Below, piece after piece: positions 1 through 64,000 of a stretch of DNA of 64,000 nucleotides (positions within the stretch are counted from its first letter, which is position 1; each line of letters starts with the position of its first letter). The stretch lies in assembly GCF_014202975.1 (NCBI RefSeq), contig NZ_JACHHZ010000005.1:310001-374000 (forward strand), written 5' to 3'. The notes beneath the pieces were generated by a model. That model was not told where the DNA came from. It saw nothing but the letters and a program-made list of their open reading frames with translations, and did not search any database. The position numbers and the translations under genes are program-made. This DNA is from Povalibacter uvarum. GTDB lineage: Bacteria; Pseudomonadota; Gammaproteobacteria; Steroidobacterales; Steroidobacteraceae.

Positions 1-1111
1 GGAAGGAATCGATGCCGATCTCCTCCGGCGTGTGCATGTTGTAGCCGGGCTCAGTGAAAATCGGTGGTACGTGGCACGTCGAGCATTCGGCTTTACCGTT
101 GAACAGCGTCTTGCCTCGCGCTGCCGCATTGGCGTTATAGCTGCCGCGAGGCGGGCGCGGCGCGGCGAGCGCGAGCTGATACAAATGCAACGCGCCGAGC
201 GCCGGCGTGATCTGATCTTCCGTCGCCGTGATATGACCGAAGCCCTCGCGGGCGGCGATCGGGAACTTCGTCGCATCGTCGAGTCGCGGATCGTAGAACG
301 TGCCTTTCCCGTGCATCTCGAGGTTCGCGACGAAGGCGTTCCAGTGCGTCACCGAGCCCCAGCCTGTCCACGTGTGCAGGTTCACGCCAGCGAGGCCGAA
401 CGCCGGCGGAATGAGAGTGGCGGCGGATCGGCCATCGGGCCGGAACGCCTTGCCGTCCAGGAACAGCTCGGCGTCGAACTTTCCCGGACCCCACGAAGCC
501 AGGACCGCGCGCACGGTCGCGACATCGACGCCGAGGAGTTGCGCGACGGGCTCTAGGCGCGGTGCCAGCCCGATGATGGCGCCGACGTTCAGATCGCGAT
601 TGGCCCAGCCGTCGCGTCGCTGGCCGATGCCGGGCGCAAAAGAGTCATCGACGACGGAATGACACAGCGCGCACTGAATACCGACGGAACGCAATCGATT
701 GGCATCGTCGAAGAACCCCGTCACGCCAACGACCGCGTTGAGCCGCAGCAGATCGAGTGTCACGGCCGGATCGTCGAGATTGAGAGCGCCCGCACGCAAT
801 GCGCGTTGCACACGTTTCGGCAGTGCTTCGGAGTCCACTTTCAGTCCGACTGCGAGCGCGGTTCGTGGGCTGACGCCAGGTCCCACACCGCCGTTCGCCG
901 CGCCTGCGATGGCCAGATGCAATCCCAGTACGTCGCCCCAGAATTCCTCGTCGCCGAACGTGGCGTAGCGGAAGGTTTGCCGTCCCTCCGAGATCTGGCG
1001 GAACGCATGAATCTCGGTGGCGAAGTCGTGCGAGTCACCCGCTGATGCATCCATGCCGATGCCGGAAAGCAGGCCGATCGAAATCATTGCGATGTGCCGA
1101 GGCAGTTTCAT
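1..1111 (-). CDS. dihaem c-type cytochrome, 3' end missing
   Basis: Reading leftward from an ATG at 1111 (preceded by GGAGG with 8 nt spacing), an open frame runs off the window edge after 370 codons. It starts with a hydrophobic, signal-like segment. Two CxxCH haem c motifs are visible: CALCH at residues 147-151 and CSTCH at 343-347. The protein should therefore be an exported periplasmic electron carrier or peroxidase-like cytochrome. The wide spacing of the two haem sites resembles dihaem families such as MauG/CCP, but I cannot assign one. An ECF sigma gene lies 40 bp upstream on the same strand and is probably cotranscribed. The C-terminus is outside the window. Confidence 0.8.
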   Translation of the reverse strand, partial: MKLPRHIAMISIGLLSGIGMDASAGDSHDFATEIHAFRQISEGRQTFRYATFGDEEFWGDVLGLHLAIAGAANGGVGPGVSPRTALAVGLKVDSEALPKRVQRALRAGALNLDDPAVTLDLLRLNAVVGVTGFFDDANRLRSVGIQCALCHSVVDDSFAPGIGQRRDGWANRDLNVGAIIGLAPRLEPVAQLLGVDVATVRAVLASWGPGKFDAELFLDGKAFRPDGRSAATLIPPAFGLAGVNLHTWTGWGSVTHWNAFVANLEMHGKGTFYDPRLDDATKFPIAAREGFGHITATEDQITPALGALHLYQLALAAPRPPRGSYNANAAARGKTLFNGKAECSTCHVPPIFTEPGYNMHTPEEIGIDSF

Positions 1112-1151
1112 GGGGCATCCTCCGCGTCGGTCGACGCAATCATCCGTGCGC

Positions 1152-1847
1152 TCAGGTGCGCAATGGCTGCAGTCGATGCAGTACGGCGACAACGATGCGA
1201 TCGCAGCGCTGACCGCCGAACTCGAACAGCGTGAGTTGTTCGTTCTGCAGTCGTCGTGTGATGTCTTCGCGCAGGCGAATCTGCGCGCGATGCAGGCGGG
1301 TCTTCACCGTCGCTTCACTGATCTCAAGGCACTGGGCCGTTTCGGCGATGCTCAGTTGCTCGACGGAGCGCAGCACGAAGACGAGCCGGAACGCCTCGGG
1401 CAACGCATCGACGGCGAGCTCCAGCAGTTGGCGTGCGCTCGCGGCATTGGAGCTGTCGGGCGTGGAGAGCCAGTCGGCCAGCGAGTGATGCGCCGCGTCG
1501 GTGACGTCGTCGTCGAGCTGGTCGAGTGACACCATCTCGCGACGGTTGCGTCGCTTCTGCAGCAACGCTTCGTTGATGACGATGCGGGTCAGCCACGCGG
1601 CAAAGCTGCCGATCGGTCGATAGCTGTCGAGATTCGAGAAGGCGCGTAGGTAGGCTTCCTGCACGGCGTCTTCCGCGGCATCGTCATCGCGCAGCACGCT
1701 GCGGGCGGCGCGGAACAGTCGGCGGTTGTAGCGTCGCATCAACGTTTCGAATGCTTTCGCATCGTTGCGTTGAGCAGCGGCGACCAGTTCGCTGTCCGGC
1801 CAGGATATGCGCGGCGTGTCTGTACTCGGCGAGACGGTTGCGATCAC
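1152..1847 (-). CDS. ECF RNA polymerase sigma factor (RpoE-like)
   Basis: Sigma-70 family protein of about 231 residues. Region 2 includes DDDAAEDAVQEAYLRAF and SFAAWLTRIVINEAL. Region 4 includes LSIAETAQCLEISEATVKTRLHRA, the usual helix-turn-helix. The C-terminal tail (FEFGGQRCDRIV) is typical of one ECF subgroup. I chose the GTG at 1847 because GAGG lies 5 nt upstream; the frame stays open to an ATG at 1934, so a longer protein is possible. No anti-sigma gene is adjacent. The next gene in the same direction is the dihaem cytochrome, which is a candidate target or partner. Confidence 0.87.
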   Translation of the reverse strand: MIATVSPSTDTPRISWPDSELVAAAQRNDAKAFETLMRRYNRRLFRAARSVLRDDDAAEDAVQEAYLRAFSNLDSYRPIGSFAAWLTRIVINEALLQKRRNRREMVSLDQLDDDVTDAAHHSLADWLSTPDSSNAASARQLLELAVDALPEAFRLVFVLRSVEQLSIAETAQCLEISEATVKTRLHRAQIRLREDITRRLQNEQLTLFEFGGQRCDRIVVAVLHRLQPLRT

Positions 1848-1964
1848 ACAAACCTCGTGGCGTGCGCGTGGGTAACGGCGGTGCCTGCGAAAGTTCAATG
1901 CCATCACGAGAGCGAAAGGTTCCCGGCCGTGCATTGCACACGGCTGAGCCGGCTTGCTTGTGGG

Positions 1965-2633
1965 CTACCGCGCTTTGCGGAAGGTGAGATTGATGCGCAG
2001 CGGTCCGGTGGCGGGATGATCGCCTTCCGCGAGCGCTGCGATGCCGTGATACACGAAGCGCGATTCACCGCCCCATACGACGACATCGCCGCTCTCGAGC
2101 CGCACACGCCGGGTGCGATCGTTGCGTTTCAATCCACCCCATTGAAACGTGGCCGGCACTCCGATGGAGACCGACACGATCGGCGCAGCGACATCGCGTT
2201 CGTCGTAGTCGCGATGCAGCGAGAGTTTCGTGCCGGGCTCATAACGATTGATGAGGCACGCGTCGGGCACGAAGTGGTCGAATCCAGCACGCGCGGCGGC
2301 CGTGAGCGCCAGGCCCAGGAATGCGTCAGGCAGTGCAGGCCACGGTCGGCGGGTCTCGGGATCCATCGGGTCGTAGCGATAACCCGTTCGATCGGACACC
2401 CAGCCGACTTCGCCGCAGTTCGTCATCGCGACGGACATACGAAACCCGCCCGGGGTCACCAGATGTCGAAAGGGCGAGAGGGCCACGATCTTCGCAACTT
2501 CCCCGAGCAGCGCGGATTCCTGCCCGCGAACGAATCCGCGTAGGATCGTCGCACCGGGCCCCAGAGTCTCCGTTGCAGAGGAAGCGGCGTCGGAAAAGAG
2601 GTCGCGCGGGGGATGGTTGGCGATGCGCTTCAT
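1965..2633 (-). CDS. alkB: alpha-ketoglutarate-dependent DNA/RNA dealkylase AlkB
   Basis: 222-residue protein of the AlkB family. These enzymes directly reverse 1-methyladenine and 3-methylcytosine lesions using Fe(II), O2 and 2-oxoglutarate. The Fe-binding HxD is at H140/D142 (LSLHRDYDERD) and the third ligand is H196 (VYHGI). The 2-oxoglutarate-binding arginines fall in RINLTFRKA (R213, R219). Length matches E. coli AlkB (216). It stands alone on the minus strand, with the sigma factor gene 117 bp downstream. No ada-like gene is adjacent. Confidence 0.93.
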   Translation of the reverse strand: MKRIANHPPRDLFSDAASSATETLGPGATILRGFVRGQESALLGEVAKIVALSPFRHLVTPGGFRMSVAMTNCGEVGWVSDRTGYRYDPMDPETRRPWPALPDAFLGLALTAAARAGFDHFVPDACLINRYEPGTKLSLHRDYDERDVAAPIVSVSIGVPATFQWGGLKRNDRTRRVRLESGDVVVWGGESRFVYHGIAALAEGDHPATGPLRINLTFRKAR

Positions 2634-2705
2634 GGATCGGATTCGAGGAACCGGAACTCGGGTACCGCAATTTACGCAGATACTGCCGTTGCTGGAGGAG
2701 TCGTC

Positions 2706-3158
2706 ATGAAAACCGTGCGTATCGCCCCGTCATTCCCGCGCAAGCGGGAATCCATCTTGGCAGAAGGCATGGATTCCCGCTTGCGCGGGAATGACGATGT
2801 GCGTGGGGACAACGTCATACCCAAGACAGTTCTTGCTTGCATCCTGGGCGCGTTCGCCGTCGCTGCCGCCGCCCATCACGGCTGGAGCGGCTACGACAGC
2901 AAGCTCGTTCCTCTCGAAGGCACGATCGAGTCGTCGTCCTACGGCAATCCGCACGGCTCCATTGCACTGAAGACCGCGGATGCTACCTGGAATGTCGTGC
3001 TCGCTCCCCCAGGCCGGATGGAGAGTCGGGGCCTGACCCGCGAAATGCTGCAGCCGTCCACCGAAGCGAAGGTCGAAGGCTACGTCCATCTACAGGACAA
3101 GAGCGAGATGAGGGCGGAGAGGATCACGATCGGTGGCAAAACGGTCGAGCTGCGATAG
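2706..3158 (+). CDS. DUF6152-like secreted protein with a repeat inserted in its leader
   Basis: Small exported protein of unknown function. Its mature part begins AAHHGWSGYDS and resembles DUF6152 proteins, as does the gene at 29731. ATG 2706 has a strong GGAGGAG 6 nt upstream. Immediately after codon 7 the frame runs through a 69-bp palindromic repeat (2728-2796) that encodes PSFPRKRES...SRLRGND. A hydrophobic signal core (TVLACILGAFAVAAAA) follows. The tripeptide KTV occurs on both sides of the insert, hinting at a duplicated target. The insert pushes the signal core about 40 residues from the start, so export may depend on an internal start, for example the GTG near 2799. Unknown function. 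Confidence 0.72.
   Translation: MKTVRIAPSFPRKRESILAEGMDSRLRGNDDVRGDNVIPKTVLACILGAFAVAAAAHHGWSGYDSKLVPLEGTIESSSYGNPHGSIALKTADATWNVVLAPPGRMESRGLTREMLQPSTEAKVEGYVHLQDKSEMRAERITIGGKTVELR
2728..2796. repeat. palindromic repeat family A, copy 1 (inside a CDS)
   Basis: A 69-bp inverted repeat with outer arms CGTCATTCCCGCG / CGCGGGAATGACG and inner half-sites GGGAATCCAT / ATGGATTCCC. It is the first of nine copies or remnants here. It lies in frame in the N-terminal region of the DUF6152-like gene. The length is divisible by three and the frame has no stop. Confidence 0.9.
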
Positions 3159-3167
3159 CTCTACCGG

Positions 3168-3212
3168 GTCATTCCCGCGTTCGCGGGAATGACGAGGTGC
3201 GCGGGAATGACG
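3168..3212. repeat. family A repeat, short copy 2; possible bidirectional terminator
   Basis: GTCATTCCCGCGTTCGCGGGAATGAC forms a strong hairpin at 3168-3193. A partial third arm (GCGGGAATGACG) follows to 3212. It occupies the whole gap between the convergent stops at 3158 and 3215, so it probably ends transcription from both sides, although there is no clear T-run. Confidence 0.78.
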
Positions 3213-3214
3213 GG

Positions 3215-4768
3215 TCACTCCGCCGCCGCGTGCGGCGTAGACCCTGCTGGCCTCGTGGGCTTCCGCAACAGCAGCAGCAGCGGCAGCATGAAGACGTAAC
3301 TGACCGTAATCAGCTTGAACACATCCAGCATCGCTCCCATCTGCGATTGCTGCGCGACCTGTCGGGCCAGGACGGCGAGGCCGCGAGGATCGGTCGGTGA
3401 GAGATGCAGTTGACGCAGGTACTCGCCCACTGCATCGCGATAGACGTTGATGTGCGCACCCAGTTCGTTCCAGATCACCTGTGTCTGGTGAGTGAGAACC
3501 GTGGTCGCGATCGAGATGCCGATTGCCGAACCGATCGTGCGGATCAGGCTGTAGATGCCGGCGGCCTCGGCCATCCGTGAGCGATCCATCGTTGCGTACG
3601 CGATGGTGGACAGCGGCACGAAGATCAGTCCGAGGCCGATGCCCTGGATGAACGCCGGGACGACGATGTTGATGGTCGTGATGTCGAGTGAGTAGAAGGT
3701 CATCATCCACGAGCCGAGCGCGCTGAAGCCGATGCCGACCAGCACGAGCAGTCGCGCATCGATGACGCTGACGAGCCTTCCCACGAACATCATGGTGATG
3801 GCGGTCGCGATGCCGCGGGGTGCCATGACGATGCCGGTCGTGACGATCGGATAGCCGAGCAGTCCTTCGAGGAGGATCGGTTGCAGCACGAGGCCGCCGA
3901 ACATGCCGAGACCCATCGCTGCCATGATGAGGCATGACATCGCGAAGTTCCGGTCCTTGAAGATGCGGATATCGAAGATCGCCTTCTCGCCCTGGCGAAA
4001 ACTGTAGAACGCGAAACACGCGATGCCGATCACCGCGAGGACCGCCGAGATGCGGATGTCGTCCGCGTCGAACCAGTCCTGCTGGTTGCCGCGGTCGAGC
4101 ATGTACTGCAGGCCCGCGACGCCGATCGCGAGCATGCCGAAACCGTTCCAGTCCATGCGCCGTTCGCGCCGGTCAGTGTCCGGGACGAACTGACTCGCGA
4201 GGAAGAGCGAGAGCGCGCCGACCGGCACGTTGATATAGAAGGTCCAGCGCCAGCTTGCGATCTCGGTGAGCCAGCCGCCGAGCGTGGGCCCCAGCACGGG
4301 GCCCACCATTACACCCATGCCCCAGATCGCCATCGCTTTGCCGCGTTCTTCCGGCGGATAGGCATCGGCCATGATCGCCTGCGACAGCGGCACGAGGGCG
4401 GCGCCGAAGACTCCCTGCAGCAGGCGGAAGAGCACGATCTGCGTAAGGTTCTGCGAAACGCCGCAAAGCGCCGATGCAATGACGAAGCCGCCGATGCAGA
4501 TCAGCAGGAAGCGTTTGCGTCCGAGCGTGTCGGCGAAGTAGCCGGTGAGCGGCATGCAGATCGCCGCCGACACGAGATAGCTCGTGAGCACCCAGCTCAC
4601 CTGGTCGGATGTCGTGCCGAGCTCGCCCTGCATGTGGGGCAGGGCAACGTTGACGATCGTGGTATCGAGCACCTGGATCAGCGTTGCCGACATCACGGCC
4701 AGCGTGATCATGAAGCGCCCCGCTGTGGCGACGGGCGGCGAATGCACTGTTGAAGCTGTCGCGCTCAC
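3215..4768 (-). CDS. emrB: EmrB/QacA-type MFS drug exporter (DHA2 family)
   Basis: Inner-membrane proton-driven multidrug exporter with about 14 transmembrane segments and 517 residues. The start region has the family signature VLDTTIVNVALPHMQGELG, then LTGYFADTLGRKR (MFS motif A) and GPVLGPTLGGWL (motif C). The start is taken as GTG at 4768, which overlaps the usp stop as GTGA; the frame also extends upstream to 4846 inside usp. It is the last gene of emrA-usp-emrB on the minus strand. With the adaptor EmrA and a TolC-type porin it would expel hydrophobic compounds; no tolC is present here. Confidence 0.92.
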   Translation of the reverse strand: MSATASTVHSPPVATAGRFMITLAVMSATLIQVLDTTIVNVALPHMQGELGTTSDQVSWVLTSYLVSAAICMPLTGYFADTLGRKRFLLICIGGFVIASALCGVSQNLTQIVLFRLLQGVFGAALVPLSQAIMADAYPPEERGKAMAIWGMGVMVGPVLGPTLGGWLTEIASWRWTFYINVPVGALSLFLASQFVPDTDRRERRMDWNGFGMLAIGVAGLQYMLDRGNQQDWFDADDIRISAVLAVIGIACFAFYSFRQGEKAIFDIRIFKDRNFAMSCLIMAAMGLGMFGGLVLQPILLEGLLGYPIVTTGIVMAPRGIATAITMMFVGRLVSVIDARLLVLVGIGFSALGSWMMTFYSLDITTINIVVPAFIQGIGLGLIFVPLSTIAYATMDRSRMAEAAGIYSLIRTIGSAIGISIATTVLTHQTQVIWNELGAHINVYRDAVGEYLRQLHLSPTDPRGLAVLARQVAQQSQMGAMLDVFKLITVSYVFMLPLLLLLRKPTRPAGSTPHAAAE

Positions 4769-5202
4769 GAGTTCGGCGTCGCGACCGCGACGAGGATGCT
4801 GCAGTTGAGTTTGTGAAGCAGCGAAATCTCTTCCGACTCGCTCCACCAGCGCGCGAAACGACTGCGATAGCGATAGCCGACAACCACGAGATCAGCGCCG
4901 ATCCGCGTAGCCACTTCAGGAATGTGAATCAGCGGATCGCCGTAGATCAGCGAACCTTCGCTCTCGACGTCGTGATCGCGCAGCCACTGGATACCTTCGG
5001 TCAGCAGCTGCTGCGCCGTGCCTTGCTCGGTTGCGATGAGCTCGGGCGTCACGCCTTCGGGCACGGCGGTCGCGACCATGTTGCGGCAGATCGCGAGCAG
5101 ATAGGCGCGCGACTTCATTGCCATCGCGACCTCGGCGCCCTGTCGCAGGGCACGCCGGCCTTCGACCGTGCCGTCGTAGCAGAGCAGTATCTTCTGATAC
5201 AT
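4765..5202 (-). CDS. UspA-family universal stress protein
   Basis: 145 residues, starting MYQKILLCYDGT, the typical first beta strand of Usp domains. It ends ISLLHKLNCSILVAVAT. The middle shows GADLVVVGYRYRSRFARWW, where ATP-binding Usps carry GxxGxxxxxxxxGS; the motif is poorly kept (YRYRSRFARWWSESEE), so ATP binding is doubtful. It lies between the two halves of an efflux pump: 2 nt after emrA and overlapping emrB by 4 nt. It must be translationally coupled to both and could modulate the pump or respond to the same stress. Confidence 0.88.
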   Translation of the reverse strand: MYQKILLCYDGTVEGRRALRQGAEVAMAMKSRAYLLAICRNMVATAVPEGVTPELIATEQGTAQQLLTEGIQWLRDHDVESEGSLIYGDPLIHIPEVATRIGADLVVVGYRYRSRFARWWSESEEISLLHKLNCSILVAVATPNS

Positions 5203-5204
5203 AC

Positions 5205-6245
5205 CTACTCCACGCTCACGCGGACGGTCGCCGTCGTGCCGACGCGCAATGGATACGCCGGGTCAGGATTGAGGATCTTGATCTTCACCGGCACGCGCTG
5301 GGTCACCTTTACCCAGTTGCCGGTCGCGTTCTGCGCCGGCAGGAGCGAGAACGCCTGGCCGCTGCCGCCGCTCAGGCTTTCCACTTCGCCGTCGAACGGA
5401 TGATTGCGGTACATGTCGACGATGACGCGGGCCTTCTGTCCCACCTTGATGCGATCGAGCTCGGTCTCCTTGAAGTTCGCATCCACCCAGTACTCTTCGT
5501 CGCTGATGATCGTGAACAGCGGCACTTCCTTCTGGACCGTGCTGCCGGGCCGCAGCGTGAAGTTGGCGATCAGTCCGCCGGTGGGAGCGATGATCTTGGT
5601 GTAGTCGAGATCGAGTTTGGCCTGATCCTGCTTCGCGAGCGCCGCGCGTACGGCAGCGTTGCGATCGCCTGCCTTGCCGAGTGCGCTCATTGCCTGCGAC
5701 AGATTCGCCTCTGCCGCCTTCACCGCGGCGTCCGCGGTTTCAGCCTGTGTGCGTACCGACTCCGCGTTCTGCTGCGAGACGAGATTGCGCTGTACGAGAT
5801 CCTGGATGCGCCGCTCATTCGATTGGGCATTTCGAAGCTCCGCGCCACGTTGCGCAACCTGGGCGCGCGCAGCCTCGACAGCGGCGCTTTCCTGGGACGT
5901 CGACTGGCGCGAGATTTCGAGTTGCGCATCCGCGGAAGCCAGCGCGAGCTCATAGGGCCGCGCGTCGATCTCGAACAGGGCGTCGCCGACCTCGACGGTC
6001 TGCTGGTCCTGCACGTGGATCGCCGTGATCGGGCCCGAAACCTGCGCGGCGATCTCGACCATGTGCGCATTCAGGTAGGAATTGTCCGTCGTGACGTACC
6101 GCTGGGATTCCCGCCAGTAGTGGACGCCGGCCGCGATGGCCCCGACGAGCACGAGGAGGGCGATGGCCCACTTGATGATCTTGCCGACCGATACCCTCGG
6201 CCGGCTTGCTGGAACGGGGTCGGCGACGGGTTCGGTCGATGCCAT
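5205..6245 (-). CDS. emrA: EmrA/HlyD-type membrane fusion protein
   Basis: 346-residue periplasmic adaptor. A cytoplasmic N-tail is followed by one membrane anchor (IIKWAIALLVLVGAIAAGV, about residues 23-41). Then come the lipoyl half-motif (ITAIHVQDQQTVEVGDALFEID), a long alpha-helical hairpin rich in Ala/Gln/Glu, the second lipoyl half (IIAPTGGLIANFTLRPGSTVQ) and beta-barrel segments. It is the first gene of an operon with usp and emrB and would bridge EmrB to an outer-membrane channel. Confidence 0.92.
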   Translation of the reverse strand: MASTEPVADPVPASRPRVSVGKIIKWAIALLVLVGAIAAGVHYWRESQRYVTTDNSYLNAHMVEIAAQVSGPITAIHVQDQQTVEVGDALFEIDARPYELALASADAQLEISRQSTSQESAAVEAARAQVAQRGAELRNAQSNERRIQDLVQRNLVSQQNAESVRTQAETADAAVKAAEANLSQAMSALGKAGDRNAAVRAALAKQDQAKLDLDYTKIIAPTGGLIANFTLRPGSTVQKEVPLFTIISDEEYWVDANFKETELDRIKVGQKARVIVDMYRNHPFDGEVESLSGGSGQAFSLLPAQNATGNWVKVTQRVPVKIKILNPDPAYPLRVGTTATVRVSVE

Positions 6246-6355
6246 TGTTCGGTGCTCGTTATTGGAAATCAGAAAGTCTCACACACGAGACGGGGTCGCG
6301 GAGAGAGGAGATAACGGCAAGATGCGCTGGGGGAAACCGGTTCATCGGCGGATCT

Positions 6356-7270
6356 TCAGAGGAAGAGGAGGTAGAGGATCCCCGCGATCAATGCCCACTT
6401 CAGCGCATAGTAGAAAGGCTTGTTCCATTGCTTGATGCGCACGCCGAGCAGGCGGATCTTGTAGATGTACTCGAAGGCATGGTTGAGCACGCCGACGTGC
6501 TCGCCCGGCACGTTCTCCGTCGCCGCGGCCTTGGCCATCCGCCGACCGATGGCGCGATTGATCCAGCGCATGACCGGATTCGAGAGCGGCCGCTCGATGT
6601 CGCAGAAGAGAATCACGCGCGTGACATCCGTCCGGTTCTCCGCGGTGTGGATGTACGTTTCATCGAACATCACCGCTTCGCCGTCTTTCCAGTAGTAGCG
6701 CTCGCCGTCCACGACGATGAAACAGTCGGGGGAGTTTGGCGTGACGAGACCGAGGTGATAGCGCAGCGAGCCGGCGAACGGATCGCGATGTTCGCCGAGC
6801 CGCGAGCCCGGCGGCAGGACTGTGAACATCGCCGCATTGATCGACGGGATGTCGGCGAGCAGAGCGGCAGTCCTCGGGCACAAGGCCTCTGCCGAAGGCA
6901 GGAAGTCGCCATACCACTTCAGATAGAAGCGTTTCCAGCCCGTCCGGAAGAACGAGTTGAACCCGATGTCGTTATGCTTCGCCGCAGCCCGGATGTAACC
7001 CTCGTCGAACAGCTTCAGCGCCTCTTCGCGGATCATCTGCCACTGCGCGGTCACCTTGCTCAGTTCCGGAAACTCCGCCACGTCCGCGTAAGGCTTTGCC
7101 TTCACGGCGGAGAACAGGTACATGAGGGTGTTGTAAGGGGCGAGCAGGTTCGCGTGATCGGCGATCAGGCGGGAGAACTTGTGATGCACACGGCCGCGCA
7201 GCTGCACATAGACGGCCGTCGACAGGAAGATCGCAAGGAGGATGTTGCGGGCAGTGAAGAATCCGTTCAT
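6356..7270 (-). CDS. lpxO: lipid A hydroxylase LpxO (aspartyl/asparaginyl beta-hydroxylase family)
   Basis: 304 residues with a hydrophobic segment at each end and a central Fe(II)/2-oxoglutarate dioxygenase domain. Stretches such as LAPYNTLMYLFS, FNSFFRTGWKRFYLKWYG, HRDPFAGSLRYHLGL and VMFDETYIHTAENRTD match what I recall of Salmonella LpxO (302 residues). LpxO adds a 2-OH to the secondary myristate of lipid A at the cytoplasmic face of the inner membrane. The iron ligands are the His of HRDP and the His of YIHTAE. Single gene, divergent from the peptidase gene at 7339. Confidence 0.9.
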   Translation of the reverse strand: MNGFFTARNILLAIFLSTAVYVQLRGRVHHKFSRLIADHANLLAPYNTLMYLFSAVKAKPYADVAEFPELSKVTAQWQMIREEALKLFDEGYIRAAAKHNDIGFNSFFRTGWKRFYLKWYGDFLPSAEALCPRTAALLADIPSINAAMFTVLPPGSRLGEHRDPFAGSLRYHLGLVTPNSPDCFIVVDGERYYWKDGEAVMFDETYIHTAENRTDVTRVILFCDIERPLSNPVMRWINRAIGRRMAKAAATENVPGEHVGVLNHAFEYIYKIRLLGVRIKQWNKPFYYALKWALIAGILYLLFL

Positions 7271-7338
7271 TTCGGCATTTTACAGGCCCCCTCGCGGGGT
7301 GCGTCCATCGCGGCAAATCATTACACGAACGTAAATTC

Positions 7339-8988
7339 ATGAACGAAGGCATCGCTGGACGAACGAACCGACTCGCGACCGTATCCTTGTTCGGACTGTT
7401 GCTGCTCGGCGCCACAGGCTCGGCGGGCGATCGCTCACTCGATGCCGCGGAGCAGGCATACGCCGACATGAATGACGCCTATGGCGCCATGTCGCTGATC
7501 GATTCAGGACTGCAATCGACGTGGGAGGGACGCGATCGCGCGCAATGGCTCGAGCGTTATTCCGCAAAGCGCGCGGCGGTACTGGCGTCATTGCAGAAGA
7601 TCCCGGCCGATCGCCTTGCCGGCGTCGACGCGAGAGCGGCACAGGTCATGCGCGAGGCCATTGACGCGGCGGGATCGTCGCCGGATTCGATGGCGCCGAC
7701 CGCTCGTTGCAGTGACGCGCAGCGACGCGACCTTGCGCCCGATGCGCTGAGGCAGTCGCTCTATGGTTGCTTCGCCGAACTCGCGAACAGCCTGCGGTTC
7801 GAGAACGGACTCGTGACTCGAGTCGGCGCGTTCGATCTGCTGACTCGCATGGAGGAACCCGCGCGTCGCAAGGCGTTGTTCTTCGCATTCGTTCCGCTAT
7901 GGCAATCCCTCAATGGGAACAGCGAGCCGCAGAGTCCGTATCGCCGGATGATCGCAGCTACGTCCGCAGCGATGTCTCCCGAAGATTCGCCGATCAATGC
8001 AGCCGCACGTACTGTCGGTGCCGACGCCGCACGGATCGAGCGCTGGCTCGAGCAGATTCTCGATACGTGGCGCCGCGTCACTGACGATGAACCCATCGAG
8101 CCCTGGGACTATCGCTTCGTTCACGGAGCCGCCGAGCGTGAGCTCGGACCGGCTATCGCACGCGAGGCGATGCAGCCGATCAACGAGCGCTTCTATCTCG
8201 ATCTCGGCGCGGATCTGAAGCGATGGGGCGTGCTCTACGATCTCGATCCGCGCACGGGCAAGGCTCCCCTTGCCTATACCGATTACGTTCGTCGCGGCCG
8301 CGAAGCGAACGGAGCGTGGCAACCGACACTCGTGAGAATCTCAGGCAACTACGCGCACGGCGGATTGGGATTGCTCAATGAACTCGTTCATGAGAACGGT
8401 CACGCCGTCCACATGATGGCATTGCGTACGCGGCCGGCCTTCATGGATCTCGGTGACGCGGTGTTCTACGAGGCGTTCGCGGACGTGCCTTCCTGGAGCG
8501 TCTACGAACCGGCGTGGCAACAGAAGTATCTTGGCGTAAGCGCCACCCAGGAGCGGTCGCTTCGATCGCTCTACGCTACAGTGATGCTCGATGTCGCGTG
8601 GGGCCTGTTCGATCTGCGCATGCTGCGCGAGCCGCAGCGCAATCCGAACGAAGTCTGGACGGAGATCACGCATCGCTACCTGCACATCGTGCCGCACCCC
8701 GAGCTCTCGTGGTGGGCCGTTCGGGTGCAGCTCGTCGACTCGCCCGGCTACATGATCAACTATGGACTCGGCTCCGTGATCACAGCCGATATCCGCAAGC
8801 AGATTACGCAGAACCTGGGATCGGTCGATGCAGGCAACGCCCGCTGGTATCCGTGGCTCGCGGAGAAAGTGCTCGCCAGCGGACAGACACAGGAAACGTC
8901 GCAACTGCTGCGCGATTTTCTGGGCCGGCCCGTGTCTCCTCAGGCGCTGCTGGAGCAGCTCGAGCGACTGAGAGTTCCGTCGAACTGA
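7339..8988 (+). CDS. M3-like zinc metallopeptidase, exported
   Basis: 549 residues. A signal-like N-terminus (LATVSLFGLLLLGATGSAG) is followed by a mostly alpha-helical protein. The zinc site is HENGH at 351-355 (NELVHENGHAVHMMAL), the HExGH form typical of M3 (thimet/oligoendopeptidase) peptidases. A downstream acidic stretch (FYEAFADVPSW) should give the third ligand. Overall similarity to PepF or Dcp looks weak outside the motif, so the exact family is unsure. It probably degrades oligopeptides in the periplasm. The yhhN-like gene begins 16 bp downstream. Confidence 0.78.
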   Translation: MNEGIAGRTNRLATVSLFGLLLLGATGSAGDRSLDAAEQAYADMNDAYGAMSLIDSGLQSTWEGRDRAQWLERYSAKRAAVLASLQKIPADRLAGVDARAAQVMREAIDAAGSSPDSMAPTARCSDAQRRDLAPDALRQSLYGCFAELANSLRFENGLVTRVGAFDLLTRMEEPARRKALFFAFVPLWQSLNGNSEPQSPYRRMIAATSAAMSPEDSPINAAARTVGADAARIERWLEQILDTWRRVTDDEPIEPWDYRFVHGAAERELGPAIAREAMQPINERFYLDLGADLKRWGVLYDLDPRTGKAPLAYTDYVRRGREANGAWQPTLVRISGNYAHGGLGLLNELVHENGHAVHMMALRTRPAFMDLGDAVFYEAFADVPSWSVYEPAWQQKYLGVSATQERSLRSLYATVMLDVAWGLFDLRMLREPQRNPNEVWTEITHRYLHIVPHPELSWWAVRVQLVDSPGYMINYGLGSVITADIRKQITQNLGSVDAGNARWYPWLAEKVLASGQTQETSQLLRDFLGRPVSPQALLEQLERLRVPSN

Positions 8989-9004
8989 AGCGGGAGTTCC
9001 GTCA

Positions 9005-9679
9005 ATGAATGCGACATCGTCCACGCGCTTCGGCCTTTTGTTCTTTGCTGCATTCGCCGCAGGCGCGTTGTACACGCTGCTGCTGCCCTGGCAGCCGTAT
9101 CCAGGCTCGGTGGTGCTGAAGACCGCGATGTGTGTGCTGCTCGCGGGGTATGCGTGGCAGGCGCAGCAGAAGCTGCTTGTCGCCGCGTTGCTGTGCTCAG
9201 CAGCGGGTGATGCATTTCTCGGCATCGACGGCGAACGATTGTTCGTGCCCGGTCTGGCCAGCTTTCTCATTGCGCACGTGTTCTATGCGACGATCTTCGT
9301 ACGCAGCGGCAGCCCGGTGCTGTCGCGTCGTCGCAAGATCGTCTTTGCAGCGATCGTTGCGTTTGCCGTGGGCTACGCGACGATCCTGTGGCCAGTGCTC
9401 GGCGCCTTGCAATGGCCCGTCACCGCGTACATGACGGTGATCACGGTGATGGCATTGTGCTCGCTGCGGATGCGATCGCCGTTGCTGCCGCTCGGCGCGA
9501 TCCTCTTCATGATCTCGGACAGCCTGATCGCGCTGGGGAAATTTCTCTCGGCCGCCGAATGGCTCGGGCCCTCGGTCTGGATTACCTACGCAGCCGCTCA
9601 ACTGCTTCTCACCTACGGATTGGTCGGCAGGCCCGTAGAGGCCACCATCACCGGGAACGCGCGCGTCACTGCCCAGTAG
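9005..9679 (+). CDS. YhhN/TMEM86 family lysoplasmalogenase-like membrane protein
   Basis: 224 residues with about seven to eight transmembrane segments. Conserved family features are LLCSAAGDAFLGID, FLIAHVFYATIF, LGAILFMISDSLIAL and WITYAAAQLLLTYGL, with the paired aspartates expected in the active site. Relatives include eukaryotic TMEM86B, which hydrolyses lysoplasmalogens; the bacterial substrate is unclear. It follows the peptidase by 16 bp and overlaps the convergent HupE-like gene by 67 bp at the 3' end. Confidence 0.88.
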   Translation: MNATSSTRFGLLFFAAFAAGALYTLLLPWQPYPGSVVLKTAMCVLLAGYAWQAQQKLLVAALLCSAAGDAFLGIDGERLFVPGLASFLIAHVFYATIFVRSGSPVLSRRRKIVFAAIVAFAVGYATILWPVLGALQWPVTAYMTVITVMALCSLRMRSPLLPLGAILFMISDSLIALGKFLSAAEWLGPSVWITYAAAQLLLTYGLVGRPVEATITGNARVTAQ

Positions 9680-10773
9680 ATTGCAAGGCAGCCGATTGCG
9701 GTTGCACCTGCAGGAAGCGCGACTCGCCTGTAGAACGCAGTGCTGCGCATCAGATAGACGGCGGGCATGACGACGGCAACGATGGCGAGCTGGCCGAGTT
9801 CGACGCCGATGTTGAAGCCGATCAGTGCTTCGAGCAGATGTCCTGCGTCGAGACCCAGGTCGGCGAGCACGGCGGCGAAGCCGAGGCCGTGAATCAGCCC
9901 GAAGCCCAGCGCCAGCAACCAGCGCCGCTCCCGTACCACCGGGAAGAGAATGTTCACTGCGCCGAGCAATACCGTCAGCGCGATGAGCGACTCGACGAGG
10001 CGGCTGGGCAGATTGACGAGCCCCAGCGCCGCGAGCGACAGCGTGAGTGAGTGAGCAAGAGTGAATGCGCTGACGACCTTGACGATATCGATCGCGCTCT
10101 CGCGCAGTGAAGCGCGCGGCTGCCAGCTGCCATTGCGGAACACGACGACCGAAGGCAGGAGCAGGGTGAACAGGAACAGCAGGTGGTCGTAGCCCAGCCA
10201 GATGTGACGTACACCCTCTGCAACGAATGCGCCCAACTGCTGCCATCGATCCGGTCGCGCCACATCGAGCTGCTGCTGGATGCCGCTGTTCTCAAGCACG
10301 GCGGATTGCTGATTCGCCGATGACTGAAGGCTCAGGAGCCCGCGGTGATTCGGGTCGAGCCCCGACAGCAGCGAGTAGGCGATGCCGATCCTCTCAGCGT
10401 TGCCAGCGCAGTCGGCGTTGAATTCGATCACTGCATAGGCGCCGTCGACATGTTCATCGACGAGGAGATTGCGCGGTGAGATGCTGCAGGCCTGCGCTTC
10501 ATCGCTACCGATGCGTCGCAGTTGCAGATGCGAGAAGGCGTAAGCATGAATGGCATTGGCGCTGCGACGCGTCTCGCCCCAGGTGATGCTGCCGTCGGCA
10601 TTCGTGTCCAGGCCGATCGCGAAGTCGAGATCGCGCAGCGCAATATCCCACCGGCCCTGAATGCTTGTGTCAGCGAGTGACAGGGTGAGGTAGCTGTCGC
10701 TCGGCTTGTGCGCAAAGGCACAGAGCGGGGCGCAGGCCAGAAGCGCGAGCAGCCAGCGGGTGTGACGGCTCAT
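9613..10773 (-). CDS. HupE/UreJ-like membrane protein with an exported EF-hand domain
   Basis: 386 residues. A signal peptide (WLLALLACAPLCAFA) leads into about 170 periplasmic residues. That part holds a canonical EF-hand loop, DTNADGSITWGE at 56-67. The C-terminal half is a multi-pass membrane domain of the HupE/UreJ_2 type (WLGYDHLLFLFTLLL, FTLAHSLTLSLAALG, FGLIHGLGFAAVL). The histidines in HDH-like positions (GYDHLLF, LAHSLT, LIHGLGF) suit metal binding; HupE/UreJ relatives are nickel or cobalt permeases. Its ATG overlaps the stop of the TPR gene (ATGA). It is the last gene of the DUF4331 operon. Confidence 0.87.
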   Translation of the reverse strand: MSRHTRWLLALLACAPLCAFAHKPSDSYLTLSLADTSIQGRWDIALRDLDFAIGLDTNADGSITWGETRRSANAIHAYAFSHLQLRRIGSDEAQACSISPRNLLVDEHVDGAYAVIEFNADCAGNAERIGIAYSLLSGLDPNHRGLLSLQSSANQQSAVLENSGIQQQLDVARPDRWQQLGAFVAEGVRHIWLGYDHLLFLFTLLLPSVVVFRNGSWQPRASLRESAIDIVKVVSAFTLAHSLTLSLAALGLVNLPSRLVESLIALTVLLGAVNILFPVVRERRWLLALGFGLIHGLGFAAVLADLGLDAGHLLEALIGFNIGVELGQLAIVAVVMPAVYLMRSTAFYRRVALPAGATAIGCLAIYWAVTRAFPVMVASTGLPTNP

Positions 10774-12086
10774 CTCGTTTCTCCGGGAGGCAATCCGAGC
10801 AGCGCATCTTCATAGTGATTTCGCACCAGCCAGTCTTTGAGCGCGGTTCGCGCGTCTGTGTCGGCTGCGCTCGCTCGCCAATAAATGCGTATGTCGGCGG
10901 GCTCGCGTTGCGTCTTCCAGTTGAGTCGGGCGGTATCAAGTGCTGCTGTCGTGTCGCCGCGGACTTCCAGGAGGTACCGGGCGATTTCGCGCAGGTGGAG
11001 CGTGTCGTTGTCGCGCTGGGCTGCGCGATAGCGAGCGTCGTAGGCGACAACCCAGCACGGGTTGTCGTCCCCGGGAACCGTCTCGTCATTCCCGCGCACG
11101 CGGGAATCCATCCGTTTGGACAAGATGGATTCCCGCTTTCGCGGGAATGACGACGCGGCGGTCGAACACGTCTTCCCCAGGCGATGCTCCGCAATCGCAA
11201 GTCGCAACAGCAACGCATCCTGCCCCGCATCCTGTTCGAGCAGCGTCATCACTTCGTCGTACCGCGCTTCACGCAACAGCAGGTCGGCCAGTTCGCCTTT
11301 GGCGTAGCTGTTGACGGAGTCCGCTGCCAGCGCCGCTCTGAAATACCGTTCCGCTGTCCGCGCTTCATTCATGCGCACGGCCATCTCGCCGAGCACACTA
11401 AGCAACCAGCTGTGAGTCGCGGGATCATCAGGAGGAGATGCGTCCACCATCCGGGAGAGCGACCGGAACGACGGATGGAGGTGGCCGCTCATGCTCTGCG
11501 CAGCAGCGATGCAGCCGAGAGCGACAGTTGCGTCGACGAGCCGCAGCAAAGGAGTGCACGTGGACCGCGCGCCAGTGAAATCGCCCTGGACTTGCAGCAG
11601 TGCAGCCTTCGTCAGCCACGCTTGCGCATTCTGTGGTTCCGCAAGCAGCGTTCGATCGAGAAGTGCTTGCGCTTCGGAGAAGCGATGAAGTCCCTGTAAG
11701 GCGGTCGCCATCATTACGCGCGTTTCGGCGCGAGCTTCGGGGCGCTCCATCCACGGCGCGAGCGTCGCTTGCGCATAAGAGAAGAATCGGGGATCGCCAT
11801 CGCGACGCGCGAGGTCGAGCCAGGTGCGGGCAAGGCGCAGCGCGGCGTCCTGATCAGTCGGTTGAGCTGCGATTGCCTCACGCTCGGATTTCAACTGCTG
11901 AACCGCACGAGGCACGGTTGCGAGCACGACGTCGTCGCTCGCAGGCCGATAGGGCTCAGCCTGCGAGAAACCGCAGAGAGCGAGCAGCAAGGCGACGGAC
12001 CGCCATGGAGCGGTCCATCGCTGGCCTGCAGCGCTGTTACGGCGATGTGGCAAGGAGGTCATCGTAGACCGTCTCGCTTTCGCCAT
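10770..12086 (-). CDS. TPR-containing exported protein with an in-frame repeat
   Basis: Up to 438 residues. A signal-like N-terminus (WRSVALLLALCGFSQA) precedes helical tetratricopeptide-like repeats across most of the length, for example AQALLDRTLLAEPQNAQAWL. Between about residues 312 and 335 the frame crosses a 69-bp family A repeat (11084-11152) that encodes SSFPRKRES...SRVRGND. Helical repeat sequence resumes afterwards, so the gene remains open. Starts at 12086 or 12062 are both possible; both overlap the lipoprotein gene. It is third in the DUF4331 operon and probably a periplasmic scaffold. Function unknown. Confidence 0.8.
   Translation of the reverse strand: MAKARRSTMTSLPHRRNSAAGQRWTAPWRSVALLLALCGFSQAEPYRPASDDVVLATVPRAVQQLKSEREAIAAQPTDQDAALRLARTWLDLARRDGDPRFFSYAQATLAPWMERPEARAETRVMMATALQGLHRFSEAQALLDRTLLAEPQNAQAWLTKAALLQVQGDFTGARSTCTPLLRLVDATVALGCIAAAQSMSGHLHPSFRSLSRMVDASPPDDPATHSWLLSVLGEMAVRMNEARTAERYFRAALAADSVNSYAKGELADLLLREARYDEVMTLLEQDAGQDALLLRLAIAEHRLGKTCSTAASSFPRKRESILSKRMDSRVRGNDETVPGDDNPCWVVAYDARYRAAQRDNDTLHLREIARYLLEVRGDTTAALDTARLNWKTQREPADIRIYWRASAADTDARTALKDWLVRNHYEDALLGLPPGETR
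11084..11152. repeat. palindromic repeat family A, copy 3 (inside the TPR gene)
   Basis: A 69-bp inverted repeat: CGTCATTCCCGCGCACGCGGG with its opposing arm CCCGCTTTCGCGGGAATGACG. It has the same length as copy 1 and is read in the same frame (SFPRKRES) by the minus-strand TPR gene. Confidence 0.9.
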
Positions 12087-12330
12087 CGGGAAACACCCAA
12101 TCGATCTTCTCGATTTCGACCGGGTCGGCGCTCTCCGTCATCGCCGTCACGGTGACCTGATCACGCGTGAAGACGGTGAAGTTGGTCTGCGAGACCGGCG
12201 GCGGTGCAGGCGGCGCGGGCGACACAGGTTCGTCGCCGCTTCCTCCGCTCCCGCTTCCGCCGCCGCAGCCCGTCAGAACGACGGCCAGTGCTGCGGTGGC
12301 AATTGCCACTGCGTGTTGCAACGGTTTCAT
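12037..12330 (-). CDS. small proline-rich lipoprotein
   Basis: 97 residues from ATG 12330, which has AAGGAGA upstream. The signal peptide ends in a lipobox (VVLTGC), followed by a Gly/Ser run and a Pro-rich linker. A short C-terminal domain is rich in Asp and Glu (VEIEKIDWVFPDGESETVYDDLL). It starts 14 bp after the DUF4331 stop and overlaps the TPR gene, so it belongs to the same operon. No known family recognised. Its position suggests a membrane-anchored partner of the DUF4331 protein. Confidence 0.78.
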   Translation of the reverse strand: MKPLQHAVAIATAALAVVLTGCGGGSGSGGSGDEPVSPAPPAPPPVSQTNFTVFTRDQVTVTAMTESADPVEIEKIDWVFPDGESETVYDDLLATSP

Positions 12331-12344
12331 GATCGTCTCCTTCT

Positions 12345-13853
12345 TCAGTACGCAGCTTCGTTCGGTGAACCCGGCAGCGGTGTTGCGAGGTACGGGAACG
12401 TATCGAGATAGGTGTCGGCCGCGAAGACCGCGCCACTCACCATCGACGTTGCTGCCGTGGGCCCGGCTGCACGCGATCCGTCCGTATACGGAATGCCGTT
12501 GTTCGGATCGGCCGTCTGATCCCCGCACTTCAACGCGGCGCTGCAGAGCACGCCCTGCGCAACGCGCAGTTCGATGTCGACGACGTCATCGACCGGCCGG
12601 CGTCCATTCGGGAAGCCTGCGTTGTCGCCGCCGAGAACGCCCAGGTCCTTCTGAGCCGCAACCGGTGTCGGTGCGATCGACGTGTTGAGTCGCAGCATCT
12701 CGGCTGCCCTCACATTCGCCGGCTGATTCAGACCGGGCACGCCGGTGAGGAATGCCGCCACGAGATCGTTGCGCGGTGTCTGCGGAGGAATCGCCGCATT
12801 GCCGAACAGCACGTTGAGCAGCACCGGCAGCGTCGGATTGGTCACGTACGTCGCGAACTGCCCATCGTCACGCGGCTCACTGCCGTTGAAGCGATCCTTG
12901 TCGGGCAGGCCGACGACGACCTCGTTCACCAGCGGGCTGCCGAGGCGGGAGACCTGAGTCCAGGCGCCGGCTTCGACAGTCGTGCGCCGCGGGCTCGAGG
13001 GCTTCGGATTGATCAGCCGGACCTGTCGCAGGCTGGCCGTCGTCCATCCGCCGATGACCGGTTCGCTGCTGCGAGTCAGGCAGCTGATCGGCACTTCAAG
13101 AGCGAGCGTCGTGACGTTCTTGTCGGCGATCGTGTTGGGCTCGCCATCACGAGGGCCGGCGGGATTGGTGTTCACGAGATCGAACACTTCACCGAGATTC
13201 ACGACGAAGCCTTCCTTGCGCTGCCCGGCGAAGACCCGCGCAGGCGTGCTGCAGCCGGGAATATTCGCCGAGTAGATGAAGTTGCCGGCGTAGCTCGCGT
13301 AGTCGGGGATCGACTTGTTGCCGATGTTGTCGGCGGGCTTCTGGAAGCGGTCGCCGCCCGACGTGGCGTTGCCGAGAAGCTGCGGAATGCTTCCGCGTCG
13401 ATTGCCGCGCACGATCGCCACGCTGTAGCTCTGCGACATGTTGAGGTTTGCCGCATTCGTGTCCACCTGGCCGATGTTGATCAGCGGTACGGCAACGTTC
13501 TTGCCGCCGGCGGGCACAGTGAGGTTCTTGTACATGTCGTCGAAGCGGAACTGGAATGTGATGTCTTCGCGCGCATCGCCGTTGTTGTCGATGTGGATTT
13601 CGTACAGCGCCTTCTCGTCGAGGGCGAAGTAGTTCGGACCACCGTACGCGTCCTGCAGCGGCAGGTAGTTGGCGATCAGCGTCACGTAGCCCTCGCGACC
13701 TGATTCGTAGCTCCGGAACATGTAGAAGTCCGTGCCGTCGACTCTGGGCGTGCCGGCGATGAAGGGTGCTTCGCGATGGCTCGAGCCCAAGGCGAGCAGA
13801 GGCAGCGTGGCTGCCGTGAGAAACAACGCGATTCGAGGCAGAGGCGTTTTCAT
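12345..13853 (-). CDS. DUF4331 family exported protein
   Basis: 502 residues. A signal peptide (IALFLTAATLPLLALG) is followed at once by SSHREAPFIAGTPRVDGTDFYMFRS, the hallmark start of DUF4331. Further family stretches include IHIDNNGDAREDITFQF, which resembles a calcium-binding DxNxDxxxD loop. DUF4331 proteins have no settled function. First gene of a four-gene operon (DUF4331, lipoprotein, TPR, HupE/UreJ-like) and divergent from a TonB-dependent receptor across a 206-bp gap. The context suggests a surface or periplasmic system for taking up or sensing a ligand, perhaps a metal. Confidence 0.9.
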   Translation of the reverse strand: MKTPLPRIALFLTAATLPLLALGSSHREAPFIAGTPRVDGTDFYMFRSYESGREGYVTLIANYLPLQDAYGGPNYFALDEKALYEIHIDNNGDAREDITFQFRFDDMYKNLTVPAGGKNVAVPLINIGQVDTNAANLNMSQSYSVAIVRGNRRGSIPQLLGNATSGGDRFQKPADNIGNKSIPDYASYAGNFIYSANIPGCSTPARVFAGQRKEGFVVNLGEVFDLVNTNPAGPRDGEPNTIADKNVTTLALEVPISCLTRSSEPVIGGWTTASLRQVRLINPKPSSPRRTTVEAGAWTQVSRLGSPLVNEVVVGLPDKDRFNGSEPRDDGQFATYVTNPTLPVLLNVLFGNAAIPPQTPRNDLVAAFLTGVPGLNQPANVRAAEMLRLNTSIAPTPVAAQKDLGVLGGDNAGFPNGRRPVDDVVDIELRVAQGVLCSAALKCGDQTADPNNGIPYTDGSRAAGPTAATSMVSGAVFAADTYLDTFPYLATPLPGSPNEAAY

Positions 13854-14059
13854 GACGAACTCCCTTTGTGAGCTGGAATGAGCTGCTGCTGTGGGCAGCG
13901 CAGGGAGTCATACGAGGGCAGCGGTGGATCGGATTCATGCACTTTGGGGAGAACGACGTATGGCGCGGTGCATCGACCGGTTTCAGGCTCACGCCTCGCA
14001 TCCGATTCGCGGATCGATTCGTATGCATGGAAGCGCATCAATCCGAACAGGGGACAGCG

Positions 14060-16114
14060 ATGAGATATCGAGTTGCGACTGGTTGTGGGGCGGTGCTGCT
14101 GGCGACGTCGTCTGCGGTTCTCGGCGGTGGCATTCCGACGTCGGTCCTGGAGGAGGTGACTGTCGTCGGCCAGTTGGCGCGCCTCAACGGCAGTCCGGTG
14201 TCGGCAAGCCAGGGCGTCGTCACCAGCGAGCAGCTGGAGCTTCGCCCGACATTGAGAACCGGCGAGATGCTCGAAGTCGTGCCTGGCCTGATCGTCACGC
14301 AGCACAGCGGCGACGGGAAAGCGAACCAGTATTTCCTGCGCGGCTTCAACCTGGATCACGGCACCGATCTCGCCACCAGTGTCGATGGAGTGCCGGTGAA
14401 CATGCCGACGCACGGCCACGGCCAGGGTTACACCGACATCAACTTCGTGATCCCGGAGCTCGTCGAATCGGTTGCGTATCGCAAGGGGACGTACTACGCC
14501 GAGACCGGTAACTTCTCGGCGGCTGGTGCCGTCGACTTGCGCTACCGGAAGAAGGTCGACGGTGCACTCGCCGTTTTCGAAGGCGGCGAGAACGATTTCA
14601 TGCGCGGCCTGTTCGCCGCCTCGCCCGAAGTGGGCCCGGGCGTGCTGCTGGTGGGACTGGAGTACGCGCACATCGACGGGCCCTGGGTGCTCGAAGAGAA
14701 CTTCGAGAAGATCAACGGACTCGTTCGCTATACACAGCCGCTCGCGACGGGACAATTCAGTGTCACTGCCCAGGGCTACGATGGCGACTGGCGCTCGACG
14801 GACCAGATCCCGCAACGCGCCGTGGACAGTGGCCAGATCGACCGGTTCGGTTTCGTCGATCCCACCGATGCTGGCGCCTCGCATCGCTACGGGCTGTCTG
14901 TCGATTGGGACGGTGCAGTGGCAGGCGGCACGCTCAGCGCACTTGCTTATGCGGTGGACTATCGGCTGAACCTGTTCTCCAATTTTTCCTACTTCATCGA
15001 TCAGGAGAATGGCGACCAGTTCGAGCAGTTCGATGACCGGCGCATCTACGGCACCGACATCGCGTGGCGCAACGGCTTCGAACTCGCCGGCCGACCGCAG
15101 GAGCTGCTGCTCGGAGTGCAGGTTCGCAGCGACGACATCGACAAGGTCGGTCTGTACCGCACCATCGCCCGCGAGCGCTTCCAGACGATCCGCGAGGATT
15201 CGGTGACGCAGACGAGCTATTCCGCCTACGCCAGCATCGATACCCGCTGGAGTGATCTCGTACGCACGACGATCGGTCTGCGCGGCGATGCATTCGAGTT
15301 CGGCGTCGACGCCAGCCTCCTGGAGAACGCCGGGAGCGCCAGCGATTCCATCGTCAGTCCGAAGTTCGCGATGGTGATCGGGCCGTGGCGTCAGACGGAG
15401 CTGTTTCTCGACGTGGGCAAGGGCTTCCACAGCAACGACGCGCGCGGCACCACGATCACGGTCGATCCGGCGGATGGCGTAACGCCCGCGGATCGCGTCG
15501 ATCCGCTCGTCGATGCTCTCGGCGCCGACATCGGCATACGCACGGCCATCATTCCAACGATGCAGCTGAGCGTGTCGGTCTGGTCGCTCGATCTCGACTC
15601 CGAACTGCTGTTCGTCGGTGATGCCGGAACCACCGAGGCGAGCCGTGCGAGCGAGCGACGTGGCGTCGAACTGGCGGCGATCTGGAATCCGGTTTCCTGG
15701 CTGATCGTCGACGCGGATCTGGCCTGGTCACGCGCGCGCTTCACGGACGACGATCCAGCGGGCGATCGCATTCCCGGCGCGATCGAGAACGTGGCATCGC
15801 TCGGCGTCGCCATCGACCATCCGAGCGGCTGGTTCGGGGGCGCACGCTTCCGTCACTTCGGCGAAGCGCCGTTGATCGAGGACAACAGTGTGCGCTCCAG
15901 TCCCACCACCCTGGTCAACCTGGAAGCCGGCTATCGATTCAGCAATCGCTGGCGCGTCAGTGCCGGTCTCTACAACGTCTTCGACAGCAAGGACAACGAC
16001 ATCACCTACTTCTACGAGTCGCAGCTCGCGAACGAGACGGAGCCCGTGGAAGACATTCATTTTCACCCCGTGGAGCCGCGGACGGTGCGGGTGAGGGTAG
16101 GAACGGCGTTCTGA
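14060..16114 (+). CDS. TonB-dependent outer-membrane receptor
   Basis: 684 residues from ATG 14060, with AGGGGA 6 nt upstream. After the signal peptide comes a TonB-box-like LEEVTVVGQ. The plug domain includes EMLEVVPGLIVTQHSGDGKANQYFL and FNLDHGTDLATSVDGVPVN, followed by a 22-strand barrel ending in VRVRVGTAF with C-terminal Phe. The plug carries a His-rich loop (NMPTHGHGQGYTD) that could touch a metal. It faces the DUF4331/HupE operon head to head and probably shares its regulation. Substrate unknown; a metal chelate is one possibility given the HupE-type neighbour. Confidence 0.92.
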   Translation: MRYRVATGCGAVLLATSSAVLGGGIPTSVLEEVTVVGQLARLNGSPVSASQGVVTSEQLELRPTLRTGEMLEVVPGLIVTQHSGDGKANQYFLRGFNLDHGTDLATSVDGVPVNMPTHGHGQGYTDINFVIPELVESVAYRKGTYYAETGNFSAAGAVDLRYRKKVDGALAVFEGGENDFMRGLFAASPEVGPGVLLVGLEYAHIDGPWVLEENFEKINGLVRYTQPLATGQFSVTAQGYDGDWRSTDQIPQRAVDSGQIDRFGFVDPTDAGASHRYGLSVDWDGAVAGGTLSALAYAVDYRLNLFSNFSYFIDQENGDQFEQFDDRRIYGTDIAWRNGFELAGRPQELLLGVQVRSDDIDKVGLYRTIARERFQTIREDSVTQTSYSAYASIDTRWSDLVRTTIGLRGDAFEFGVDASLLENAGSASDSIVSPKFAMVIGPWRQTELFLDVGKGFHSNDARGTTITVDPADGVTPADRVDPLVDALGADIGIRTAIIPTMQLSVSVWSLDLDSELLFVGDAGTTEASRASERRGVELAAIWNPVSWLIVDADLAWSRARFTDDDPAGDRIPGAIENVASLGVAIDHPSGWFGGARFRHFGEAPLIEDNSVRSSPTTLVNLEAGYRFSNRWRVSAGLYNVFDSKDNDITYFYESQLANETEPVEDIHFHPVEPRTVRVRVGTAF

Positions 16115-16181
16115 AGACGCCGAGGTCACATTTTTTTGTCCCAGCCGCATCCGCTGCCGCATCTGCTACGTAGATGGATTC

Positions 16182-16778
16182 ATGGAGGACGCACGCTCGA
16201 TAGCGTCGCCGCAGCGCGGTGACACGCTCCTGACGCCGACAGGCGAGGTCGAAGCGCTGCTGGGGCGTTGTGCGCTGCACGATCAGCGGGCTTTGGCGGA
16301 GCTGTACGAAGCGGTGTCAGCCCGGGTCCTCGGCCTCCTGCTGCGCATGCTCAGGAACCGCGCTGTGGCCGAGGAGGCCCTGCAGGACGTGATGGTGCGG
16401 GTCTGGCAGCGATCGGATCAGTACGCCGCCTATCGAGGGCGGGCGCTCACCTGGATCCTGTCAATCGCACGATACCGGGCAATCGATCTGCTCCGGGCGC
16501 AGCGGCTGCAGGTCACGCTCGATGAAGTGCCCGAGGAAGCGCTGGCAGATCCGGATGCGGAGGAGTTCTCGCAGGCGGTGTCGTCGCAGCGATCACGTCG
16601 TGCACTCGACGATTGCATGCAGCGCCTCACGCCGGAGCAGCAGCGCTGCCTGTCGCTCGCATATGTCGATGGATACTCTCAGGATGAGATTGCGACGGCG
16701 ATCGAGAGTCCGCTGGGAACGGTCAAGAGCTGGGTGCGGCGCGGGCTGGCAAGCCTCAAGCGCTGCATGGACGCATGA
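16182..16778 (+). CDS. ECF sigma factor (SigK-like) with RskA-type partner
   Basis: 198 residues. Sigma region 2 is at about 35-105 (ALAELYEAVSARVLGLLLRML, ALTWILSIARYRAIDLLR). Region 4 is at about 135-195 (LTPEQQRCLSLAYVDGYSQDEIATAIESPLGTVKSWVRRGL). The stop overlaps the start of the next gene (ATGA), the usual sigma/anti-sigma coupling. The target regulon is unknown; the TonB receptor upstream is not obviously part of it. Confidence 0.92.
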   Translation: MEDARSIASPQRGDTLLTPTGEVEALLGRCALHDQRALAELYEAVSARVLGLLLRMLRNRAVAEEALQDVMVRVWQRSDQYAAYRGRALTWILSIARYRAIDLLRAQRLQVTLDEVPEEALADPDAEEFSQAVSSQRSRRALDDCMQRLTPEQQRCLSLAYVDGYSQDEIATAIESPLGTVKSWVRRGLASLKRCMDA

Positions 16779-17449
16779 ACTACAACGCGAGAGCAATCGA
16801 CGAACTTGCGGCACAGTACGCGCTGGGCACGTTGCGCGGCCCGGCGAGAGCTCGCTTCGAGCGCGTGTGTCGCGACGATCGCAGGGCACTCGAAGCGCTG
16901 CATCGATGGGAGGATCGCTTGCTCGATCTCGCCGGTGCGGTGAGTCCGGTTCATCCGTCGGCTGCCGTGTGGCGAAGAGTCCAATTGCGTCTCGGGCATT
17001 CGCGCAGCGCGCGCTCGTCCTGGAGATCGACAACACAATGGGCAATGGCCGCGGGTGTTGCAGCGCTGACGGCGGCAATCGTCTGGTGGACGGCGTTGGC
17101 GCCGGCGCCGGAGATCATTGCAACGATTGCCGATCAGCAGCAGGCGCAGATGTGGCGGATCGAAGCCCGCCCCGATCGCGAGGAACTGCTCGTCGCCGCT
17201 TTGCCTGCGTTGCCGCAGGATGCACAACACGCCTATGAGCTTTGGGCTCTGCCGCCGCAAGCAGGCGGAGCCCCGGTATCGCTTGGCTTGATGCCGCAGA
17301 CCGGGAGCCGCGAATTGCGCCTGACCGATGCGCAGCGTGCCGCGCTGGCAAGTGCAACGCAGGTGGCGGTCAGCCTCGAGCCGGTGGGCGGATCACCGAC
17401 AGGTGCGCCGACCGGACCCGTGCTGTTCGTCGCCAGCGTCGCGAGCTGA
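16775..17449 (+). CDS. RskA-type anti-sigma factor
   Basis: 224 residues: an N-terminal cytoplasmic anti-sigma helix bundle (DELAAQYALGTLRGPARARFE), one transmembrane segment near 88-107 (WAMAAGVAALTAAIVWWTAL) and a periplasmic domain of the RskA C-terminal type (AHAYELWALP-like HAYELWALPPQAGGAPVSLG). It should hold the sigma factor of 16182 at the membrane until an envelope or redox signal triggers release. Translationally coupled to that gene. Confidence 0.9.
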   Translation: MNYNARAIDELAAQYALGTLRGPARARFERVCRDDRRALEALHRWEDRLLDLAGAVSPVHPSAAVWRRVQLRLGHSRSARSSWRSTTQWAMAAGVAALTAAIVWWTALAPAPEIIATIADQQQAQMWRIEARPDREELLVAALPALPQDAQHAYELWALPPQAGGAPVSLGLMPQTGSRELRLTDAQRAALASATQVAVSLEPVGGSPTGAPTGPVLFVASVAS

Positions 17450-17573
17450 GACCGCGATGGTCGTGGTATTCCCTTGCGATGCGATGGAGATTGCGGACGG
17501 ACAATCGCTTTCGTCCGATGGACCGCGAATGCGCAGCGACTATGATCGTGCGACGCGCAGGGAGGGAGCTACT

Positions 17574-18161
17574 GTGGAAGCGCTGGCAGAAACAAGGCAT
17601 GTCTTGCAGGGTGCGCCCACTGCTGAGCTCGTGCAGCTCATCGAGGCGATGGCTCGCGGCAACGAGCGTGCACTCGAGCAACTCTACGATGCGACGGTGG
17701 GCAAGCTCTATGCGCTGGCCTCCGCGATCCTGCGCAGTGTCGAGGATGCGGAAGAGGTCGTTTGCGCGACCTATGCCTATGCCTGGGCGAACGCCGCACG
17801 TTTCGATGATGTGCGCGGGAATGTCCTCGGCTGGCTGCTGATGCTTTGTCGCAGCCGCGCGCTCGATCGCCTGCGTCAACGACGCGCCGCACAGCTTCCT
17901 GAAGGCTCGACCGAGATCGAGAGCATCGCCGCCGAAGATGATCAGCCCGACGATCTGCTTGCGCTGCTGCAGCAGCGCAGTCGTGTGCGAACGGCGGTCG
18001 CGCAGCTCACACCCGTGCGGCGTCGACTCATTGCGCTCGCATTCCTGCAGGATCTCTCGCATCAACAGATCGCAGAAAAAACCGGCCTCGCGCTGGGTAC
18101 CGTCAAGAGTCACCTGCGGCGCGCATTGGCGCAGCTGCGCGAACACCTGGAGGCCACATGA
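17574..18161 (+). CDS. ECF sigma factor with cupin partner
   Basis: 195 residues from GTG 17574, chosen because GGAGGGAG lies 5 nt upstream; in-frame ATGs exist at 17457 and 17529. Region 2 is ALEQLYDATVGKLYALASAIL and VLGWLLMLCRSRALDRLRQ. Region 4 is VRRRLIALAFLQDLSHQQIAEKTGLALGTVKSHLRR. Its stop overlaps the cupin gene (ATGA). The arrangement resembles RpoE-ChrR pairs that answer singlet oxygen or peroxide. Confidence 0.9.
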   Translation: MEALAETRHVLQGAPTAELVQLIEAMARGNERALEQLYDATVGKLYALASAILRSVEDAEEVVCATYAYAWANAARFDDVRGNVLGWLLMLCRSRALDRLRQRRAAQLPEGSTEIESIAAEDDQPDDLLALLQQRSRVRTAVAQLTPVRRRLIALAFLQDLSHQQIAEKTGLALGTVKSHLRRALAQLREHLEAT

Positions 18162-18646
18162 GTGCGCCGCGCCGATCAAGAACAACACGTCTGCTGGCGA
18201 ACTCCGTGGAGCGTGCGCTCGTCGCCGGTGTCGCCCCCGCCGAGCTGGGGACTGAACAGCGCGATCGACTGCGCAGTCTCGTGCTCGAAAGGGCGCGAGA
18301 TGCGACGCCCGAAGGCACGGTCACGCTGCGCTCGGCGGAAACACCGTGGGTGGAGTGGGGGCCGCACATTCAGATCAAGGTGCTGCGGCGAGACCCCATC
18401 GCGGGCATGCAGACGATTCTCGCGAGGATGCAGCCCGGCGGCGTGATGCCTGCCCACCGGCATCGCCGGGACGAAGAGTTCGTCGTACTCGAAGGGGAAT
18501 GTCACATCGGGACGCACCGTCTCGCCGCAGGTGATGTGCATCTGGCGCAGGCCGGGTCCTGGCACGAGGCGATCACGACCCAGACCGGCGTCGTCGTGCT
18601 GCTGCGGGGCGAGTACCTGCCCGCCGACGATTCAGCGCATCCCTGA
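18158..18646 (+). CDS. ChrR-like cupin protein, putative anti-sigma factor
   Basis: 162 residues. A short helical N-terminus (about 1-55) leads into a cupin domain with metal-binding histidines in PAHRHRRDEEFVVLEGE and a second motif near AGSWHEA. Classical ChrR carries a zinc anti-sigma motif (HxxxCxxC) before the cupin. None is present here; the only Cys is in EGECHIG. It is coupled to the sigma gene at 17574 by a 4-nt overlap. It either represses the sigma by a different contact or only senses a ligand. Confidence 0.8.
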   Translation: MSAPRRSRTTRLLANSVERALVAGVAPAELGTEQRDRLRSLVLERARDATPEGTVTLRSAETPWVEWGPHIQIKVLRRDPIAGMQTILARMQPGGVMPAHRHRRDEEFVVLEGECHIGTHRLAAGDVHLAQAGSWHEAITTQTGVVVLLRGEYLPADDSAHP

Positions 18647-18735
18647 TCGAGCCGGCCAAAGTCCGATCAGCCGAGCGCCAGGCAAGGCGAGCCGCGGAAC
18701 GAACCCACTGACAGGCGGTCCCAATTTCGGGCACA

Positions 18736-19605
18736 GTGAAGCTGCTCGAAGAACTTCAAAGGCTGCTGGTTCGCATGTTCGCCACGAAACTCCGCTGGAT
18801 CGCGCTGTCGGTCATCGGCACCGTATTCATTGCCGGCTGCATTACGCACAGCGCCGGCCGCGACTGGCGGACCGCTTCGCGTGAACCGGCCGGTCTCGCG
18901 CCGAGCCCGGCAACGACGCCGGAAGCAGTGGTACAGGTCTACGCGGCGCGCACGGTGAGCTGGCGCGGTTACTTCGGCGTGCATACCTGGATCGCGACCA
19001 AGCCGAGCCATGCCGATCAGTTCACCGTCCACGAAGTCATCGGCTATCGATTGAAGCGCACGGGGAACGTGGTCGTGGTCCATCACCGGCCGGCGGACGG
19101 CTACTGGTTCGGCGCCCGCCCGGAACTGCTGAGCGATCTTCGCGGCGAAGGTGTCGATGAAATCATCGGCCGCATCGAAGGCGCAGTGAAACGTTATCCG
19201 TATCCCGACAAGTATCACGCGTGGCCGGGCCCGAATTCGAACACCTTCGTCGCCTTCGTGACGCGTGAGGTACCGGAGCTGCGCGTCGATCTTCCGCCCA
19301 CTGCGATCGGCAAGGACTATCTCGGACTGAATCCGCTTGCGATGACGCCGAGCGGCACCGGAGGCCAGCTCAATCTGTTCGGGCTCGCCGGTGTGCTGGT
19401 GGGTGTGGAAGAGGGTGTCGAGGTGAACCTGCTCGGACTCACCTTCGGGCTCGATCCCAAGAGCCTTTCGCTCAAGCTCCCTGTCGTCGGTCGCATCGGA
19501 CCGGGCGGCGATGCCGATCCGGTGATCCTCCCTCCGGTCATCAATCCCGATACGACTGCTGCGAATGCAGCGCCGGCTGTTTCGGTCGGCGACGCCGCAG
19601 AGTAG
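18736..19605 (+). CDS. DUF3750 family lipoprotein
   Basis: 289 residues from GTG 18736, or 276 from ATG 18775, which would place a neat signal peptide and lipobox (VFIAGC) directly at the start. The body contains HTWIATKPSHADQFTVHEVIGY and KYHAWPGPNSNTFVAFVTREVPEL, typical of DUF3750 and reminiscent of a papain-like (NlpC-like) fold with a conserved His/Asn. Function unknown. A glycerolipid-type acyltransferase gene starts 12 bp downstream and is probably cotranscribed. Confidence 0.82.
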   Translation: MKLLEELQRLLVRMFATKLRWIALSVIGTVFIAGCITHSAGRDWRTASREPAGLAPSPATTPEAVVQVYAARTVSWRGYFGVHTWIATKPSHADQFTVHEVIGYRLKRTGNVVVVHHRPADGYWFGARPELLSDLRGEGVDEIIGRIEGAVKRYPYPDKYHAWPGPNSNTFVAFVTREVPELRVDLPPTAIGKDYLGLNPLAMTPSGTGGQLNLFGLAGVLVGVEEGVEVNLLGLTFGLDPKSLSLKLPVVGRIGPGGDADPVILPPVINPDTTAANAAPAVSVGDAAE

Positions 19606-19617
19606 CATCGCGCGCCA

Positions 19618-20541
19618 ATGCGCATTTTTCTCAACCGGCTGCGGGCCGTGCTCGCACTGGTGCTGGTTTTCGTCAGCACTGTCGTTCACGTCACTCCCCT
19701 GTTCGTCGTCGCGTTCGTCAAGGCGTGCCTGCGGATCCGGCCGATCCGGCAGGTATGCGACTGGATGCTGATCGGAATCGCCGAGAGCTGGATCGCCGTG
19801 AATACGGCGATGCTTCGGCTGATGACGCACACCCGTATCACGATCGAAGTCGAAGGCCAGTTGCGATACGACGGCCGCTATCTGGTGCTGGCCAATCACC
19901 AGACGTGGACCGACATTCCGATCCTGCAGGCGGTGTTCAATCGCCGCATCCCGTTCCTGCGATTCTTCCTGAAGAGCCAGCTTTTCTGGGTGCCGCTGCT
20001 CGGACTCGCCTGGTGGGCGCTCGACTTCCCGTTCATGAAGCGCTATTCGAAAGAGACGCTGGCGAAGCATCCGGAGCTGGCCGGTCGCGACATCGAAGCA
20101 ACTCGTCGCGCATGCGAAAAATTTCGCCACATTCCCGTGTCGGTGATGAACTTCGTCGAAGGGACGCGGCTCACGCCCGCAAAGCATCGCAAGCAGGAAT
20201 CACCGTATCTGTATCTGCTGCGCCCCAAGGCCGGCGGCGTCGCCTTCGTCATCAACGCGCTGGGGGATGCGCTGCAATCCGTGCTCGATGTGACGATCGT
20301 ATATCCCGGTGGGCGCTCGACGATGCAGGACCTGTTCGGCGATCGCATCCCCGAAGTGCGGGTGCATATTCGCGAGCTGCCGATTCCCGAAGCGCTGAAG
20401 AACGGCAGCTACGAGAGCGATCCGGCGGTTCGCGAGCAGGCGCAGGCATGGATCAACGGTCTGTGGGAAGAGAAGGACCGGCGGATTGCCGGGATGAGAA
20501 CACCGGCGCAGCCGCCGCGGCGGCCGTCGCCGTTTGGGTGA
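19618..20541 (+). CDS. YihG-type 1-acylglycerol-3-phosphate acyltransferase
   Basis: 307 residues. An N-terminal membrane segment (AVLALVLVFVSTVVHV) precedes the PlsC domain with the catalytic HxxxxD in ANHQTWTD and the substrate loop NFVEGTR. Length and layout match E. coli YihG (about 310). It would acylate lysophosphatidic acid at sn-2 in the inner membrane. It lies 12 bp after the DUF3750 gene. A family A repeat follows the stop. Confidence 0.87.
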   Translation: MRIFLNRLRAVLALVLVFVSTVVHVTPLFVVAFVKACLRIRPIRQVCDWMLIGIAESWIAVNTAMLRLMTHTRITIEVEGQLRYDGRYLVLANHQTWTDIPILQAVFNRRIPFLRFFLKSQLFWVPLLGLAWWALDFPFMKRYSKETLAKHPELAGRDIEATRRACEKFRHIPVSVMNFVEGTRLTPAKHRKQESPYLYLLRPKAGGVAFVINALGDALQSVLDVTIVYPGGRSTMQDLFGDRIPEVRVHIRELPIPEALKNGSYESDPAVREQAQAWINGLWEEKDRRIAGMRTPAQPPRRPSPFG

Positions 20542-20544
20542 TGC

Positions 20545-20635
20545 CGTCACTCCCGCGAACCGCGTCCGTCACTCCCGCGAAAGCGGGAGTCCATTCCGGG
20601 ATTTCAGAGGGATTCCCGCTTTCGCGGGAATGACG
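20545..20635. repeat. family A repeat, copy 4
   Basis: A full 69-bp copy at 20567-20635 (CGTCACTCCCGCGAAAGCGGG with arm CCCGCTTTCGCGGGAATGACG). A partial direct duplicate of its left edge (CGTCACTCCCGCGAA) starts at 20545. It lies just after the acyltransferase stop, where it could terminate transcription. Confidence 0.88.
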
Positions 20636-20746
20636 TCTTTCCGGGCGTGAGGCCCATGTCGATTTTCCCAACCCCCGTTCGTCATGGCTGCGAACCGGGC
20701 GATATGCAGCCCGCGGTTACAATCCATCGCTTCAGGAGATCCCGCC

Positions 20747-21100
20747 ATGAGATCGTTCTTCGTCCTGTTCCACGAAACCCCCCGCACCCTGACCGAGATG
20801 AGCCCCACCCAGATGCAGGAGGTCATCGCGCGGTACAGAACCTGGTTCGACCGGGTACACGCCGCGGGTCACATTGGCGTGCGGGCCAAGCTGAAGGATG
20901 ACGGCGGCAAGCATCTGAACCGCGAGCGCGCCGCGATCGTCGCCAGCGATGGGCCGTTCGTCGAAGCCAAGGACGTCATCAGCGGCGTCTTCGTTCTGAA
21001 CGCTGCGAGTCACGAAGCAGCCCAGGCGCTGCTCGCGGATTGCCCGCACTTCGATTTCGGCTGGATGGAAGTGCGCGAGATCGACTTCATCAAGCAATAG
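20747..21100 (+). CDS. YCII/DGPF-domain protein paired with an ECF42 sigma factor
   Basis: 117 residues from ATG 20747, with CAGGAG upstream. It begins MRSFFVLFHETPRT and contains SDGPFVEAKDVISGVFVLNA, the 'DGPF' signature of YCII-related proteins. Genes of this type regularly sit beside ECF42 sigma genes, as here (54 bp before the sigma gene). They are thought to be targets or sensors of that sigma. The ferredoxin-like dimer fold is expected; the reaction is unknown. Confidence 0.9.
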   Translation: MRSFFVLFHETPRTLTEMSPTQMQEVIARYRTWFDRVHAAGHIGVRAKLKDDGGKHLNRERAAIVASDGPFVEAKDVISGVFVLNAASHEAAQALLADCPHFDFGWMEVREIDFIKQ

Positions 21101-21154
21101 GTCTTTGCGGAGGCAGGCTCACGACGCCGATCGTGAGCTTGCTTCGAATCGCCC

Positions 21155-22402
21155 ATGAGCACCGAACATGCTCTGATCGCCGATCTCTTCCGTCACGAAG
21201 CGGGCCGTCTGACTGCGCTGCTCGCGAAGCGCGTCGGTGCCTCGAAGCTGGACATGGTCGAAGATGCGGTGCAGGACGCGCTCGTCTCGGCGATGCGCAC
21301 ATGGCCGCTGCAAGGGATTCCACGCAATCCCGCCGGTTGGCTGCACACCGCTGCGCGAAACGCGCTCATGGATCGGTTGCGGCGGTCGCGGTTCGAGGTG
21401 CCGGGCGATGTAGAGACTGAGCTGATCGAGGCCGCCGACACATCGTTTTCGTCTGAGGCGGCGCTGCAGGACGAGTTGCTGAACTTGATTGCGTATTGCT
21501 GTCACCCAGCGTTGTCGGGGCCGGCGCAGATCGCACTCACGCTGCGCCTCGCATGCGGCTTGAGCGTGGAGGAGATCGCGGGCGCCCTGCTCACCAGTCC
21601 CGATTCAATCGCCCAACGCATCGTGCGTGCGAAGCGTGAACTGCGCGATCTCGAGATCTCCCTGGAGTTGCCGCCGGCACGCGAGCTGGTGGAGGAACGA
21701 CTCCCGACGATCCTGCACGCGATCTACCTGCTGTTCGATGCGGGCTATCTCAGCAATCATCACGAAGAGTGGCAGCGGCCTCTGCTCTGCAAGGACGCGC
21801 TGCGGCTCTCGAGAATCCTCGCGGCGCATCCTGCGACGGATGAACCGCAAACGCATGCGCTCGCGGCGCTGCTGCATTTCTGTTCGGCGCGCCTGCCCGC
21901 GCGTTGCGATGACGAGGGGCGGCCTGTCCCGCTGGCGCGACAGAATCGGGAGATCTGGGATCGGGGATTGATCGCCGAAGGCTTCCGGTACCTCGATGCG
22001 GCCATCGGCGGCGACACGATCTCGCGCTATCACATCGAAGCCGCGATCGCTTCGCTGCATGCCCAGGCCGACAGTGTCGAATCGACGGACTGGGCCGGCG
22101 TTCTCTCGCACTACGACGCGTTGAGCGAGCTGTACCCAAGCCCGGTCGTCAGTCTCAATCGCATCATTGCCATGCGTTATGCGCACGGCGCGGACGCCGC
22201 GATGGATGAACTGACCGCGACGGCATCACTGCGCGATCTGCAGGATTCATTGCTGTATCACGCGACGCTCGGAGAGCTGCATTCGGCGCGAGGCGATACT
22301 TCGCAGGCTGCGGCTGCGTATAACGCGGCTGCGGAGGCGGCGGGCAACGATGCGCTCGCAGTGCTGTTTCGGGATCGTGCGCGTGACTTTGATCGCGGCT
22401 GA
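21155..22402 (+). CDS. ECF42-type sigma factor with C-terminal TPR-like extension
   Basis: 415 residues, about twice the length of a plain ECF factor. Regions 2 and 4 occupy residues 1-180 (DMVEDAVQDALVSAMRTWP, LRLACGLSVEEIAGALLTSPDSIAQRIVRAKREL). The remainder is a DUF6596/SNaCT-like helical domain (LYLLFDAGYL-like AIYLLFDAGYLSNHHEEWQ, IAMRYAHGADAAMDEL). This extension is characteristic of ECF42, where it replaces a conventional anti-sigma. The DGPF protein gene precedes it. Confidence 0.92.
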   Translation: MSTEHALIADLFRHEAGRLTALLAKRVGASKLDMVEDAVQDALVSAMRTWPLQGIPRNPAGWLHTAARNALMDRLRRSRFEVPGDVETELIEAADTSFSSEAALQDELLNLIAYCCHPALSGPAQIALTLRLACGLSVEEIAGALLTSPDSIAQRIVRAKRELRDLEISLELPPARELVEERLPTILHAIYLLFDAGYLSNHHEEWQRPLLCKDALRLSRILAAHPATDEPQTHALAALLHFCSARLPARCDDEGRPVPLARQNREIWDRGLIAEGFRYLDAAIGGDTISRYHIEAAIASLHAQADSVESTDWAGVLSHYDALSELYPSPVVSLNRIIAMRYAHGADAAMDELTATASLRDLQDSLLYHATLGELHSARGDTSQAAAAYNAAAEAAGNDALAVLFRDRARDFDRG

Positions 22403-22425
22403 GCGCACGGCGTTGCTGCTCTAGT

Positions 22426-22453
22426 TGTGGGTCCGACTTTAGTCGGACCCACA
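22426..22453. terminator. family C palindrome between convergent genes
   Basis: A perfect 13-bp stem with a 2-nt loop (TGTGGGTCCGACT / AGTCGGACCCACA). It lies between the convergent stops of the sigma gene (22402) and the amidohydrolase gene (22461), 58 bp apart. It is also a copy of repeat family C and probably acts as a bidirectional terminator. Confidence 0.75.
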
Positions 22454-22460
22454 GTCAGAA

Positions 22461-24491
22461 TTACTTCACCGATGCGGCCACCACCGTCGGCGCTTCCACG
22501 AACGGCTTGATGCCGAATTTCGGATAGATTTCGCTCGGGAAGTACACGACGCCATCCTTCACGACCATGCGGATGGTCTTGATTGCTTTCAGGTCGGTGG
22601 TCGGGTCGCCCGGGATCAGGAAGAAGTCCGCGAGCTTGCCTTTCGCGATGGAGCCGAGCTGCTGATCCTGGCCGACGTACTGAGCCATATCGAATGTCGC
22701 ACGCTTGAGGATCTGTGCTGGTGTCATGCCGGCGCGCTGATACAACTCGAGTTCGCGGTGGTACGTGAACGAACCGCCGAGGTCCGTTCCCGGCACGATG
22801 AAGACGCCGCGCTCGTTGAGCGTCTTCACCGTTGCGATGATCTGTTCGAACGCACGGCGGTAAGCCTTGCCGTCGGCGGGCGCGGACGCGTCGATGAGTG
22901 CCTGCTTCGAGTTGCGTTGAACGCCGATCGGCATGTGATCGAGATAGTCGACTGCACCGGGCGGAACCTGGCCGTTGCGGTTCTGGGTCAGCGCTTCGTG
23001 GATGGCGACCGTCGGATCGATGGCGGTCTTGTGCGCGACCATCAGGTCGATCGTGCGCTGAACAGCGGGACTCTTGAGATCGAGTTCGGGCAGTCGCTTG
23101 AGAGCATGCAGACGCAGCAGCGTGCGCGTGTCTTCACCGGGCTTCAGCACCCAGCCGAGCATGAACTGATTGATGTGCGTGATTTCGTCGTAGCCCGCTT
23201 CGATCATCTGATCCGCTGTCGCGAAAGCGGGTACGTGGCCGGCGACGCGCAGGCCAAGCCGATGAGCTTCCTTCACGACGGCAGGCACCCACGCGGGATT
23301 CATGCTGTTGTAGACCTTGACCTGCCAGAAGCCGCGCGCGGCGTACCAGCGCACTGCGTCGACGGCTTGCGCTTCGCTTTCGACGACGAAGCCGTTGTTC
23401 GCGCTGAAGGGGCTCTTGCCCTCGATGAAGCCGCTGCGGATGACGCGAGGTCCGGCGAGCGTGCCGTTCTCGATGTTGGCGATGAGCTTCTCGAGCACTT
23501 CGTTGTCGTTGCCCATGTCGCGAACGGACGTGATGCCCGCGAGCAGGTTCATGAATGCGTCCGATTGCGAGATATGCGCATGCATCTCGTACATGCCGGG
23601 CACGAGCGTGCCGCCCGCGCCGTCGATGGTGACTTCACCCGGCGTGGCCGGGCTGTCGAGCGGCTCGACTGCGGCAATCGTGCGACCGTGGACAACGACG
23701 CTGACCGGGTCGGTGAGAGCAGCCTTCGCAGGATCGAATACGCGAACGTTGCGAATCCGGACAGGTGATTCGTAGCGATGAGCCGAGGCCTTCTGGATCG
23801 CGACGAAGCGCTCGGCGGACCATTTCGCGGCGAGCGCACGCAGGCGTTCTTCTTCGGCTTCGTAGCCCGCGCGGATGATGATGAACTCCGGCGTCAGGAA
23901 CGCGAACATCTGGCCGCTGCTGTCGAGCAGCACGTCATCCGGCTGCAGGTCGATGCCGCCGACGGAGTAAGCATTGACCTCCGCGGTTGCGCCGCTGGCG
24001 TTGCGGACCGATACGGCTTCGCCCTTCTCGAGGCGCAGCGTGCCGGCAGGAAGCGCGGGCAACTGGCCTTCAGGAGCCTTCAGCAACGCACGTGCGTAGA
24101 GGCCGAGTGACCACGGGCTTGCACTCTGCGCAACGTAGATCGAAGGCTGCTTGATCGTCGCGCTGCCCTTGCCCGTCGAATCGGTCCAGCTCGCCTTGCT
24201 GCCGGCGAGACGGAAGTTCTCGTCGACCTTGTTGCCGAACGTCGTCGTGCCCTTGACCGTCCAGGCCGTCGGAAATCCCGCGCCATCGAGGCGGACCGTT
24301 TCGGCCATCGTCGGCCCGCGCCCGTTGTTCTTGAAGTCGAAATCGATCTTCGTCGTATCGCCGTCGGTGCTCGTCTTCAGATGACCGACGTTCTTGCCGC
24401 CGAAGATGACGGTGAACGTTTCGGTACTGGCGTTGGCGGCGGAGGCGGCGAGGAAGGAGGCAAGCAGCAGGGCGAGTGCGTTCAGTTTCAT
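22461..24491 (-). CDS. exported amidohydrolase-family protein
   Basis: 676 residues from ATG 24491. A signal peptide (ALALLLASFLAASAANA) is followed by about 250 residues of an unassigned beta-rich domain (FTVIFGGKNVGHLKTS). The metal-dependent hydrolase domain then begins near 270. The metal-binding HxH is in YEMHAHIS (about residue 300), with later ligands in GHVPAF, EITHINQ and IVPGTDLGGSF. It ends with the usual GSIAKGKLADFFLIPGDP. It resembles imidazolonepropionase-like/prolidase-type amidohydrolases acting on cyclic amides or dipeptides in the periplasm; substrate unknown. Confidence 0.88.
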   Translation of the reverse strand: MKLNALALLLASFLAASAANASTETFTVIFGGKNVGHLKTSTDGDTTKIDFDFKNNGRGPTMAETVRLDGAGFPTAWTVKGTTTFGNKVDENFRLAGSKASWTDSTGKGSATIKQPSIYVAQSASPWSLGLYARALLKAPEGQLPALPAGTLRLEKGEAVSVRNASGATAEVNAYSVGGIDLQPDDVLLDSSGQMFAFLTPEFIIIRAGYEAEEERLRALAAKWSAERFVAIQKASAHRYESPVRIRNVRVFDPAKAALTDPVSVVVHGRTIAAVEPLDSPATPGEVTIDGAGGTLVPGMYEMHAHISQSDAFMNLLAGITSVRDMGNDNEVLEKLIANIENGTLAGPRVIRSGFIEGKSPFSANNGFVVESEAQAVDAVRWYAARGFWQVKVYNSMNPAWVPAVVKEAHRLGLRVAGHVPAFATADQMIEAGYDEITHINQFMLGWVLKPGEDTRTLLRLHALKRLPELDLKSPAVQRTIDLMVAHKTAIDPTVAIHEALTQNRNGQVPPGAVDYLDHMPIGVQRNSKQALIDASAPADGKAYRRAFEQIIATVKTLNERGVFIVPGTDLGGSFTYHRELELYQRAGMTPAQILKRATFDMAQYVGQDQQLGSIAKGKLADFFLIPGDPTTDLKAIKTIRMVVKDGVVYFPSEIYPKFGIKPFVEAPTVVAASVK

Positions 24492-24642
24492 GGATGTCGT
24501 GACCGGCCAGGAAGGCGAGGGGGTCACAACCTATCATCGAACTCGCCGGCGAGCATCCGTCGGCGGAGGCGCCGCGGTTGTATACCGGCGAAGGATGAAG
24601 CGGTCGAGCGATGAGCGGCGAGCCGGAACCTGGCCCTCTTGC

Positions 24643-24670
24643 TGTGGGTCCGGCCGAAGCCGGACCCACA
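24643..24670. repeat. family C palindrome, copy 2
   Basis: TGTGGGTCCGGC - CGAA - GCCGGACCCACA: a 12-bp stem with a stable CGAA tetraloop. It lies 16 bp after the DUF805 gene stop (24687, minus strand) and could terminate it. The rest of 24492-24686 is the amidohydrolase promoter side, with no other visible structure. Confidence 0.8.
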
Positions 24671-24686
24671 AGGAGATCTCACCGCA

Positions 24687-25052
24687 TCACTGTCCCTTCG
24701 GATTCGGTCCGAAGCGATTGTCGCCGGGCGTGCTGTCCATGACGAAGAAGACGATGAGCACGATGACACCGATGAGCGGAACGAGCCCGATGAGGAGCCA
24801 CCAGCCGCTGCGATCCGTGTCGTGCAGGCGACGCACGCCGACCGCGATGCCCGGAATGAGTACGAGCAGCGTATAGATGCAGCCCAGCAGCCCGATGCCG
24901 TAAGTCATGTTTACGGTGCCCAGCATGCTGTCGACGATCGCGAGGACGATGCTTGCAATGAAGTTGAACAGGAAGAAAAACCAGTACTCCTTGCGCCGTG
25001 CCCGGCCGCTGAACACCGCGTACTTCTTCAGGACATCAAGATACCAGTTCAT
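24687..25052 (-). CDS. DUF805 family inner-membrane protein
   Basis: 121 residues from ATG 25052, with AGGGAGAG upstream. It contains the DUF805 signature KYAVFSGRARRKEYWFFFLFN, then VGVRRLHDTDRSGWWLLIGLVPLIG. Four transmembrane segments. Homologous to E. coli YhaH/YhaI; function unknown. Divergent from the MFS gene at 25268. Confidence 0.93.
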   Translation of the reverse strand: MNWYLDVLKKYAVFSGRARRKEYWFFFLFNFIASIVLAIVDSMLGTVNMTYGIGLLGCIYTLLVLIPGIAVGVRRLHDTDRSGWWLLIGLVPLIGVIVLIVFFVMDSTPGDNRFGPNPKGQ

Positions 25053-25267
25053 GCATCTCTCCCTTGTCGCTTGTGTTGTTGATATTTGCGAGCCCCAAGG
25101 CTTGAAAAGGCTTGGCTGCCGAGGGCTTATAACAGGACTTGCCGCCGAACCCCAGCGGCGCAAAGGGCTGTTTCGCCTTTCCCGATGGCTGCCTTCGCCA
25201 CATCCCGTGGCTGTTTGATGGATCGGCCTATCGCGCCCGCTCGGGCCGGCATGATGAAATCGGCCCC

Positions 25268-26464
25268 ATGAATACCGCTGCGGAGACTCACTACCGGCCG
25301 GAGGCGACCGCGATCGCCGTGCTCGGTGCGCTCAGCTTCTGCCATTTCCTCAATGACATGATGCAGTCGCTGCTGCCGGCGATGTATCCGATGCTGAAGA
25401 CGGGCCTGGCACTGGATTTCGGGCAGATCGGTTTGATCACACTCGTGTACCAGCTCACGGCTTCTCTGTTCCAGCCGCTCGTGGGCCTCTACACGGACAA
25501 GCGGCCGCTGCCCTATGCGCTCGCGTGCGGCATGGGCTTCACGCTCGTCGGCTTGCTGCTGCTGTCGAAGGCGGCGAGCTTTCCGATGCTTCTCGTCGCG
25601 GCCGCGGTCATCGGCATCGGTTCGTCGATCTTTCACCCGGAATCGTCGCGTCTCGCGCGACTCGCATCGGGCGGCCGGCATGGATTCGCACAATCGTTCT
25701 TCCAGGTGGGCGGCAACGCAGGCACTGCCGTCGGCCCGCTTGCCGCGGCGTTCATTGTGCTGCCGAACGGTCAGCGCAGCGTCGCGTGGTTCGCGCTTGC
25801 AGCGATGATCGGCATCGTGCTGCTGGCGAAGGTTGGCAGCTGGTATGCGCGGCACAACGAGCGTCAGGCGACACGCAAGCAGCCCGTCGCTACGACGCCC
25901 CCGTTCAGCCGCGGGAAGGTGTTCACGGCGCTCGCGATTCTGGTCGCGCTGATCTTCTCGAAGTATTTCTATCTCGCGAGCTTCAGCAGCTATTACACGT
26001 TCTACCTGATTCACAAGTTCAACGTGTCGGTCTGGACTGCCCAGGTGCACTTGTTCGTATTCCTTGCAGCCGTGGCGGCGGGCACGTTGCTCGGCGGACC
26101 GATCGGCGATCGCATCGGCCGCAAGTACGTCATCTGGTTCTCGATCCTGGGCGTGCTGCCATTCACGCTGATCCTTCCTCACGTGAACCTTTTCTGGACC
26201 GGCGTGCTGAGCGTGCCGATCGGACTGATTCTCGCGTCCGCATTCGCGGCGATTCTGGTTTATGCGCAGGAATTGGTGCCCGGCAAAGTCGGCATGATCT
26301 CAGGCCTGTTCTTCGGGATCGCGTTCGGCATGGGTGGCCTCGGCGCCGCGGTGCTCGGCCATCTCGCGGACGTGACGAGCATCGAGTACGTCTACGGGTT
26401 GTGTGCGTATCTGCCGATCATCGGCATTCTGGCGGCGTTCCTGCCCAATCCGAAGAGGGCCTGA
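25268..26464 (+). CDS. MFS transporter, fosmidomycin-resistance (Fsr) type
   Basis: 398 residues and 12 transmembrane segments. It opens with LGALSFCHFLNDMMQSLLPAMYPML, typical of Fsr. Further family stretches are GIGSSIFHPESSRLARLASGGRHGFAQSFFQ-like segments and GGPIGDRIGRKYVIWFS. Start at ATG 25268; the frame is open further upstream without a good site. It is a proton-driven exporter, perhaps of fosmidomycin-like compounds. A family B repeat follows the stop. Confidence 0.9.
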   Translation: MNTAAETHYRPEATAIAVLGALSFCHFLNDMMQSLLPAMYPMLKTGLALDFGQIGLITLVYQLTASLFQPLVGLYTDKRPLPYALACGMGFTLVGLLLLSKAASFPMLLVAAAVIGIGSSIFHPESSRLARLASGGRHGFAQSFFQVGGNAGTAVGPLAAAFIVLPNGQRSVAWFALAAMIGIVLLAKVGSWYARHNERQATRKQPVATTPPFSRGKVFTALAILVALIFSKYFYLASFSSYYTFYLIHKFNVSVWTAQVHLFVFLAAVAAGTLLGGPIGDRIGRKYVIWFSILGVLPFTLILPHVNLFWTGVLSVPIGLILASAFAAILVYAQELVPGKVGMISGLFFGIAFGMGGLGAAVLGHLADVTSIEYVYGLCAYLPIIGILAAFLPNPKRA

Positions 26465-26471
26465 GAAAAGA

Positions 26472-26599
26472 ATTCTCCACGGGGCACACGGGGAGTCACG
26501 GGGAAGACGAAGAGGAACAACGTATCGGAAGCTCTTTCAGGATCGGCGGGTTTTGCGATTTACTGTCTTCCCCCGTGCACCCCGTGTCCCCCGTGGAGA
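26472..26599. repeat. family B inverted repeat, copy 1 (CACGGGG variant)
   Basis: The left arm at 26472-26508 reads TTCTCCACGGGGCACACGGGG. The right arm at 26565-26599 reads CCCCGTGTCCCCCGTGGAGA. They are imperfect inverted copies with short internal direct repeats of CACGGGG. The right arm lies inside the 3' end of the YjbR-like gene and supplies its C-terminal tail. Confidence 0.82.
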
Positions 26600-27412
26600 T
26601 CTTGTTCCGCTTTTTCGCTTTGGGGCTGCAGTCTCCAGCGACGGGTGCGCATCCAGGGCCGCCGCCAGCCGCTTCGGCGCGAAGTGCCGATAGCTATTGA
26701 GCATCAGCCCGCGGATCTCATCCCAGTTCGCGTCCTTCGTCACGTCGATCGAGATCCAGCCGTTGTGGCCCATGTAGGGCGGAATGCTGTAGCGCTTGTC
26801 GCTCATGTAAAGCGATTGCTGCTCGACGCCGACCCAGAACAGCAATGTCAGGCGCTCGCGACCGTGACCGGCGCAAACGAACGTTTTCTTGCCGACGCGC
26901 CATACAGGCACGCCGAAGGCGCTGGACTCGTTCGTCCCTTGAAGCTCCAGACACATCCCGCGCAGCTTATCGAGCAGGGTTCGCGCGCGTTTGCTCTGCA
27001 GCGGATCGATGTCTTCGGGTTTGAGCTTCGCGGTCGGGGGCTTGATGTCGATGGTTGCGCCTAACGTGGCCGACAACGCCCGCGGAGCGACCTTCTCATA
27101 GGCTTCGCGAACGAGCTTCGCAACGCGCTTCCAGGAAATGCCCTTGTCGAGATTCACGCCGAGCCAGCCGCGCGGGCCGACGTAGGGCGGCACGAAGAAG
27201 TGCTTCGGCTCTTCTTTGGTGTAGAGCGCCTGCGCGCCGGCAGGAGAGCTCAGCCACAAAGCAATCCGGCCGTCGCCGTGATGATTGACGCAGTAGGCCG
27301 CGAAAGTCTTGCCGCGTACCCGGAAGTTCGGCGAGCCGTGCGACAGGAATTCTTCGGCTTCAGGCAGCCAGAGGCAGACTTCGCGAACGGCTGTGCCGAT
27401 GTCCTTGGGCAT
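26537..27412 (-). CDS. tandem MmcQ/YjbR-family protein with a repeat-derived tail
   Basis: 291 residues containing two copies of the MmcQ/YjbR fold. The first is at about 1-115 (EEFLSHGSPNFRVRGKTFAAY, VPPYVGPRGWLGVNLDK). The second is at about 135-255 (ESSAFGVPVWRVGKKTFVCAG, IPPYMGHNGWISIDVTK). Single-domain YjbR proteins are about 115 residues, so this is an internal duplication. The last 30 residues are highly basic (SGTRSPRGTRGARGKT) and are encoded by the right arm of a family B repeat, which suggests the original stop was lost. Function unknown; a nucleic-acid-related role has been suggested for the fold. Confidence 0.83.
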   Translation of the reverse strand: MPKDIGTAVREVCLWLPEAEEFLSHGSPNFRVRGKTFAAYCVNHHGDGRIALWLSSPAGAQALYTKEEPKHFFVPPYVGPRGWLGVNLDKGISWKRVAKLVREAYEKVAPRALSATLGATIDIKPPTAKLKPEDIDPLQSKRARTLLDKLRGMCLELQGTNESSAFGVPVWRVGKKTFVCAGHGRERLTLLFWVGVEQQSLYMSDKRYSIPPYMGHNGWISIDVTKDANWDEIRGLMLNSYRHFAPKRLAAALDAHPSLETAAPKRKSGTRSPRGTRGARGKTVNRKTRRS

Positions 27413-27468
27413 GCCGCGAGGCTACTCCGGCGGTCCTCGTGGTCGCAAGACGGGAGAGGAAGAGGAGG

Positions 27469-27640
27469 TTTCACACGGAGTTCACGGAGATTGGGCCTGG
27501 TCTCCCTGTGGGTCCGACTTCAGTCGGACGTCATCGCGCGAGCGACAGCTCCAAGACTCGCAGCCGGACGGCAGCGAGGCGTCGCTGTCGCGATGACGTC
27601 CGGCTAAAGCCGGACCCACAGGCATCTCTCCGCGTGAAAC
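27469..27640. repeat. family B repeat containing a nested family C repeat
   Basis: Outer arms are TTTCACACGGAGTTCACGGA (27469-27489) and TCTCTCCGCGTGAAAC (27625-27640), the family B ends. Between them, at 27507-27620, lies a family C element bounded by TGTGGGTCCGAC and GGACCCACA. That element has an inner stem (CGTCATCGCGCGAGCGACAG / CTGTCGCGATGACG). The region separates the YjbR-like start from the SnoaL-like stop. Confidence 0.8.
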
Positions 27641-27650
27641 TTCGAGGCGC

Positions 27651-28142
27651 TTACTTCGGCGCCTGCTGAGCCGGGGCAGTCGGAGCCGCTGCGGCGTCGC
27701 GAGCGATCGTGCGCTTCGAAAAGCGCCAGCCTTGTGCCGTCTTCACCAGCGTGTCCTTGTAGACGCCGGTGCTGAAGATCGTCTTCGTTACCGAGTCGAC
27801 CAGCATCAGGTACACGCTGCCTTCGGCCTTCGTCGAGTCGCCGGTGATGCGCAGGTTCGAGTTCCAGTGACGGCGCGGGGTGCCGCCCATGCGCTCATGC
27901 CACTGCTTCACGAAACCAGCGAGTGCTTCGTGGCCGGTGAAGCTCAGGAAGTTGCCGTCCGGCGTGAATGTGTTCGCCCAGCCGGTGGGGTCGTTGAAGT
28001 CGATCGCGTGGTTGTACGTTGCGTACAGCTGCTCGATCTCGGCGTAGTCCTGCGCGGTGAGCGGATCCGCGTGAGAGAGCTGCGGCATGAGCATCGCGGC
28101 GAGCACTGCCGCTGCGGTGGCGAGCATTCCGGTTTTCATCAT
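27651..28142 (-). CDS. exported SnoaL/NTF2-like protein
   Basis: 163 residues with a signal peptide (MLATAAAVLAAMLMPQLSHA). The NTF2-like domain includes EIEQLYATYNHAIDFNDPTGWANTFTPDG, the typical helix and cone-fold entry of SnoaL-like isomerases and dehydratases. The C-terminal tail is Ala/Pro/Gln-rich. Substrate unknown. Single gene between two repeats. Confidence 0.87.
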   Translation of the reverse strand: MMKTGMLATAAAVLAAMLMPQLSHADPLTAQDYAEIEQLYATYNHAIDFNDPTGWANTFTPDGNFLSFTGHEALAGFVKQWHERMGGTPRRHWNSNLRITGDSTKAEGSVYLMLVDSVTKTIFSTGVYKDTLVKTAQGWRFSKRTIARDAAAAPTAPAQQAPK

Positions 28143-28183
28143 TTCCCCTGGTTCGTCGTTGTGGAAGAAAAAAGTCAGAGCGG

Positions 28184-28273
28184 AGTTTCACACGGAGTTC
28201 ACGGAGTGCACGGAGTCAGAGAGGTGACTTTTCGCCTTCTATCTCCGTGCACTGCGTGAACTCCGTGTGAAAT
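28184..28273. repeat. family B repeat, copy 3
   Basis: Left arm TTTCACACGGAGTTCACGGA at 28187 and right arm TGCGTGAACTCCGTGTGAAA ending at 28272, with inner GTGCACGGAG / CTCCGTGCAC. It fills the space between the small membrane gene stop (28291) and the SnoaL gene start (28142), both on the minus strand. Confidence 0.88.
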
Positions 28274-28290
28274 CCGGCTCCGGTTTCCTG

Positions 28291-28410
28291 TCAGCCGTAC
28301 GCCAGTCGCAGCATCTCCATCACACCCCGGATCTGCACGATCCAGTAGATGGCGGCGGTGAGGATGATCGCGACAGAAAACGCGGCGGCGATTTTTTCAC
28401 GCAATCCCAT
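28291..28410 (-). CDS. 39-residue single-pass membrane protein
   Basis: A short frame from ATG 28410, with GAGGA 9 nt upstream, 17 bp after the stop of the preceding membrane gene. It encodes a cationic start (MGLREK) and one clear transmembrane helix (SVAIILTAAIYWIVQI). The site and position make it a probable third member of the membrane-protein operon. No family recognised. Confidence 0.62.
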   Translation of the reverse strand: MGLREKIAAAFSVAIILTAAIYWIVQIRGVMEMLRLAYG

Positions 28411-28427
28411 GAGCGGCGTCCTCGAGA

Positions 28428-28904
28428 TCAGGAGAAACCGATCCAGCGGCCGCAGGCGGCGACCGTGAACCAGACGGTGATGGAGGCGATTGCCACCAGC
28501 TTGAGCAGCCAGGGCGGCAGCAGCGAATGATCCTTCCTGAGCAGAGGGCGCTTCACCGCGAACACGAACAGGATGCCGGTCGCGAGCGCGGCCATCTTGG
28601 CCCAGTAGAAATCGTTGTAGTACGCCTTCATCGCGACGCCGGCGACCATGAAGACGCCGGAGAGAAGGATCACGGCAAGCGCGACTTTGAACCACTTGTG
28701 CGCGCCTTCGGAGACGACATTCGAGGGCACGTCGCGCAGCGCCACGTTGAGCAACCGCAGATCGGTGATGAGCACGGTGCCGCCGAGCAGCGCCATCGAT
28801 GCGAGGTGCACCGTCTGCGCCATCGCGTAGACGCCGCCGTAGGATTTCGCAATGTGGCCGAGCGTCGAACCCTCGAGCCAGGTGAAGAATGCCATGACGT
28901 CCAT
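28428..28904 (-). CDS. DUF6644-like integral membrane protein
   Basis: 158 residues, four to five transmembrane helices. Conserved-looking stretches: YAMAQTVHLASMALLGGTVLITDLRLL (histidine inside a helix) and LPPWLLKLVAIASITVWFTVAACGRWIGF. It is related in layout to the gene just upstream (HVLTLTVFLGMLFVIDLRMLG against HLASMALLGGTVLITDLRLL). The buried histidines recall CopD/DUF2214 cytochrome-like proteins, but haem binding is only a guess. Second of three genes. Confidence 0.75.
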   Translation of the reverse strand: MDVMAFFTWLEGSTLGHIAKSYGGVYAMAQTVHLASMALLGGTVLITDLRLLNVALRDVPSNVVSEGAHKWFKVALAVILLSGVFMVAGVAMKAYYNDFYWAKMAALATGILFVFAVKRPLLRKDHSLLPPWLLKLVAIASITVWFTVAACGRWIGFS

Positions 28905-28913
28905 CGCGGCCTC

Positions 28914-29486
28914 CTAATGTGCAGCGACGTCGGCTACGCAGCCGGCCGCCCAGTTGAGGAACGCCGACTGATCCTTGCCGCAGTCGAACCAGTCGTAAGC
29001 GATCGCGCGGCCTGCGAAGATGATCGCGATCCACAGCGTGAGCGACAGCCCGGCGCCGATACGCACGTTCTTCGGCGGCACCGGATCGAGATCCCACGTC
29101 GGCTTCGCGGCCTTCATGCGGTTGCGGAAGATCCAGGCGTTGATGCCGGCCGCAATGAGCAGGATGACTTTCAGCCGGAACCAGACGCTCTGCGTCGTGC
29201 GCACCGGAATCGCGTAGAAGAGCAGCAGGCCGGTGATGATCATCACCGTGAAGCCGATCATCATCGGCAGATCGAGGCGCTCCGCGATCTTCGAGGCCGG
29301 TACGTCGGTCAGTGCGACGCCGAGCATGCGCAAGTCGATGACGAACAGCATGCCGAGGAACACCGTCAGCGTCAGGACGTGTGTCGTCTCGATCCAGTTG
29401 TACATGTAGAACGATTCGTGCAGGCCGGTACTCCATTGCTGGGCACCGAGCCATTGCGCGAACGTGAGCAGAACTTCATTCAGCAC
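28914..29486 (-). CDS. DUF6644-like integral membrane protein, paralogue
   Basis: 190 residues from GTG 29486 (GAGG upstream); an ATG at 29516 is the alternative. It has five hydrophobic segments. The motif WIETTHVLTLTVFLGMLFVIDLRMLGVAL parallels the next gene, so the two are paralogues or halves of one complex. The C-terminal region has FDCGKDQSAFLNWAAGCV with two cysteines. First of three membrane genes with 9-bp and 17-bp gaps. Function unknown. Confidence 0.75.
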   Translation of the reverse strand: MLNEVLLTFAQWLGAQQWSTGLHESFYMYNWIETTHVLTLTVFLGMLFVIDLRMLGVALTDVPASKIAERLDLPMMIGFTVMIITGLLLFYAIPVRTTQSVWFRLKVILLIAAGINAWIFRNRMKAAKPTWDLDPVPPKNVRIGAGLSLTLWIAIIFAGRAIAYDWFDCGKDQSAFLNWAAGCVADVAAH

Positions 29487-29664
29487 GCGTATGAACCTCG
29501 CTGACCGGGCCGGCACGAAGGCCTGTGATCGTTGAAATCGTGGCCCGGTAAAGGACGGCGGCAGTATACGGGCGCCGCTGCGCGGGCCCCATCGGGGCAG
29601 CGTGAAGAATTATTCGCGGTTTGAAGGGAAGTGCAGTCGTTCGTGAATGCGACTGCGAGTGAAT

Positions 29665-29721
29665 CAACGAAGCCGTCCCTGGCTTCGTTGGCAGCGGGCC
29701 GGAAGGGGGCCCGGCCGCTGC
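29665..29721. terminator. two consecutive hairpins after the DUF6152 gene
   Basis: Hairpin 1 (29665-29690): CAACGAAGCC / GGCTTCGTTG around a 6-nt loop, a perfect 10-bp stem. Hairpin 2 (29691-29721): GCAGCGGGCC / GGCCGCTGC, GC-rich. They lie between the DUF6152 stop (29731) and the next gene on the minus strand (start 29486) and plausibly separate the two operons. No long T-run. Confidence 0.6.
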
Positions 29722-29730
29722 CGCCATGCG

Positions 29731-30189
29731 TTACTGCTTCGACGCGTCTTCCGGATCGCTGCCGTCCTTCGGCGCGCCCGTGCCCGAGGAGCCCATGAAC
29801 AGCTTGCGGCCATCGGGGAACGTCACGTCACGGCCGTTCGCGCGACACTTCGGCTTGCACAGCCCGTCCTTCGACTGGTAACCGCGAACGACGATCACCG
29901 TGCCGATGGTGAGCGAGTCCTTCGTGATCCCGCGACGCAGCAGCGTGTTGGGCGTGCCGCCTTCGACCATCCAGCCGGTCGTCGTGCCGTCCGTGTTCTT
30001 CACATCGATATGAATCCAGGCGTGCGGGTTGATCCATTCGATGCGCGTCACCGGACCGGTCAGGTTGACCGGACGGTTGCCGTCGAACTCCGCCGCAAAA
30101 GCGTGATGCGCCACGGAGGGCGCGGACCCGGCCATGAGTCCACCCAATCCGGCCGCAACCACACCGCTCAGCAACAACTTGATGCGCAT
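29731..30189 (-). CDS. DUF6152 family exported protein
   Basis: 152 residues from ATG 30189 (AGGTGG upstream). The signal peptide is followed by APSVAHHAFAAEFD, where the HH after the signal site is typical of DUF6152. Further: RIEWINPHAWIHIDVKN and GWMVEGGTPNTLLRRGITKDSL. Third gene of a tight operon with the two DLxGIW proteins upstream (gaps 12 and 13 bp). Function unknown. A second family member is at 2706. Confidence 0.87.
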   Translation of the reverse strand: MRIKLLLSGVVAAGLGGLMAGSAPSVAHHAFAAEFDGNRPVNLTGPVTRIEWINPHAWIHIDVKNTDGTTTGWMVEGGTPNTLLRRGITKDSLTIGTVIVVRGYQSKDGLCKPKCRANGRDVTFPDGRKLFMGSSGTGAPKDGSDPEDASKQ

Positions 30190-30202
30190 TACATTCCACC
30201 TC

Positions 30203-31267
30203 TCATTTCGAGCCATCTTTTCCGGCTGCCGCCAGTTTTTCCTGTTCGCGCGCACCGGCGAGAATGCCCGGCAGGGCATAGTTGCCTTCGTGACACGCGT
30301 ATTCGTACATCAACTCGTCGGTCCTGTGCATCGCGACCTCGCCGCTGAAGGCCTGCGTGAACGCTTGTCGGTCCTCGACAGTGAACCGGTATTCGATCGT
30401 GTCCGGGCTGACACGACGGAAGCGTTCGGTCACCTTCACGTCCTTCGTCGCGCCGCGGAAGCTTTCCTTGTCGGTGAAGTTCGTCGTCTCGACGACCAGG
30501 GTGTCGCCTTCCCAGCGACCGATCGAATCGCCCATCAGCTTGCGCACGTTCGACGGCACATGCTGGCCGCCGAGCCGCACGATGCGGGCGTCGTGAACCA
30601 TCTCGACGAGAATCACGACCGTGTCGCGGTTCTGAACGATCTGATAGTTGTTGTTGTACAGCACCGGCAGCATCGGCGGACCGGAGCTGGACCCGAAAGC
30701 GAGCAGACAACGTTCGCCCAGCGGCCGCGCCTCGGGCCCGTCGTAGTTGCCGCGCATCTTCATGCGCTCGGCCACCACTTTCTGACGCTCCGGCGTCAGC
30801 GGCGGCACCTTGCCGTTCGCGGGCTCGACGAGGAGCGACGTGCGCTTCTCGCCGCCGATCGTCGTCACCTGCGATCCGCGATCCAGCCAGAAATTGTTGT
30901 AGCCGCAGGTCGCACCGGTGCCGCTGCGGCACGTTGCGAATTCGTCCGGCTTCGACAGGTCCGTGGGCCTGGAGCGCTCGTCGTTGTACTGAACTTCCGC
31001 GTGTTCCAGCTTTGCTGCCTGTTCGGCAGTCAGAGCGCGACTATCGCCAAACTCCGCGGGTCTTTCGAACGGCGTGATCGTCGCGTTGGTCCAGATTCCC
31101 TGCAGATCCGGATGACCGTCCGCGGTACGCGGAAGCTTCCATGCCGACGTCCTGCCCGCGCCTTCGCCCGCAAGCGCTTCAGGCAGCGCGAGAAGGCTCG
31201 TCATCACGAGCAACGAAGCGGCGCCCGCAAAGCGGGCGCCGTGTGAGGGAAGGTGTCGGAACGTCAT
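30203..31267 (-). CDS. exported DLxGIW-family protein
   Basis: 354 residues with a signal peptide. The family pattern is clear: RTADGHPDLQGIWTN after the signal, then GRWEGDTLVVETTNFTDK and a late TVEDRQAFTQAF. Such proteins are common and multicopy in soil proteobacteria and acidobacteria but uncharacterised. They often stand next to DUF6152 genes, as here. Probably a periplasmic beta-rich binding or enzyme domain. It follows a second member of the same family by 12 bp. Confidence 0.8.
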   Translation of the reverse strand: MTFRHLPSHGARFAGAASLLVMTSLLALPEALAGEGAGRTSAWKLPRTADGHPDLQGIWTNATITPFERPAEFGDSRALTAEQAAKLEHAEVQYNDERSRPTDLSKPDEFATCRSGTGATCGYNNFWLDRGSQVTTIGGEKRTSLLVEPANGKVPPLTPERQKVVAERMKMRGNYDGPEARPLGERCLLAFGSSSGPPMLPVLYNNNYQIVQNRDTVVILVEMVHDARIVRLGGQHVPSNVRKLMGDSIGRWEGDTLVVETTNFTDKESFRGATKDVKVTERFRRVSPDTIEYRFTVEDRQAFTQAFSGEVAMHRTDELMYEYACHEGNYALPGILAGAREQEKLAAAGKDGSK

Positions 31268-31279
31268 GGCGCGAGCGCC

Positions 31280-32158
31280 TTATTCCGTCTTGCCCTTTTC
31301 AGCAGCAGGCGCTGCAGCGGGCTTCTTGCGGTACTCGCCGTACATCAGTTCCTCGACGAACTCGACGCACTTGAACTGACCGAGCTGCGCATTCGGTTCG
31401 ACGCGGCGATACAGCGGCATGCTGATCTTCCACGGCCGCGTGAAGACATTGGGATCTTCGATCGTAGCTTCGTACAGCAGATGATCCGGACCGCGCTGCG
31501 TGTAGCGCTCCGTCACCTTCAGCTTGTCGCTGTGCCAGTTGCCGGCGCGATCGAACCAGGTCTGGTCGTTGAAGCCCGTCGCTTCGATGACCAGTGTGTC
31601 GCCTTCCCATTTGCCGGCGGACTGACCCATCCACGAGTCGGCGGGCGGCGGACCCGGATCTTTCATGTAGATGTTGCGGACGGCACCGGCGTACTCGTAA
31701 GCGAAGAACACGTGGTCCTTGCTCTGCACGATCTGGAAGGGATACGGCATGTACGTCGCGCGGGGGACGCCCGGCAGGTAGCACTTGATCTCGGGGTCGC
31801 TCGTGAGCCAGTTCTTCTGGTTCTCTTTCTTCTTCTCGAGCGCTTCGGGCTTGTACGGAATCGTGCCGCCTTCGACGACGCCGAGGCCGAAGGGCACGGA
31901 GCCGACGGCGCCGAGCGCGACGACCTGGGGAGCGGGCACCGGGACGAACTGGCCTGGAACCATCGCCATCGCAGCGCTCGCGGCATGCGGTTCGAGGTTG
32001 AAGTTCGCGCTGTTCATTGCCTGCCAGATGCCGTTCAGATCCGGCTTGCCATCGGGCAGTCGCGGACCTTTCGCCGGTGCATTCGCAGCAATCGCCGCCG
32101 AATGGATCACCGCAGCCGCAGCGGCTGCCAACAGGACGCGTGAGAATGCACTTCGCAT
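31280..32158 (-). CDS. exported DLxGIW-family protein, paralogue
   Basis: 292 residues. Signal peptide, then PRLPDGKPDLNGIWQAMN, GKWEGDTLVIEATGFNDQTWFD and ATIEDPNVFTRPW, the same blocks in the same order as the next gene. First gene of the DLxGIW-DLxGIW-DUF6152 operon. The C-terminus is Lys/Ala-rich. Its promoter should lie in 32159-32483, shared with the cytochrome gene. Function unknown. Confidence 0.8.
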   Translation of the reverse strand: MRSAFSRVLLAAAAAAVIHSAAIAANAPAKGPRLPDGKPDLNGIWQAMNSANFNLEPHAASAAMAMVPGQFVPVPAPQVVALGAVGSVPFGLGVVEGGTIPYKPEALEKKKENQKNWLTSDPEIKCYLPGVPRATYMPYPFQIVQSKDHVFFAYEYAGAVRNIYMKDPGPPPADSWMGQSAGKWEGDTLVIEATGFNDQTWFDRAGNWHSDKLKVTERYTQRGPDHLLYEATIEDPNVFTRPWKISMPLYRRVEPNAQLGQFKCVEFVEELMYGEYRKKPAAAPAAEKGKTE

Positions 32159-32483
32159 TTAGTTTCCCCCAGGACGTGCGGAACCAGACTCTATGGGCAA
32201 TTCAGGGACTTATGGGTGTTCTTCCCATGCGTGCCGTGAGCCCTGACGAGGTGCGTAACTTGGCTGAACTCAGGGCAACAGGCGAGTTCATTTCTGTAAA
32301 GAATGGTCATGGCGTTAGCGGCTTTTTATAACGTTTAGCTAACACTACGTAACGTGCGCACAGCGTAACTCCCGGTTAGATTCCTTGCACCCGCCGCGCG
32401 AGCGTTGCGTCAAGGATCGACGTGTCGGGGGTTTTCGAAAATTTGTCAACGGATCGCGCCAGCGGTCCCATCGAGAGGTTGGA
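32159..32483. promoter_or_regulatory. divergent intergenic region, AT-richer than its surroundings
   Basis: A 325-bp gap between the divergent DLxGIW operon and the cytochrome c' gene. The part at 32285-32375 is visibly richer in A and T than the rest. It contains the palindrome TTAGCTAA (32335-32342), repeated GTTAG half-sites (32314, 32333, 32375 region) and ACGTAACGT. These may be an operator region; no regulator gene is adjacent. Confidence 0.45.
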
Positions 32484-33020
32484 ATGCGAATGATGAGCCC
32501 GAGTGGAACAGCGCGCCTGATTTCCCTGAGCGGCACGGCGCTGATCGTCGTGGGTATCGCCGGCTGCGGCAAAGCACCCGCTCCGGCTGCCGCGCCGCCG
32601 CCCTCGGGCGAGGCGCATTTCGTCGCGACTGCCGACATGAAACAGCTGATGGCCTGGATCATCGATCCGAGTGCCGACGTGGTGTGGGGTGCGGTGGGCT
32701 CCGTGATCACCGAGAACGGCCGCGAGGATTTCGCTCCCAAGACCGATGAGGAATGGGCCGCCATCCGCAACGCAGCCGCGACCGTCGCCGAGGCCGGCAA
32801 CCTGCTGATGATGCCGGGCCGGGCCGTCAACCAGGACGACTGGATCAAGAAGAGCCGGGCGCTCATCGACACCGCGACGGTCGTCATCCGGGCGGCCGAA
32901 GTGAAGGACGCAGACACGCTCTTCACCGCCGGCAGCGACATGTACCTGGCCTGCTCGGCATGCCACGCCGGCTATGTGTTCGGCGGGCCGGCCGCGACCC
33001 AGGAGCTGCCATCGCAATGA
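32484..33020 (+). CDS. cytochrome c'-like lipoprotein
   Basis: 178 residues from ATG 32484 (GAGAGG upstream). Lipobox VVGIAGC at C28, then a Pro/Ala linker. A four-helix-type domain follows, with the haem site near the C-terminus: CSACH at 157-161. A C-terminal CxxCH after a helical bundle is the hallmark of class II (c') cytochromes. It would be anchored in the periplasm as an electron carrier or a binder of NO or O2. slyX begins 29 bp downstream. Confidence 0.84.
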   Translation: MRMMSPSGTARLISLSGTALIVVGIAGCGKAPAPAAAPPPSGEAHFVATADMKQLMAWIIDPSADVVWGAVGSVITENGREDFAPKTDEEWAAIRNAAATVAEAGNLLMMPGRAVNQDDWIKKSRALIDTATVVIRAAEVKDADTLFTAGSDMYLACSACHAGYVFGGPAATQELPSQ

Positions 33021-33049
33021 GCCCATTCGCGATCGGCTAAGATCGCGGG

Positions 33050-33256
33050 ATGAACGATGACGTCGTCGAACGCCTGGAGCTCAAGCTCGCTTTCCTGGAA
33101 CGCGCCAACCAGGAGTTGAGCGACGTCATCTATCGCCAGCAGCAGGAAATCGATGCGCTGCGCCAGCACTTCAAGGAACTGCTGGAGCGAGTGGACGCCT
33201 CCAGGGAGGAGGCGACGAAGTACACGGCGGAGCAGGAGAGGCCGCCGCACTACTGA
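33050..33256 (+). CDS. slyX: SlyX family protein
   Basis: 68 residues forming one long coiled coil (VERLELKLAFLERANQELSDVIY, QQEIDALRQHFKELLERV), ending in PPHY, which is diagnostic for SlyX. Length is normal (about 70). Function unknown even in E. coli. A short family A hairpin follows the stop. Confidence 0.93.
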   Translation: MNDDVVERLELKLAFLERANQELSDVIYRQQQEIDALRQHFKELLERVDASREEATKYTAEQERPPHY

Positions 33257-33262
33257 GCGGTT

Positions 33263-33290
33263 CGTCACTCCCGCGCACGCGGGAGTGACG
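33263..33290. terminator. family A half-element / hairpin after slyX
   Basis: CGTCACTCCCGCG CA CGCGGGAGTGACG: a perfect 13-bp stem with a 2-nt loop, 7 bp after the slyX stop and 21 bp before the convergent DUF4168 stop. It is a one-arm-pair remnant of repeat family A and likely a bidirectional terminator. Confidence 0.75.
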
Positions 33291-33310
33291 TAAATCAGCG
33301 GCTTTCCCTC

Positions 33311-33727
33311 CTAGCCCTTCGCTCTCTTCTGCACCTTCTCCACCACGCGTGCCCTGAGCGACATGTCCGTCGTAATCAGATCAGCGATGCGGTTGAATTC
33401 CTCGACCTGCAATCCTTCCCGCTCCACTGCTTCGATCATCTTTTTCTCAGCGGTGGCCTTCACGGCCGTCGCTTGCTGTTCATCCGTGGTGCTGGTGAGT
33501 TGCTGCGTGGCCTGGGCCTGGATCTTCTGGACTTCGACGAAGGCGGCGGCGAACTGGTCCACCTTTTCCTCGGCGATGGCGGCGGAAGGCGCGGAATCGG
33601 TCTGGGGCACCGGCATTTCAGCGGGCGGCGGTGCTTGGTCCGGCGTTTGAGCACGCAATGAAGGTGCGATGGCCAGCAGGGTGCCGGCGGTCAATGCGGC
33701 GCAAGCGGTACGGATGATCAACGTCAT
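33311..33727 (-). CDS. DUF4168 family exported protein
   Basis: 138 residues from ATG 33727, with GAGGAGA upstream. Signal peptide (ACAALTAGTLLAIAPSLRA), a Pro-rich linker, then the DUF4168 helical domain (VDQFAAAFVEVQKIQAQATQQL, AVEREGLQVEEFNRIADLITTDMSLRARV). Function unknown. Single gene. Confidence 0.88.
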   Translation of the reverse strand: MTLIIRTACAALTAGTLLAIAPSLRAQTPDQAPPPAEMPVPQTDSAPSAAIAEEKVDQFAAAFVEVQKIQAQATQQLTSTTDEQQATAVKATAEKKMIEAVEREGLQVEEFNRIADLITTDMSLRARVVEKVQKRAKG

Positions 33728-33903
33728 GGCGTTCTCCTCGGGGGCAGTGAGATCGGATGCGCAGGTGCGCATCTACCATCGCCAATCCCTGAATCGACGT
33801 GAGTGTTCCGTCGAGCGACGAACGAGCGCGCACAGCGGTCATTTCTGCCCGCTGCGTGCGCTGATACGTCGTGAGATGGCGACGCTGCCGCGTTGGAGAT
33901 CGT

Positions 33904-35703
33904 TCAGTTCGTCGCGCGTGCCGACTGGATCGTGCCGGACGTGACGTCGAAGGTCACCGCCGAGGAGAGCGGCTCGTTGTTGAGGAAGCTCGCGGCCTTC
34001 ACCGTCGTCGGCGCGGAAACGTTGAGCACATCCTTGTAGACGGGTGAGCGCGCTGTCGGCTCAGTGCCATTCGTGGTGTAGCGGATTTCACCCGCGGGAA
34101 CCTGACGGGACAGCTCGACTCGTACGCGTTGTGGAGAATCCGCGGTCGGATGCAGCGTAACAGCGACGCGATACGCCGCGTCGCTGTACTGAACGCCGAG
34201 TTTGGCGTAGCGCTTCAACGGTACGGGCAAAGCGCCGGCGAAGCTCGACCAGCGCTGGCGCGAGCTCGGCGTCCAGGCGATTTCAGCAAGCGCAGCCGCT
34301 CTGGGAAACGCCAGCAGCTCGACGTCAGCTTCGCTGCGAGCGCGATGAGTCCAGATAGTCGCCTCGACACCCATGAGATGACCCAGGTCCTCGGCGCCGA
34401 GTGCGCTCGGCGCGGGATCGAATGCATAGACATCTTCGATGCGCATGACCGAACCGTTGCCCGGAGGCTCGTTGGCCAGCACGGACGTCTGGGGTCGCGA
34501 GAAGTCCAGTGCGTCCGCCGAGGTGACGACGTCATAGCCCGAGGCGGAAAGTCCCAATGCGCCATCGAGGCCGCGCGACGTCATTGCGATCGTCTGCTGC
34601 GGTGTCCCGGTGTTCGAGTACTGGTCCCAGCCGATGATTCGCCGGCGTTGTTCGCGGCCGAGTGCGGTGACGCGTTGCATGAAATACGCCTGCAGTTGCT
34701 GTGCGTTGACGACGCCGAGCTCGCGCATGCGGGCCTGGACGTCGGCGGAGCTTTCCCACTGCTGCAGAGGGTACTGTCCGCTGCCGACATGGATGTAGTC
34801 GCTCGGAAAGAGCTGCGCGATTTCACCCAGCACATCGCCGATGAAGGCGAACGTCGTTTCCTGGACGTTGAGCAATCGCGTTTCGTCCGCGGCGGGACGC
34901 GCTGCGCCGAGATGCGGATATGCGGCGATCATCGCTCCAGCGTGAGCTGGCAGCGAGATGCCGGGCACGATCGTGACGTTGCGCTCCGCTGCATACGCGA
35001 CGATCTCACTGATCTCGCGCTGGCTGTAGGCGCCGCCCTGATTCGTCGCCAGCTTCGGATACTTGCGGCTCTCGATTCGCCACGCGCCATCGTCGGCCAG
35101 GTGCCAATGCAGCACGTTGAGTTTGTGCAGCGCCATCGTGTCGATGAAGCGCTTGATGAAGGCGACCGATTGGAACCGATTCGCCGAATCGAGCATCAGC
35201 CCGCGCCAGCGCAGTCGCGGCGTGTCGCTGATGCGCAGCGCAGGGAGTCGGATCTCATCCGCTGCAGCAGTGTCCGCAGCAAGGATCTGCCACAGCGTAG
35301 TCGCACCGTAGAAGAGACCGCGCATGTCGCGGGCCGCGACCTGCACGCCCTGGCTCGAGATTTCGAGCTCGTAGCTCTCCGGATCCGGCGAGGATTGAGT
35401 TTGCTGAAGTGTGAACCGGATCACTTTTCGCACCGCGGCCGGATTTTCGACCTGAACTATTGCGGGGCGAAATTCGCGGATGCGGAACAGCTGTTCACCA
35501 AAGTAGTGCGCGATGGCGAGGGCGCGCGGATCGTTTGCGATGACGATCTGCGTTTCCTTGTCGACCGTAAACGTGCCGCCTGTCATTTCGATGACGGCCG
35601 GCGCCGGCACGATGGGCGGCTCGAGCGAGCGGTCTGTAGCTGCGTGAACCATTCCCGCGCTCAAAAGCAGCCAGACCATCAGCGTCTGTGCACCGACTTT
35701 CAC
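33904..35703 (-). CDS. GH20 beta-hexosaminidase-like protein lacking catalytic acids
   Basis: 599 residues. Signal peptide; GH20b domain at about 25-150; GH20 barrel at about 163-500 (LRWRGLMLDSANRF, LNVLHWHLADDGAWRIES); C-terminal chitobiase-like domain (TTNGTEPTARSPVYKD). In active GH20 enzymes the barrel carries HxGGDE, EIDMPGH, GWDE and a WTE-type motif. Here these read HVGSGQ (305-310), GISLPAH (248-254), GWDQ (358-361) and WTH (451-453). The Asp-Glu catalytic pair is replaced by Gly-Gln and other active-site acids are lost. The frame is intact, so it is probably a non-hydrolytic sugar-binding relative. Single gene. Confidence 0.88.
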   Translation of the reverse strand: MKVGAQTLMVWLLLSAGMVHAATDRSLEPPIVPAPAVIEMTGGTFTVDKETQIVIANDPRALAIAHYFGEQLFRIREFRPAIVQVENPAAVRKVIRFTLQQTQSSPDPESYELEISSQGVQVAARDMRGLFYGATTLWQILAADTAAADEIRLPALRISDTPRLRWRGLMLDSANRFQSVAFIKRFIDTMALHKLNVLHWHLADDGAWRIESRKYPKLATNQGGAYSQREISEIVAYAAERNVTIVPGISLPAHAGAMIAAYPHLGAARPAADETRLLNVQETTFAFIGDVLGEIAQLFPSDYIHVGSGQYPLQQWESSADVQARMRELGVVNAQQLQAYFMQRVTALGREQRRRIIGWDQYSNTGTPQQTIAMTSRGLDGALGLSASGYDVVTSADALDFSRPQTSVLANEPPGNGSVMRIEDVYAFDPAPSALGAEDLGHLMGVEATIWTHRARSEADVELLAFPRAAALAEIAWTPSSRQRWSSFAGALPVPLKRYAKLGVQYSDAAYRVAVTLHPTADSPQRVRVELSRQVPAGEIRYTTNGTEPTARSPVYKDVLNVSAPTTVKAASFLNNEPLSSAVTFDVTSGTIQSARATN

Positions 35704-35810
35704 ATTCGACTCCTGAAGTTACCCGGAACAAACCTCGTCGCGCGCTGCGGAGGCGAGCGCGTGGGCGACGAGTCGCATAGATTGCTGCAGGAGGTGTGCC
35801 AAGGAGAGGT

Positions 35811-35911
35811 GTGATCCCGTGATCCGGTGATGAGGCGATCACGTAAGAGAAGCCGGCTTGAAAGGCGCGGGTCGTCTGACCGGATCACCGGACCCCGCGG
35901 TCACCGGATCA
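35811..35911. repeat. repeat family D (GTGATCCGGTGA type)
   Basis: Left part GTGATCCCGTGATCCGGTGA at 35811, then GATCACG; right part ACCGGATCACCGGA and GGTCACCGGATCAC ending at 35911. The arms are inverted relative to each other and each holds two short copies. It fills most of the gap 35704-35908 between the GH20 start and the DUF3037 stop and overlaps the latter by 3 nt. Confidence 0.75.
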
Positions 35912-36298
35912 CCTGACGGGCATCCGCACCATCGTCGTCATCAGATGCTGCAGCGCCGCTGCGGGATCGTCGCAGCGTCCGGTGTGGACCGCCGATGTCT
36001 GGATGATGGTGCTCCGCGGCGCGACCAGCCAATGGAACCGCTCGCGCTGCGACAACTGACCGATCGTCCCTGCCTGCACACCGCCGAGACAGATCAGCGG
36101 AATGCTCGCCAGGTTGTCGCGCACCATCTGCAGATCGATGTCGGGCGCGAGCGCCAGCAGCCGTGCCTCGTCCAGCTCGATGCGTGCTTCGAGGAAGTCC
36201 CGCGTCTGGCACGAAACGATCGCACCGGCGTTGATGAACTCCTGGCGTTCGACCCGCGGCACGACGCGCACGATCGCGTAGTCATACGGACAGCGCAC
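35909..36298 (-). CDS. DUF3037 family protein, partner of a HipA-like kinase
   Basis: 129 residues, with the family start YDYAIVRVVPRVERQEFINAGAIV and LASIPLICLGG later. DUF3037 genes are regularly found beside HipA-like kinase genes, as here, with a 17-nt overlap. Function unknown; it might modulate or be modified by the kinase. Confidence 0.87.
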   Translation of the reverse strand: MRCPYDYAIVRVVPRVERQEFINAGAIVSCQTRDFLEARIELDEARLLALAPDIDLQMVRDNLASIPLICLGGVQAGTIGQLSQRERFHWLVAPRSTIIQTSAVHTGRCDDPAAALQHLMTTMVRMPVR

Positions 36299-37052
36299 GG
36301 ATTGCCTCCTCGAGGAACGCCTGCGGCGCCTGCAATCGTTGGGTCAGATACTCCGCGTAGGCGGAGCGATATTGCTGCGGCGAAGCGAAAGGCCCGTCGC
36401 CTGTCAGCCAGGCGTCCGGAATCAATGCCACTTTCTCCCGGACGATTTCCGGAGTGAGGTACGCAGTCATCTGCTCCGCCGCTTCGCGCAGTTTGCTTGC
36501 GAACGGCAGCAGGACGTGGCTCTTCACCATCGGGAACCTGTCGCCCGTTCGCTCGCGCCAGCCATCCCACGAATGATGGAAGTAGAGAGCAGCGCCGTGA
36601 TCGATCAGCCAGAGCTGTCGATGCCACATCAGCATGTTCGTGTTGCGCGCCGTGCGGTCGACGTTCGTGATGAATGCGTCGAACCAGACGATGCGCGATG
36701 CGAGCAGGGCATCAGGCCGCGTGACGACGGGATCGAACATGATCGACCCAGGCAGATAGTCGAGCGCGAGATTGAGCCCGGCACTCGCCTGGATCAGCGC
36801 CTGGATCTCCGGGTCGGGTTCCGTGCGCGCAAGATCCGCTTCGAGCGTGATGAAGACGATCTCGGGCACAGGCAACCCGGCAGCGCGCGCGAGCTCACCT
36901 CCCAACAGCTCTGCGATCAAAGCTCTCGGACCTTGTCCCGCACCCCGAAACTTCAGGACGTACATGCCATCGTCATCGCCTTCGACGATGGCGGGCAGCG
37001 AGCCACCTTCGCGAAGCGGCGTGACGTAGCGGGTGGCGGCGATGGAGCGCAT
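36282..37052 (-). CDS. HipA-like (HipA_2) Ser/Thr kinase-fold protein
   Basis: 256 residues, shorter than HipA (440) and without its N-terminal lobe. Visible blocks: MYVLKFRGAGQGPRALIAELLGGELARAAGLPVPE (Lys for ATP, helix C-like region, split over the lobe), VWFDAFITNVDRTARNTNML (catalytic D and N of the HxxN-like loop) and LWLIDHGAALYFHHSW (the DHG corresponds to the Mg-binding DFG). The key kinase residues seem intact. No HipB-type HTH partner; instead DUF3037 is coupled downstream. A family B repeat lies immediately upstream. Confidence 0.86.
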   Translation of the reverse strand: MRSIAATRYVTPLREGGSLPAIVEGDDDGMYVLKFRGAGQGPRALIAELLGGELARAAGLPVPEIVFITLEADLARTEPDPEIQALIQASAGLNLALDYLPGSIMFDPVVTRPDALLASRIVWFDAFITNVDRTARNTNMLMWHRQLWLIDHGAALYFHHSWDGWRERTGDRFPMVKSHVLLPFASKLREAAEQMTAYLTPEIVREKVALIPDAWLTGDGPFASPQQYRSAYAEYLTQRLQAPQAFLEEAIRALSV

Positions 37053-37064
37053 TCAGGAAGGAGG

Positions 37065-37195
37065 TTTCACACGGAGTTCACGGAGGGCACGGAGTATAGA
37101 GACCCGAGGACGATGGGTCTGCAGCCGACCTTCGCGAAGACGGGAAGCTTGTCGCTTTCTCCTTCTCCGTGGTCTCCGTGAACTCCGTGTGAAAT
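37065..37195. repeat. family B repeat, copy 4
   Basis: Left arm TTTCACACGGAGTTCACGGA at 37065 and right arm CGTGAACTCCGTGTGAAA ending at 37194. It lies between the start of the HipA-like gene (37052) and the stop of the M48 gene (37207), so the kinase promoter must lie within or overlap this repeat. Confidence 0.88.
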
Positions 37196-37206
37196 TCCTC
37201 GTGCGC

Positions 37207-38778
37207 TCACTGCGCCATCTTCGCCCCATCGACCCTGAAGCGCAGTGCCTGCAATTGTTCCTGAGGCAGATTGCCGAGGCCCGTTGCAGCGGCGGCTTGT
37301 TCGCCGGGCTTCACGACCGCGCTGATCACGACCGGATTGCCCTGTTGCAGGATGCGACCCGATGAATCGACGAGGACCGGTGTGACCTGAATGCCGTTGA
37401 GGGGAACCGGTGAGCGGTTCTGTACGACCACGATCACGCGGCCTTGCGCATCGAGTTGACCCGCGGCGGCGACATAGTTGCCGGGGTTCTGCGGCAGGTC
37501 CATCTTCATGTACTCAGCGGCAGCGGCTTTGCCAATCGCGCTGCTGGAGCCTGCGGCGGCCTGGTAATACTGCTGTGCTTTCGCGGTGTCGCCTTTGTCG
37601 CGCGCGATGTTGCCGAGGTAGTAAGCAGCCGGAGCTGTGGGCAGGAGTTGTGCGCTCTTCGTCAGCCACTCTTCGGCTTTCGCCTTGTCGCCGGCCTGTG
37701 CTTGCGCGACGCCCCCGCCGAGATACGAGCCGAAGTAGTTTGGGTTGAGCTGCATCGCCTTCTGGTAGTACGGAATCGCTGCCTGAGGATTCTTTTCGGC
37801 CAGCGCGATCTCACCGAGGAATTCCTGGAAGCGTCCTTCGCGAGGCACCGCCTTGGCGGCTTCACCCGCGAGCGACTTGGCAGTGGCGAGATCCTTGTTG
37901 CGCGCAGCGGCAACGGCCTGATCGTACTTGTCGTACGCGGGCTTCATTTCGCGCAGTTGTTTCGTGGCGGCCGCGAACCGGTCAGCGCCCACTTCGCCGC
38001 CGCGGCCCAGTTGCTGAGCGGTGGCCTTGTTGCGCTCGACTCGTTCGACTGATGGCGGGTGCGAGGCGAAGAGCCCTTCCATCCAGCTCGCTTCCTTCGC
38101 TCCACCGGCTTGTGAAAGACGAACGAATGTTTCCTGCAGGGTGACGGCGCCCCAGGGATCGTAGCCGACCGCCTTCATGTACTTCATGCCGTACTGATCG
38201 GATTCCAGTTCCTGGTCGCGACCGTACTTCATCTGGATCATCTGTGCGCCGACGCCGGCGCCCTGAATGACGAGACCGGCCAGATTCGCGTCGACACCAC
38301 TTACGGCAGCACCAACCTGCGCAACAGCCATGCCGACCTGCGCGATCGTTCCGCGTTCCTGAGCCTTTGCGCCATGTCGCGCGGCGGCGTGCACGATCTC
38401 GTGTCCCAGTACCGCTGCGAGCTCGGATTCATCCTTCAATTCCGTGAGCAGCCCGCGATTGACCGCGATCTTTCCGCCCGGCAAGGCCCATGCGTTGGGA
38501 ACGGAGTTGTTCAGCACGACGAACTCGTACGGAAGCTTGCGATCGGCGACGGCGGCCAGCTTCTGGCCGACGCCGCTGACATAAGCGGTGAGCTCGGGAT
38601 CGACCGTCAGATCTCCGCCTTCGCTCTGTCGGGTGGGCTCGTAATTCTTGGCGCCGATCTGCAGCTCCTGCGCCTCGGAGACGAACTGGATCTCCTTCTT
38701 GCCCGTCACGGGATTGGTGCCGCAGGCGGTCAGGGTCAGGGCCGCGGCCAGGGTGGCGATGATGGCAGTGAACCGCAT
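37207..38778 (-). CDS. M48-family metalloprotease lipoprotein with TPR region
   Basis: 523 residues from ATG 38778, chosen because GAGGAA lies 7-8 nt upstream; an ATG at 38802 is the alternative. Lipobox TLTAC at C19, then GTNPVTGKKE, common in this family. The zinc site is HEIVH at 126-130 with the third ligand in DQELESDQYG. A Gly/Ala helical stretch and several TPRs follow (AIPYYQKAMQLNPNYFGSYLGGG). The C-terminal domain resembles a beta-sandwich. Related to BepA/YfgC, which clears misassembled outer-membrane proteins. Confidence 0.9.
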   Translation of the reverse strand: MRFTAIIATLAAALTLTACGTNPVTGKKEIQFVSEAQELQIGAKNYEPTRQSEGGDLTVDPELTAYVSGVGQKLAAVADRKLPYEFVVLNNSVPNAWALPGGKIAVNRGLLTELKDESELAAVLGHEIVHAAARHGAKAQERGTIAQVGMAVAQVGAAVSGVDANLAGLVIQGAGVGAQMIQMKYGRDQELESDQYGMKYMKAVGYDPWGAVTLQETFVRLSQAGGAKEASWMEGLFASHPPSVERVERNKATAQQLGRGGEVGADRFAAATKQLREMKPAYDKYDQAVAAARNKDLATAKSLAGEAAKAVPREGRFQEFLGEIALAEKNPQAAIPYYQKAMQLNPNYFGSYLGGGVAQAQAGDKAKAEEWLTKSAQLLPTAPAAYYLGNIARDKGDTAKAQQYYQAAAGSSSAIGKAAAAEYMKMDLPQNPGNYVAAAGQLDAQGRVIVVVQNRSPVPLNGIQVTPVLVDSSGRILQQGNPVVISAVVKPGEQAAAATGLGNLPQEQLQALRFRVDGAKMAQ

Positions 38779-39081
38779 GGCGGCGTTCCTCGAAGTATTC
38801 ATGTCGGCAGCACCACAGAGTACCCGCCGGCGCGGGGCCGCAGGTATCGTTTCGACAGGTCGGCCGATTATCGTCCGCGCCCGTCGGCCCGCGCCACCGG
38901 CCGGCGGATAGGTATCAAACGCAAACCTGCCCGACGGGCTTCCCATGCGTGCCGCGCAGCGATACAAGAATCGACGCGGTCCGGGCTTGCCGAAGCCCGG
39001 CACAACCAATACAAGACTAAGTCCGCGTAGCCTGATCGATAACAGCAATGTCGGCGGGCCGCTCACCGGGAAGGAGCAGGA
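38779..39081. other. divergent intergenic region
   Basis: A 303-bp gap between the divergent M48 and histidine-kinase genes. It contains one small hairpin (CCGGGCTTGCCGAAGCCCGG, 38981-39000) and two ATACAAGA repeats (38963, 39009). No convincing gene or promoter consensus seen. Confidence 0.4.
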
Positions 39082-41754
39082 TTGGCGCAGGAATCGCAGG
39101 TAGGGGGCGCCGGCGAGACACGCCGTGAACACGGGGTGTGGCAGCGCATCGGCTCCAGCATGGCGGTGCTGGTTGCCGGACTCGGGTCGACGTTGCTCGT
39201 GACCCAGCTCTACTACCGTGCGCAGATGGATGAGGCGCGCGGACAGTTCGAAGCCTGGAGCGAAGAGCGCCAGCAATCGCTCAGCAAGGCGATCGATGCG
39301 CACATCGAAGCGCTTTACGGTGTGCGTGCGCTCTTCGACAGCAGCGAATACGTCAGCCCGCAGGAATTTTCCCGGTTCACCAACGATGCCGGCAGAAGGC
39401 ATCGATACCTGCGCTCGCTGGGTTATCTGCGCTACGTGACCGGAGCGGACCGCGCGCAATTCGAAGCCCGCTACTCGGAGACGCTCGGGAGGTCGTTCAC
39501 GATCCTCGATCCGAAAGGCGATGGCACGGTCGGTCCGGCAGCAATGCGGTCGGAGTACCTGCCCTTGCTCTACACGCAGGCCGGCGACGACGCGCCGCTC
39601 GGACTCGATACATTGCAGCTGCCGGTTGTCGCTGCGGCACTCAAGGCCGCGCGCGAAAGCGCAACTGCAAAGGCGTTGATCGTTCCCGCGCAAGTCTCGC
39701 CGGAGCAGTCGGTCTTCCGCTATGTGCACGTCTACCTGCCCGTCTATGTCGGTCCTGCGCCGACGACGGCGGCAGCCGCGGCGGAGACGCCGGTGAGTGG
39801 GTATGTGCGCCTGCGGTTCGTGCTCGAAGAAATGACGGACGAGATCGAGACCTTCGCGCGCAACATGGGCGTGGAGATGACGCTCTTCGAATCGACCGAG
39901 GGCAGCCAGCTCGCGGACGATCCGCGCGACGAATTCTTTCTCATGACGGGATCCGGGGAGCTCGAATGGGCCGGCAAGATCGCGATCGCCGATCGCAATT
40001 TCCTGCTGCGTTTCCGCACCGCCGGTAACTACGCCGGACAGAAGCCGCCAGTTCCGTTCTGGCTTCTGTTCGCGGCCGGGCTTGCCGCGACACTGCTCGG
40101 AACGGTGGCGATGTACTTCATCACCCGGAATCGGCTGCGTGCGGAGAGCATGTCGCAGGATCTGTTGTCGGAGATGCGGGAGCGTCGCCGCAGCGAACAG
40201 CGCACTGCCCAGAGTGAAGCGCGCTATCGCGTGCTGATCGAGAACAGTCCCGACGCCATCCTGCTGGTCAAGCAGCAACGCGTCATCTTCGTGAATCGGG
40301 CTGCCGTCGATCTGTTCCGGGGCCGAAACGCCGAAGAGCTCGTGGGCCGCGGTGCCGACGAGCTGGTTCACCCCGACTACAAGGAGCAGGCGCGCGAGCG
40401 CATCCGGCGCATGGAAGCGGAGCAGGTCATCCTGCCTCCCTTCGAAGAGCGGCTGTTCCGACTCGACGGCAGCGTCGTCGAAGTGGAGGTGCGCAGCGTC
40501 CCATTCGCCATCGACGGCGAGACGATGCTGCAGGTCACGATTCGCGACATCACGGCGCGCCGGCAGGCAGAGCGCGAGCGCATGAGCCTCGAGACCGCGC
40601 TCCGACAGTCGCAGCGACTGGAAGCGATAGGAACGCTGACCGGCGGCATCGCGCACGACTTCAACAACATCCTGAGTTCGATCGTCGGCAACATCCGCCT
40701 CGTAATGGACGATCTGCCGAAGGGGCATCCGGCAAGGCAGAGTGCGCATGAGATCCGAAACGCGACGAATCGCGCACGCGATCTGGTCAAGCGGTTGATG
40801 GCCTTCAGTCGCCAGCAGGAAGCGCCACGATCGCCGCTCGAGCTGGCGCCGTTGATAGAGGAAGTTCAGCAACTGCTGCGTCCCGCGTTGCCGGCGGGTG
40901 TGGTGCTGCATTCATCCGTCCCTGTCGACACACCGCCCGTGATGGGTGACGCCACGCAACTGCACCAGGTCCTCGTGAACCTGTGCACGAACGCGTGGCA
41001 GTCGATGGCAACCGGCCGTGGTGAGATCCACATTCTTGTCAGCACGCTGACAGCGGAAGAAGCGCGGCGACAATCGCGCGCAGCACTGGACGGCGCGGCC
41101 GTGTACGTTCGCATCGAAGTCAGGGACAACGGCGGCGGTATTCCCGCCGACATCATCGACCGTATTTTCGAGCCGTTCTTCACGACGAAGCCGGCGGGTG
41201 AGGGCAGCGGCCTGGGGCTCGCCGTGGTTCACGGAATCATCCAGAGTCACAAGGGCGCCATCAGCGTCGTGAGTCCGCCCGGCGTGGGGACCAGTTTCCT
41301 CATCTACCTGCCGGCGAGCGATCAGCCCATTTCCGCGTCGAGTGCGGCCGAAGCCAGCTCATCCCGCGGCAGCAACCAGCACATCCTGTACGTCGATGAC
41401 GAAGAATCGCTCGTCGTGCTGGTGACGCGGATTCTCGAACGCAACGGCTATCGCTGCACGGGCATGACGGATGCCCGGGCAGCGGTGGAACTGGTGAAGC
41501 AGGACGCGGCTCAGTTCGACCTCGTGCTCACCGACATGAACATGCCCGGCATGAGCGGCATCGATGTGGCGCGCGAAGTCATGGCCATCCGTCGGGATTT
41601 GCCAGTAGTGATCACGACAGGCTACGTTCGCGCCACCGACGTGGCAGTGACCCGCGAGATCGGCGTGCGCGACCTCATTCTCAAGCCGGACACCATCGAG
41701 GAACTGGCGAACACCATCGCACGCTACCTGCGGGAGCCGGTCAGGACCCGTTGA
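39082..41754 (+). CDS. hybrid sensor histidine kinase (CHASE-PAS-HisKA-HATPase-REC)
   Basis: 890 residues from TTG 39082 (AAGGAG upstream). Layout: transmembrane helix about 26-45; periplasmic CHASE domain 55-310 ([28 protein letters not shown]); second helix 325-348; PAS 385-500; HisKA with H525 ([11 protein letters not shown]); HATPase 620-745 ([33 protein letters not shown]); receiver domain 770-885 with the phospho-Asp in [11 protein letters not shown]. The CHASE domain should sense a small extracellular ligand. No separate response regulator is adjacent, so output must go through a distant partner. Confidence 0.93.
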
Positions 41755-41791
41755 ACGACAGATTCGCTGAGTGGCGATGGAATGAGTAGCG

Positions 41792-42502
41792 ATGGAAATC
41801 GAAATCGACTTCGTAGCCGTGCGCCGGCTGACTTCGCGGGAATATGGGCAGGCTCGCCAGGAAATCGCCTCGCTGGGCATTGCGGCGGCGTTCGCGCAGT
41901 CCCAGCAGCGGCACGACGAACGGCTCGCATCAGCCGCGGACGCGCCGGCGCTCGCATGCAAGGCCGGCTGCTCGTGGTGCTGTCACTTCTCCGTCGACGT
42001 TCGGGCCGTCGAGGCCTTCCGGATCCTCGACTACGTGCGCGAGCATTTCTCGCTTGCCGAGCAGGAGCGCGTGCGGCAGGAGATTGCGAAGAACAGTCTG
42101 GAGGTCGCGCCGCTGGACGATCTCGAGCGCATGAAGCGAACGGTCAGATGTCCGTTCCTCGTCGAAGGCCGATGCTCGATCTACCCCGTTCGACCGCAGA
42201 CCTGTCGCAACTACCATGCGACCGACGCGGCGGGATGCCAGAAATCGTACGAAGAGCCCGACAATCTCGATATCGACCCGGAGTTCGCGCCACTCGTGTA
42301 TCAGGCCGGTGGAGCGCACGTGGAAGCCTTCGCGCGTGCGATGGAAGATGCCGGCTTCGATGTAACGGCGTACGAGCTGAATGTCGCGCTGACCGCGGCG
42401 ATGACCGAGCCGGCCAGCAGGGAGCGCTTCGAGGCAGGGCAAGCGCCCTTTGAGTCGACCCAGGGTGATGAGGTCCCCTCCGAATTCATGGAAGAGCGGT
42501 GA
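41792..42502 (+). CDS. YkgJ-type cysteine cluster protein
   Basis: 236 residues. Cysteines cluster in ACKAGCSWCCHFSVD and in VRCPFLVEGRCSIYPVRPQTCRNYHATDAAGCQ, the YkgJ (CxxxCxxCC ... C...C) zinc or Fe-S-binding pattern. Function unknown; a metal-binding role is suspected for the family. It follows the kinase by 37 bp and precedes the amidase by 18 bp, in the same direction. Confidence 0.87.
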   Translation: MEIEIDFVAVRRLTSREYGQARQEIASLGIAAAFAQSQQRHDERLASAADAPALACKAGCSWCCHFSVDVRAVEAFRILDYVREHFSLAEQERVRQEIAKNSLEVAPLDDLERMKRTVRCPFLVEGRCSIYPVRPQTCRNYHATDAAGCQKSYEEPDNLDIDPEFAPLVYQAGGAHVEAFARAMEDAGFDVTAYELNVALTAAMTEPASRERFEAGQAPFESTQGDEVPSEFMEER

Positions 42503-42520
42503 GCCAGTGACGAACGCCAG

Positions 42521-44059
42521 ATGAGACCCGCTCTACTACTCCTTGCCTCGTTGCTCTGCGCCACGCATACCTTCGCCGCCGGTTCGGGCGAGAGATCGAT
42601 CGCTGAGTTGCAGCAGGAGCTGGCGAAGGGACGTACTTCTTCCGCCGCCCTGGTTCGCGAATTCACCTCCCGCATCGACGCGATCGATCGCCGCGGGCCA
42701 CAACTGAAATCCGTGCTCGCGCTCAATCCGCGGGCGATGGAGCAGGCGCGGCAGCTCGATCGGGAGCGCAACGAGAAAGGTCCGCGCGGTCCGCTTCATG
42801 GCATTCCGATTCTCCTCAAGGACAATATCGAGTCGCTCGACCCGCTGCCGACGACGGCAGGCTCGCTCGCGCTCATCGACAATGTCACTGGACGAGATGC
42901 GCCGGTCGTTGCCAGCCTGCGCGCCGCTGGAGCAGTCATTCTTGGCAAGACGAACCTCAGTGAGTGGGCGAATTTTCGTTCGACTCCCTCGATCAGTGGC
43001 TGGAGCGCCGTCGGCGGCCTGACGAAGAATCCGCACGTGCTCGATCGGTCTGCGTGCGGATCGAGTTCGGGCAGCGCCGTTGCAGTTGCAGCAGGTCTTG
43101 CCATGGCGAGCGTCGGCACGGAAACAGACGGATCGATCGTGTGTCCGGCGGCGATGAACGGCATCGTTGGATTGAAGCCGACGTTGGGACTGCTCTCTGG
43201 CGAACGCATCGTGCCCATCGCTCACAGCCAGGATGCTCCGGGTCCGATGACGCGATCTGTTGCGGATGCGGCGCTCATGCTGGCGGCGATGGTGGACAGC
43301 CAGGAAGCGTGCAGAGCGCGTGAATCGCGATGCCGTGTTTCCGACTATGTCGCCGCGACAACCGTCACGAGCCTCGCTGGCAAGCGAATCGGTGTACTGC
43401 GATTTCGCAAGGGTCGCTGGCCTCGGATCGAGGTGACCTACGATCAGGCTCTCGCGCACCTGCGCGACGCGGGCGCCACGCTCATCGAAGTAGAGCTTCC
43501 CGACGAAGATCCCATCGAGTCCGCGGAAGGCGTCGTGTTCATCACGGAGTTTCGCGTCGATCTCAATCGTTACCTGGCAACCACGGCGCCCGCGGTGAAG
43601 GTTCGCGACCTGGCGCAGTTGATCCAGTTCAATCGAACGAATCCGCGGGAGCTTGCGCTGTTCGGGCAGGAGCTGTTTGAAAGATCAGAGGCGGCCGCGG
43701 AACAAGACCCCGCCGTGTATCGCGAGGCACTGGCGGCATCGAAACGGTTGGCCACCGAAGGACTCGATGGATTGCTGCGGGGGCAGAAGCTGGATTTTCT
43801 GGTGGCGCCGACCGCGGGCGCGGCATGGCGAATCGATCTGGTGAACGGCGATCACTTTCCAGGATCGTTCAGTACGTTCGCCGCTGTCGCGGGGTATCCG
43901 CATCTGACTGTGCCCATGGGTACAGTGCGCCAACTGCCGATCGGCATTTCATTCATCGGTTCGCCGTGGGCGGAAGCGGAGCTGCTCGCTGCGGGGGCAG
44001 TGTTCGAGCGTCGGGCTCGGGTGCGTGTGATGCCGGGGTTTGTGGAGTCGGTGGACTGA
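42521..44059 (+). CDS. exported amidase-signature hydrolase
   Basis: 512 residues with a signal peptide (LLLLASLLCATHTFAA). Amidase signature: catalytic Lys in ILLKDNIES, first Ser in ACGSSSGSAVAVAAG and nucleophile Ser in GTETDGSIVCPAAMNG. All three are present, so it should be active on an amide in the periplasm. The family covers peptide, aryl and fatty amides; substrate unknown. Confidence 0.93.
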   Translation: MRPALLLLASLLCATHTFAAGSGERSIAELQQELAKGRTSSAALVREFTSRIDAIDRRGPQLKSVLALNPRAMEQARQLDRERNEKGPRGPLHGIPILLKDNIESLDPLPTTAGSLALIDNVTGRDAPVVASLRAAGAVILGKTNLSEWANFRSTPSISGWSAVGGLTKNPHVLDRSACGSSSGSAVAVAAGLAMASVGTETDGSIVCPAAMNGIVGLKPTLGLLSGERIVPIAHSQDAPGPMTRSVADAALMLAAMVDSQEACRARESRCRVSDYVAATTVTSLAGKRIGVLRFRKGRWPRIEVTYDQALAHLRDAGATLIEVELPDEDPIESAEGVVFITEFRVDLNRYLATTAPAVKVRDLAQLIQFNRTNPRELALFGQELFERSEAAAEQDPAVYREALAASKRLATEGLDGLLRGQKLDFLVAPTAGAAWRIDLVNGDHFPGSFSTFAAVAGYPHLTVPMGTVRQLPIGISFIGSPWAEAELLAAGAVFERRARVRVMPGFVESVD

Positions 44060-44085
44060 ACCTCCGTACTCCCACGAAGAGCTTC

Positions 44086-44158
44086 CGTCACTCCCGCGAA
44101 AGCGGGAGTCCATCCGTCGTCCGCGTCCAGATGGATTCCCGCTTTCGCGGGAATGACG
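44086..44158. repeat. family A repeat, copy 6
   Basis: CGTCACTCCCGCGAAAGCGGG and CCCGCTTTCGCGGGAATGACG with inner GGAGTCCATC / GATGGATTCC. 73 bp long. It fills the gap between the convergent amidase stop and lipoprotein stop. Confidence 0.9.
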
Positions 44159-44164
44159 GCTGTC

Positions 44165-44587
44165 TCAATACCGCTCGCGCGCGTACCGATCCCGATTCGC
44201 CGCATCGCCGCGTCCAATCTCGCGCTCGATGTCGAGATACGCATTCGTCACCGGCTCGAAATACCGATCGGTTTCGCGATCACTGACGCGCTCGACCTCA
44301 TCGCGAAGCGAGTGATAGCTGCGCGACACATCGTCGAACTCTTCGCGCACATCGCGGCGATCAGCTCGATTGCTCATCAGTGTGCGGCGGAATTCCCGAG
44401 CTTCCTCGGACAGTTCGCGCGCATCTTGTCGCACACGGCTCTGGTCCGCATTGCGCTCCATGGCGAAGCTCGTGTCTTCCAGCCGTCCGGCCGAACTAGA
44501 CAGGCTGGGGCCCGTGGTGGCGCATCCGGTAACACCGGAAAGGGCAATAACGATGGGACCCACCCACCAGTTCAATGACATACGCAT
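44165..44587 (-). CDS. small coiled-coil lipoprotein
   Basis: 140 residues from ATG 44587, which has GAGGA 9 nt upstream. Lipobox ALSGVTGC, then highly charged helical sequence (SRVRQDARELSEEAREFRRTL, RDVREEFDDVSRSYHSLRDEVERV). An elongated helical periplasmic protein anchored by lipid. No family recognised; vaguely similar in texture to Lpp- or YgdI-like structural lipoproteins. Confidence 0.75.
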   Translation of the reverse strand: MRMSLNWWVGPIVIALSGVTGCATTGPSLSSSAGRLEDTSFAMERNADQSRVRQDARELSEEAREFRRTLMSNRADRRDVREEFDDVSRSYHSLRDEVERVSDRETDRYFEPVTNAYLDIEREIGRGDAANRDRYARERY

Positions 44588-44668
44588 GGCGGTCATTCCT
44601 CGCTCATCAGTTGATCCAACAATGAGTGAGTCCGCGTGCGGGTTCCCGCTGTGCCTGCAGGTGTTTTG

Positions 44669-46012
44669 CTACGTCCTGTCGGGTACGGAGTCCCGTTCGA
44701 GCGTCCGTGCGGCGATCATGTAGTGCACGAACGACCAGACGTTGATGCAGACCATGATGATGAGCGCCCAGCGCAGTCCCTGCGATTTTGCCAGCGCCGC
44801 TGTGACTCCTTCCGCGAGGAAGCGATTGTTCATCATGTCGCTCACGATGCCCACGAGCCACGGACCGAGCCCGAGGCCGACGAGATTCACGATCAGCAGC
44901 AGGAGCGACGAACCGACAGCGCGTTCGCGCACTGTTACCAGCCGCTGCATCGTTGCGTAGGAAGGGCCGAGATACATCACGCCGAAAACCAGACCGATGA
45001 ACATCGTCGCGATGACCATGTTCTTGTCGCTCAAAGTGTAGGCGAGGATGGCCACGGGCACGTTCAGCAGCGTCGCGATGCCCGGTGTCCACAACTGCCA
45101 GCGGACGTCGCCTCGCGAGTTCGAAAGTCTGTCTGCGAGGTAGCCGCCAAACCACGTGCCGCCGATGCCGGATACGGCGGACACGATTGCGAGAACGACG
45201 CCTGCTTCCGCGACCGTCAATCCATGAGTACGGATCAGGAACGACGGATGGAAGCCGTTGACGCCATATCCGACGAACGCATGGAGCGATGCGGCGAGCG
45301 CAAGATGCCAGAACGTGGGCTTCGACAGCACCGAGCGCAGCACATCGAGAAAGGGCGGCGGTACAGGCGCGACAGTCATGCCTTCGGCGTAGCCGCGAGG
45401 CGGCTCGCGAAGCGTGAGCTTCACGATGATCGCGAGCACGATGCCGGGAGCGCCCACGACATAGAAGGCCATGCGCCAGCCGTACTCCTGCGCAACGAGT
45501 GCACCGACGATGAAGCCGACGAATACGCCGCCGTAGATGCCCATCGTGTAGATCGCGATGGCCGTGGTGCGGCGCTTGCGTTCGAAGTAATCGCTGATGA
45601 TCGAGTAGGCCGGCGGCGTGCAGCCCGCCTCGCCGATGCCGACGGCGACGCGCGCGAGCAGCAACTGCGTGAACGATTGAGCGCGTCCCGTGATGACGGT
45701 GAACAGGCTCCAGACGAAGAGCGAGATCGAAATGATGTTGACGCGATTGCTGCGGTCGGCGAAGCGTGCGATCGGAATGCCGAGTGTCGAGTAGAGAACC
45801 GCGAACGCGAGACCGCTCAGCAATCCCAGTTGCGTGTCGGTGAAGTGGAATTCCTCACGAATGGGCTCCATGAGGATGGTGAGGATCTGGCGATCCACGA
45901 AGTTGAGCACGTAAACCAGGAACAGCAGCCAGACCACGTACCAGCGATAGCCGTCACTCGCATGAAAATTCTGCACTCCGGAAGCGTCCGAAGTTGCCGG
46001 CGCGTTCGTCAT
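44669..46012 (-). CDS. MFS transporter, spinster-like
   Basis: 447 residues and 12 transmembrane helices. Start region YVLNFVDRQILTILMEPIREEF and motif A variant LGIPIARFADRSNRVNIIS. A later FVGFIVGALVAQEYGWRMAFYVVG and LFGVMYLGP-like stretch match spinster-type MFS. Substrates of bacterial relatives are mostly unknown; organic acids or lipids are guesses. Divergent from the molybdenum hydroxylase gene. Confidence 0.9.
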   Translation of the reverse strand: MTNAPATSDASGVQNFHASDGYRWYVVWLLFLVYVLNFVDRQILTILMEPIREEFHFTDTQLGLLSGLAFAVLYSTLGIPIARFADRSNRVNIISISLFVWSLFTVITGRAQSFTQLLLARVAVGIGEAGCTPPAYSIISDYFERKRRTTAIAIYTMGIYGGVFVGFIVGALVAQEYGWRMAFYVVGAPGIVLAIIVKLTLREPPRGYAEGMTVAPVPPPFLDVLRSVLSKPTFWHLALAASLHAFVGYGVNGFHPSFLIRTHGLTVAEAGVVLAIVSAVSGIGGTWFGGYLADRLSNSRGDVRWQLWTPGIATLLNVPVAILAYTLSDKNMVIATMFIGLVFGVMYLGPSYATMQRLVTVRERAVGSSLLLLIVNLVGLGLGPWLVGIVSDMMNNRFLAEGVTAALAKSQGLRWALIIMVCINVWSFVHYMIAARTLERDSVPDRT

Positions 46013-46226
46013 TGGCTGTCGATCCCCCGGAGCGGCGAGTCAGTGGCGAGGCATTGTGGCGATCGCGTCGCGGATCGCCAAACACTATTTTCGCGAGCGC
46101 GCGCTGCGACCATGCGCCGATACGAGTGCGGTGCACGACGAGACGCGGGTGGTGCGCGATCGGCGCCTGCTCATCGGGGTTAGGATGAAGCGCATCCGCC
46201 ATGCGGGACACGCGAAGGACACTCCG

Positions 46227-48476
46227 ATGAATCCTGTCGCTGATGAAGAGCGCAGCGCCTCGACGCTCACTCGCCGGGGCTTCATGAAACTCTCACTCAG
46301 CGCCAGCGGCGGGCTGCTGTTGAGTCATTTCATATCCACCGAAGCGGTCGCGACAGCGACACCGGGCGGGCATGCGATCGGCACGCTCGTCAGGATCGAG
46401 CCGGATGGTTCGATCGTCATCGGATCGCGGGCGCCCGAGATCGGTCAGGGCGTGAAGACATCGTTGCCGATGATCCTCGCCGACGAGATGGACGCTGACT
46501 GGGCTCGCGTAAGGGTCGAGCAATTGCCGCTGGGTATTCTCAAGAAGGACGATGGAACATTCACGTGGAAGTACGGCCCGCAAGGCGCCGGCGGCAGCAC
46601 GAGCATTCCAGATGCGTGGGGAGATCTGCGTCAGGCAGGCGCGCAAGTACGGCATGTTCTGCTGCAGGCAGCAGCAGTGCGCTGGCAGACAGATGCAACA
46701 GGATTGCGGACGAGTTCTGGATTCGTGATTCATCCCGACGGGCGGCGGCTGGGTTACGGGGAAGTCGCGGCGGAAGCGGCAGCGCTTCCCCTGGCGACGG
46801 AGTCGCTGAAGCTGAAGGACTCGCGTGAGTATTCGATTATCGGAACCCGGCAGCGGGTGGTCGATGCAGGTGACATCGTTACGGGCCGTGCGCAGTACGG
46901 CATCGATGCGAACTTGCCTGGTGCCCTCGTGGCGGTTGTTGCGCGTTGCCCAACGTTCGATGGCGAACTCGTTTCGTTCGATGCGACGCAGGCGAAGAAG
47001 ATCCCGGGCGTGCGCGACGTTGTCGTTCTCGCGGGACCGAAGCAAGGTCAGCCCATCACAGCGAACCTTGCCGCGGGTGTGGCTGTGCTCGCGGACAACA
47101 CATGGGCAGCACTCAGGGGTCGCGAGGCACTTAAGATCGAGTGGACGCCGGGCCCCTTCGCGGGTGAGTCGTCCGCAGCGCTGGATGCTCAATGCACAAA
47201 GCTGCTCGAGGGTGAAGGTCGCCGGGTGCGCAACGACGGAGATTTCGACGCTGCACGCAAGTCGGCTTCACGAGTGATCCAAGCGATATATCGCGTACCC
47301 TTCGTGTCGCATTGTCCGATGGAACCGCAGAATGCGTGCGCGGATGTGCGCAGGGACAGCGTGCTGATCATCGCGCCAATGCAGATGCCGGGTGGCGCTT
47401 CGCGTGTCGCGTCGCAGATCACCGGGATCGATCGTTCGAAGATCGAAGTGCGCATGACGCGCGTGGGCGGCGGCTTCGGCCGACGACTGAGCAATGACTT
47501 CGTCGCAGAAGCCGTGCAGCTCTCCAAGACCACTGGCCGACCGATCAAGCTGCTGTGGACACGCGACGACGATCTTCGTCACGACTTCTACCGCCCGTTC
47601 GGACATCATCAGGTGATCGCGACTCTGGATGATCGAGGCGATGTGAGCGGTTGGGCTCACCGGCTCGCGAGCGCATCGAAGTACTACCGGCGCGCCGATG
47701 TGAAGCCGGAGGACATGTGGACGGCCGAACTCTATCCCGATGATTTTCCCGCGCGGCTCGTGCCGAACCTGCGGATGGAATGGTTCGAAGTGCAGTCCGG
47801 TATCACTCGCGGTTCGTGGCGCGCGCCAGCACATACGGCGAATGCGTTCGTCGTGCAAAGCTTTCTGGACGAGATCGCGAGCGCGACGAAGAAGGATCCG
47901 CTCGCGTTGCGGCTCGCACTGCTGGGTGAACCGAAAGATCTGCCTTACGAGCAGCACGGTGGACCTGTGTTCAATCCCGGGCGCCTCGCAACGGTGCTGA
48001 AGCGTGCGGCCGAACGCATCGGCTGGGGCAGCGCGATGCCGCCGGGCAGCGGCCTGGGCATCGCAGGTCATTTCACTTTCGGTGGTTACGCTGCCCACGC
48101 GATGCAGGTGCGCGTCGCGAAGGACGGCAGCTATCGCATCGACCGATGTGTGTGCGCTGTCGACGTCGGCCGCCCGATCAATCGGCTCGGCCTGGAAGCG
48201 CAGATGCAAGGTGGAACGATCGACGGCATCAGCACCGCCCGACAGCTCGAGATCACCATCGAAGCCGGCCGCGTGAAGCAATCCAACTTCAATGATTATC
48301 CATTGCTGCGAATCGCCGATGCCCCCGCGGTCGAAGTCGAGATCATCGACAGCGATCGCGATCCGTCAGGCGCGGGAGAGATGGGGATTCCCACGGCGGC
48401 ACCTGCGCTGACAAACGCGTTGTTCGCTGCGACTGGCAGACGGATTCGCAGCTTGCCGATCGGCGTGCGGGTTTGA
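46227..48476 (+). CDS. molybdenum hydroxylase large subunit (IorB-like), Tat-exported
   Basis: 749 residues from ATG 46227 (AAGGA 7 nt upstream; the frame is open to an earlier ATG at 46185). Tat signal TRRGFMKLSLSASGG. Xanthine-oxidase-like aldehyde oxidase domain: SGAPEIGQG-like SRAPEIGQGVKTSLPMIL, GGGFGRRLSNDFV and RGSWRAPAHTANAFVVQSFLDE. A terminal GAGEMGIPTAAPALTNAL contains the expected catalytic Glu. It resembles isoquinoline 1-oxidoreductase beta subunit (IorB). The usual small [2Fe-2S] subunit is not next to it. It probably hydroxylates an N-heterocycle or aldehyde in the periplasm. Confidence 0.88.
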   Translation: MNPVADEERSASTLTRRGFMKLSLSASGGLLLSHFISTEAVATATPGGHAIGTLVRIEPDGSIVIGSRAPEIGQGVKTSLPMILADEMDADWARVRVEQLPLGILKKDDGTFTWKYGPQGAGGSTSIPDAWGDLRQAGAQVRHVLLQAAAVRWQTDATGLRTSSGFVIHPDGRRLGYGEVAAEAAALPLATESLKLKDSREYSIIGTRQRVVDAGDIVTGRAQYGIDANLPGALVAVVARCPTFDGELVSFDATQAKKIPGVRDVVVLAGPKQGQPITANLAAGVAVLADNTWAALRGREALKIEWTPGPFAGESSAALDAQCTKLLEGEGRRVRNDGDFDAARKSASRVIQAIYRVPFVSHCPMEPQNACADVRRDSVLIIAPMQMPGGASRVASQITGIDRSKIEVRMTRVGGGFGRRLSNDFVAEAVQLSKTTGRPIKLLWTRDDDLRHDFYRPFGHHQVIATLDDRGDVSGWAHRLASASKYYRRADVKPEDMWTAELYPDDFPARLVPNLRMEWFEVQSGITRGSWRAPAHTANAFVVQSFLDEIASATKKDPLALRLALLGEPKDLPYEQHGGPVFNPGRLATVLKRAAERIGWGSAMPPGSGLGIAGHFTFGGYAAHAMQVRVAKDGSYRIDRCVCAVDVGRPINRLGLEAQMQGGTIDGISTARQLEITIEAGRVKQSNFNDYPLLRIADAPAVEVEIIDSDRDPSGAGEMGIPTAAPALTNALFAATGRRIRSLPIGVRV

Positions 48477-48492
48477 AGAGGCGGAGAAGAGA

Positions 48493-48644
48493 GGATTCTC
48501 CACGGGGGACACGGGGAGCACGGGGGAAGACAAGAGATCGTTCTGTCAGGAGGTTGCCTTGACGTGTGGAAGTCCTGCGTGATGGCAGCAAGTTCGCCTT
48601 CAGGGTTGCTTACCCCGTGATCCCCGTGTGCCCCGTGGAGAATC
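48493..48644. repeat. family B repeat, copy 5 (CACGGGG variant)
   Basis: Left arm GATTCTCCACGGGGGACACG (from 48494) and right arm CCCGTGTGCCCCGTGGAGAATC ending at 48644, as in copy 1. It lies between the convergent molybdenum hydroxylase and DUF4440-like stops. Confidence 0.86.
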
Positions 48645-48650
48645 TTCCTC

Positions 48651-49079
48651 TTACGTCTGTGGTAGCGAGACGTGGCAATAGACGACCTGCCAGCGGCCGT
48701 TACGTTTCGCCCAGATGTCCGCGAAGCGCAGTGTCACCGCGAATGGTTTGCCGCCGCTCACGCCTTTGAGATGGACGAGTCCGCCCAGCACGGCGCCATC
48801 GCTCCAGATTTTCTCGACGGGTTCCAGGATTTTGAACGGCTCGATCTTGTAGCCCGGTGTCGTGTAGTCCGCGATGAGACCGGCCTTGTCCTGAACCGTG
48901 CCGCTGCTGTTCACGAGCGCGTAGTCGTCGGCGATCAGTCGTTCCAGCTCGGCCCGGTTGCCGTTGACCTGGGCTTCATCGTAGTCGTGCACCGCCTTGG
49001 CGAGATCGGCGGGCAGGTTGGCGGAGAACGCGGATGAGAACAGGCAGCAGGTGATCAGAGCGGCGGTCAGTCGAAGCAT
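48651..49079 (-). CDS. exported DUF4440/NTF2-like protein
   Basis: 142 residues with a signal peptide (MLRLTAALITCCLFSSAFSA). NTF2-like fold: VHDYDEAQVNGNRAELERLIADDYALVNSSGTV, then IWAKRNGRWQVVYCHVS at the end, typical of DUF4440. Substrate unknown. Single gene. Confidence 0.85.
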   Translation of the reverse strand: MLRLTAALITCCLFSSAFSANLPADLAKAVHDYDEAQVNGNRAELERLIADDYALVNSSGTVQDKAGLIADYTTPGYKIEPFKILEPVEKIWSDGAVLGGLVHLKGVSGGKPFAVTLRFADIWAKRNGRWQVVYCHVSLPQT

Positions 49080-49193
49080 GGCGGGTCTCCGGAAGGGCGA
49101 GACGGGAGCGTAGGGAACGTGCGCTGGTGTGTCACGGCGTCGCGCCGTGCGGGTTGGCCGAACGTGTTGGGCGCAGGCTGGAGAGGTTAGGAG

Positions 49194-49254
49194 GAGCTGT
49201 GAGCTATGAGCTATGAGCTATAGCTCATCGCTCGCTGCTCACAGCCTTCTGACA
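49194..49254. repeat. short tandem/palindromic repeat family E (GAGCTAT units)
   Basis: Three tandem GAGCTAT units at about 49200-49221, followed by AGCTCATCGCTCGCTGCTCACAGC. The whole forms an imperfect hairpin (GAGCTGTGAGC against GCTCACAGC). It lies between the DUF4440 start and the aromatic leader region. Confidence 0.6.
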
Positions 49255-49297
49255 GCCCCCGAACCCGCCAAAATTGCCTCCGGCCGGCGAGCTGTGC

Positions 49298-49303
49298 TAT
49301 CAA
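49298..49303 (+). promoter_or_regulatory. candidate extended -10 for the DAHP synthase leader
   Basis: TGCTATCAA at 49295-49303 fits an extended -10 (TGn TATCAA). TTGCCT at 49274 would be the -35 with an 18-nt spacer. Transcription would then begin at or next to the leader ATG at 49310. A weak AAGG is the only ribosome site upstream. Tentative. Confidence 0.35.
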
Positions 49304-49309
49304 GGCCTC

Positions 49310-49390
49310 ATGACCTGCGCGCGTCGCTATTGGTTCTGGTCCTACTACTACTTTCCGAGATCACTGGCGGAAGGACTGGGTTCGGCCTGA
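49310..49390 (+). CDS. aromatic leader peptide of the DAHP synthase attenuator
   Basis: A 26-codon frame that begins MTCARR and then reads YWFWSYYYF (codons 7-15), ending PRSLAEGLGSA and TGA. Eight of nine consecutive codons specify Tyr, Trp or Phe, far above chance, and the downstream gene is the first enzyme of aromatic synthesis. Ribosome stalling at these codons would report shortage of any of the three products. It is followed by an intrinsic terminator whose 5' arm can pair instead with part of this coding region. Confidence 0.85.
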   Translation: MTCARRYWFWSYYYFPRSLAEGLGSA

Positions 49391-49451
49391 AAGACGCAAA
49401 GTCACCTGAACACCCAAGAAACCGCCAGCCAAAAACTGGCGGTTTTTTTTT
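49364..49451 (+). promoter_or_regulatory. transcription attenuator (antiterminator/terminator)
   Basis: Segment 2 CTGGCGG (49364-49370), segment 3 CCGCCAG (49422-49428) and segment 4 CTGGCGG (49436-49442). Segment 3 pairs perfectly with either 2 (antiterminator) or 4 (terminator). The 3:4 hairpin (ACCGCCAG / CTGGCGGT) is followed by nine T (49443-49451). A ribosome stalled at the Tyr triplet (49343-49351) leaves segment 2 free; one reaching the stop codon at 49388 covers it. This is textbook geometry for amino-acid-controlled attenuation. Confidence 0.85.
49421..49451 (+). terminator. intrinsic terminator of the attenuator
   Basis: Eight-bp perfect stem ACCGCCAG / CTGGCGGT with a 7-nt CCAAAAA loop and a run of nine T. 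It lies 49 bp before the DAHP synthase start, inside the leader. A second T-run (49460-49467) follows. Confidence 0.9.
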
Positions 49452-49499
49452 GCCACGGTTTTTTTTGACCCAAGCCTGCCGTTGACGAGGGAGCCTGCT

Positions 49500-50576
49500 G
49501 TGAACGTCCGTACCGATGACCTGCGCATTCGCGATATCCGCGAGCTCACGACGCCCGAGGAGCTGATGCGCGAATTCGCCTGCACCGAAGAGGCATCCGC
49601 TGCCGTGTCCGCGGGCCGGACGGGAATGCAGCGCATCCTCCACGGTCAGGACGACAGGCTTGCAGTCGTCATCGGGCCCTGCTCGATTCACGACACGACG
49701 GCCGCTCTCGACTACGCCAGGCTGCTGCGCGAACAGCGCGAAAGATTCGCTGACACGCTCGAGATCATCATGCGTGTCTATTTCGAGAAGCCGCGCACGA
49801 CGGTGGGCTGGAAAGGTCTCATCAACGATCCGGATCTCGACGGCAGCTTCAACATCAACAAGGGACTGCGGCTCGCGCGTGGCGTGCTGCTCGACATCAA
49901 CCAGCTCGGCCTGCCCGCGGGTTGTGAGTTCCTCGATATGATCACGCCGCAATACATCGGTGACCTCGTTGCCTGGGGCGCAATCGGCGCGCGAACGACC
50001 GAGAGCCAGGTGCATCGCGAACTGGCTTCAGGTGTGTCGTGTCCTGTCGGGTTCAAGAACGGCACGGACGGCAACGTGAAGATCGCGATCGACGCCGTGC
50101 AGGCAGCGTCGCATCCGCATCATTTCCTGGCCGTCACCAAACTGGGGCGCAGCGCGATTGCATCGACGTCGGGCAACGCGGACTGTCACGTGATCCTTCG
50201 CGGCGGCAAGACGCCGAACTACGACGCAGCAAGTGTCGAGAGTGTCAGTGCGCAGTTGCAAGCGGCCGGACTCGATCAGCGCATCATGATCGACGTGAGC
50301 CACGGCAACAGCAGCAAGCGTCCCGAGAATCAGCCGCTCGTCGCGGCCGACATCGCATCGCAGATCGCCGGCGGCGAGCGTCGCATCGCCGGTGTGATGA
50401 TCGAGAGCCACCTCAAAGCGGGTCGCCAGGATCTCGTGCCTGGCAAAGCGCTCGCCTATGGTCAGAGCGTCACGGACGGATGCATCGACTGGGCGGCGTC
50501 CGTGGAAGTGCTGGAAACGCTGGCGAACGCGGTAGCGCAGCGTCGGCGACTCGACGTCTCCGCGGCGGTGGCCTGA
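49500..50576 (+). CDS. DAHP synthase (3-deoxy-7-phosphoheptulonate synthase), class I
   Basis: 358 residues from GTG 49500, chosen for GAGGGAG 7 nt upstream. It condenses phosphoenolpyruvate and erythrose 4-phosphate, the first step of the shikimate pathway. Class I AroF/G/H signatures: VVIGPCSIHD, VYFEKPRTTVGWKGLINDP, GARTTESQVHRELASG, PVGFKNGTDG and MIDVSHGNSSK. Which isozyme (Phe-, Tyr- or Trp-sensitive) cannot be told. Expression should be under the aromatic attenuator immediately upstream, on top of any feedback inhibition. Confidence 0.95.
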   Translation: MNVRTDDLRIRDIRELTTPEELMREFACTEEASAAVSAGRTGMQRILHGQDDRLAVVIGPCSIHDTTAALDYARLLREQRERFADTLEIIMRVYFEKPRTTVGWKGLINDPDLDGSFNINKGLRLARGVLLDINQLGLPAGCEFLDMITPQYIGDLVAWGAIGARTTESQVHRELASGVSCPVGFKNGTDGNVKIAIDAVQAASHPHHFLAVTKLGRSAIASTSGNADCHVILRGGKTPNYDAASVESVSAQLQAAGLDQRIMIDVSHGNSSKRPENQPLVAADIASQIAGGERRIAGVMIESHLKAGRQDLVPGKALAYGQSVTDGCIDWAASVEVLETLANAVAQRRRLDVSAAVA

Positions 50577-50703
50577 ACAAGCGCTGAATGCAGCGGCAAG
50601 GAGATTCGTTACAGCGATTCAATGCATCGTGAAGGAACCGCCGCCGCGTCGCCGGGTTCGAATGGGTACGTACATTCGATTCCTCGACAAAGGAGTTCCT
50701 TCC

Positions 50704-51123
50704 ATGAAATCGCGCAACGTTGTTCTCGTCACCGCCGTCGCCGCGTTCGGCATGAGCGCGACGTTCGGCGCGTCGCTCGGCGCTGAGGGGGAGTCGACCG
50801 CGAAGGCTGCCGAAGCTTCCATTCCTTTTGCGAACGAGGGCGGCATTCGTAACTGGTCCGCGGATCGCGACAAGGGCCTGTGGGTGCAGGACTCGCGAGG
50901 CAAGTGGTACTACGCGAAGATGTTCGGCGGCACCTGCCCGGGCCTCAACTTCGCAACGACGCTCGGCTTCGATACGCGCACGATGGGTTCGTTCGATCGG
51001 TACAGCGCCATCCTCGTGCCGCGCGAAGGCCGGTGCCAGATCGAGAGCCTGATTCCGAGCGATGGACCGCCGGCGAGGCAGAAGAGAGAAGAGCAGAAGC
51101 AGCAGGAGAGCGCGGAGAGCTGA
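50704..51123 (+). CDS. DUF6491 family exported protein
   Basis: 139 residues from ATG 50704 (AAGGAG upstream). Signal peptide (VVLVTAVAAFGMSATFGA), then SIPFANEGGIRNWSADRDKGLWVQ and WYYAKMFGGTCPGLNFATTLGFDTR with two conserved cysteines, typical of DUF6491. The C-terminus is Glu/Gln/Lys-rich. Function unknown. It lies 127 bp after the DAHP synthase gene and seems independent. Confidence 0.83.
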   Translation: MKSRNVVLVTAVAAFGMSATFGASLGAEGESTAKAAEASIPFANEGGIRNWSADRDKGLWVQDSRGKWYYAKMFGGTCPGLNFATTLGFDTRTMGSFDRYSAILVPREGRCQIESLIPSDGPPARQKREEQKQQESAES

Positions 51124-51134
51124 CGCAGTCTTGT

Positions 51135-51209
51135 TGTGGGTCCGACTTTAGTCGGACGTCATGCCGAAAGGCATGCTTCGCATGACGTCCGGCTGAAGCC
51201 GGACCCACA
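51135..51209. repeat. family C repeat, copy 4
   Basis: Ends TGTGGGTCCGACTTTAGTCGGAC and GTCCGGCTGAAGCCGGACCCACA, with an inner stem (GTCATGC / GCATGAC). 75 bp, the same compound form as the copy nested at 27507. It is followed after 4 bp by a family A copy. Confidence 0.85.
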
Positions 51210-51213
51210 GGCC

Positions 51214-51268
51214 GAAGCGGGAATCCACGCCTTGATGAAGATGGACTCCCGCGTACGCGGGAGCGACG
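51214..51268. repeat. family A repeat, degenerate copy 7
   Basis: AAGCGGGAATCCA (left inner half) and ATGGACTCCCGCGTACGCGGGAGCGACGG; the outer left arm is missing. It directly abuts the family C copy, filling 51124-51272. Confidence 0.75.
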
Positions 51269-51272
51269 GCTG

Positions 51273-51515
51273 CTAGCCTTTGGGCCGCCGCCCTTCCATC
51301 ACGACAATATCAATCGTCTCCGTCACCGGATCGAACAGGATCTGCGCTTCGCCTCGTTCGAGTTGCCGCATCACGTGCGCGACTTTCTCATCGAGTGAGT
51401 ACTCGCGTTCCCCGTACTCGGTGCCCTCGCGCAGCACGAACGACTCGATCACGCCGCGCAGCGCATCGTGGGACAGTTCAGTGTGAGGGATTGGGATCGG
51501 TTCGGGGTTGGACAT
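51273..51515 (-). CDS. yheU: YheU family protein (UPF0270)
   Basis: 80 residues. PHTELSHDALRGVIESFVLREGTEYGEREYSLDEKVAHVMRQ-like blocks match YheU (ESFVLREGT, YGE, EKVA, RQL.GEA) closely. The family is small, conserved and of unknown function, found mostly in gammaproteobacteria. Single gene. Confidence 0.92.
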   Translation of the reverse strand: MSNPEPIPIPHTELSHDALRGVIESFVLREGTEYGEREYSLDEKVAHVMRQLERGEAQILFDPVTETIDIVVMEGRRPKG

Positions 51516-51628
51516 GAGGGGCGAAGGTCGGTGCAGGAGCGGGCCTTACCGGGTCACAGGGAATCCCTGAGCTGGAAGTCAGCCTCGGGCGAGGGAATTT
51601 TGCTCGAAGTCGTGGTCGAATTACGACC

Positions 51629-52246
51629 ATGAAGTCCCCTCTGAAGCCGCTGTTCCTCGCATTCGCCGCCGCAGCCACCCTCCTGGGCGGTCCGTGCGCT
51701 CAGGCCCAGCAATGGCGGGGAATTCAGCTCGATCCGCAGGGGCTCATCCGGCCGCAATTGCTGTCGCTCGCCCTCCAGGCCTACGAGCAGCATGCGGATG
51801 CGAAATTCGCCCAGAGGAAGATTGCGATCGTCGATTTCTCGAAGCCCTCATCGCAACGGCGGATGTTCCTGCTCGATCTGTCCTCGGGCCTGGTTTCCGC
51901 GTTTCTCGTCGCCCACGGCCGCGGCTCCGATTCGGATCATGATTCGATGGCCGACCGGTTCTCGGACGAGATGGGATCGCACGCTTCCTCACTCGGGGCG
52001 TATCTGGTCAGTGAGCCGTACCAAGGCTCGCATGGGCTTTCCATCCGGCTCGACGGGCTCGATTCGACGAACCGATCCGCCCGGGATCGCGCTGTTGTCG
52101 TGCACTCGCAGTGGTACGTCACCGACAAGCTCGCCGAGGGCGGCAAGGTCGGTCGCAGCTTCGGCTGTTTCGTCGTCGACCGCGCGGTGATCAAGCAGAT
52201 CACGCAGCAGCTGGCGAATGGCGGATTCCTGTTCGCCAGCCGCTGA
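51629..52246 (+). CDS. exported L,D-transpeptidase-like (YkuD_2) protein
   Basis: 205 residues with a signal peptide (LFLAFAAAATLLGGPCAQA). The catalytic region keeps VVVHSQWYVTD (His) and GRSFGCFVVD (Ser-x-Gly-Cys), the active-site arrangement of YkuD_2 murein L,D-transpeptidases. Upstream KIAIVDFSKPSSQRRMFLLDL is the usual lead-in. It would cross-link or trim peptidoglycan in the periplasm. Confidence 0.9.
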   Translation: MKSPLKPLFLAFAAAATLLGGPCAQAQQWRGIQLDPQGLIRPQLLSLALQAYEQHADAKFAQRKIAIVDFSKPSSQRRMFLLDLSSGLVSAFLVAHGRGSDSDHDSMADRFSDEMGSHASSLGAYLVSEPYQGSHGLSIRLDGLDSTNRSARDRAVVVHSQWYVTDKLAEGGKVGRSFGCFVVDRAVIKQITQQLANGGFLFASR

Positions 52247-52268
52247 TCTGTCAGCCACCGCGCGCCTC

Positions 52269-52311
52269 CGTCACCCCGCGCATCCGTCACCCCCGCGAAC
52301 GCGGGGGGCCA
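52269..52311. repeat. family A repeat, degenerate copy 8
   Basis: CGTCACCCCGCG followed by CGTCACCCCCGCGAACGCGGGGGG: two partial left arms and one short hairpin. It lies between convergent stops (52246 and 52343) and may terminate both. Confidence 0.65.
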
Positions 52312-52342
52312 TCTTCTCTCGGCAACCTGCCGGATGACGAAC

Positions 52343-53101
52343 TCAAAGAAACATCCCGCCCGACGCCTCGATCCGTTGCGCATTGATCCAGCGGCTTTCC
52401 GGCGAGAGCAGCGATGCGATCACATCGCCGATATCGTCCGGCAGTCCGACGCGGCCCAGCGCCGTGTTCGATGCGACGAACTTGTTGAGTTCCTTGTTAT
52501 CCCGCACGGCGCCGCCGCCGAAATCGGTCTCGATTGCGCCCGGCGCCAGTACATTCACAGCAATGCCTCTGGGGCCCAGCTCCTTCGCGAGATAGCGCGT
52601 GAGCACTTCGATTGCGCCCTTCATCGACGCATAGGCCGAGTACCCGGGCAACGAGAAACGCGCCAGGCCGGATGACACGTTGAGAATGCGTCCGCCATCG
52701 GCGATCAGCGGCAGCAGTTTCTGCGTCAGAAAGAAGACGCCCTTGAACTGCACGTTCATCAGTTCGTCGAACTGCGCCTCGGACGTTTCAGCGAAGGACG
52801 CGTGCGCGCCGATCCCCGCATTGTTGACCAGGAAGTCGAAGTGCTCGCGTTGCCAGCGGTTGCGCAGCTCAGCTCGCAAAGCATTCGCGAACGCGTCGAA
52901 GCCCGCGACACGGCCGACATCCAGCGGCAGGGCGACAGCGCGCCGGCCCAGATTTTCGATAGCGGCAACGACGGCTTCGGCTTCCGCGCGGTTGCTCCGG
53001 TAGGTGAGCACGACATCGGTGCCGTGCTCCGCGAGTTTCAGGGCCGCATTGCGGCCGAGGCCGCGGCTGCCGCCGGTGATGAGGGCGATGGGGGTGGTCA
53101 T
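52343..53101 (-). CDS. short-chain dehydrogenase/reductase (classical SDR)
   Basis: 252 residues. NAD(P) motif ITGGSRGLGRNAAL at 8-21, NNAG at about 100, NVSSGLARFSLPGYSAYASMKGA with catalytic Ser, Tyr and Lys (YxxxK). SDR C-terminal PxxxxT replaced by LAPGAIETDFGG. Arg in SRNRAEA after beta-2 suggests NADPH. Substrate unknown. Divergent from a LysR gene, which probably controls it. Confidence 0.92.
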   Translation of the reverse strand: MTTPIALITGGSRGLGRNAALKLAEHGTDVVLTYRSNRAEAEAVVAAIENLGRRAVALPLDVGRVAGFDAFANALRAELRNRWQREHFDFLVNNAGIGAHASFAETSEAQFDELMNVQFKGVFFLTQKLLPLIADGGRILNVSSGLARFSLPGYSAYASMKGAIEVLTRYLAKELGPRGIAVNVLAPGAIETDFGGGAVRDNKELNKFVASNTALGRVGLPDDIGDVIASLLSPESRWINAQRIEASGGMFL

Positions 53102-53185
53102 AGCTGTCTCCTTGGGATGTATCTGACTCGGGACACAGGCTATTGGTCTTTCTACACCGGATAAATCGGCGGATACTGAGCGCAG

Positions 53186-53203
53186 TGTTCATATGAATGA
53201 ACA
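53186..53203. promoter_or_regulatory. inverted repeat, candidate LysR operator
   Basis: TGTTCAT-ATGA-ATGAACA: perfect 7-bp inverted repeat with a 4-nt spacer, in the 114-bp gap between the divergent SDR and LysR genes, 12 bp before the LysR ATG. It includes a T-N11-A, as in LysR-type boxes. Confidence 0.6.
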
Positions 53204-53215
53204 ATAGAGGCGCTC

Positions 53216-54124
53216 ATGAACCGACTGGATGCCATGCAGATCTTCGTCCGGGTGGCCGAACTGACCAGCTTCACGCGGGCGGCGGACGCCCTGAATCTGC
53301 CCAAGGCCAGCGTCTCGACTGCGATCCAGCAGCTCGAAGCAGAGATGGGAACGCGGCTGCTTCACCGCACGACGCGAAAGGTCCAGCTCACGCAGGACGG
53401 CCGAGCCTTCTACGAGCGATGCAAGGATCTGCTCGCCGACATGGATGAGCTGCGCGCGATGTTCCAGGGTTCGGAAGCATTGCGCGGCCGGCTGCGCATC
53501 GACATGCCGAACGGCTTCGCGAAGCATCTGCTCATCCCGCGATTGCCGGAGTTCCTGCGCGAGCACCCGCAGCTCGAGATCGAGCTGAGCGTCACCGATC
53601 GCAAAGTGGACTTGATCCGCGAAGGTTTCGATTGCGTGTTGCGAGTCGGCGCGATCGAGGACCAGAGTCTGATCGCGCGCCCGCTCGGCCAGTTCCGGAT
53701 CATCAATTGCGTGAGCCCGGCTTACATCGCGCAGCACGGACTTCCGCGCAGCGTCGATGATCTTCGCTCGCACCAGCTCATTCATTACGTCGGCACGCTG
53801 GGCAGCAAATCAGCAGGATTCGAATACTTCGACGGGTCTTCGTACCGCAACGTCGAGATGCCGGGCGCCATTACGGTGAACAGCGTCGAGGCCTACGAAG
53901 CGGGTTGCGTCGCGGGGCTCGGCATCATTCAGGCGCCGGCCGTCGGCATGGAGCGCCTGCTCGCCGAAGGGACGATCGTCGAAGTTCTCCCCGAGCTGCG
54001 TGCCGAGCCGATGCCGGTGTCGCTCGTGTACGCACATCGCCGCAACTTGTCCCGGCGCGTCCAGACCTTCATGGCGTGGATCGCGCGGACACTGCAGCCG
54101 CATCTCGATCCGCTCAGTTCGTAG
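53216..54124 (+). CDS. LysR-type transcriptional regulator
   Basis: 302 residues. N-terminal winged HTH (FVRVAELTSFTRAADALNLPKASVSTAIQQLE), then the CrgA-like effector domain (LRGRLRIDMPNGFAKHLLIPRL, REGFDCVLRVGAIEDQSLIARPLG). It belongs to the large CrgA/AaeR-like group. It probably regulates the divergent SDR gene through the inverted repeat between them. Confidence 0.93.
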   Translation: MNRLDAMQIFVRVAELTSFTRAADALNLPKASVSTAIQQLEAEMGTRLLHRTTRKVQLTQDGRAFYERCKDLLADMDELRAMFQGSEALRGRLRIDMPNGFAKHLLIPRLPEFLREHPQLEIELSVTDRKVDLIREGFDCVLRVGAIEDQSLIARPLGQFRIINCVSPAYIAQHGLPRSVDDLRSHQLIHYVGTLGSKSAGFEYFDGSSYRNVEMPGAITVNSVEAYEAGCVAGLGIIQAPAVGMERLLAEGTIVEVLPELRAEPMPVSLVYAHRRNLSRRVQTFMAWIARTLQPHLDPLSS

Positions 54125-54947
54125 CTTTCCGCGCGTTGGCTGCGATCGCGCGGCATCGCGAGGCTGTCGTGTCATCGACCGGGAACATCGACTCGATGCG
54201 CAGTTCATCGAGCGTGACGTCGCGCGTCGTGCCGAACGTCGTCAGCGTCGAGAAGAAATGCAGTTCGAGATCGCCCGCTCGAAAGATCGTCGTCAGCAGC
54301 GGCAACGGACTCATGCTGGGCTCGCGCGCTCGCCATCCCGCGGGAACATCCGGATAGGACAGCACTTCGTCCAGCAATTCGCGGAGCCTGGCGTCGGAAG
54401 GGGAAGCCGCGATCTCGTCGTGGAGATGGCGAATCAGGTCGCCGGCCACTTCTTCCCAGTTGGCAACGAGCGGCCGCATGTCATCCGGGTCGAACACCTG
54501 GCGCAGGATGTTCGAGTGCTTCGGTCCGCCATCCTTCAGTACGCGGAAGATCGACAGCAATGCGCTGTTGGTCATCTGCACGTCCCAGTACCTGTTCATC
54601 ACGAAGGCGGGGTAGGGATTCTGGTGTTCGAGAATGAACTCGAGGGCTCGTCGTACCGGCGCCATGGTCTCTGTGTCCAGTGAGGTCTCGCGATAGGTCG
54701 GCGCGTAGCCCGCGGCGATGAGCAATGCATTGCGCTCGCGCAGAGGCATGTCGAGGACATCCGCCAGCCGCGTGACCATGTCGCGGCTCGGCTGCGATTT
54801 CCCGGTCTCCACGTAACTCAGGTGGCGCGCCGAAACGTTCGCTTCGAGCGCGAGATCGAGCTGGCTCAGCCGGCGCATGCCGCGCCATTCGCGCAGCAGC
54901 TTGCCGATGTGGGCCGATGGGGCCGGCGGGGGAGGTGAGCTTTGCAT
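54114..54947 (-). CDS. HTH regulator with MmyB-like ligand domain
   Basis: 277 residues from ATG 54947 (the frame is open to 55064). N-terminal Xre-type HTH (LLREWRGMRRLSQLDLALEANVSARHLSYVETGKSQPS), then an MmyB-like PAS-type domain (NPYPAFVMNRYWDVQMTNSALLSIF, VANWEEVAGDLIRHL). Such regulators bind a fatty or aromatic ligand. It overlaps the convergent LysR gene by 11 nt and is divergent from the alpha/beta hydrolase gene, its likely target. Confidence 0.9.
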   Translation of the reverse strand: MQSSPPPPAPSAHIGKLLREWRGMRRLSQLDLALEANVSARHLSYVETGKSQPSRDMVTRLADVLDMPLRERNALLIAAGYAPTYRETSLDTETMAPVRRALEFILEHQNPYPAFVMNRYWDVQMTNSALLSIFRVLKDGGPKHSNILRQVFDPDDMRPLVANWEEVAGDLIRHLHDEIAASPSDARLRELLDEVLSYPDVPAGWRAREPSMSPLPLLTTIFRAGDLELHFFSTLTTFGTTRDVTLDELRIESMFPVDDTTASRCRAIAANARKATN

Positions 54948-54981
54948 GCCGACGATGATAGTCCCCGCCCGTTGCACATAC

Positions 54982-54998
54982 ATAACCTCCGAGGTCAT
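54982..54998. promoter_or_regulatory. palindrome, candidate operator of the HTH regulator
   Basis: ATAACCTC-C-GAGGTCAT: a perfect ACCTC/GAGGT core at 54985-54995 with partly symmetrical flanks. It sits in the 115-bp gap between the divergent HTH regulator and the hydrolase gene. Confidence 0.5.
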
Positions 54999-55062
54999 TG
55001 ATGGAGCGCAAAGCGATGACGTCTCATGCCGGCCAGTTTCAACTGGCACGGAGAACTTCGTC

Positions 55063-56040
55063 ATGCATCGCAGACACTTTTTTCAGGCATCGCTCGGCGC
55101 GCTCGCGGCCGGTGCGGTTGGTTGCGCTTCAGTCGCTCCGGCGACTCTTGTCGGTACGAAGACGCAGCCGGCGACGGACGCTGCTGCGTTTCGTGCGCAG
55201 CGCCGTTTCCTGAGCACATCGTTCGGTGAGATCGCGTACAACGAACGGGGCAGCGGACGTGCGGCGCTGTTTCTGCACGGCTTTCCGCTCAATAGTTTTC
55301 AGTGGCGCGGTCAGCTGGATCGGCTGTCGGTGCATCGGCGCTGCATCGCGCCGGATTTCATGGGCCTCGGCTACACGAAGGTGGCACCCGGTCGGAGCGT
55401 TGCGCCCGATGCGCAGGTCGAGATGCTCGCCGAGTTGCTCGACAAACTCTCGGTCACCGACGTGGACCTGGTTGCGAACGACAGTGGCGGCGCAGTCGCG
55501 CAGCTCTTCGTGCTGAAGTATCCAAAACGCGTGCGCACTCTGTTGCTCACGAACTGCGACGTGGAGCCGGATAGCCCGCCGCCCGCCCTGAAGCCTGTGC
55601 TCGACCTGGCGCGCGAGGGCAAGTTTGCCGACGAGTGGCTCGCTCCGTGGGTGGCGGACAAGAAGCTCGCGCGGTCTTCGGAGGGGCTCGGCGGAATGAC
55701 ATTTACTTTCCGCAGCAATCCCACGGACGAGGCGATCGACTACTACCTGGGACCGCTCGTGAGTTCGGTTGAGAGCAAGGCGCGGATGCACGCCTATGCG
55801 CTGGGACTCGATCCGAATCCGCTCGCCGGCATCGAAGCGAAGCTGCGCAAGTGCAGCGTGCCGACGCGCATTCTCTGGGGCACGGGCGACGACATTTTCT
55901 CAGCCGAGAGTCCTGGCTATCTCGATCGCCTGCTGCCGAACTCGCGCGGCGTCCGTCACATCGAAGGCGCGAAACTGTTCTGGCCGGAGGAGTTTCCGGA
56001 TGTCATCGCGGAAGAGGCGCGCGCCTTGTGGGGTGTGTGA
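55063..56040 (+). CDS. exported alpha/beta hydrolase (haloalkane-dehalogenase-like)
   Basis: 325 residues from ATG 55063. The N-terminus MHRRHFFQASLGALAAGAVGC has a twin-Arg-like start and a lipobox. Alpha/beta hydrolase core: LFLHGFPLNSFQWRGQLD (oxyanion HG), VDLVANDSGGAVAQL with an Asp at the nucleophile position, and ILWGTGDDIF (acid). At the site of the catalytic His the sequence reads HIEGAKLFWPEEFP, so the His is not obvious. It may be a dehalogenase/epoxide-hydrolase relative acting on a small xenobiotic. Divergent from the HTH regulator. Confidence 0.85.
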   Translation: MHRRHFFQASLGALAAGAVGCASVAPATLVGTKTQPATDAAAFRAQRRFLSTSFGEIAYNERGSGRAALFLHGFPLNSFQWRGQLDRLSVHRRCIAPDFMGLGYTKVAPGRSVAPDAQVEMLAELLDKLSVTDVDLVANDSGGAVAQLFVLKYPKRVRTLLLTNCDVEPDSPPPALKPVLDLAREGKFADEWLAPWVADKKLARSSEGLGGMTFTFRSNPTDEAIDYYLGPLVSSVESKARMHAYALGLDPNPLAGIEAKLRKCSVPTRILWGTGDDIFSAESPGYLDRLLPNSRGVRHIEGAKLFWPEEFPDVIAEEARALWGV

Positions 56041-56056
56041 CGCAGCTGAATCAGCG

Positions 56057-56125
56057 ACGTCATCCCCGCGAACGCGGGGATGACGAGACCAATTCGTGTG
56101 GATCCCCGCTTTCGCCGGAACGACC
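56057..56125. repeat. family A repeat, copy 9
   Basis: CGTCATCCCCGCGAACGCGGGGATGACG hairpin at 56057-56084, followed by the GGATCCCCGCTTTCGCCGGAACGACC half. 69 bp, with a slightly decayed right arm. It lies between the convergent hydrolase and cupin genes. Confidence 0.82.
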
Positions 56126-56140
56126 AACATAATTCGTCGG

Positions 56141-56506
56141 TCAAACCCACACGTCATTCTTCGCAGTCAGCCCGCCGCCGGCGTCACCCGTATTCACGAC
56201 GCCGCGCGGTTCGACGAGCATCATCCTGCACTCGCGTTCGGCGACAGGCTGATGCTCGACGCCCTTCGGAACGACGTACATCTCGCCGGGCCGCAGCAGA
56301 ACTTCGCCATCGCGGAATCGCAGCGTCAGCTCGCCATCGATGACGATGAAGACCTCGTCGGTGTCATCGTGCCGATGCCAGACGAATTCGCCCTGCACCT
56401 TCACCAGCTTGAACTGGTAATCGTTCATCTCCGCGATGACGCGCGGACTCCAGTGTTCGTTGAAACGCGAGAACTTGTCGGCGAGGTTGATGCTTTTGAG
56501 ATCCAC
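56141..56506 (-). CDS. small cupin protein
   Basis: 121 residues from GTG 56506, chosen for GGAGGA 7 nt upstream. Single cupin: first motif [21 protein letters not shown] (two His and Glu ligands), second motif [13 protein letters not shown]. It resembles cytosolic DUF-type cupins that bind a divalent metal; reaction unknown. Divergent from nadV. Confidence 0.88.
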
Positions 56507-56604
56507 GACGATTCCTCCATGGATTTGCCACAGCATCGGCAATTGCGTCATCGTTGCATAGTGACAGTCGGTGATCCTGGTCCCGGCACAGTTGGAATGA
56601 CGGT

Positions 56605-57987
56605 ATGTCGCTCAATCCGATCCTCAATACGGACTCTTACAAGATCTCTCACTGGGTCCAGTACCCGCCCGGAACCCAGGCGATGTTCTCGTACATCGAA
56701 TCCCGCGGCGGCGTTTACGATCGGACGGTGTTCTTCGGGCTGCAGGCGATCCTCAAAGAGCATCTCTTGCGACGGGTCACTTCGAGCGACATCGCGGAAG
56801 CGCGCGAGATGCTCGCTGCACATGGCGAGCCGTTCAATGAGGCGGGGTGGAAGTACATCGTCGGCAGGCACGGAGGCCGGATGCCGGTGCACATTCGCGC
56901 TGTCCCGGAAGGATCCGCAATTCCTGTGTCCAACGCGCTCGCGACGGTCGAGTCCACCGATCCGAACTGCTTCTGGATCGCCTCGTATCTGGAGACGGCG
57001 CTGCTGCGCGTCTGGTATCCGACGACTGTGGCGACGATCAGCTGGCACATCAAGAGACTGATTCGACGCTTTCTCAGCGAGACCAGCGATGACACGGAAG
57101 GTCAATTGCCGTTCAAGCTGCACGACTTCGGCGCACGGGGCGTGTCCAGCCATGAGTCAGCGGGGCTCGGCGGCCTCGCGCACCTGGTGAACTTCAAGGG
57201 CACTGACACACTCGCGGCGCTCGTCGCGGGCCGCAAGTATTACTCGGAGCCGATGGCCGGTTTTTCGATTCCCGCAGCGGAGCACTCGACGATCACTGCG
57301 TGGGGACGTGAAGGCGAGGTCGACGCGTATCGCAACATGATTGCGCAGTACGGCAAGCCGGGCGCCATCTTCGCCTGCGTTTCGGATTCCTATGACGTGT
57401 ACTCGGCGATCGAGAATCTCTGGGGCTCGCGCCTGAAGCAGCAGGTCATCGATTCCGGCGCGACGCTGGTCGTGCGGCCCGACTCGGGCAATCCACCGGA
57501 AGTCGTCGAGAAGTGCGCGGTGCTGCTCGATCGCGCTTATGGGAGCACCACCAACAGCAAGGGATTCAAAGTGCTGAATCACGTCCGGCTGATTCAGGGC
57601 GACGGAGTCAATCCCGGCAGCATCAAGCAGATCCTCGAACGCCTGAAGACGCGGGGCTTTGCCGCGGACAACATTGCGTTCGGCATGGGCGGCGCGCTGC
57701 TGCAGCAACTGAATCGCGATACGCAGAAGTTCGCGATGAAGTGCTCGGCCGTCCGCATTCAGGGCGAATGGCGGGACGTCTACAAGGATCCCGTCACCGA
57801 TCCGGGCAAGGTTTCGAAGAAGGGCCGGCTCGATCTCGTACGCGATCCCACGACTCGCGAATACCTGACCCATCCGATCGGCGACCGCGCGTCGCTGGCC
57901 TCGAGCGAGATGGTCGACGTCTTCCGGGATGGCGAGCTGCTGCGCGACTGGACGCTCGAGGAGGTGAGGAAGAGGAGCGACGAGTGA
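56605..57987 (+). CDS. nadV: nicotinamide phosphoribosyltransferase (NadV/NAMPT)
   Basis: 460 residues. It starts [22 protein letters not shown]-like, the NAMPT hallmark, and contains FHDFGARG-like [50 protein letters not shown] and [15 protein letters not shown]. It converts nicotinamide and PRPP to NMN in the cytosol, bypassing deamidation. No adenylyltransferase (nadM) or NUDIX gene is adjacent, unlike many nadV clusters. It ends 10 bp before a convergent gene. Confidence 0.94.
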
Positions 57988-57997
57988 CGCAGCGCGG

Positions 57998-58645
57998 CTA
58001 TCTCATCTCTGTCGGGTTACCTTCGCGCCCCGCGGCGACGAGTGCGGTGACCTTGAGTCGCGGCGGGCTCAGCCGCTGAGGGCTCGACGAACAGGAACGA
58101 TTCCGCGACTCGATCCGCGCGGCCAGGTGAGGAACCACCTGCGCGCCGAGCTGACTCAGCAGCTCGCAATCGCCTGACGACAGATTGAGCAGATCGACAT
58201 CGGCCATGTCGATGTGCTCCCACACCGCCAGGAACGCACCGTCGGGCTCCCTGCCGGAGCCGAAGCGGTCGAGTAATTCCGTGCGGCGTGCCGCGGCATC
58301 GCGCTCAGCGTCTGGCACCTGCGATGGCAGCGCGGGACTCACGAGCCGGATACGCATCGAAGCAATCTGAGTCGAAGCGTTCGGCAGATGCACGATGTCA
58401 CAATGCTGCGGTTCGACGCGGGTGCTCGGATGCGCTCCGAGCACGACGAGCAGTTGTCGCACCCTGAGCCCGAGCGTGGCGCAATCGTACAGGGTCAGTT
58501 GCCCGCGATAGTCGAAGCGGATCTCCTGCGTGCGCCAGATGGCGCTATGCACATCAGGCAGGGCGAATGCAGTGCCGGCGAGGGACAGCAACAGGACGAA
58601 CGCGGCACTCCCCCGAATGGCGCGCCCCGGACTCGGCTGGTTCAT
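57998..58645 (-). CDS. exported protein of unknown function
   Basis: 215 residues with a signal peptide (AAFVLLLSLAGTAFALP). The first half has IRFDYRGQLTLYDCATLGLRVRQLLVVLGAH followed by a second Cys (PQHCDIV), a pattern I recall from other proteobacterial hypothetical proteins but with no assigned role. The C-terminal part is Ser/Arg-rich. The two cysteines could form a disulfide in the periplasm. It is separated from the neighbouring gene at 58850 by about 200 bp with no visible features. Confidence 0.75.
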   Translation of the reverse strand: MNQPSPGRAIRGSAAFVLLLSLAGTAFALPDVHSAIWRTQEIRFDYRGQLTLYDCATLGLRVRQLLVVLGAHPSTRVEPQHCDIVHLPNASTQIASMRIRLVSPALPSQVPDAERDAAARRTELLDRFGSGREPDGAFLAVWEHIDMADVDLLNLSSGDCELLSQLGAQVVPHLAARIESRNRSCSSSPQRLSPPRLKVTALVAAGREGNPTEMR

Positions 58646-58849
58646 TGTCTAAGTCTTGAATCGGATGATCCGCGCGCCGGGAACGACCACGAATCGTTCA
58701 TCGGTGCGATGCGGGCACGCCTCTGTACCGCGCGCTGCACATTCTGCGCTTCCCGATCGCGGTCGGCAGCAGCAGATCGTCACGATTGCGAGAAGTACAG
58801 ATGTCGGAGAGCAAGCGCCCGATGAGCGCCGCACCGCTTTGGGTCACGA

Positions 58850-59608
58850 TCACGCCGGCTGTGCCGTGCCCTCATGGATGCGGGTCGGATCGCGAGACAC
58901 GACGCAGCGGACGATCCACGCAGCGCCGGTCATCGCAGTCGAGATGCCGAGCATGATCCACTCGATACGGGCAGTCGGCGCAGCGATCACCCTGGGCAAA
59001 TGAAGGAGCAGCACGAAGCACGCGAACATTCCCGTCAGCAGCAGCGAAGCCAGACGGGTCGCCACGCCAGAAATCAAGCTGACTCCCGCAGCGAGATGCC
59101 CGCAGCCGGTGAGGTAAACCCAGAACAGCGGCGCCGGCAGCCACGCCGGGATCATCGTCGCGGAGAAATCGTCGTAAACGAAATGCGCTGTGCCGAAGAC
59201 GAGCAGGCAGGCGCCGAAGACTCGGGTGCTCCAGGCAGAGCGCGAGTAGGCGGCGTCGATCAACGCAAGGGACGCGATACCGCCCATCGCAAGCGCTGTG
59301 AGCTCCGCGACTCCATTCCATGTGCCCACATCCAGCGGAGCCCGCAGGGCACGAGGCAAGTGCAGCAAGAGGGCCCAGAGGCCGTAGAACACACCCAGGC
59401 ATGCCGGTGCCTTGAGCGACGCACGCATCGGCAGCAGGGTGAGGACAGCTCCGGCGAGCAGTACCGCAGCGCTCAGGTAGGCAAGCGGCACGCGCATCGG
59501 CACCCATTCGGGAACCGGTTGCCATTGCATCGCGAAGTCGCCCGTCACCAGGCCGACGAATCCGAGTATTAGTGCGCCGAGTCCGTAGACGACTGTGGTT
59601 GTGTTCAT
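58850..59608 (-). CDS. DoxX-like multi-pass membrane protein
   Basis: 252 residues from ATG 59608, seven to eight transmembrane helices (VVYGLGALILGFVGLVTG, LLLTGMFACFVLLLHLPRVI). Sequence ACLLVFGTAHFVYDDFSA and WVYLTGCGHLAAGVSLISGV resembles DoxX/DUF417-like membrane proteins. Function unknown; possibly redox-linked. Single gene. Confidence 0.8.
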   Translation of the reverse strand: MNTTTVVYGLGALILGFVGLVTGDFAMQWQPVPEWVPMRVPLAYLSAAVLLAGAVLTLLPMRASLKAPACLGVFYGLWALLLHLPRALRAPLDVGTWNGVAELTALAMGGIASLALIDAAYSRSAWSTRVFGACLLVFGTAHFVYDDFSATMIPAWLPAPLFWVYLTGCGHLAAGVSLISGVATRLASLLLTGMFACFVLLLHLPRVIAAPTARIEWIMLGISTAMTGAAWIVRCVVSRDPTRIHEGTAQPA

Positions 59609-59746
59609 GTCCGCGCTCGCAGTGAAAGCGCGCGACTTGTAGCGCGGAGATCCGCACACCGGCAATGGTGGCCCGGCGATATCGCGATCGATGCGCTCAT
59701 TGTGTCCGGCCGTTCGTGCTGCGGCGGCCGCTGATGCTGTGTCGGA

Positions 59747-61369
59747 CTACTGCGAGCGCTTCGGCGTCAGTCGCCACAGCGAATTCTCGACGTCGGAGCT
59801 CACATAGAGGGTGCCGTTCGCGCCAACGGCGATGCCCGCTGCCATCGTGGGATTGTTTGCGCCGCCAACGGGCAGATCGGTCGCAATGACACGTCGCTCG
59901 CCCGACGAGGCATCGATGCGGACGAGCTGGCGTGCGTCCATCTCGATCGTCAGCACATCGTTGCGCGACACGGCCGCGAGTCCGCGCGGATGCCGAAGGC
60001 CCTTGGCGACGACGGTCATTTCGTTCGTGCGCAGATCGATCCGCGAAATTTCACCGGCGCCTGCGTCGACCGCGTAGGCCACTTCGTTATCGCCCAGGGT
60101 GAAGCCGGTGAGATTCTTGAGTCCGCTGACGATGATCTTGCCGTTGGTGTCGCTGCCGCTCAGGCGCATGAGATTGCCGTCCGCGAGCGCGACGAGTATC
60201 TCGTTGCCCACCGCGACGGCACCCAGGACCCCACGCAATGACCACGATGCCACGAGGCGATGACCGGGCCGATCGAACTTCTGCACGGTGCCGTCGTAGT
60301 TGACCACGATGACGTTGGAATCATTGGCGGAGACCGCGATCGGATAGTGAATGGGCGAACCCTTCGCATGCGCGCGAGCGATGTCGGTAACCTTGCCCGT
60401 CGGGCCATCGACGGTGCGGAATGCAAATACATCCGCGACATAGATCGTGTCCGGCTTGCCGCGCGCGGCAGCGATGGAAAGCGGGATCGCGAGATTGCCT
60501 TTCACCACCTGGCGCGCCGTGCCAGTGGCAGGATCGACCTCCTGGATGCCGTTGTCCGCCATATTGGACACGAAGATCCGATCCTTCGAGTCGATGGCGA
60601 GGTTGTCGAGCGCGGTCTGCAGTCGTGCGACGACTTTTTTCGATCCGCTTTCGATGTCGACGCGAACGACTTCGCCCAGTGCCGTGTCGAGGACATACAA
60701 GTTGCCTTTGGAATCGAAGTTGGCGGCCGCGGGCGTTTCGAAGCCGTCGGCAATGACCCTCATGGCGCCGCTGTCCGGATCGATGCGAACGACCTGCTTC
60801 TTGAACCACAGCGGTCCGTACAGCATGCCGTCGGCGCCGATATCGAAGCCGTTGAAGCCGCCCGGATCCTTCACGATGTTTCGAGGTGGCTTCACACCCG
60901 CGGGATCGAGCTCCCACACGCCATCACCCCCGAAGACCTGGCCGGCAAACAAGCGCCCATCCTTGCGCACGTTGATCGAGTTGATGCTCGTGAGTTTCGC
61001 GATCGGCCGCGCGGGCTCATCGCCTTTGCGGGCGTAGACGACGCCCTGTTCGATGGCCGTCCAGACGAGTGTGCCGTCCTCGAGGAAGACGAGGTCGTCG
61101 GCCATGCCTTGCGGAGGCTCGACGACCGTTTCGACGGCTCCTGTCCGGGTGTCGACGCGATAGATCCGCTGGCCGACGACGCTGCCCGCATACAGTACGT
61201 CGTTGCGATCGAAAGTCAGGCCGTGAATGCCATGGAAGGCGGAAGCCGGCACGATCCGCTCGACGGTGTGGGTTTCGCTTCTGGGTTCGGCTTGAGTCAG
61301 GCAAGCCCAATGCAGGCAAGACATGGCCAGCGCAACCGGCAGGATGCCGGTGAGGTATCGACGAAGCAT
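59747..61369 (-). CDS. exported beta-propeller protein (SMP-30/NHL type)
   Basis: 540 residues with a signal peptide (ILPVALAMSCLHWACLTQA). A series of about 40-residue repeats, each with a DxxG...Y/LY pattern (GHGLTFDRNDVLYAGS-like GLTFDRNDVLYAGSVVGQRIY, GFDIGADGMLYGPLW, NFDSKGNLYVLDT, AVGANGTLYVSSDVE). It should fold as one or two six-bladed propellers and act as a lactonase-like enzyme or a binding platform in the periplasm. No catalytic assignment possible. Confidence 0.85.
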   Translation of the reverse strand: MLRRYLTGILPVALAMSCLHWACLTQAEPRSETHTVERIVPASAFHGIHGLTFDRNDVLYAGSVVGQRIYRVDTRTGAVETVVEPPQGMADDLVFLEDGTLVWTAIEQGVVYARKGDEPARPIAKLTSINSINVRKDGRLFAGQVFGGDGVWELDPAGVKPPRNIVKDPGGFNGFDIGADGMLYGPLWFKKQVVRIDPDSGAMRVIADGFETPAAANFDSKGNLYVLDTALGEVVRVDIESGSKKVVARLQTALDNLAIDSKDRIFVSNMADNGIQEVDPATGTARQVVKGNLAIPLSIAAARGKPDTIYVADVFAFRTVDGPTGKVTDIARAHAKGSPIHYPIAVSANDSNVIVVNYDGTVQKFDRPGHRLVASWSLRGVLGAVAVGNEILVALADGNLMRLSGSDTNGKIIVSGLKNLTGFTLGDNEVAYAVDAGAGEISRIDLRTNEMTVVAKGLRHPRGLAAVSRNDVLTIEMDARQLVRIDASSGERRVIATDLPVGGANNPTMAAGIAVGANGTLYVSSDVENSLWRLTPKRSQ

Positions 61370-61454
61370 CTTGTTATTCCTTCATTCCCCCTGACGGGAC
61401 GAAGGATGAGGGGCGCGACGCCAGCCGGCAACTGCGGCAAGCCGCGTGGGAAGC

Positions 61455-62039
61455 CTAACGATCCGTCGCTGCCGTCCAGCCGCTGGTCCAGCCCGCTTCA
61501 CGGGCGTTTTTCACGCCGAGGCCGTCCTTGCGAAATCCCGACCGGCGCGAGGGGGCAATGGGAATCCAGACTTCAACGTCGCCGTTCGCAGTGAGCGGGT
61601 CGAATGTCGGGCCATAGCGCTCGAACTGCGTGCCGACCGGTTCGTATCCGGAGCCGGGCAGCCAGCTATCGCGGATGTCGGCCCAGGTCTGCGGGAGGGC
61701 AGCTATGGAAGCCGGGCGAAAGATCGCGCAGCTCTGCACGGGAATGCACAGCAACGTGAAGCTGCGGGGAATGGAGGAGAACTCGGTGACTTCGACCGCG
61801 CAAAGATATTCCATCTCGCCGGGACGATCGGTGTTGTAGCGGACGCCGTATGCGGCGTCGCCGGTCTGGTCGACGACGCGTCCCATGTGGGCCGCGAATC
61901 GCCGCCACAGTTCGGGCACGGCGCGCGCGCAATCCGCGACAGAGAAACGGTCGCTCAACCCCGCAAGCAGCATTCGGTCATTTCGGGCGTGGCGCGTGGG
62001 CAGCACGGCGCGGATGCCTTGATCGACCGATGCATTCAT
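61455..62039 (-). CDS. GyrI-like ligand-binding protein
   Basis: 194 residues, starting at the ATG that overlaps the stop of the EF-hand gene (ATGA at 62036-62039). It shows LLAGLSDRFSVADCARAVPELWRRF, YGVRYNTDRPGEMEYLCAVEV and GTQFERYGPTFDPLTANGDVEVWIPI, the GyrI-like (AraC effector-binding) fold. No DNA-binding domain is present. It probably binds a small hydrophobic molecule in the cytosol. Coupled to an exported EF-hand protein, an unusual partner. Confidence 0.83.
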   Translation of the reverse strand: MNASVDQGIRAVLPTRHARNDRMLLAGLSDRFSVADCARAVPELWRRFAAHMGRVVDQTGDAAYGVRYNTDRPGEMEYLCAVEVTEFSSIPRSFTLLCIPVQSCAIFRPASIAALPQTWADIRDSWLPGSGYEPVGTQFERYGPTFDPLTANGDVEVWIPIAPSRRSGFRKDGLGVKNAREAGWTSGWTAATDR

Positions 62040-62326
62040 CTGCGGGCCTCGCTGACCACTATTCGCTTCGTTGCGGTCTCGTACTCGCTGCGAGTGACGA
62101 AGCCGTCGCCATCGATGTCGCTCTCCACGAAGATGCTCTGGAGATGCCGGTTGTAGCCGGCTTCGGTACGGCTCAATCGATCGTCATTGTTGCGATCGAG
62201 CTGTTCGAATGCCGGTGCGGCAGTTGCGATGCGCTCCTGTGCGTTGCCGACGGATGCCACGGTGCACAGCGCGAGTCCCGCACAGCCGACGATCCATTGC
62301 GCCCTGCGCGCAATCGATGAACCCAT
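62036..62326 (-). CDS. small exported EF-hand protein
   Basis: 96 residues from ATG 62326 (GAGGAAA upstream). Signal peptide (WIVGCAGLALCTVASVGNA), then two EF-hand loops: DRNNDDRLSRTE (residues about 50-61) and DIDGDGFVTRSE (about 75-86). It would bind calcium in the periplasm. First gene of a pair with the GyrI-like protein. Confidence 0.87.
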   Translation of the reverse strand: MGSSIARRAQWIVGCAGLALCTVASVGNAQERIATAAPAFEQLDRNNDDRLSRTEAGYNRHLQSIFVESDIDGDGFVTRSEYETATKRIVVSEARR

Positions 62327-62742
62327 TTTCCTCGTCCCCTTGCCAGAATTCCGCCCGAAGGCGGTGTGTGATGGTCCGGATCGTAGGGACGCCACAGGAC
62401 AGAATCTGTCGCGGCTTTGTAAACGATCCCATCGGACCGGCTCCAAAAGGCGGTTTCACCGCGAAAATCCGCTGCCAAACGACGCCGTACATTTGGGTTA
62501 CAAAAGGGCCCAACGCCGCTGGCCGGCTGCGGTTGACGCCCGTTCGGGCTCGCTATTCCGCGCCGCGGACGAACGTGTTCCGGTCTCCGGAATGACGTCC
62601 GCCGATAGTTGAGATTCCGAACGAACGTTGACGTGGGCGGGGATTGCCGTCGATATACTCGGATCGAAACGATGCCGCCCTGGTTGCGCGCATCGTGCTT
62701 CCAGGGAATCGAAATCAGCTGGCATCCACAAGAGAGGGAACC
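62327..62742. other. divergent intergenic region without recognised elements
   Basis: A 416-bp gap between the divergent EF-hand and beta-helix genes. I see no gene, repeat-family member or clear hairpin in it. It should carry two promoters, but no convincing consensus was found. Confidence 0.4.
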
Positions 62743-63858
62743 ATGAAGCGGTCAGTAACGCGGGAGTGGGGGATGGCGTCGCGCGTGGCGGTTGCGACGA
62801 TGCTTTCGGTGTGCTGTCTTGCGACGACATCTGTCGCGGCCACGACGGAGGACGACGACGTCGAGGCGACATCGTTTCCGCAGGTGGAGCGAAAGGTGAA
62901 GAATCTGCGCAAGCGTGTGCGACAGCTCGAGGCGGATGTCGCGGCGTTGCAGACGCAGCATCTGCCGGTCGAAGCACAAGTCGATTGCGGATCGGGCGGC
63001 AGCGTATCGGATGCGCTGGCGGCAAATGCGGAAGGCAAGGGGTCGCTCACCATCGTCGTCTCGGGCGCGTGCGCCGAAGCCATTCGAATCTCGCGCAGCG
63101 ACGTGACGCTTCGCGGCGCGTCCGCGGGCGCTGCTCTCCAGGGAACCTCGACATCGGTGTTCACGGTCATCGTGGAAGGCGGAGCGAGCAACGTCGAACT
63201 TCAGAACCTGACGATCAGCGGCAGCAACACCGCAGCGCTCGTCGCAACAAAGGGTGCGCACGTCATCGCCCGGAACGTGACCGTGCAGCAGTCGATCTCG
63301 GGCGCGATGGCGCTCGACAACGGAACGCTTGATGTCGTCGGTTCGACAGTTCGCAACAACTCGCAGGGTGCGTACGCGGCGCGAGGCGGAGTGGTGACGA
63401 TCAGCGGCGGCACCGTCGAGAGCAACCAGATCGGCGCGCTCGCCTGGAAGGCGGGCACCGTGATCTTCACCAGCAGTCTGCCGGAGCTCGGCGCGCCCGG
63501 TGGCGCTGGCCCGGTCGTTCAGGCGAACTTCAATGGCGTCGTGGCGCGATCCGGTGGATTCGTCGAATTCGCCGACACGACGGTGCAGAACAACACCCAG
63601 AACGGGGTGGTCGTCGATTCGGGCGGCACAGCGCATTTCTTCTCCGCGCTGACCGGCGCCGGCAATCGTATCGCGGGCAATCCCGCCAACGGCATCGTCG
63701 CGTCCAGGAACACGAGCCTGGTGTTTTCCGATCTGACGAACGTCATCACGGGCAACGGCCGGGGCATCGTGTGCAACGGCAATCCGAGCTACATCGTGCC
63801 GCCGGGATTTGTCGTTGCGGGGAATACGCTTGGGGACATTCTGGGGTGCGCGCCGTGA
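62743..63858 (+). CDS. exported right-handed beta-helix protein with coiled coil
   Basis: 371 residues from ATG 62743 (AGAGGGA upstream). Signal peptide (VAVATMLSVCCLATTSVAA), then an acidic EDDDVEA stretch and a coiled coil (VERKVKNLRKRVRQLEADVAALQTQ, about 47-71). The rest is parallel beta-helix repeats (VELQNLTISGSNTAALVAT, LDVVGSTVRNNSQGAYA, VTISGGTVESNQIGALAW). Such helices often bind or cleave polysaccharides; the coiled coil suggests a trimer. A pair of cysteines (VDCGSGG, SGACAEA, later VCNG) may cross-link. Substrate unknown. Confidence 0.86.
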   Translation: MKRSVTREWGMASRVAVATMLSVCCLATTSVAATTEDDDVEATSFPQVERKVKNLRKRVRQLEADVAALQTQHLPVEAQVDCGSGGSVSDALAANAEGKGSLTIVVSGACAEAIRISRSDVTLRGASAGAALQGTSTSVFTVIVEGGASNVELQNLTISGSNTAALVATKGAHVIARNVTVQQSISGAMALDNGTLDVVGSTVRNNSQGAYAARGGVVTISGGTVESNQIGALAWKAGTVIFTSSLPELGAPGGAGPVVQANFNGVVARSGGFVEFADTTVQNNTQNGVVVDSGGTAHFFSALTGAGNRIAGNPANGIVASRNTSLVFSDLTNVITGNGRGIVCNGNPSYIVPPGFVVAGNTLGDILGCAP

Positions 63859-63944
63859 GAAGCCGGCTAGCCCGCTAGCTGACAGAGATTCAGATAGCCC
63901 GGTCATATGTTGCCGTTGCACCGGGCTGTTGAAATACTCGTCCC

Positions 63945-64000
63945 ATGCTCACCGTCTTCATCTCCGCTTTCCTGCTGGGTCTCATCTTCAACGCTGCGCC
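63945..64000 (+). CDS. LysE-family translocator, 3' truncated by window end
   Basis: Only 18 codons are in the window: MLTVFISAFLLGLIFNAA. The pattern of a hydrophobic first helix running into an NAAP-like turn is typical of LysE/RhtB exporters. Too short for a firm call. Confidence 0.5.
   Translation, partial: MLTVFISAFLLGLIFNAA

Follow-up and report, generated by a model that had tools for sequence, protein, structure and literature searches.

The class I DAHP synthase gene aroG of Povalibacter uvarum is preceded, in the window considered here (the whole 64,000-nucleotide stretch of DNA that was analysed), by a short open reading frame crowded with codons for aromatic amino acids and by a terminator-like hairpin, and this arrangement raises the question of whether the leader controls transcription of the gene and, if so, which amino acids it senses. 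The product of the gene matches TIGR00034 with 529.5 bits against a cut-off of 173.2, and the best solved chains for it (1n8f, 1gg1 and 5cks) are DAHP synthases, two of these top three structure entries being named as Phe-regulated or Phe-sensitive; DAHP synthase is the entry point to the aromatic amino acids. We conclude that the element is very probably a ribosome-mediated transcription attenuator of aroG, and the original prediction of an aromatic attenuator in front of a DAHP synthase gene finds support in the joint conservation of leader and terminator and in the antiterminator folds described below. The features concerned are collected in Table 1.

Table 1. Elements of the aroG leader region, in window coordinates.
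Feature	Position	Strand	Remarks
-35-like hexamer TTGCCT of the leader promoter	49274..49279	+	Pattern found in the window's group
Extended -10-like element TGC TATCAA	49295..49303	+	Ends 6 nt before the leader ATG
Leader peptide ORF MTCARRYWFWSYYYFPRSLAEGLGSA	49310..49390	+	26 codons, ATG at 49310; stop codon (49388-49390) included
Control codons 7-15, Tyr Trp Phe Trp Ser Tyr Tyr Tyr Phe	49328..49354	+	
Antiterminator 5' arm CTGGCGG	49364..49370	+	Inside the leader ORF; pairing, fold and spacing computed
Proposed inner antiterminator helix, 5' arm TGGGTTCGG	49377..49385	+	From the fold of 49364-49428
Proposed inner antiterminator helix, 3' arm CTGAACACCCA	49406..49416	+	From the fold of 49364-49428
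Terminator 5' arm	49418..49428	+	Its CCGCCAG (49422-49428) also partners the antiterminator arm
Terminator 3' arm and U tract	49436..49450	+	CTGGCGG at 49436-49442
Class I DAHP synthase gene aroG (AroG/AroF/AroH family), the regulated gene	49500..50576	+	Proposed GTG start at 49500

The leader frame and its run YWFWSYYYF, as first described, agree base for base with the sequence. This run is the sole stretch with eight aromatic residues out of nine in the six frames of the window, for which 60 first-order Markov sequences of the same size gave a mean expectation of 0.0, and the leader has the form known from attenuators, a short ORF carrying a run of codons for amino acids of the downstream pathway. 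One other frame of the window, on the minus strand near 24960-24986, has a run of seven aromatic residues in nine (YWFFFLFNF). A second aromatic run, at 31809-31838, was set aside because it lies antisense to a long ORF.

An intrinsic terminator lies between the leader ORF and the structural gene. The hairpin at 49418-49450 folds with -16.6 kcal/mol (z -5.4), a value matched by none of 200 shuffles; a simple scan for terminators missed it and listed an overlapping terminator-like site at 49437-49455. The three heptamers on which the proposed switch turns, one CCGCCAG and the CTGGCGG on either side of it, stand exactly where they had been placed, and CTGGCGG is present in 0.3% of 20,000 shuffles of the segment 49355-49421. 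By computed pairing and spacing, the antiterminator shares an arm with the terminator and is placed for control by a stalled or finishing ribosome, its own arm beginning 10 nt past the last base of the aromatic run. Folded as a whole, the leader does not surpass its shuffles (z -1.0, with 35 of 200 equally good), so that the evidence is carried by the specific hairpins and their conservation; a 1:2 protector-like pairing appears in this whole-leader fold, and the inner antiterminator helix of the window, taken alone, is at chance level (14 of 100 shuffles as good).

In the mechanism that we propose, RNA polymerase would start at or beside the leader AUG and a ribosome would load on a probably leaderless message. 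Were charged tRNA-Tyr, tRNA-Trp or tRNA-Phe to run short, the ribosome would stall within codons 7-15; with ribosome footprints of the usual size, the RNA from 49364 onward would then be free or nearly so, and its CTGGCGG could pair with CCGCCAG to form an antiterminator, to which the inner helix perhaps adds. With the antiterminator formed the terminator would be absent and aroG transcribed. If all three amino acids were plentiful, the ribosome would reach the stop codon and cover approximately 49370-49400, the antiterminator would be blocked, and the shared arm would pair with 49436-49442 and end transcription at the U tract. The spacing logic is that of the trp attenuator, and a control-codon leader ORF followed by a mutually exclusive antiterminator and terminator is common to the trp attenuator, Sinorhizobium meliloti trpL and the aroG leader; the trp attenuator has Trp codons only and precedes trpE, whereas Phe, Trp and Tyr codons are mixed in the aroG leader.

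Relatives of AroG were taken from two sources: 60 whole genomes, of which 25 had a match at E <= 1e-60, and genomes of named species, from which the best 80 of at least 595 were kept. The resulting 105 loci are nearest relatives and not a random sample, and 102 of them were usable, L015, L016 and L082 being left out because their upstream sequence is too short. The original prediction expected the leader peptide to be kept in related species, and an aromatic-rich leader with a terminator precedes aroG at 91 of the 102 usable loci, all 91 falling among the 94 loci with above about 60% AroG identity. In 89 cases a script recognised an aromatic leader with a GCGG terminator after it, and these 89 underlie the counts given below; two (L060 and L096) were added from an earlier scan. 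In the second of these, from a record titled Candidatus Burkholderia humilis, no stop codon interrupts the leader ORF ahead of the terminator, so that it reads through the hairpin over 48 codons, and the switch there may be decaying. The 11 usable loci without a leader are L018-L025, L058, L077 and L098; the first eight encode distant AroGs (49-54% identity), have no leader within 500 nt upstream, and may represent a differently controlled isozyme in genomes of the same order. We take the carriers to belong to the Alphaproteobacteria (Bradyrhizobium, Devosia, Mesorhizobium, Kaistia and Methylosinus), the Betaproteobacteria (Burkholderia, Achromobacter, Janthinobacterium and Massilia) and the gammaproteobacteria (Dyella, Rhodanobacter and Pseudoxanthomonas); L052, whose record bears the name Mycobacterium, was placed in the alphaproteobacterial group, since it looks like that type.

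Of 64 non-redundant leaders, 32 went into a covariance model, which gave one strong match in the P. uvarum genome (96.8 bits, with 150 of 2013 first-look candidates scored), the next score, 19.6 bits, being the other strand of the same terminator. Among 369 genomes of the class, searched with this model, which would miss divergent leaders, eight matches reach 40 bits and seven of the eight are followed by an aroG whose product is 60-100% identical; matches below 40 bits are mostly terminators alone. The eighth (L121) has no AroG nearby and was taken as a chance terminator.

The pairing that makes the switch is likewise kept. A complement to the terminator 5' arm lies after the last aromatic codon and is equalled by at most 5% of 200 shuffles at 63 of 89 loci; the other 26 fail to beat shuffles at that level. 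The antiterminator stem is present in the minimum-energy fold of its segment at 87 of 89 loci, although cutting the segment at both arms favours the stem, and the median energy of this segment is -21.8 kcal/mol as against -16.7 for the terminator. The core GGCGG is also present, 3' of the aromatic run, in 83 of 89 leaders, and these counts speak for conservation of the 2:3 and 3:4 pairing envisaged at the outset. Over the 89 loci, the median distance from the start of the last aromatic codon to the antiterminator arm is 13 nt (range 5-23), and that from the end of the arm to the stop codon is 17 nt. The core is read in all three frames, in 76, three (L006, L007 and L044) and four (L014, L017, L053 and L103) leaders respectively, which argues that selection seems to act on the RNA pairing rather than on the leader peptide. 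Five leaders, four from Devosia and one from the Hyphomicrobiales (L042, L059, L061, L063 and L074), have CTGGCAG in place of CTGGCGG, which leaves them with weaker pairing or with pairing through other bases. Inside the antiterminator hairpin, the fold surpasses 95% of shuffles at only 17 of 89 loci, the window not among them, so that the inner helix of Table 1 is a proposal; by eye, an inner helix seems to be kept with different bases in the folds of the window and of L004. The 1:2 protector hairpin likewise exceeds 95% of shuffles at only 17 of 89 loci and finds no support above chance.

Classical covariation of the competing stems is weak. Both cores are present at 82 of 89 loci; among the five positions that flank them there, a single one co-varies significantly once duplicates are removed (P 0.005, the others 0.08-0.96), compared with three at P < 0.05 when duplicates are kept. 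RNAalifold, run on the window's group less L009, L012 and L014 (11 of 14 loci), recovered the outer stem only, with no compensatory pairs. The core hardly varies, which accounts for this weakness, and an arm with two pairing partners can hardly change, so that little covariation is expected and the pairing is supported mostly by conservation. In the covariation search proposed with the original prediction, leader and antiterminator prove conserved and compensatory changes weak.

Which amino acids the switch senses can be approached from the composition of the runs. Phe, Trp and Tyr codons occur together in 61 of 89 runs, Phe and Tyr alone in 26, and Phe and Trp alone in two. A pooled response to all three amino acids is likely. 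It is possible, but on balance doubtful, that the attenuator mainly senses one or two of them, Tyr or Phe, with the Trp codons incidental. The 28 runs with only two kinds of aromatic codon would fit such a restricted response, as would the composition of the window run (four Tyr codons against two Trp and two Phe) and the presence in the same genome of a separate leader at trpE (L144, G000:C2 near 485400, minus strand), which has three Trp codons (WWW) and a terminator and so provides Trp-specific control beside the mixed aroG leader. Incidental Trp codons are nonetheless difficult to reconcile with the occurrence of Trp within the run in 63 of 89 leaders, and with its share of leader residues (78 of 2183, or 3.6%), when Trp usually makes up roughly 1.3% of proteins. 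One switch reading three tRNAs would test how the ribosome integrates several charging signals.

Two observations go beyond the original prediction, a codon bias in the relatives and the probable leaderless start considered below. Phe is encoded by TTT at 239 of 312 positions in the 89 leaders (77%), whereas over the leading 1020 nt of the corresponding aroG matches the figure is 89 of 572 (16%), and the TTT fraction is higher in the leader than in aroG at 77 of the 80 loci with at least two leader Phe codons; the window leader, with one TTT and one TTC, lacks the bias. The shift for Tyr is smaller, TAT making up 119 of 220 codons in the leaders and 164 of 515 in aroG. Two explanations would each fit the TTT bias: slow wobble decoding as a means of sharpening the stall, and a need to keep the run free of structure. 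Codon choice in attenuation has been treated in theory (PMC1183508), and the UUU preference amounts to a natural experiment on it.

How the leader message begins is suggested by its promoter. A pattern TTGnnn-N18-TA(T/C)nnn, whose hexamers we take to be -35 and -10 motifs, is present at 12 of the 14 loci of the window's group (not L002 and L003) with 0.06 expected in shuffles, and the first in-frame ATG follows 6-10 nt after the end of its second hexamer, provided that for L006 and L014 the in-frame ATG just upstream of the script's choice is taken; a simple scan found no consensus promoter in the leader region of the window. After removal of duplicates, the ATG is preceded at a distance of 4-10 nt by a -10-like hexamer at 18 of 19 gammaproteobacterial loci (4.7 in shuffles), 19 of 22 alphaproteobacterial loci (3.4) and all five of Alcaligenaceae (1.8), as against one of 14 of Burkholderiaceae type (4.7), where the best -10-like position is 35-37 nt upstream, and four of 17 of Oxalobacteraceae type (6.4, no excess). 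These group labels were assigned in the present analysis, and seven of the 89 loci (L017, L053, L072, L081, L089, L101 and L103) are ungrouped. Shine-Dalgarno matches of at least 4 nt precede six of 89 leaders, compared with 14.7 in shuffles, and 66 of the 69 aroG genes with a recognised start; one of the six, the AAGG of the window leader, overlaps the -10 element and is not kept in its relatives. The promoter spacing, the one basis for this reading, indicates a probably leaderless message for the window's group, with its 5' end at or beside the AUG of the leader, and the spacing supports the same reading in the gamma, alpha and Alcaligenaceae groups though not in the Burkholderiaceae and Oxalobacteraceae types. 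A short inverted and partly tandem repeat, seen by eye at 49195-49246, lies just 5' of the leader promoter.

A leaderless start has been reported for S. meliloti trpL, the transcript of which begins at the leader AUG according to PMC7298713 and PMC10117765, and what is reported there is inferred for the aroG leader. The same system, as described there, supplies a precedent in rnTrpL and peTrpL for a leader that works chiefly through a product acting in trans, and termination at aroG would similarly release a leaderless small mRNA. We nevertheless consider it improbable that the aroG leader acts mainly through such an RNA of about 140 nt or its peptide, or by translational coupling, with control of termination secondary: the leader stop codon is 109 nt before aroG, aroG starts mostly have a Shine-Dalgarno match of their own, and the residues encoded by GGCGG change with the reading frame, which leaves no conserved function for the C-terminus of the peptide. 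Less probable still is a constitutive terminator, serving an upstream gene or as an insulator and with the leader ORF incidental, since the hairpin, although strong by itself, has a promoter-like element on one side and aroG on the other, the ORF next upstream (48651-49079) is on the opposite strand, and leader, terminator and GGCGG core are kept together before aroG in the proportions given above.

Ribosome-mediated attenuation of aroG has to be set beside the systems already known. The mechanism and parts of the aroG leader are classical; its mixed codons, broad spread and probable leaderless start are unusual, although precedents exist for the mixing of codons as well as for a leaderless start. 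The pheA and pheST attenuators have aromatic control codons and the same switch logic, but they carry Phe codons only and precede genes other than aroG, and the ilvGMEDA attenuator has codons for several amino acids in a single leader, branched-chain and not aromatic. The contrast originally drawn with attenuators that respond mainly to one amino acid is softened by such multi-residue precedents as the ilv leaders and Corynebacterium glutamicum aroF. For the latter, the accessible text of PMC4046766 gives a putative attenuator with a Phe-Tyr-Phe leader, also a mixed aromatic peptide before a DAHP synthase gene, though in a different phylum and with only those residues named; the likeness is one of description alone. 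The uORFC-13-1 motif at Acholeplasma aroF (24 sequences; PMC8632094), again compared by description, is also a candidate uORF with one or more Phe codons and a terminator before a DAHP synthase gene, but in the part of that report available it is confined to Acholeplasma and Phe alone is named. Attenuation has likewise been suspected at aroF-tyrA, as a hypothesis for Escherichia coli (cited in PMC8632094 and PMC2659441) and as database attenuators at aroAIalpha_Y-tyrA in Vibrio (PMC1173090), the descriptions found in these sources containing no mixed aromatic leader. According to PMC5343134, aroF-tyrA is a target of TyrR or TrpR, and enteric DAHP synthase genes in general are TyrR or TrpR targets with feedback-inhibited products. 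Many of the relatives, those in Bradyrhizobium, Burkholderia, Achromobacter and Dyella among them, appear to rely on a leader peptide, which may act by itself or together with other regulation.

Neither the window nor any of the 13 loci tried, out of 105, matched an Rfam 15 family, whether a riboswitch or one of the known leaders (Trp, Phe, Leu, Thr and others). When the threshold was relaxed to E <= 10 for 49250-49520, no score exceeded 18.5 bits, below the gathering cut-offs of the leader families, with Phe_leader (RF01859) at 16.9 bits against a cut-off of 55. In the literature searched we found no description of a mixed-aromatic leader family at aroG, and the widespread attenuator family looks undescribed; an earlier account is possible in Vitreschak 2004 or Lopatovskaya 2010. 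A fuller combination of these points is tentative, and we think it somewhat more likely to fail in one part or another than to hold throughout: a widespread and undescribed family of the alpha-, beta- and gammaproteobacteria, often leaderless, that would deliver a pooled three-amino-acid signal to the first shikimate step, with wobble-read UUU sharpening the stalling and a leaderless small mRNA of about 140 nt possibly acting in trans.

Other aromatic genes of the genome were inspected by simple scan for an aromatic leader with a terminator. None was found upstream of the class II DAHP synthase (G000:C1:1215683-1216990) that the genome has beside the class I enzyme, or of a second PF04715 match, a prephenate dehydratase and two PF01409 matches. 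A second PF00793 match has a length consistent with KdsA, for which we take it. At trpE, a TTGACT-17-TAATAC element seen by eye ends 7 nt short of an upstream ATG in the leader's frame, and this spacing suggests that the trpE leader may also be leaderless.
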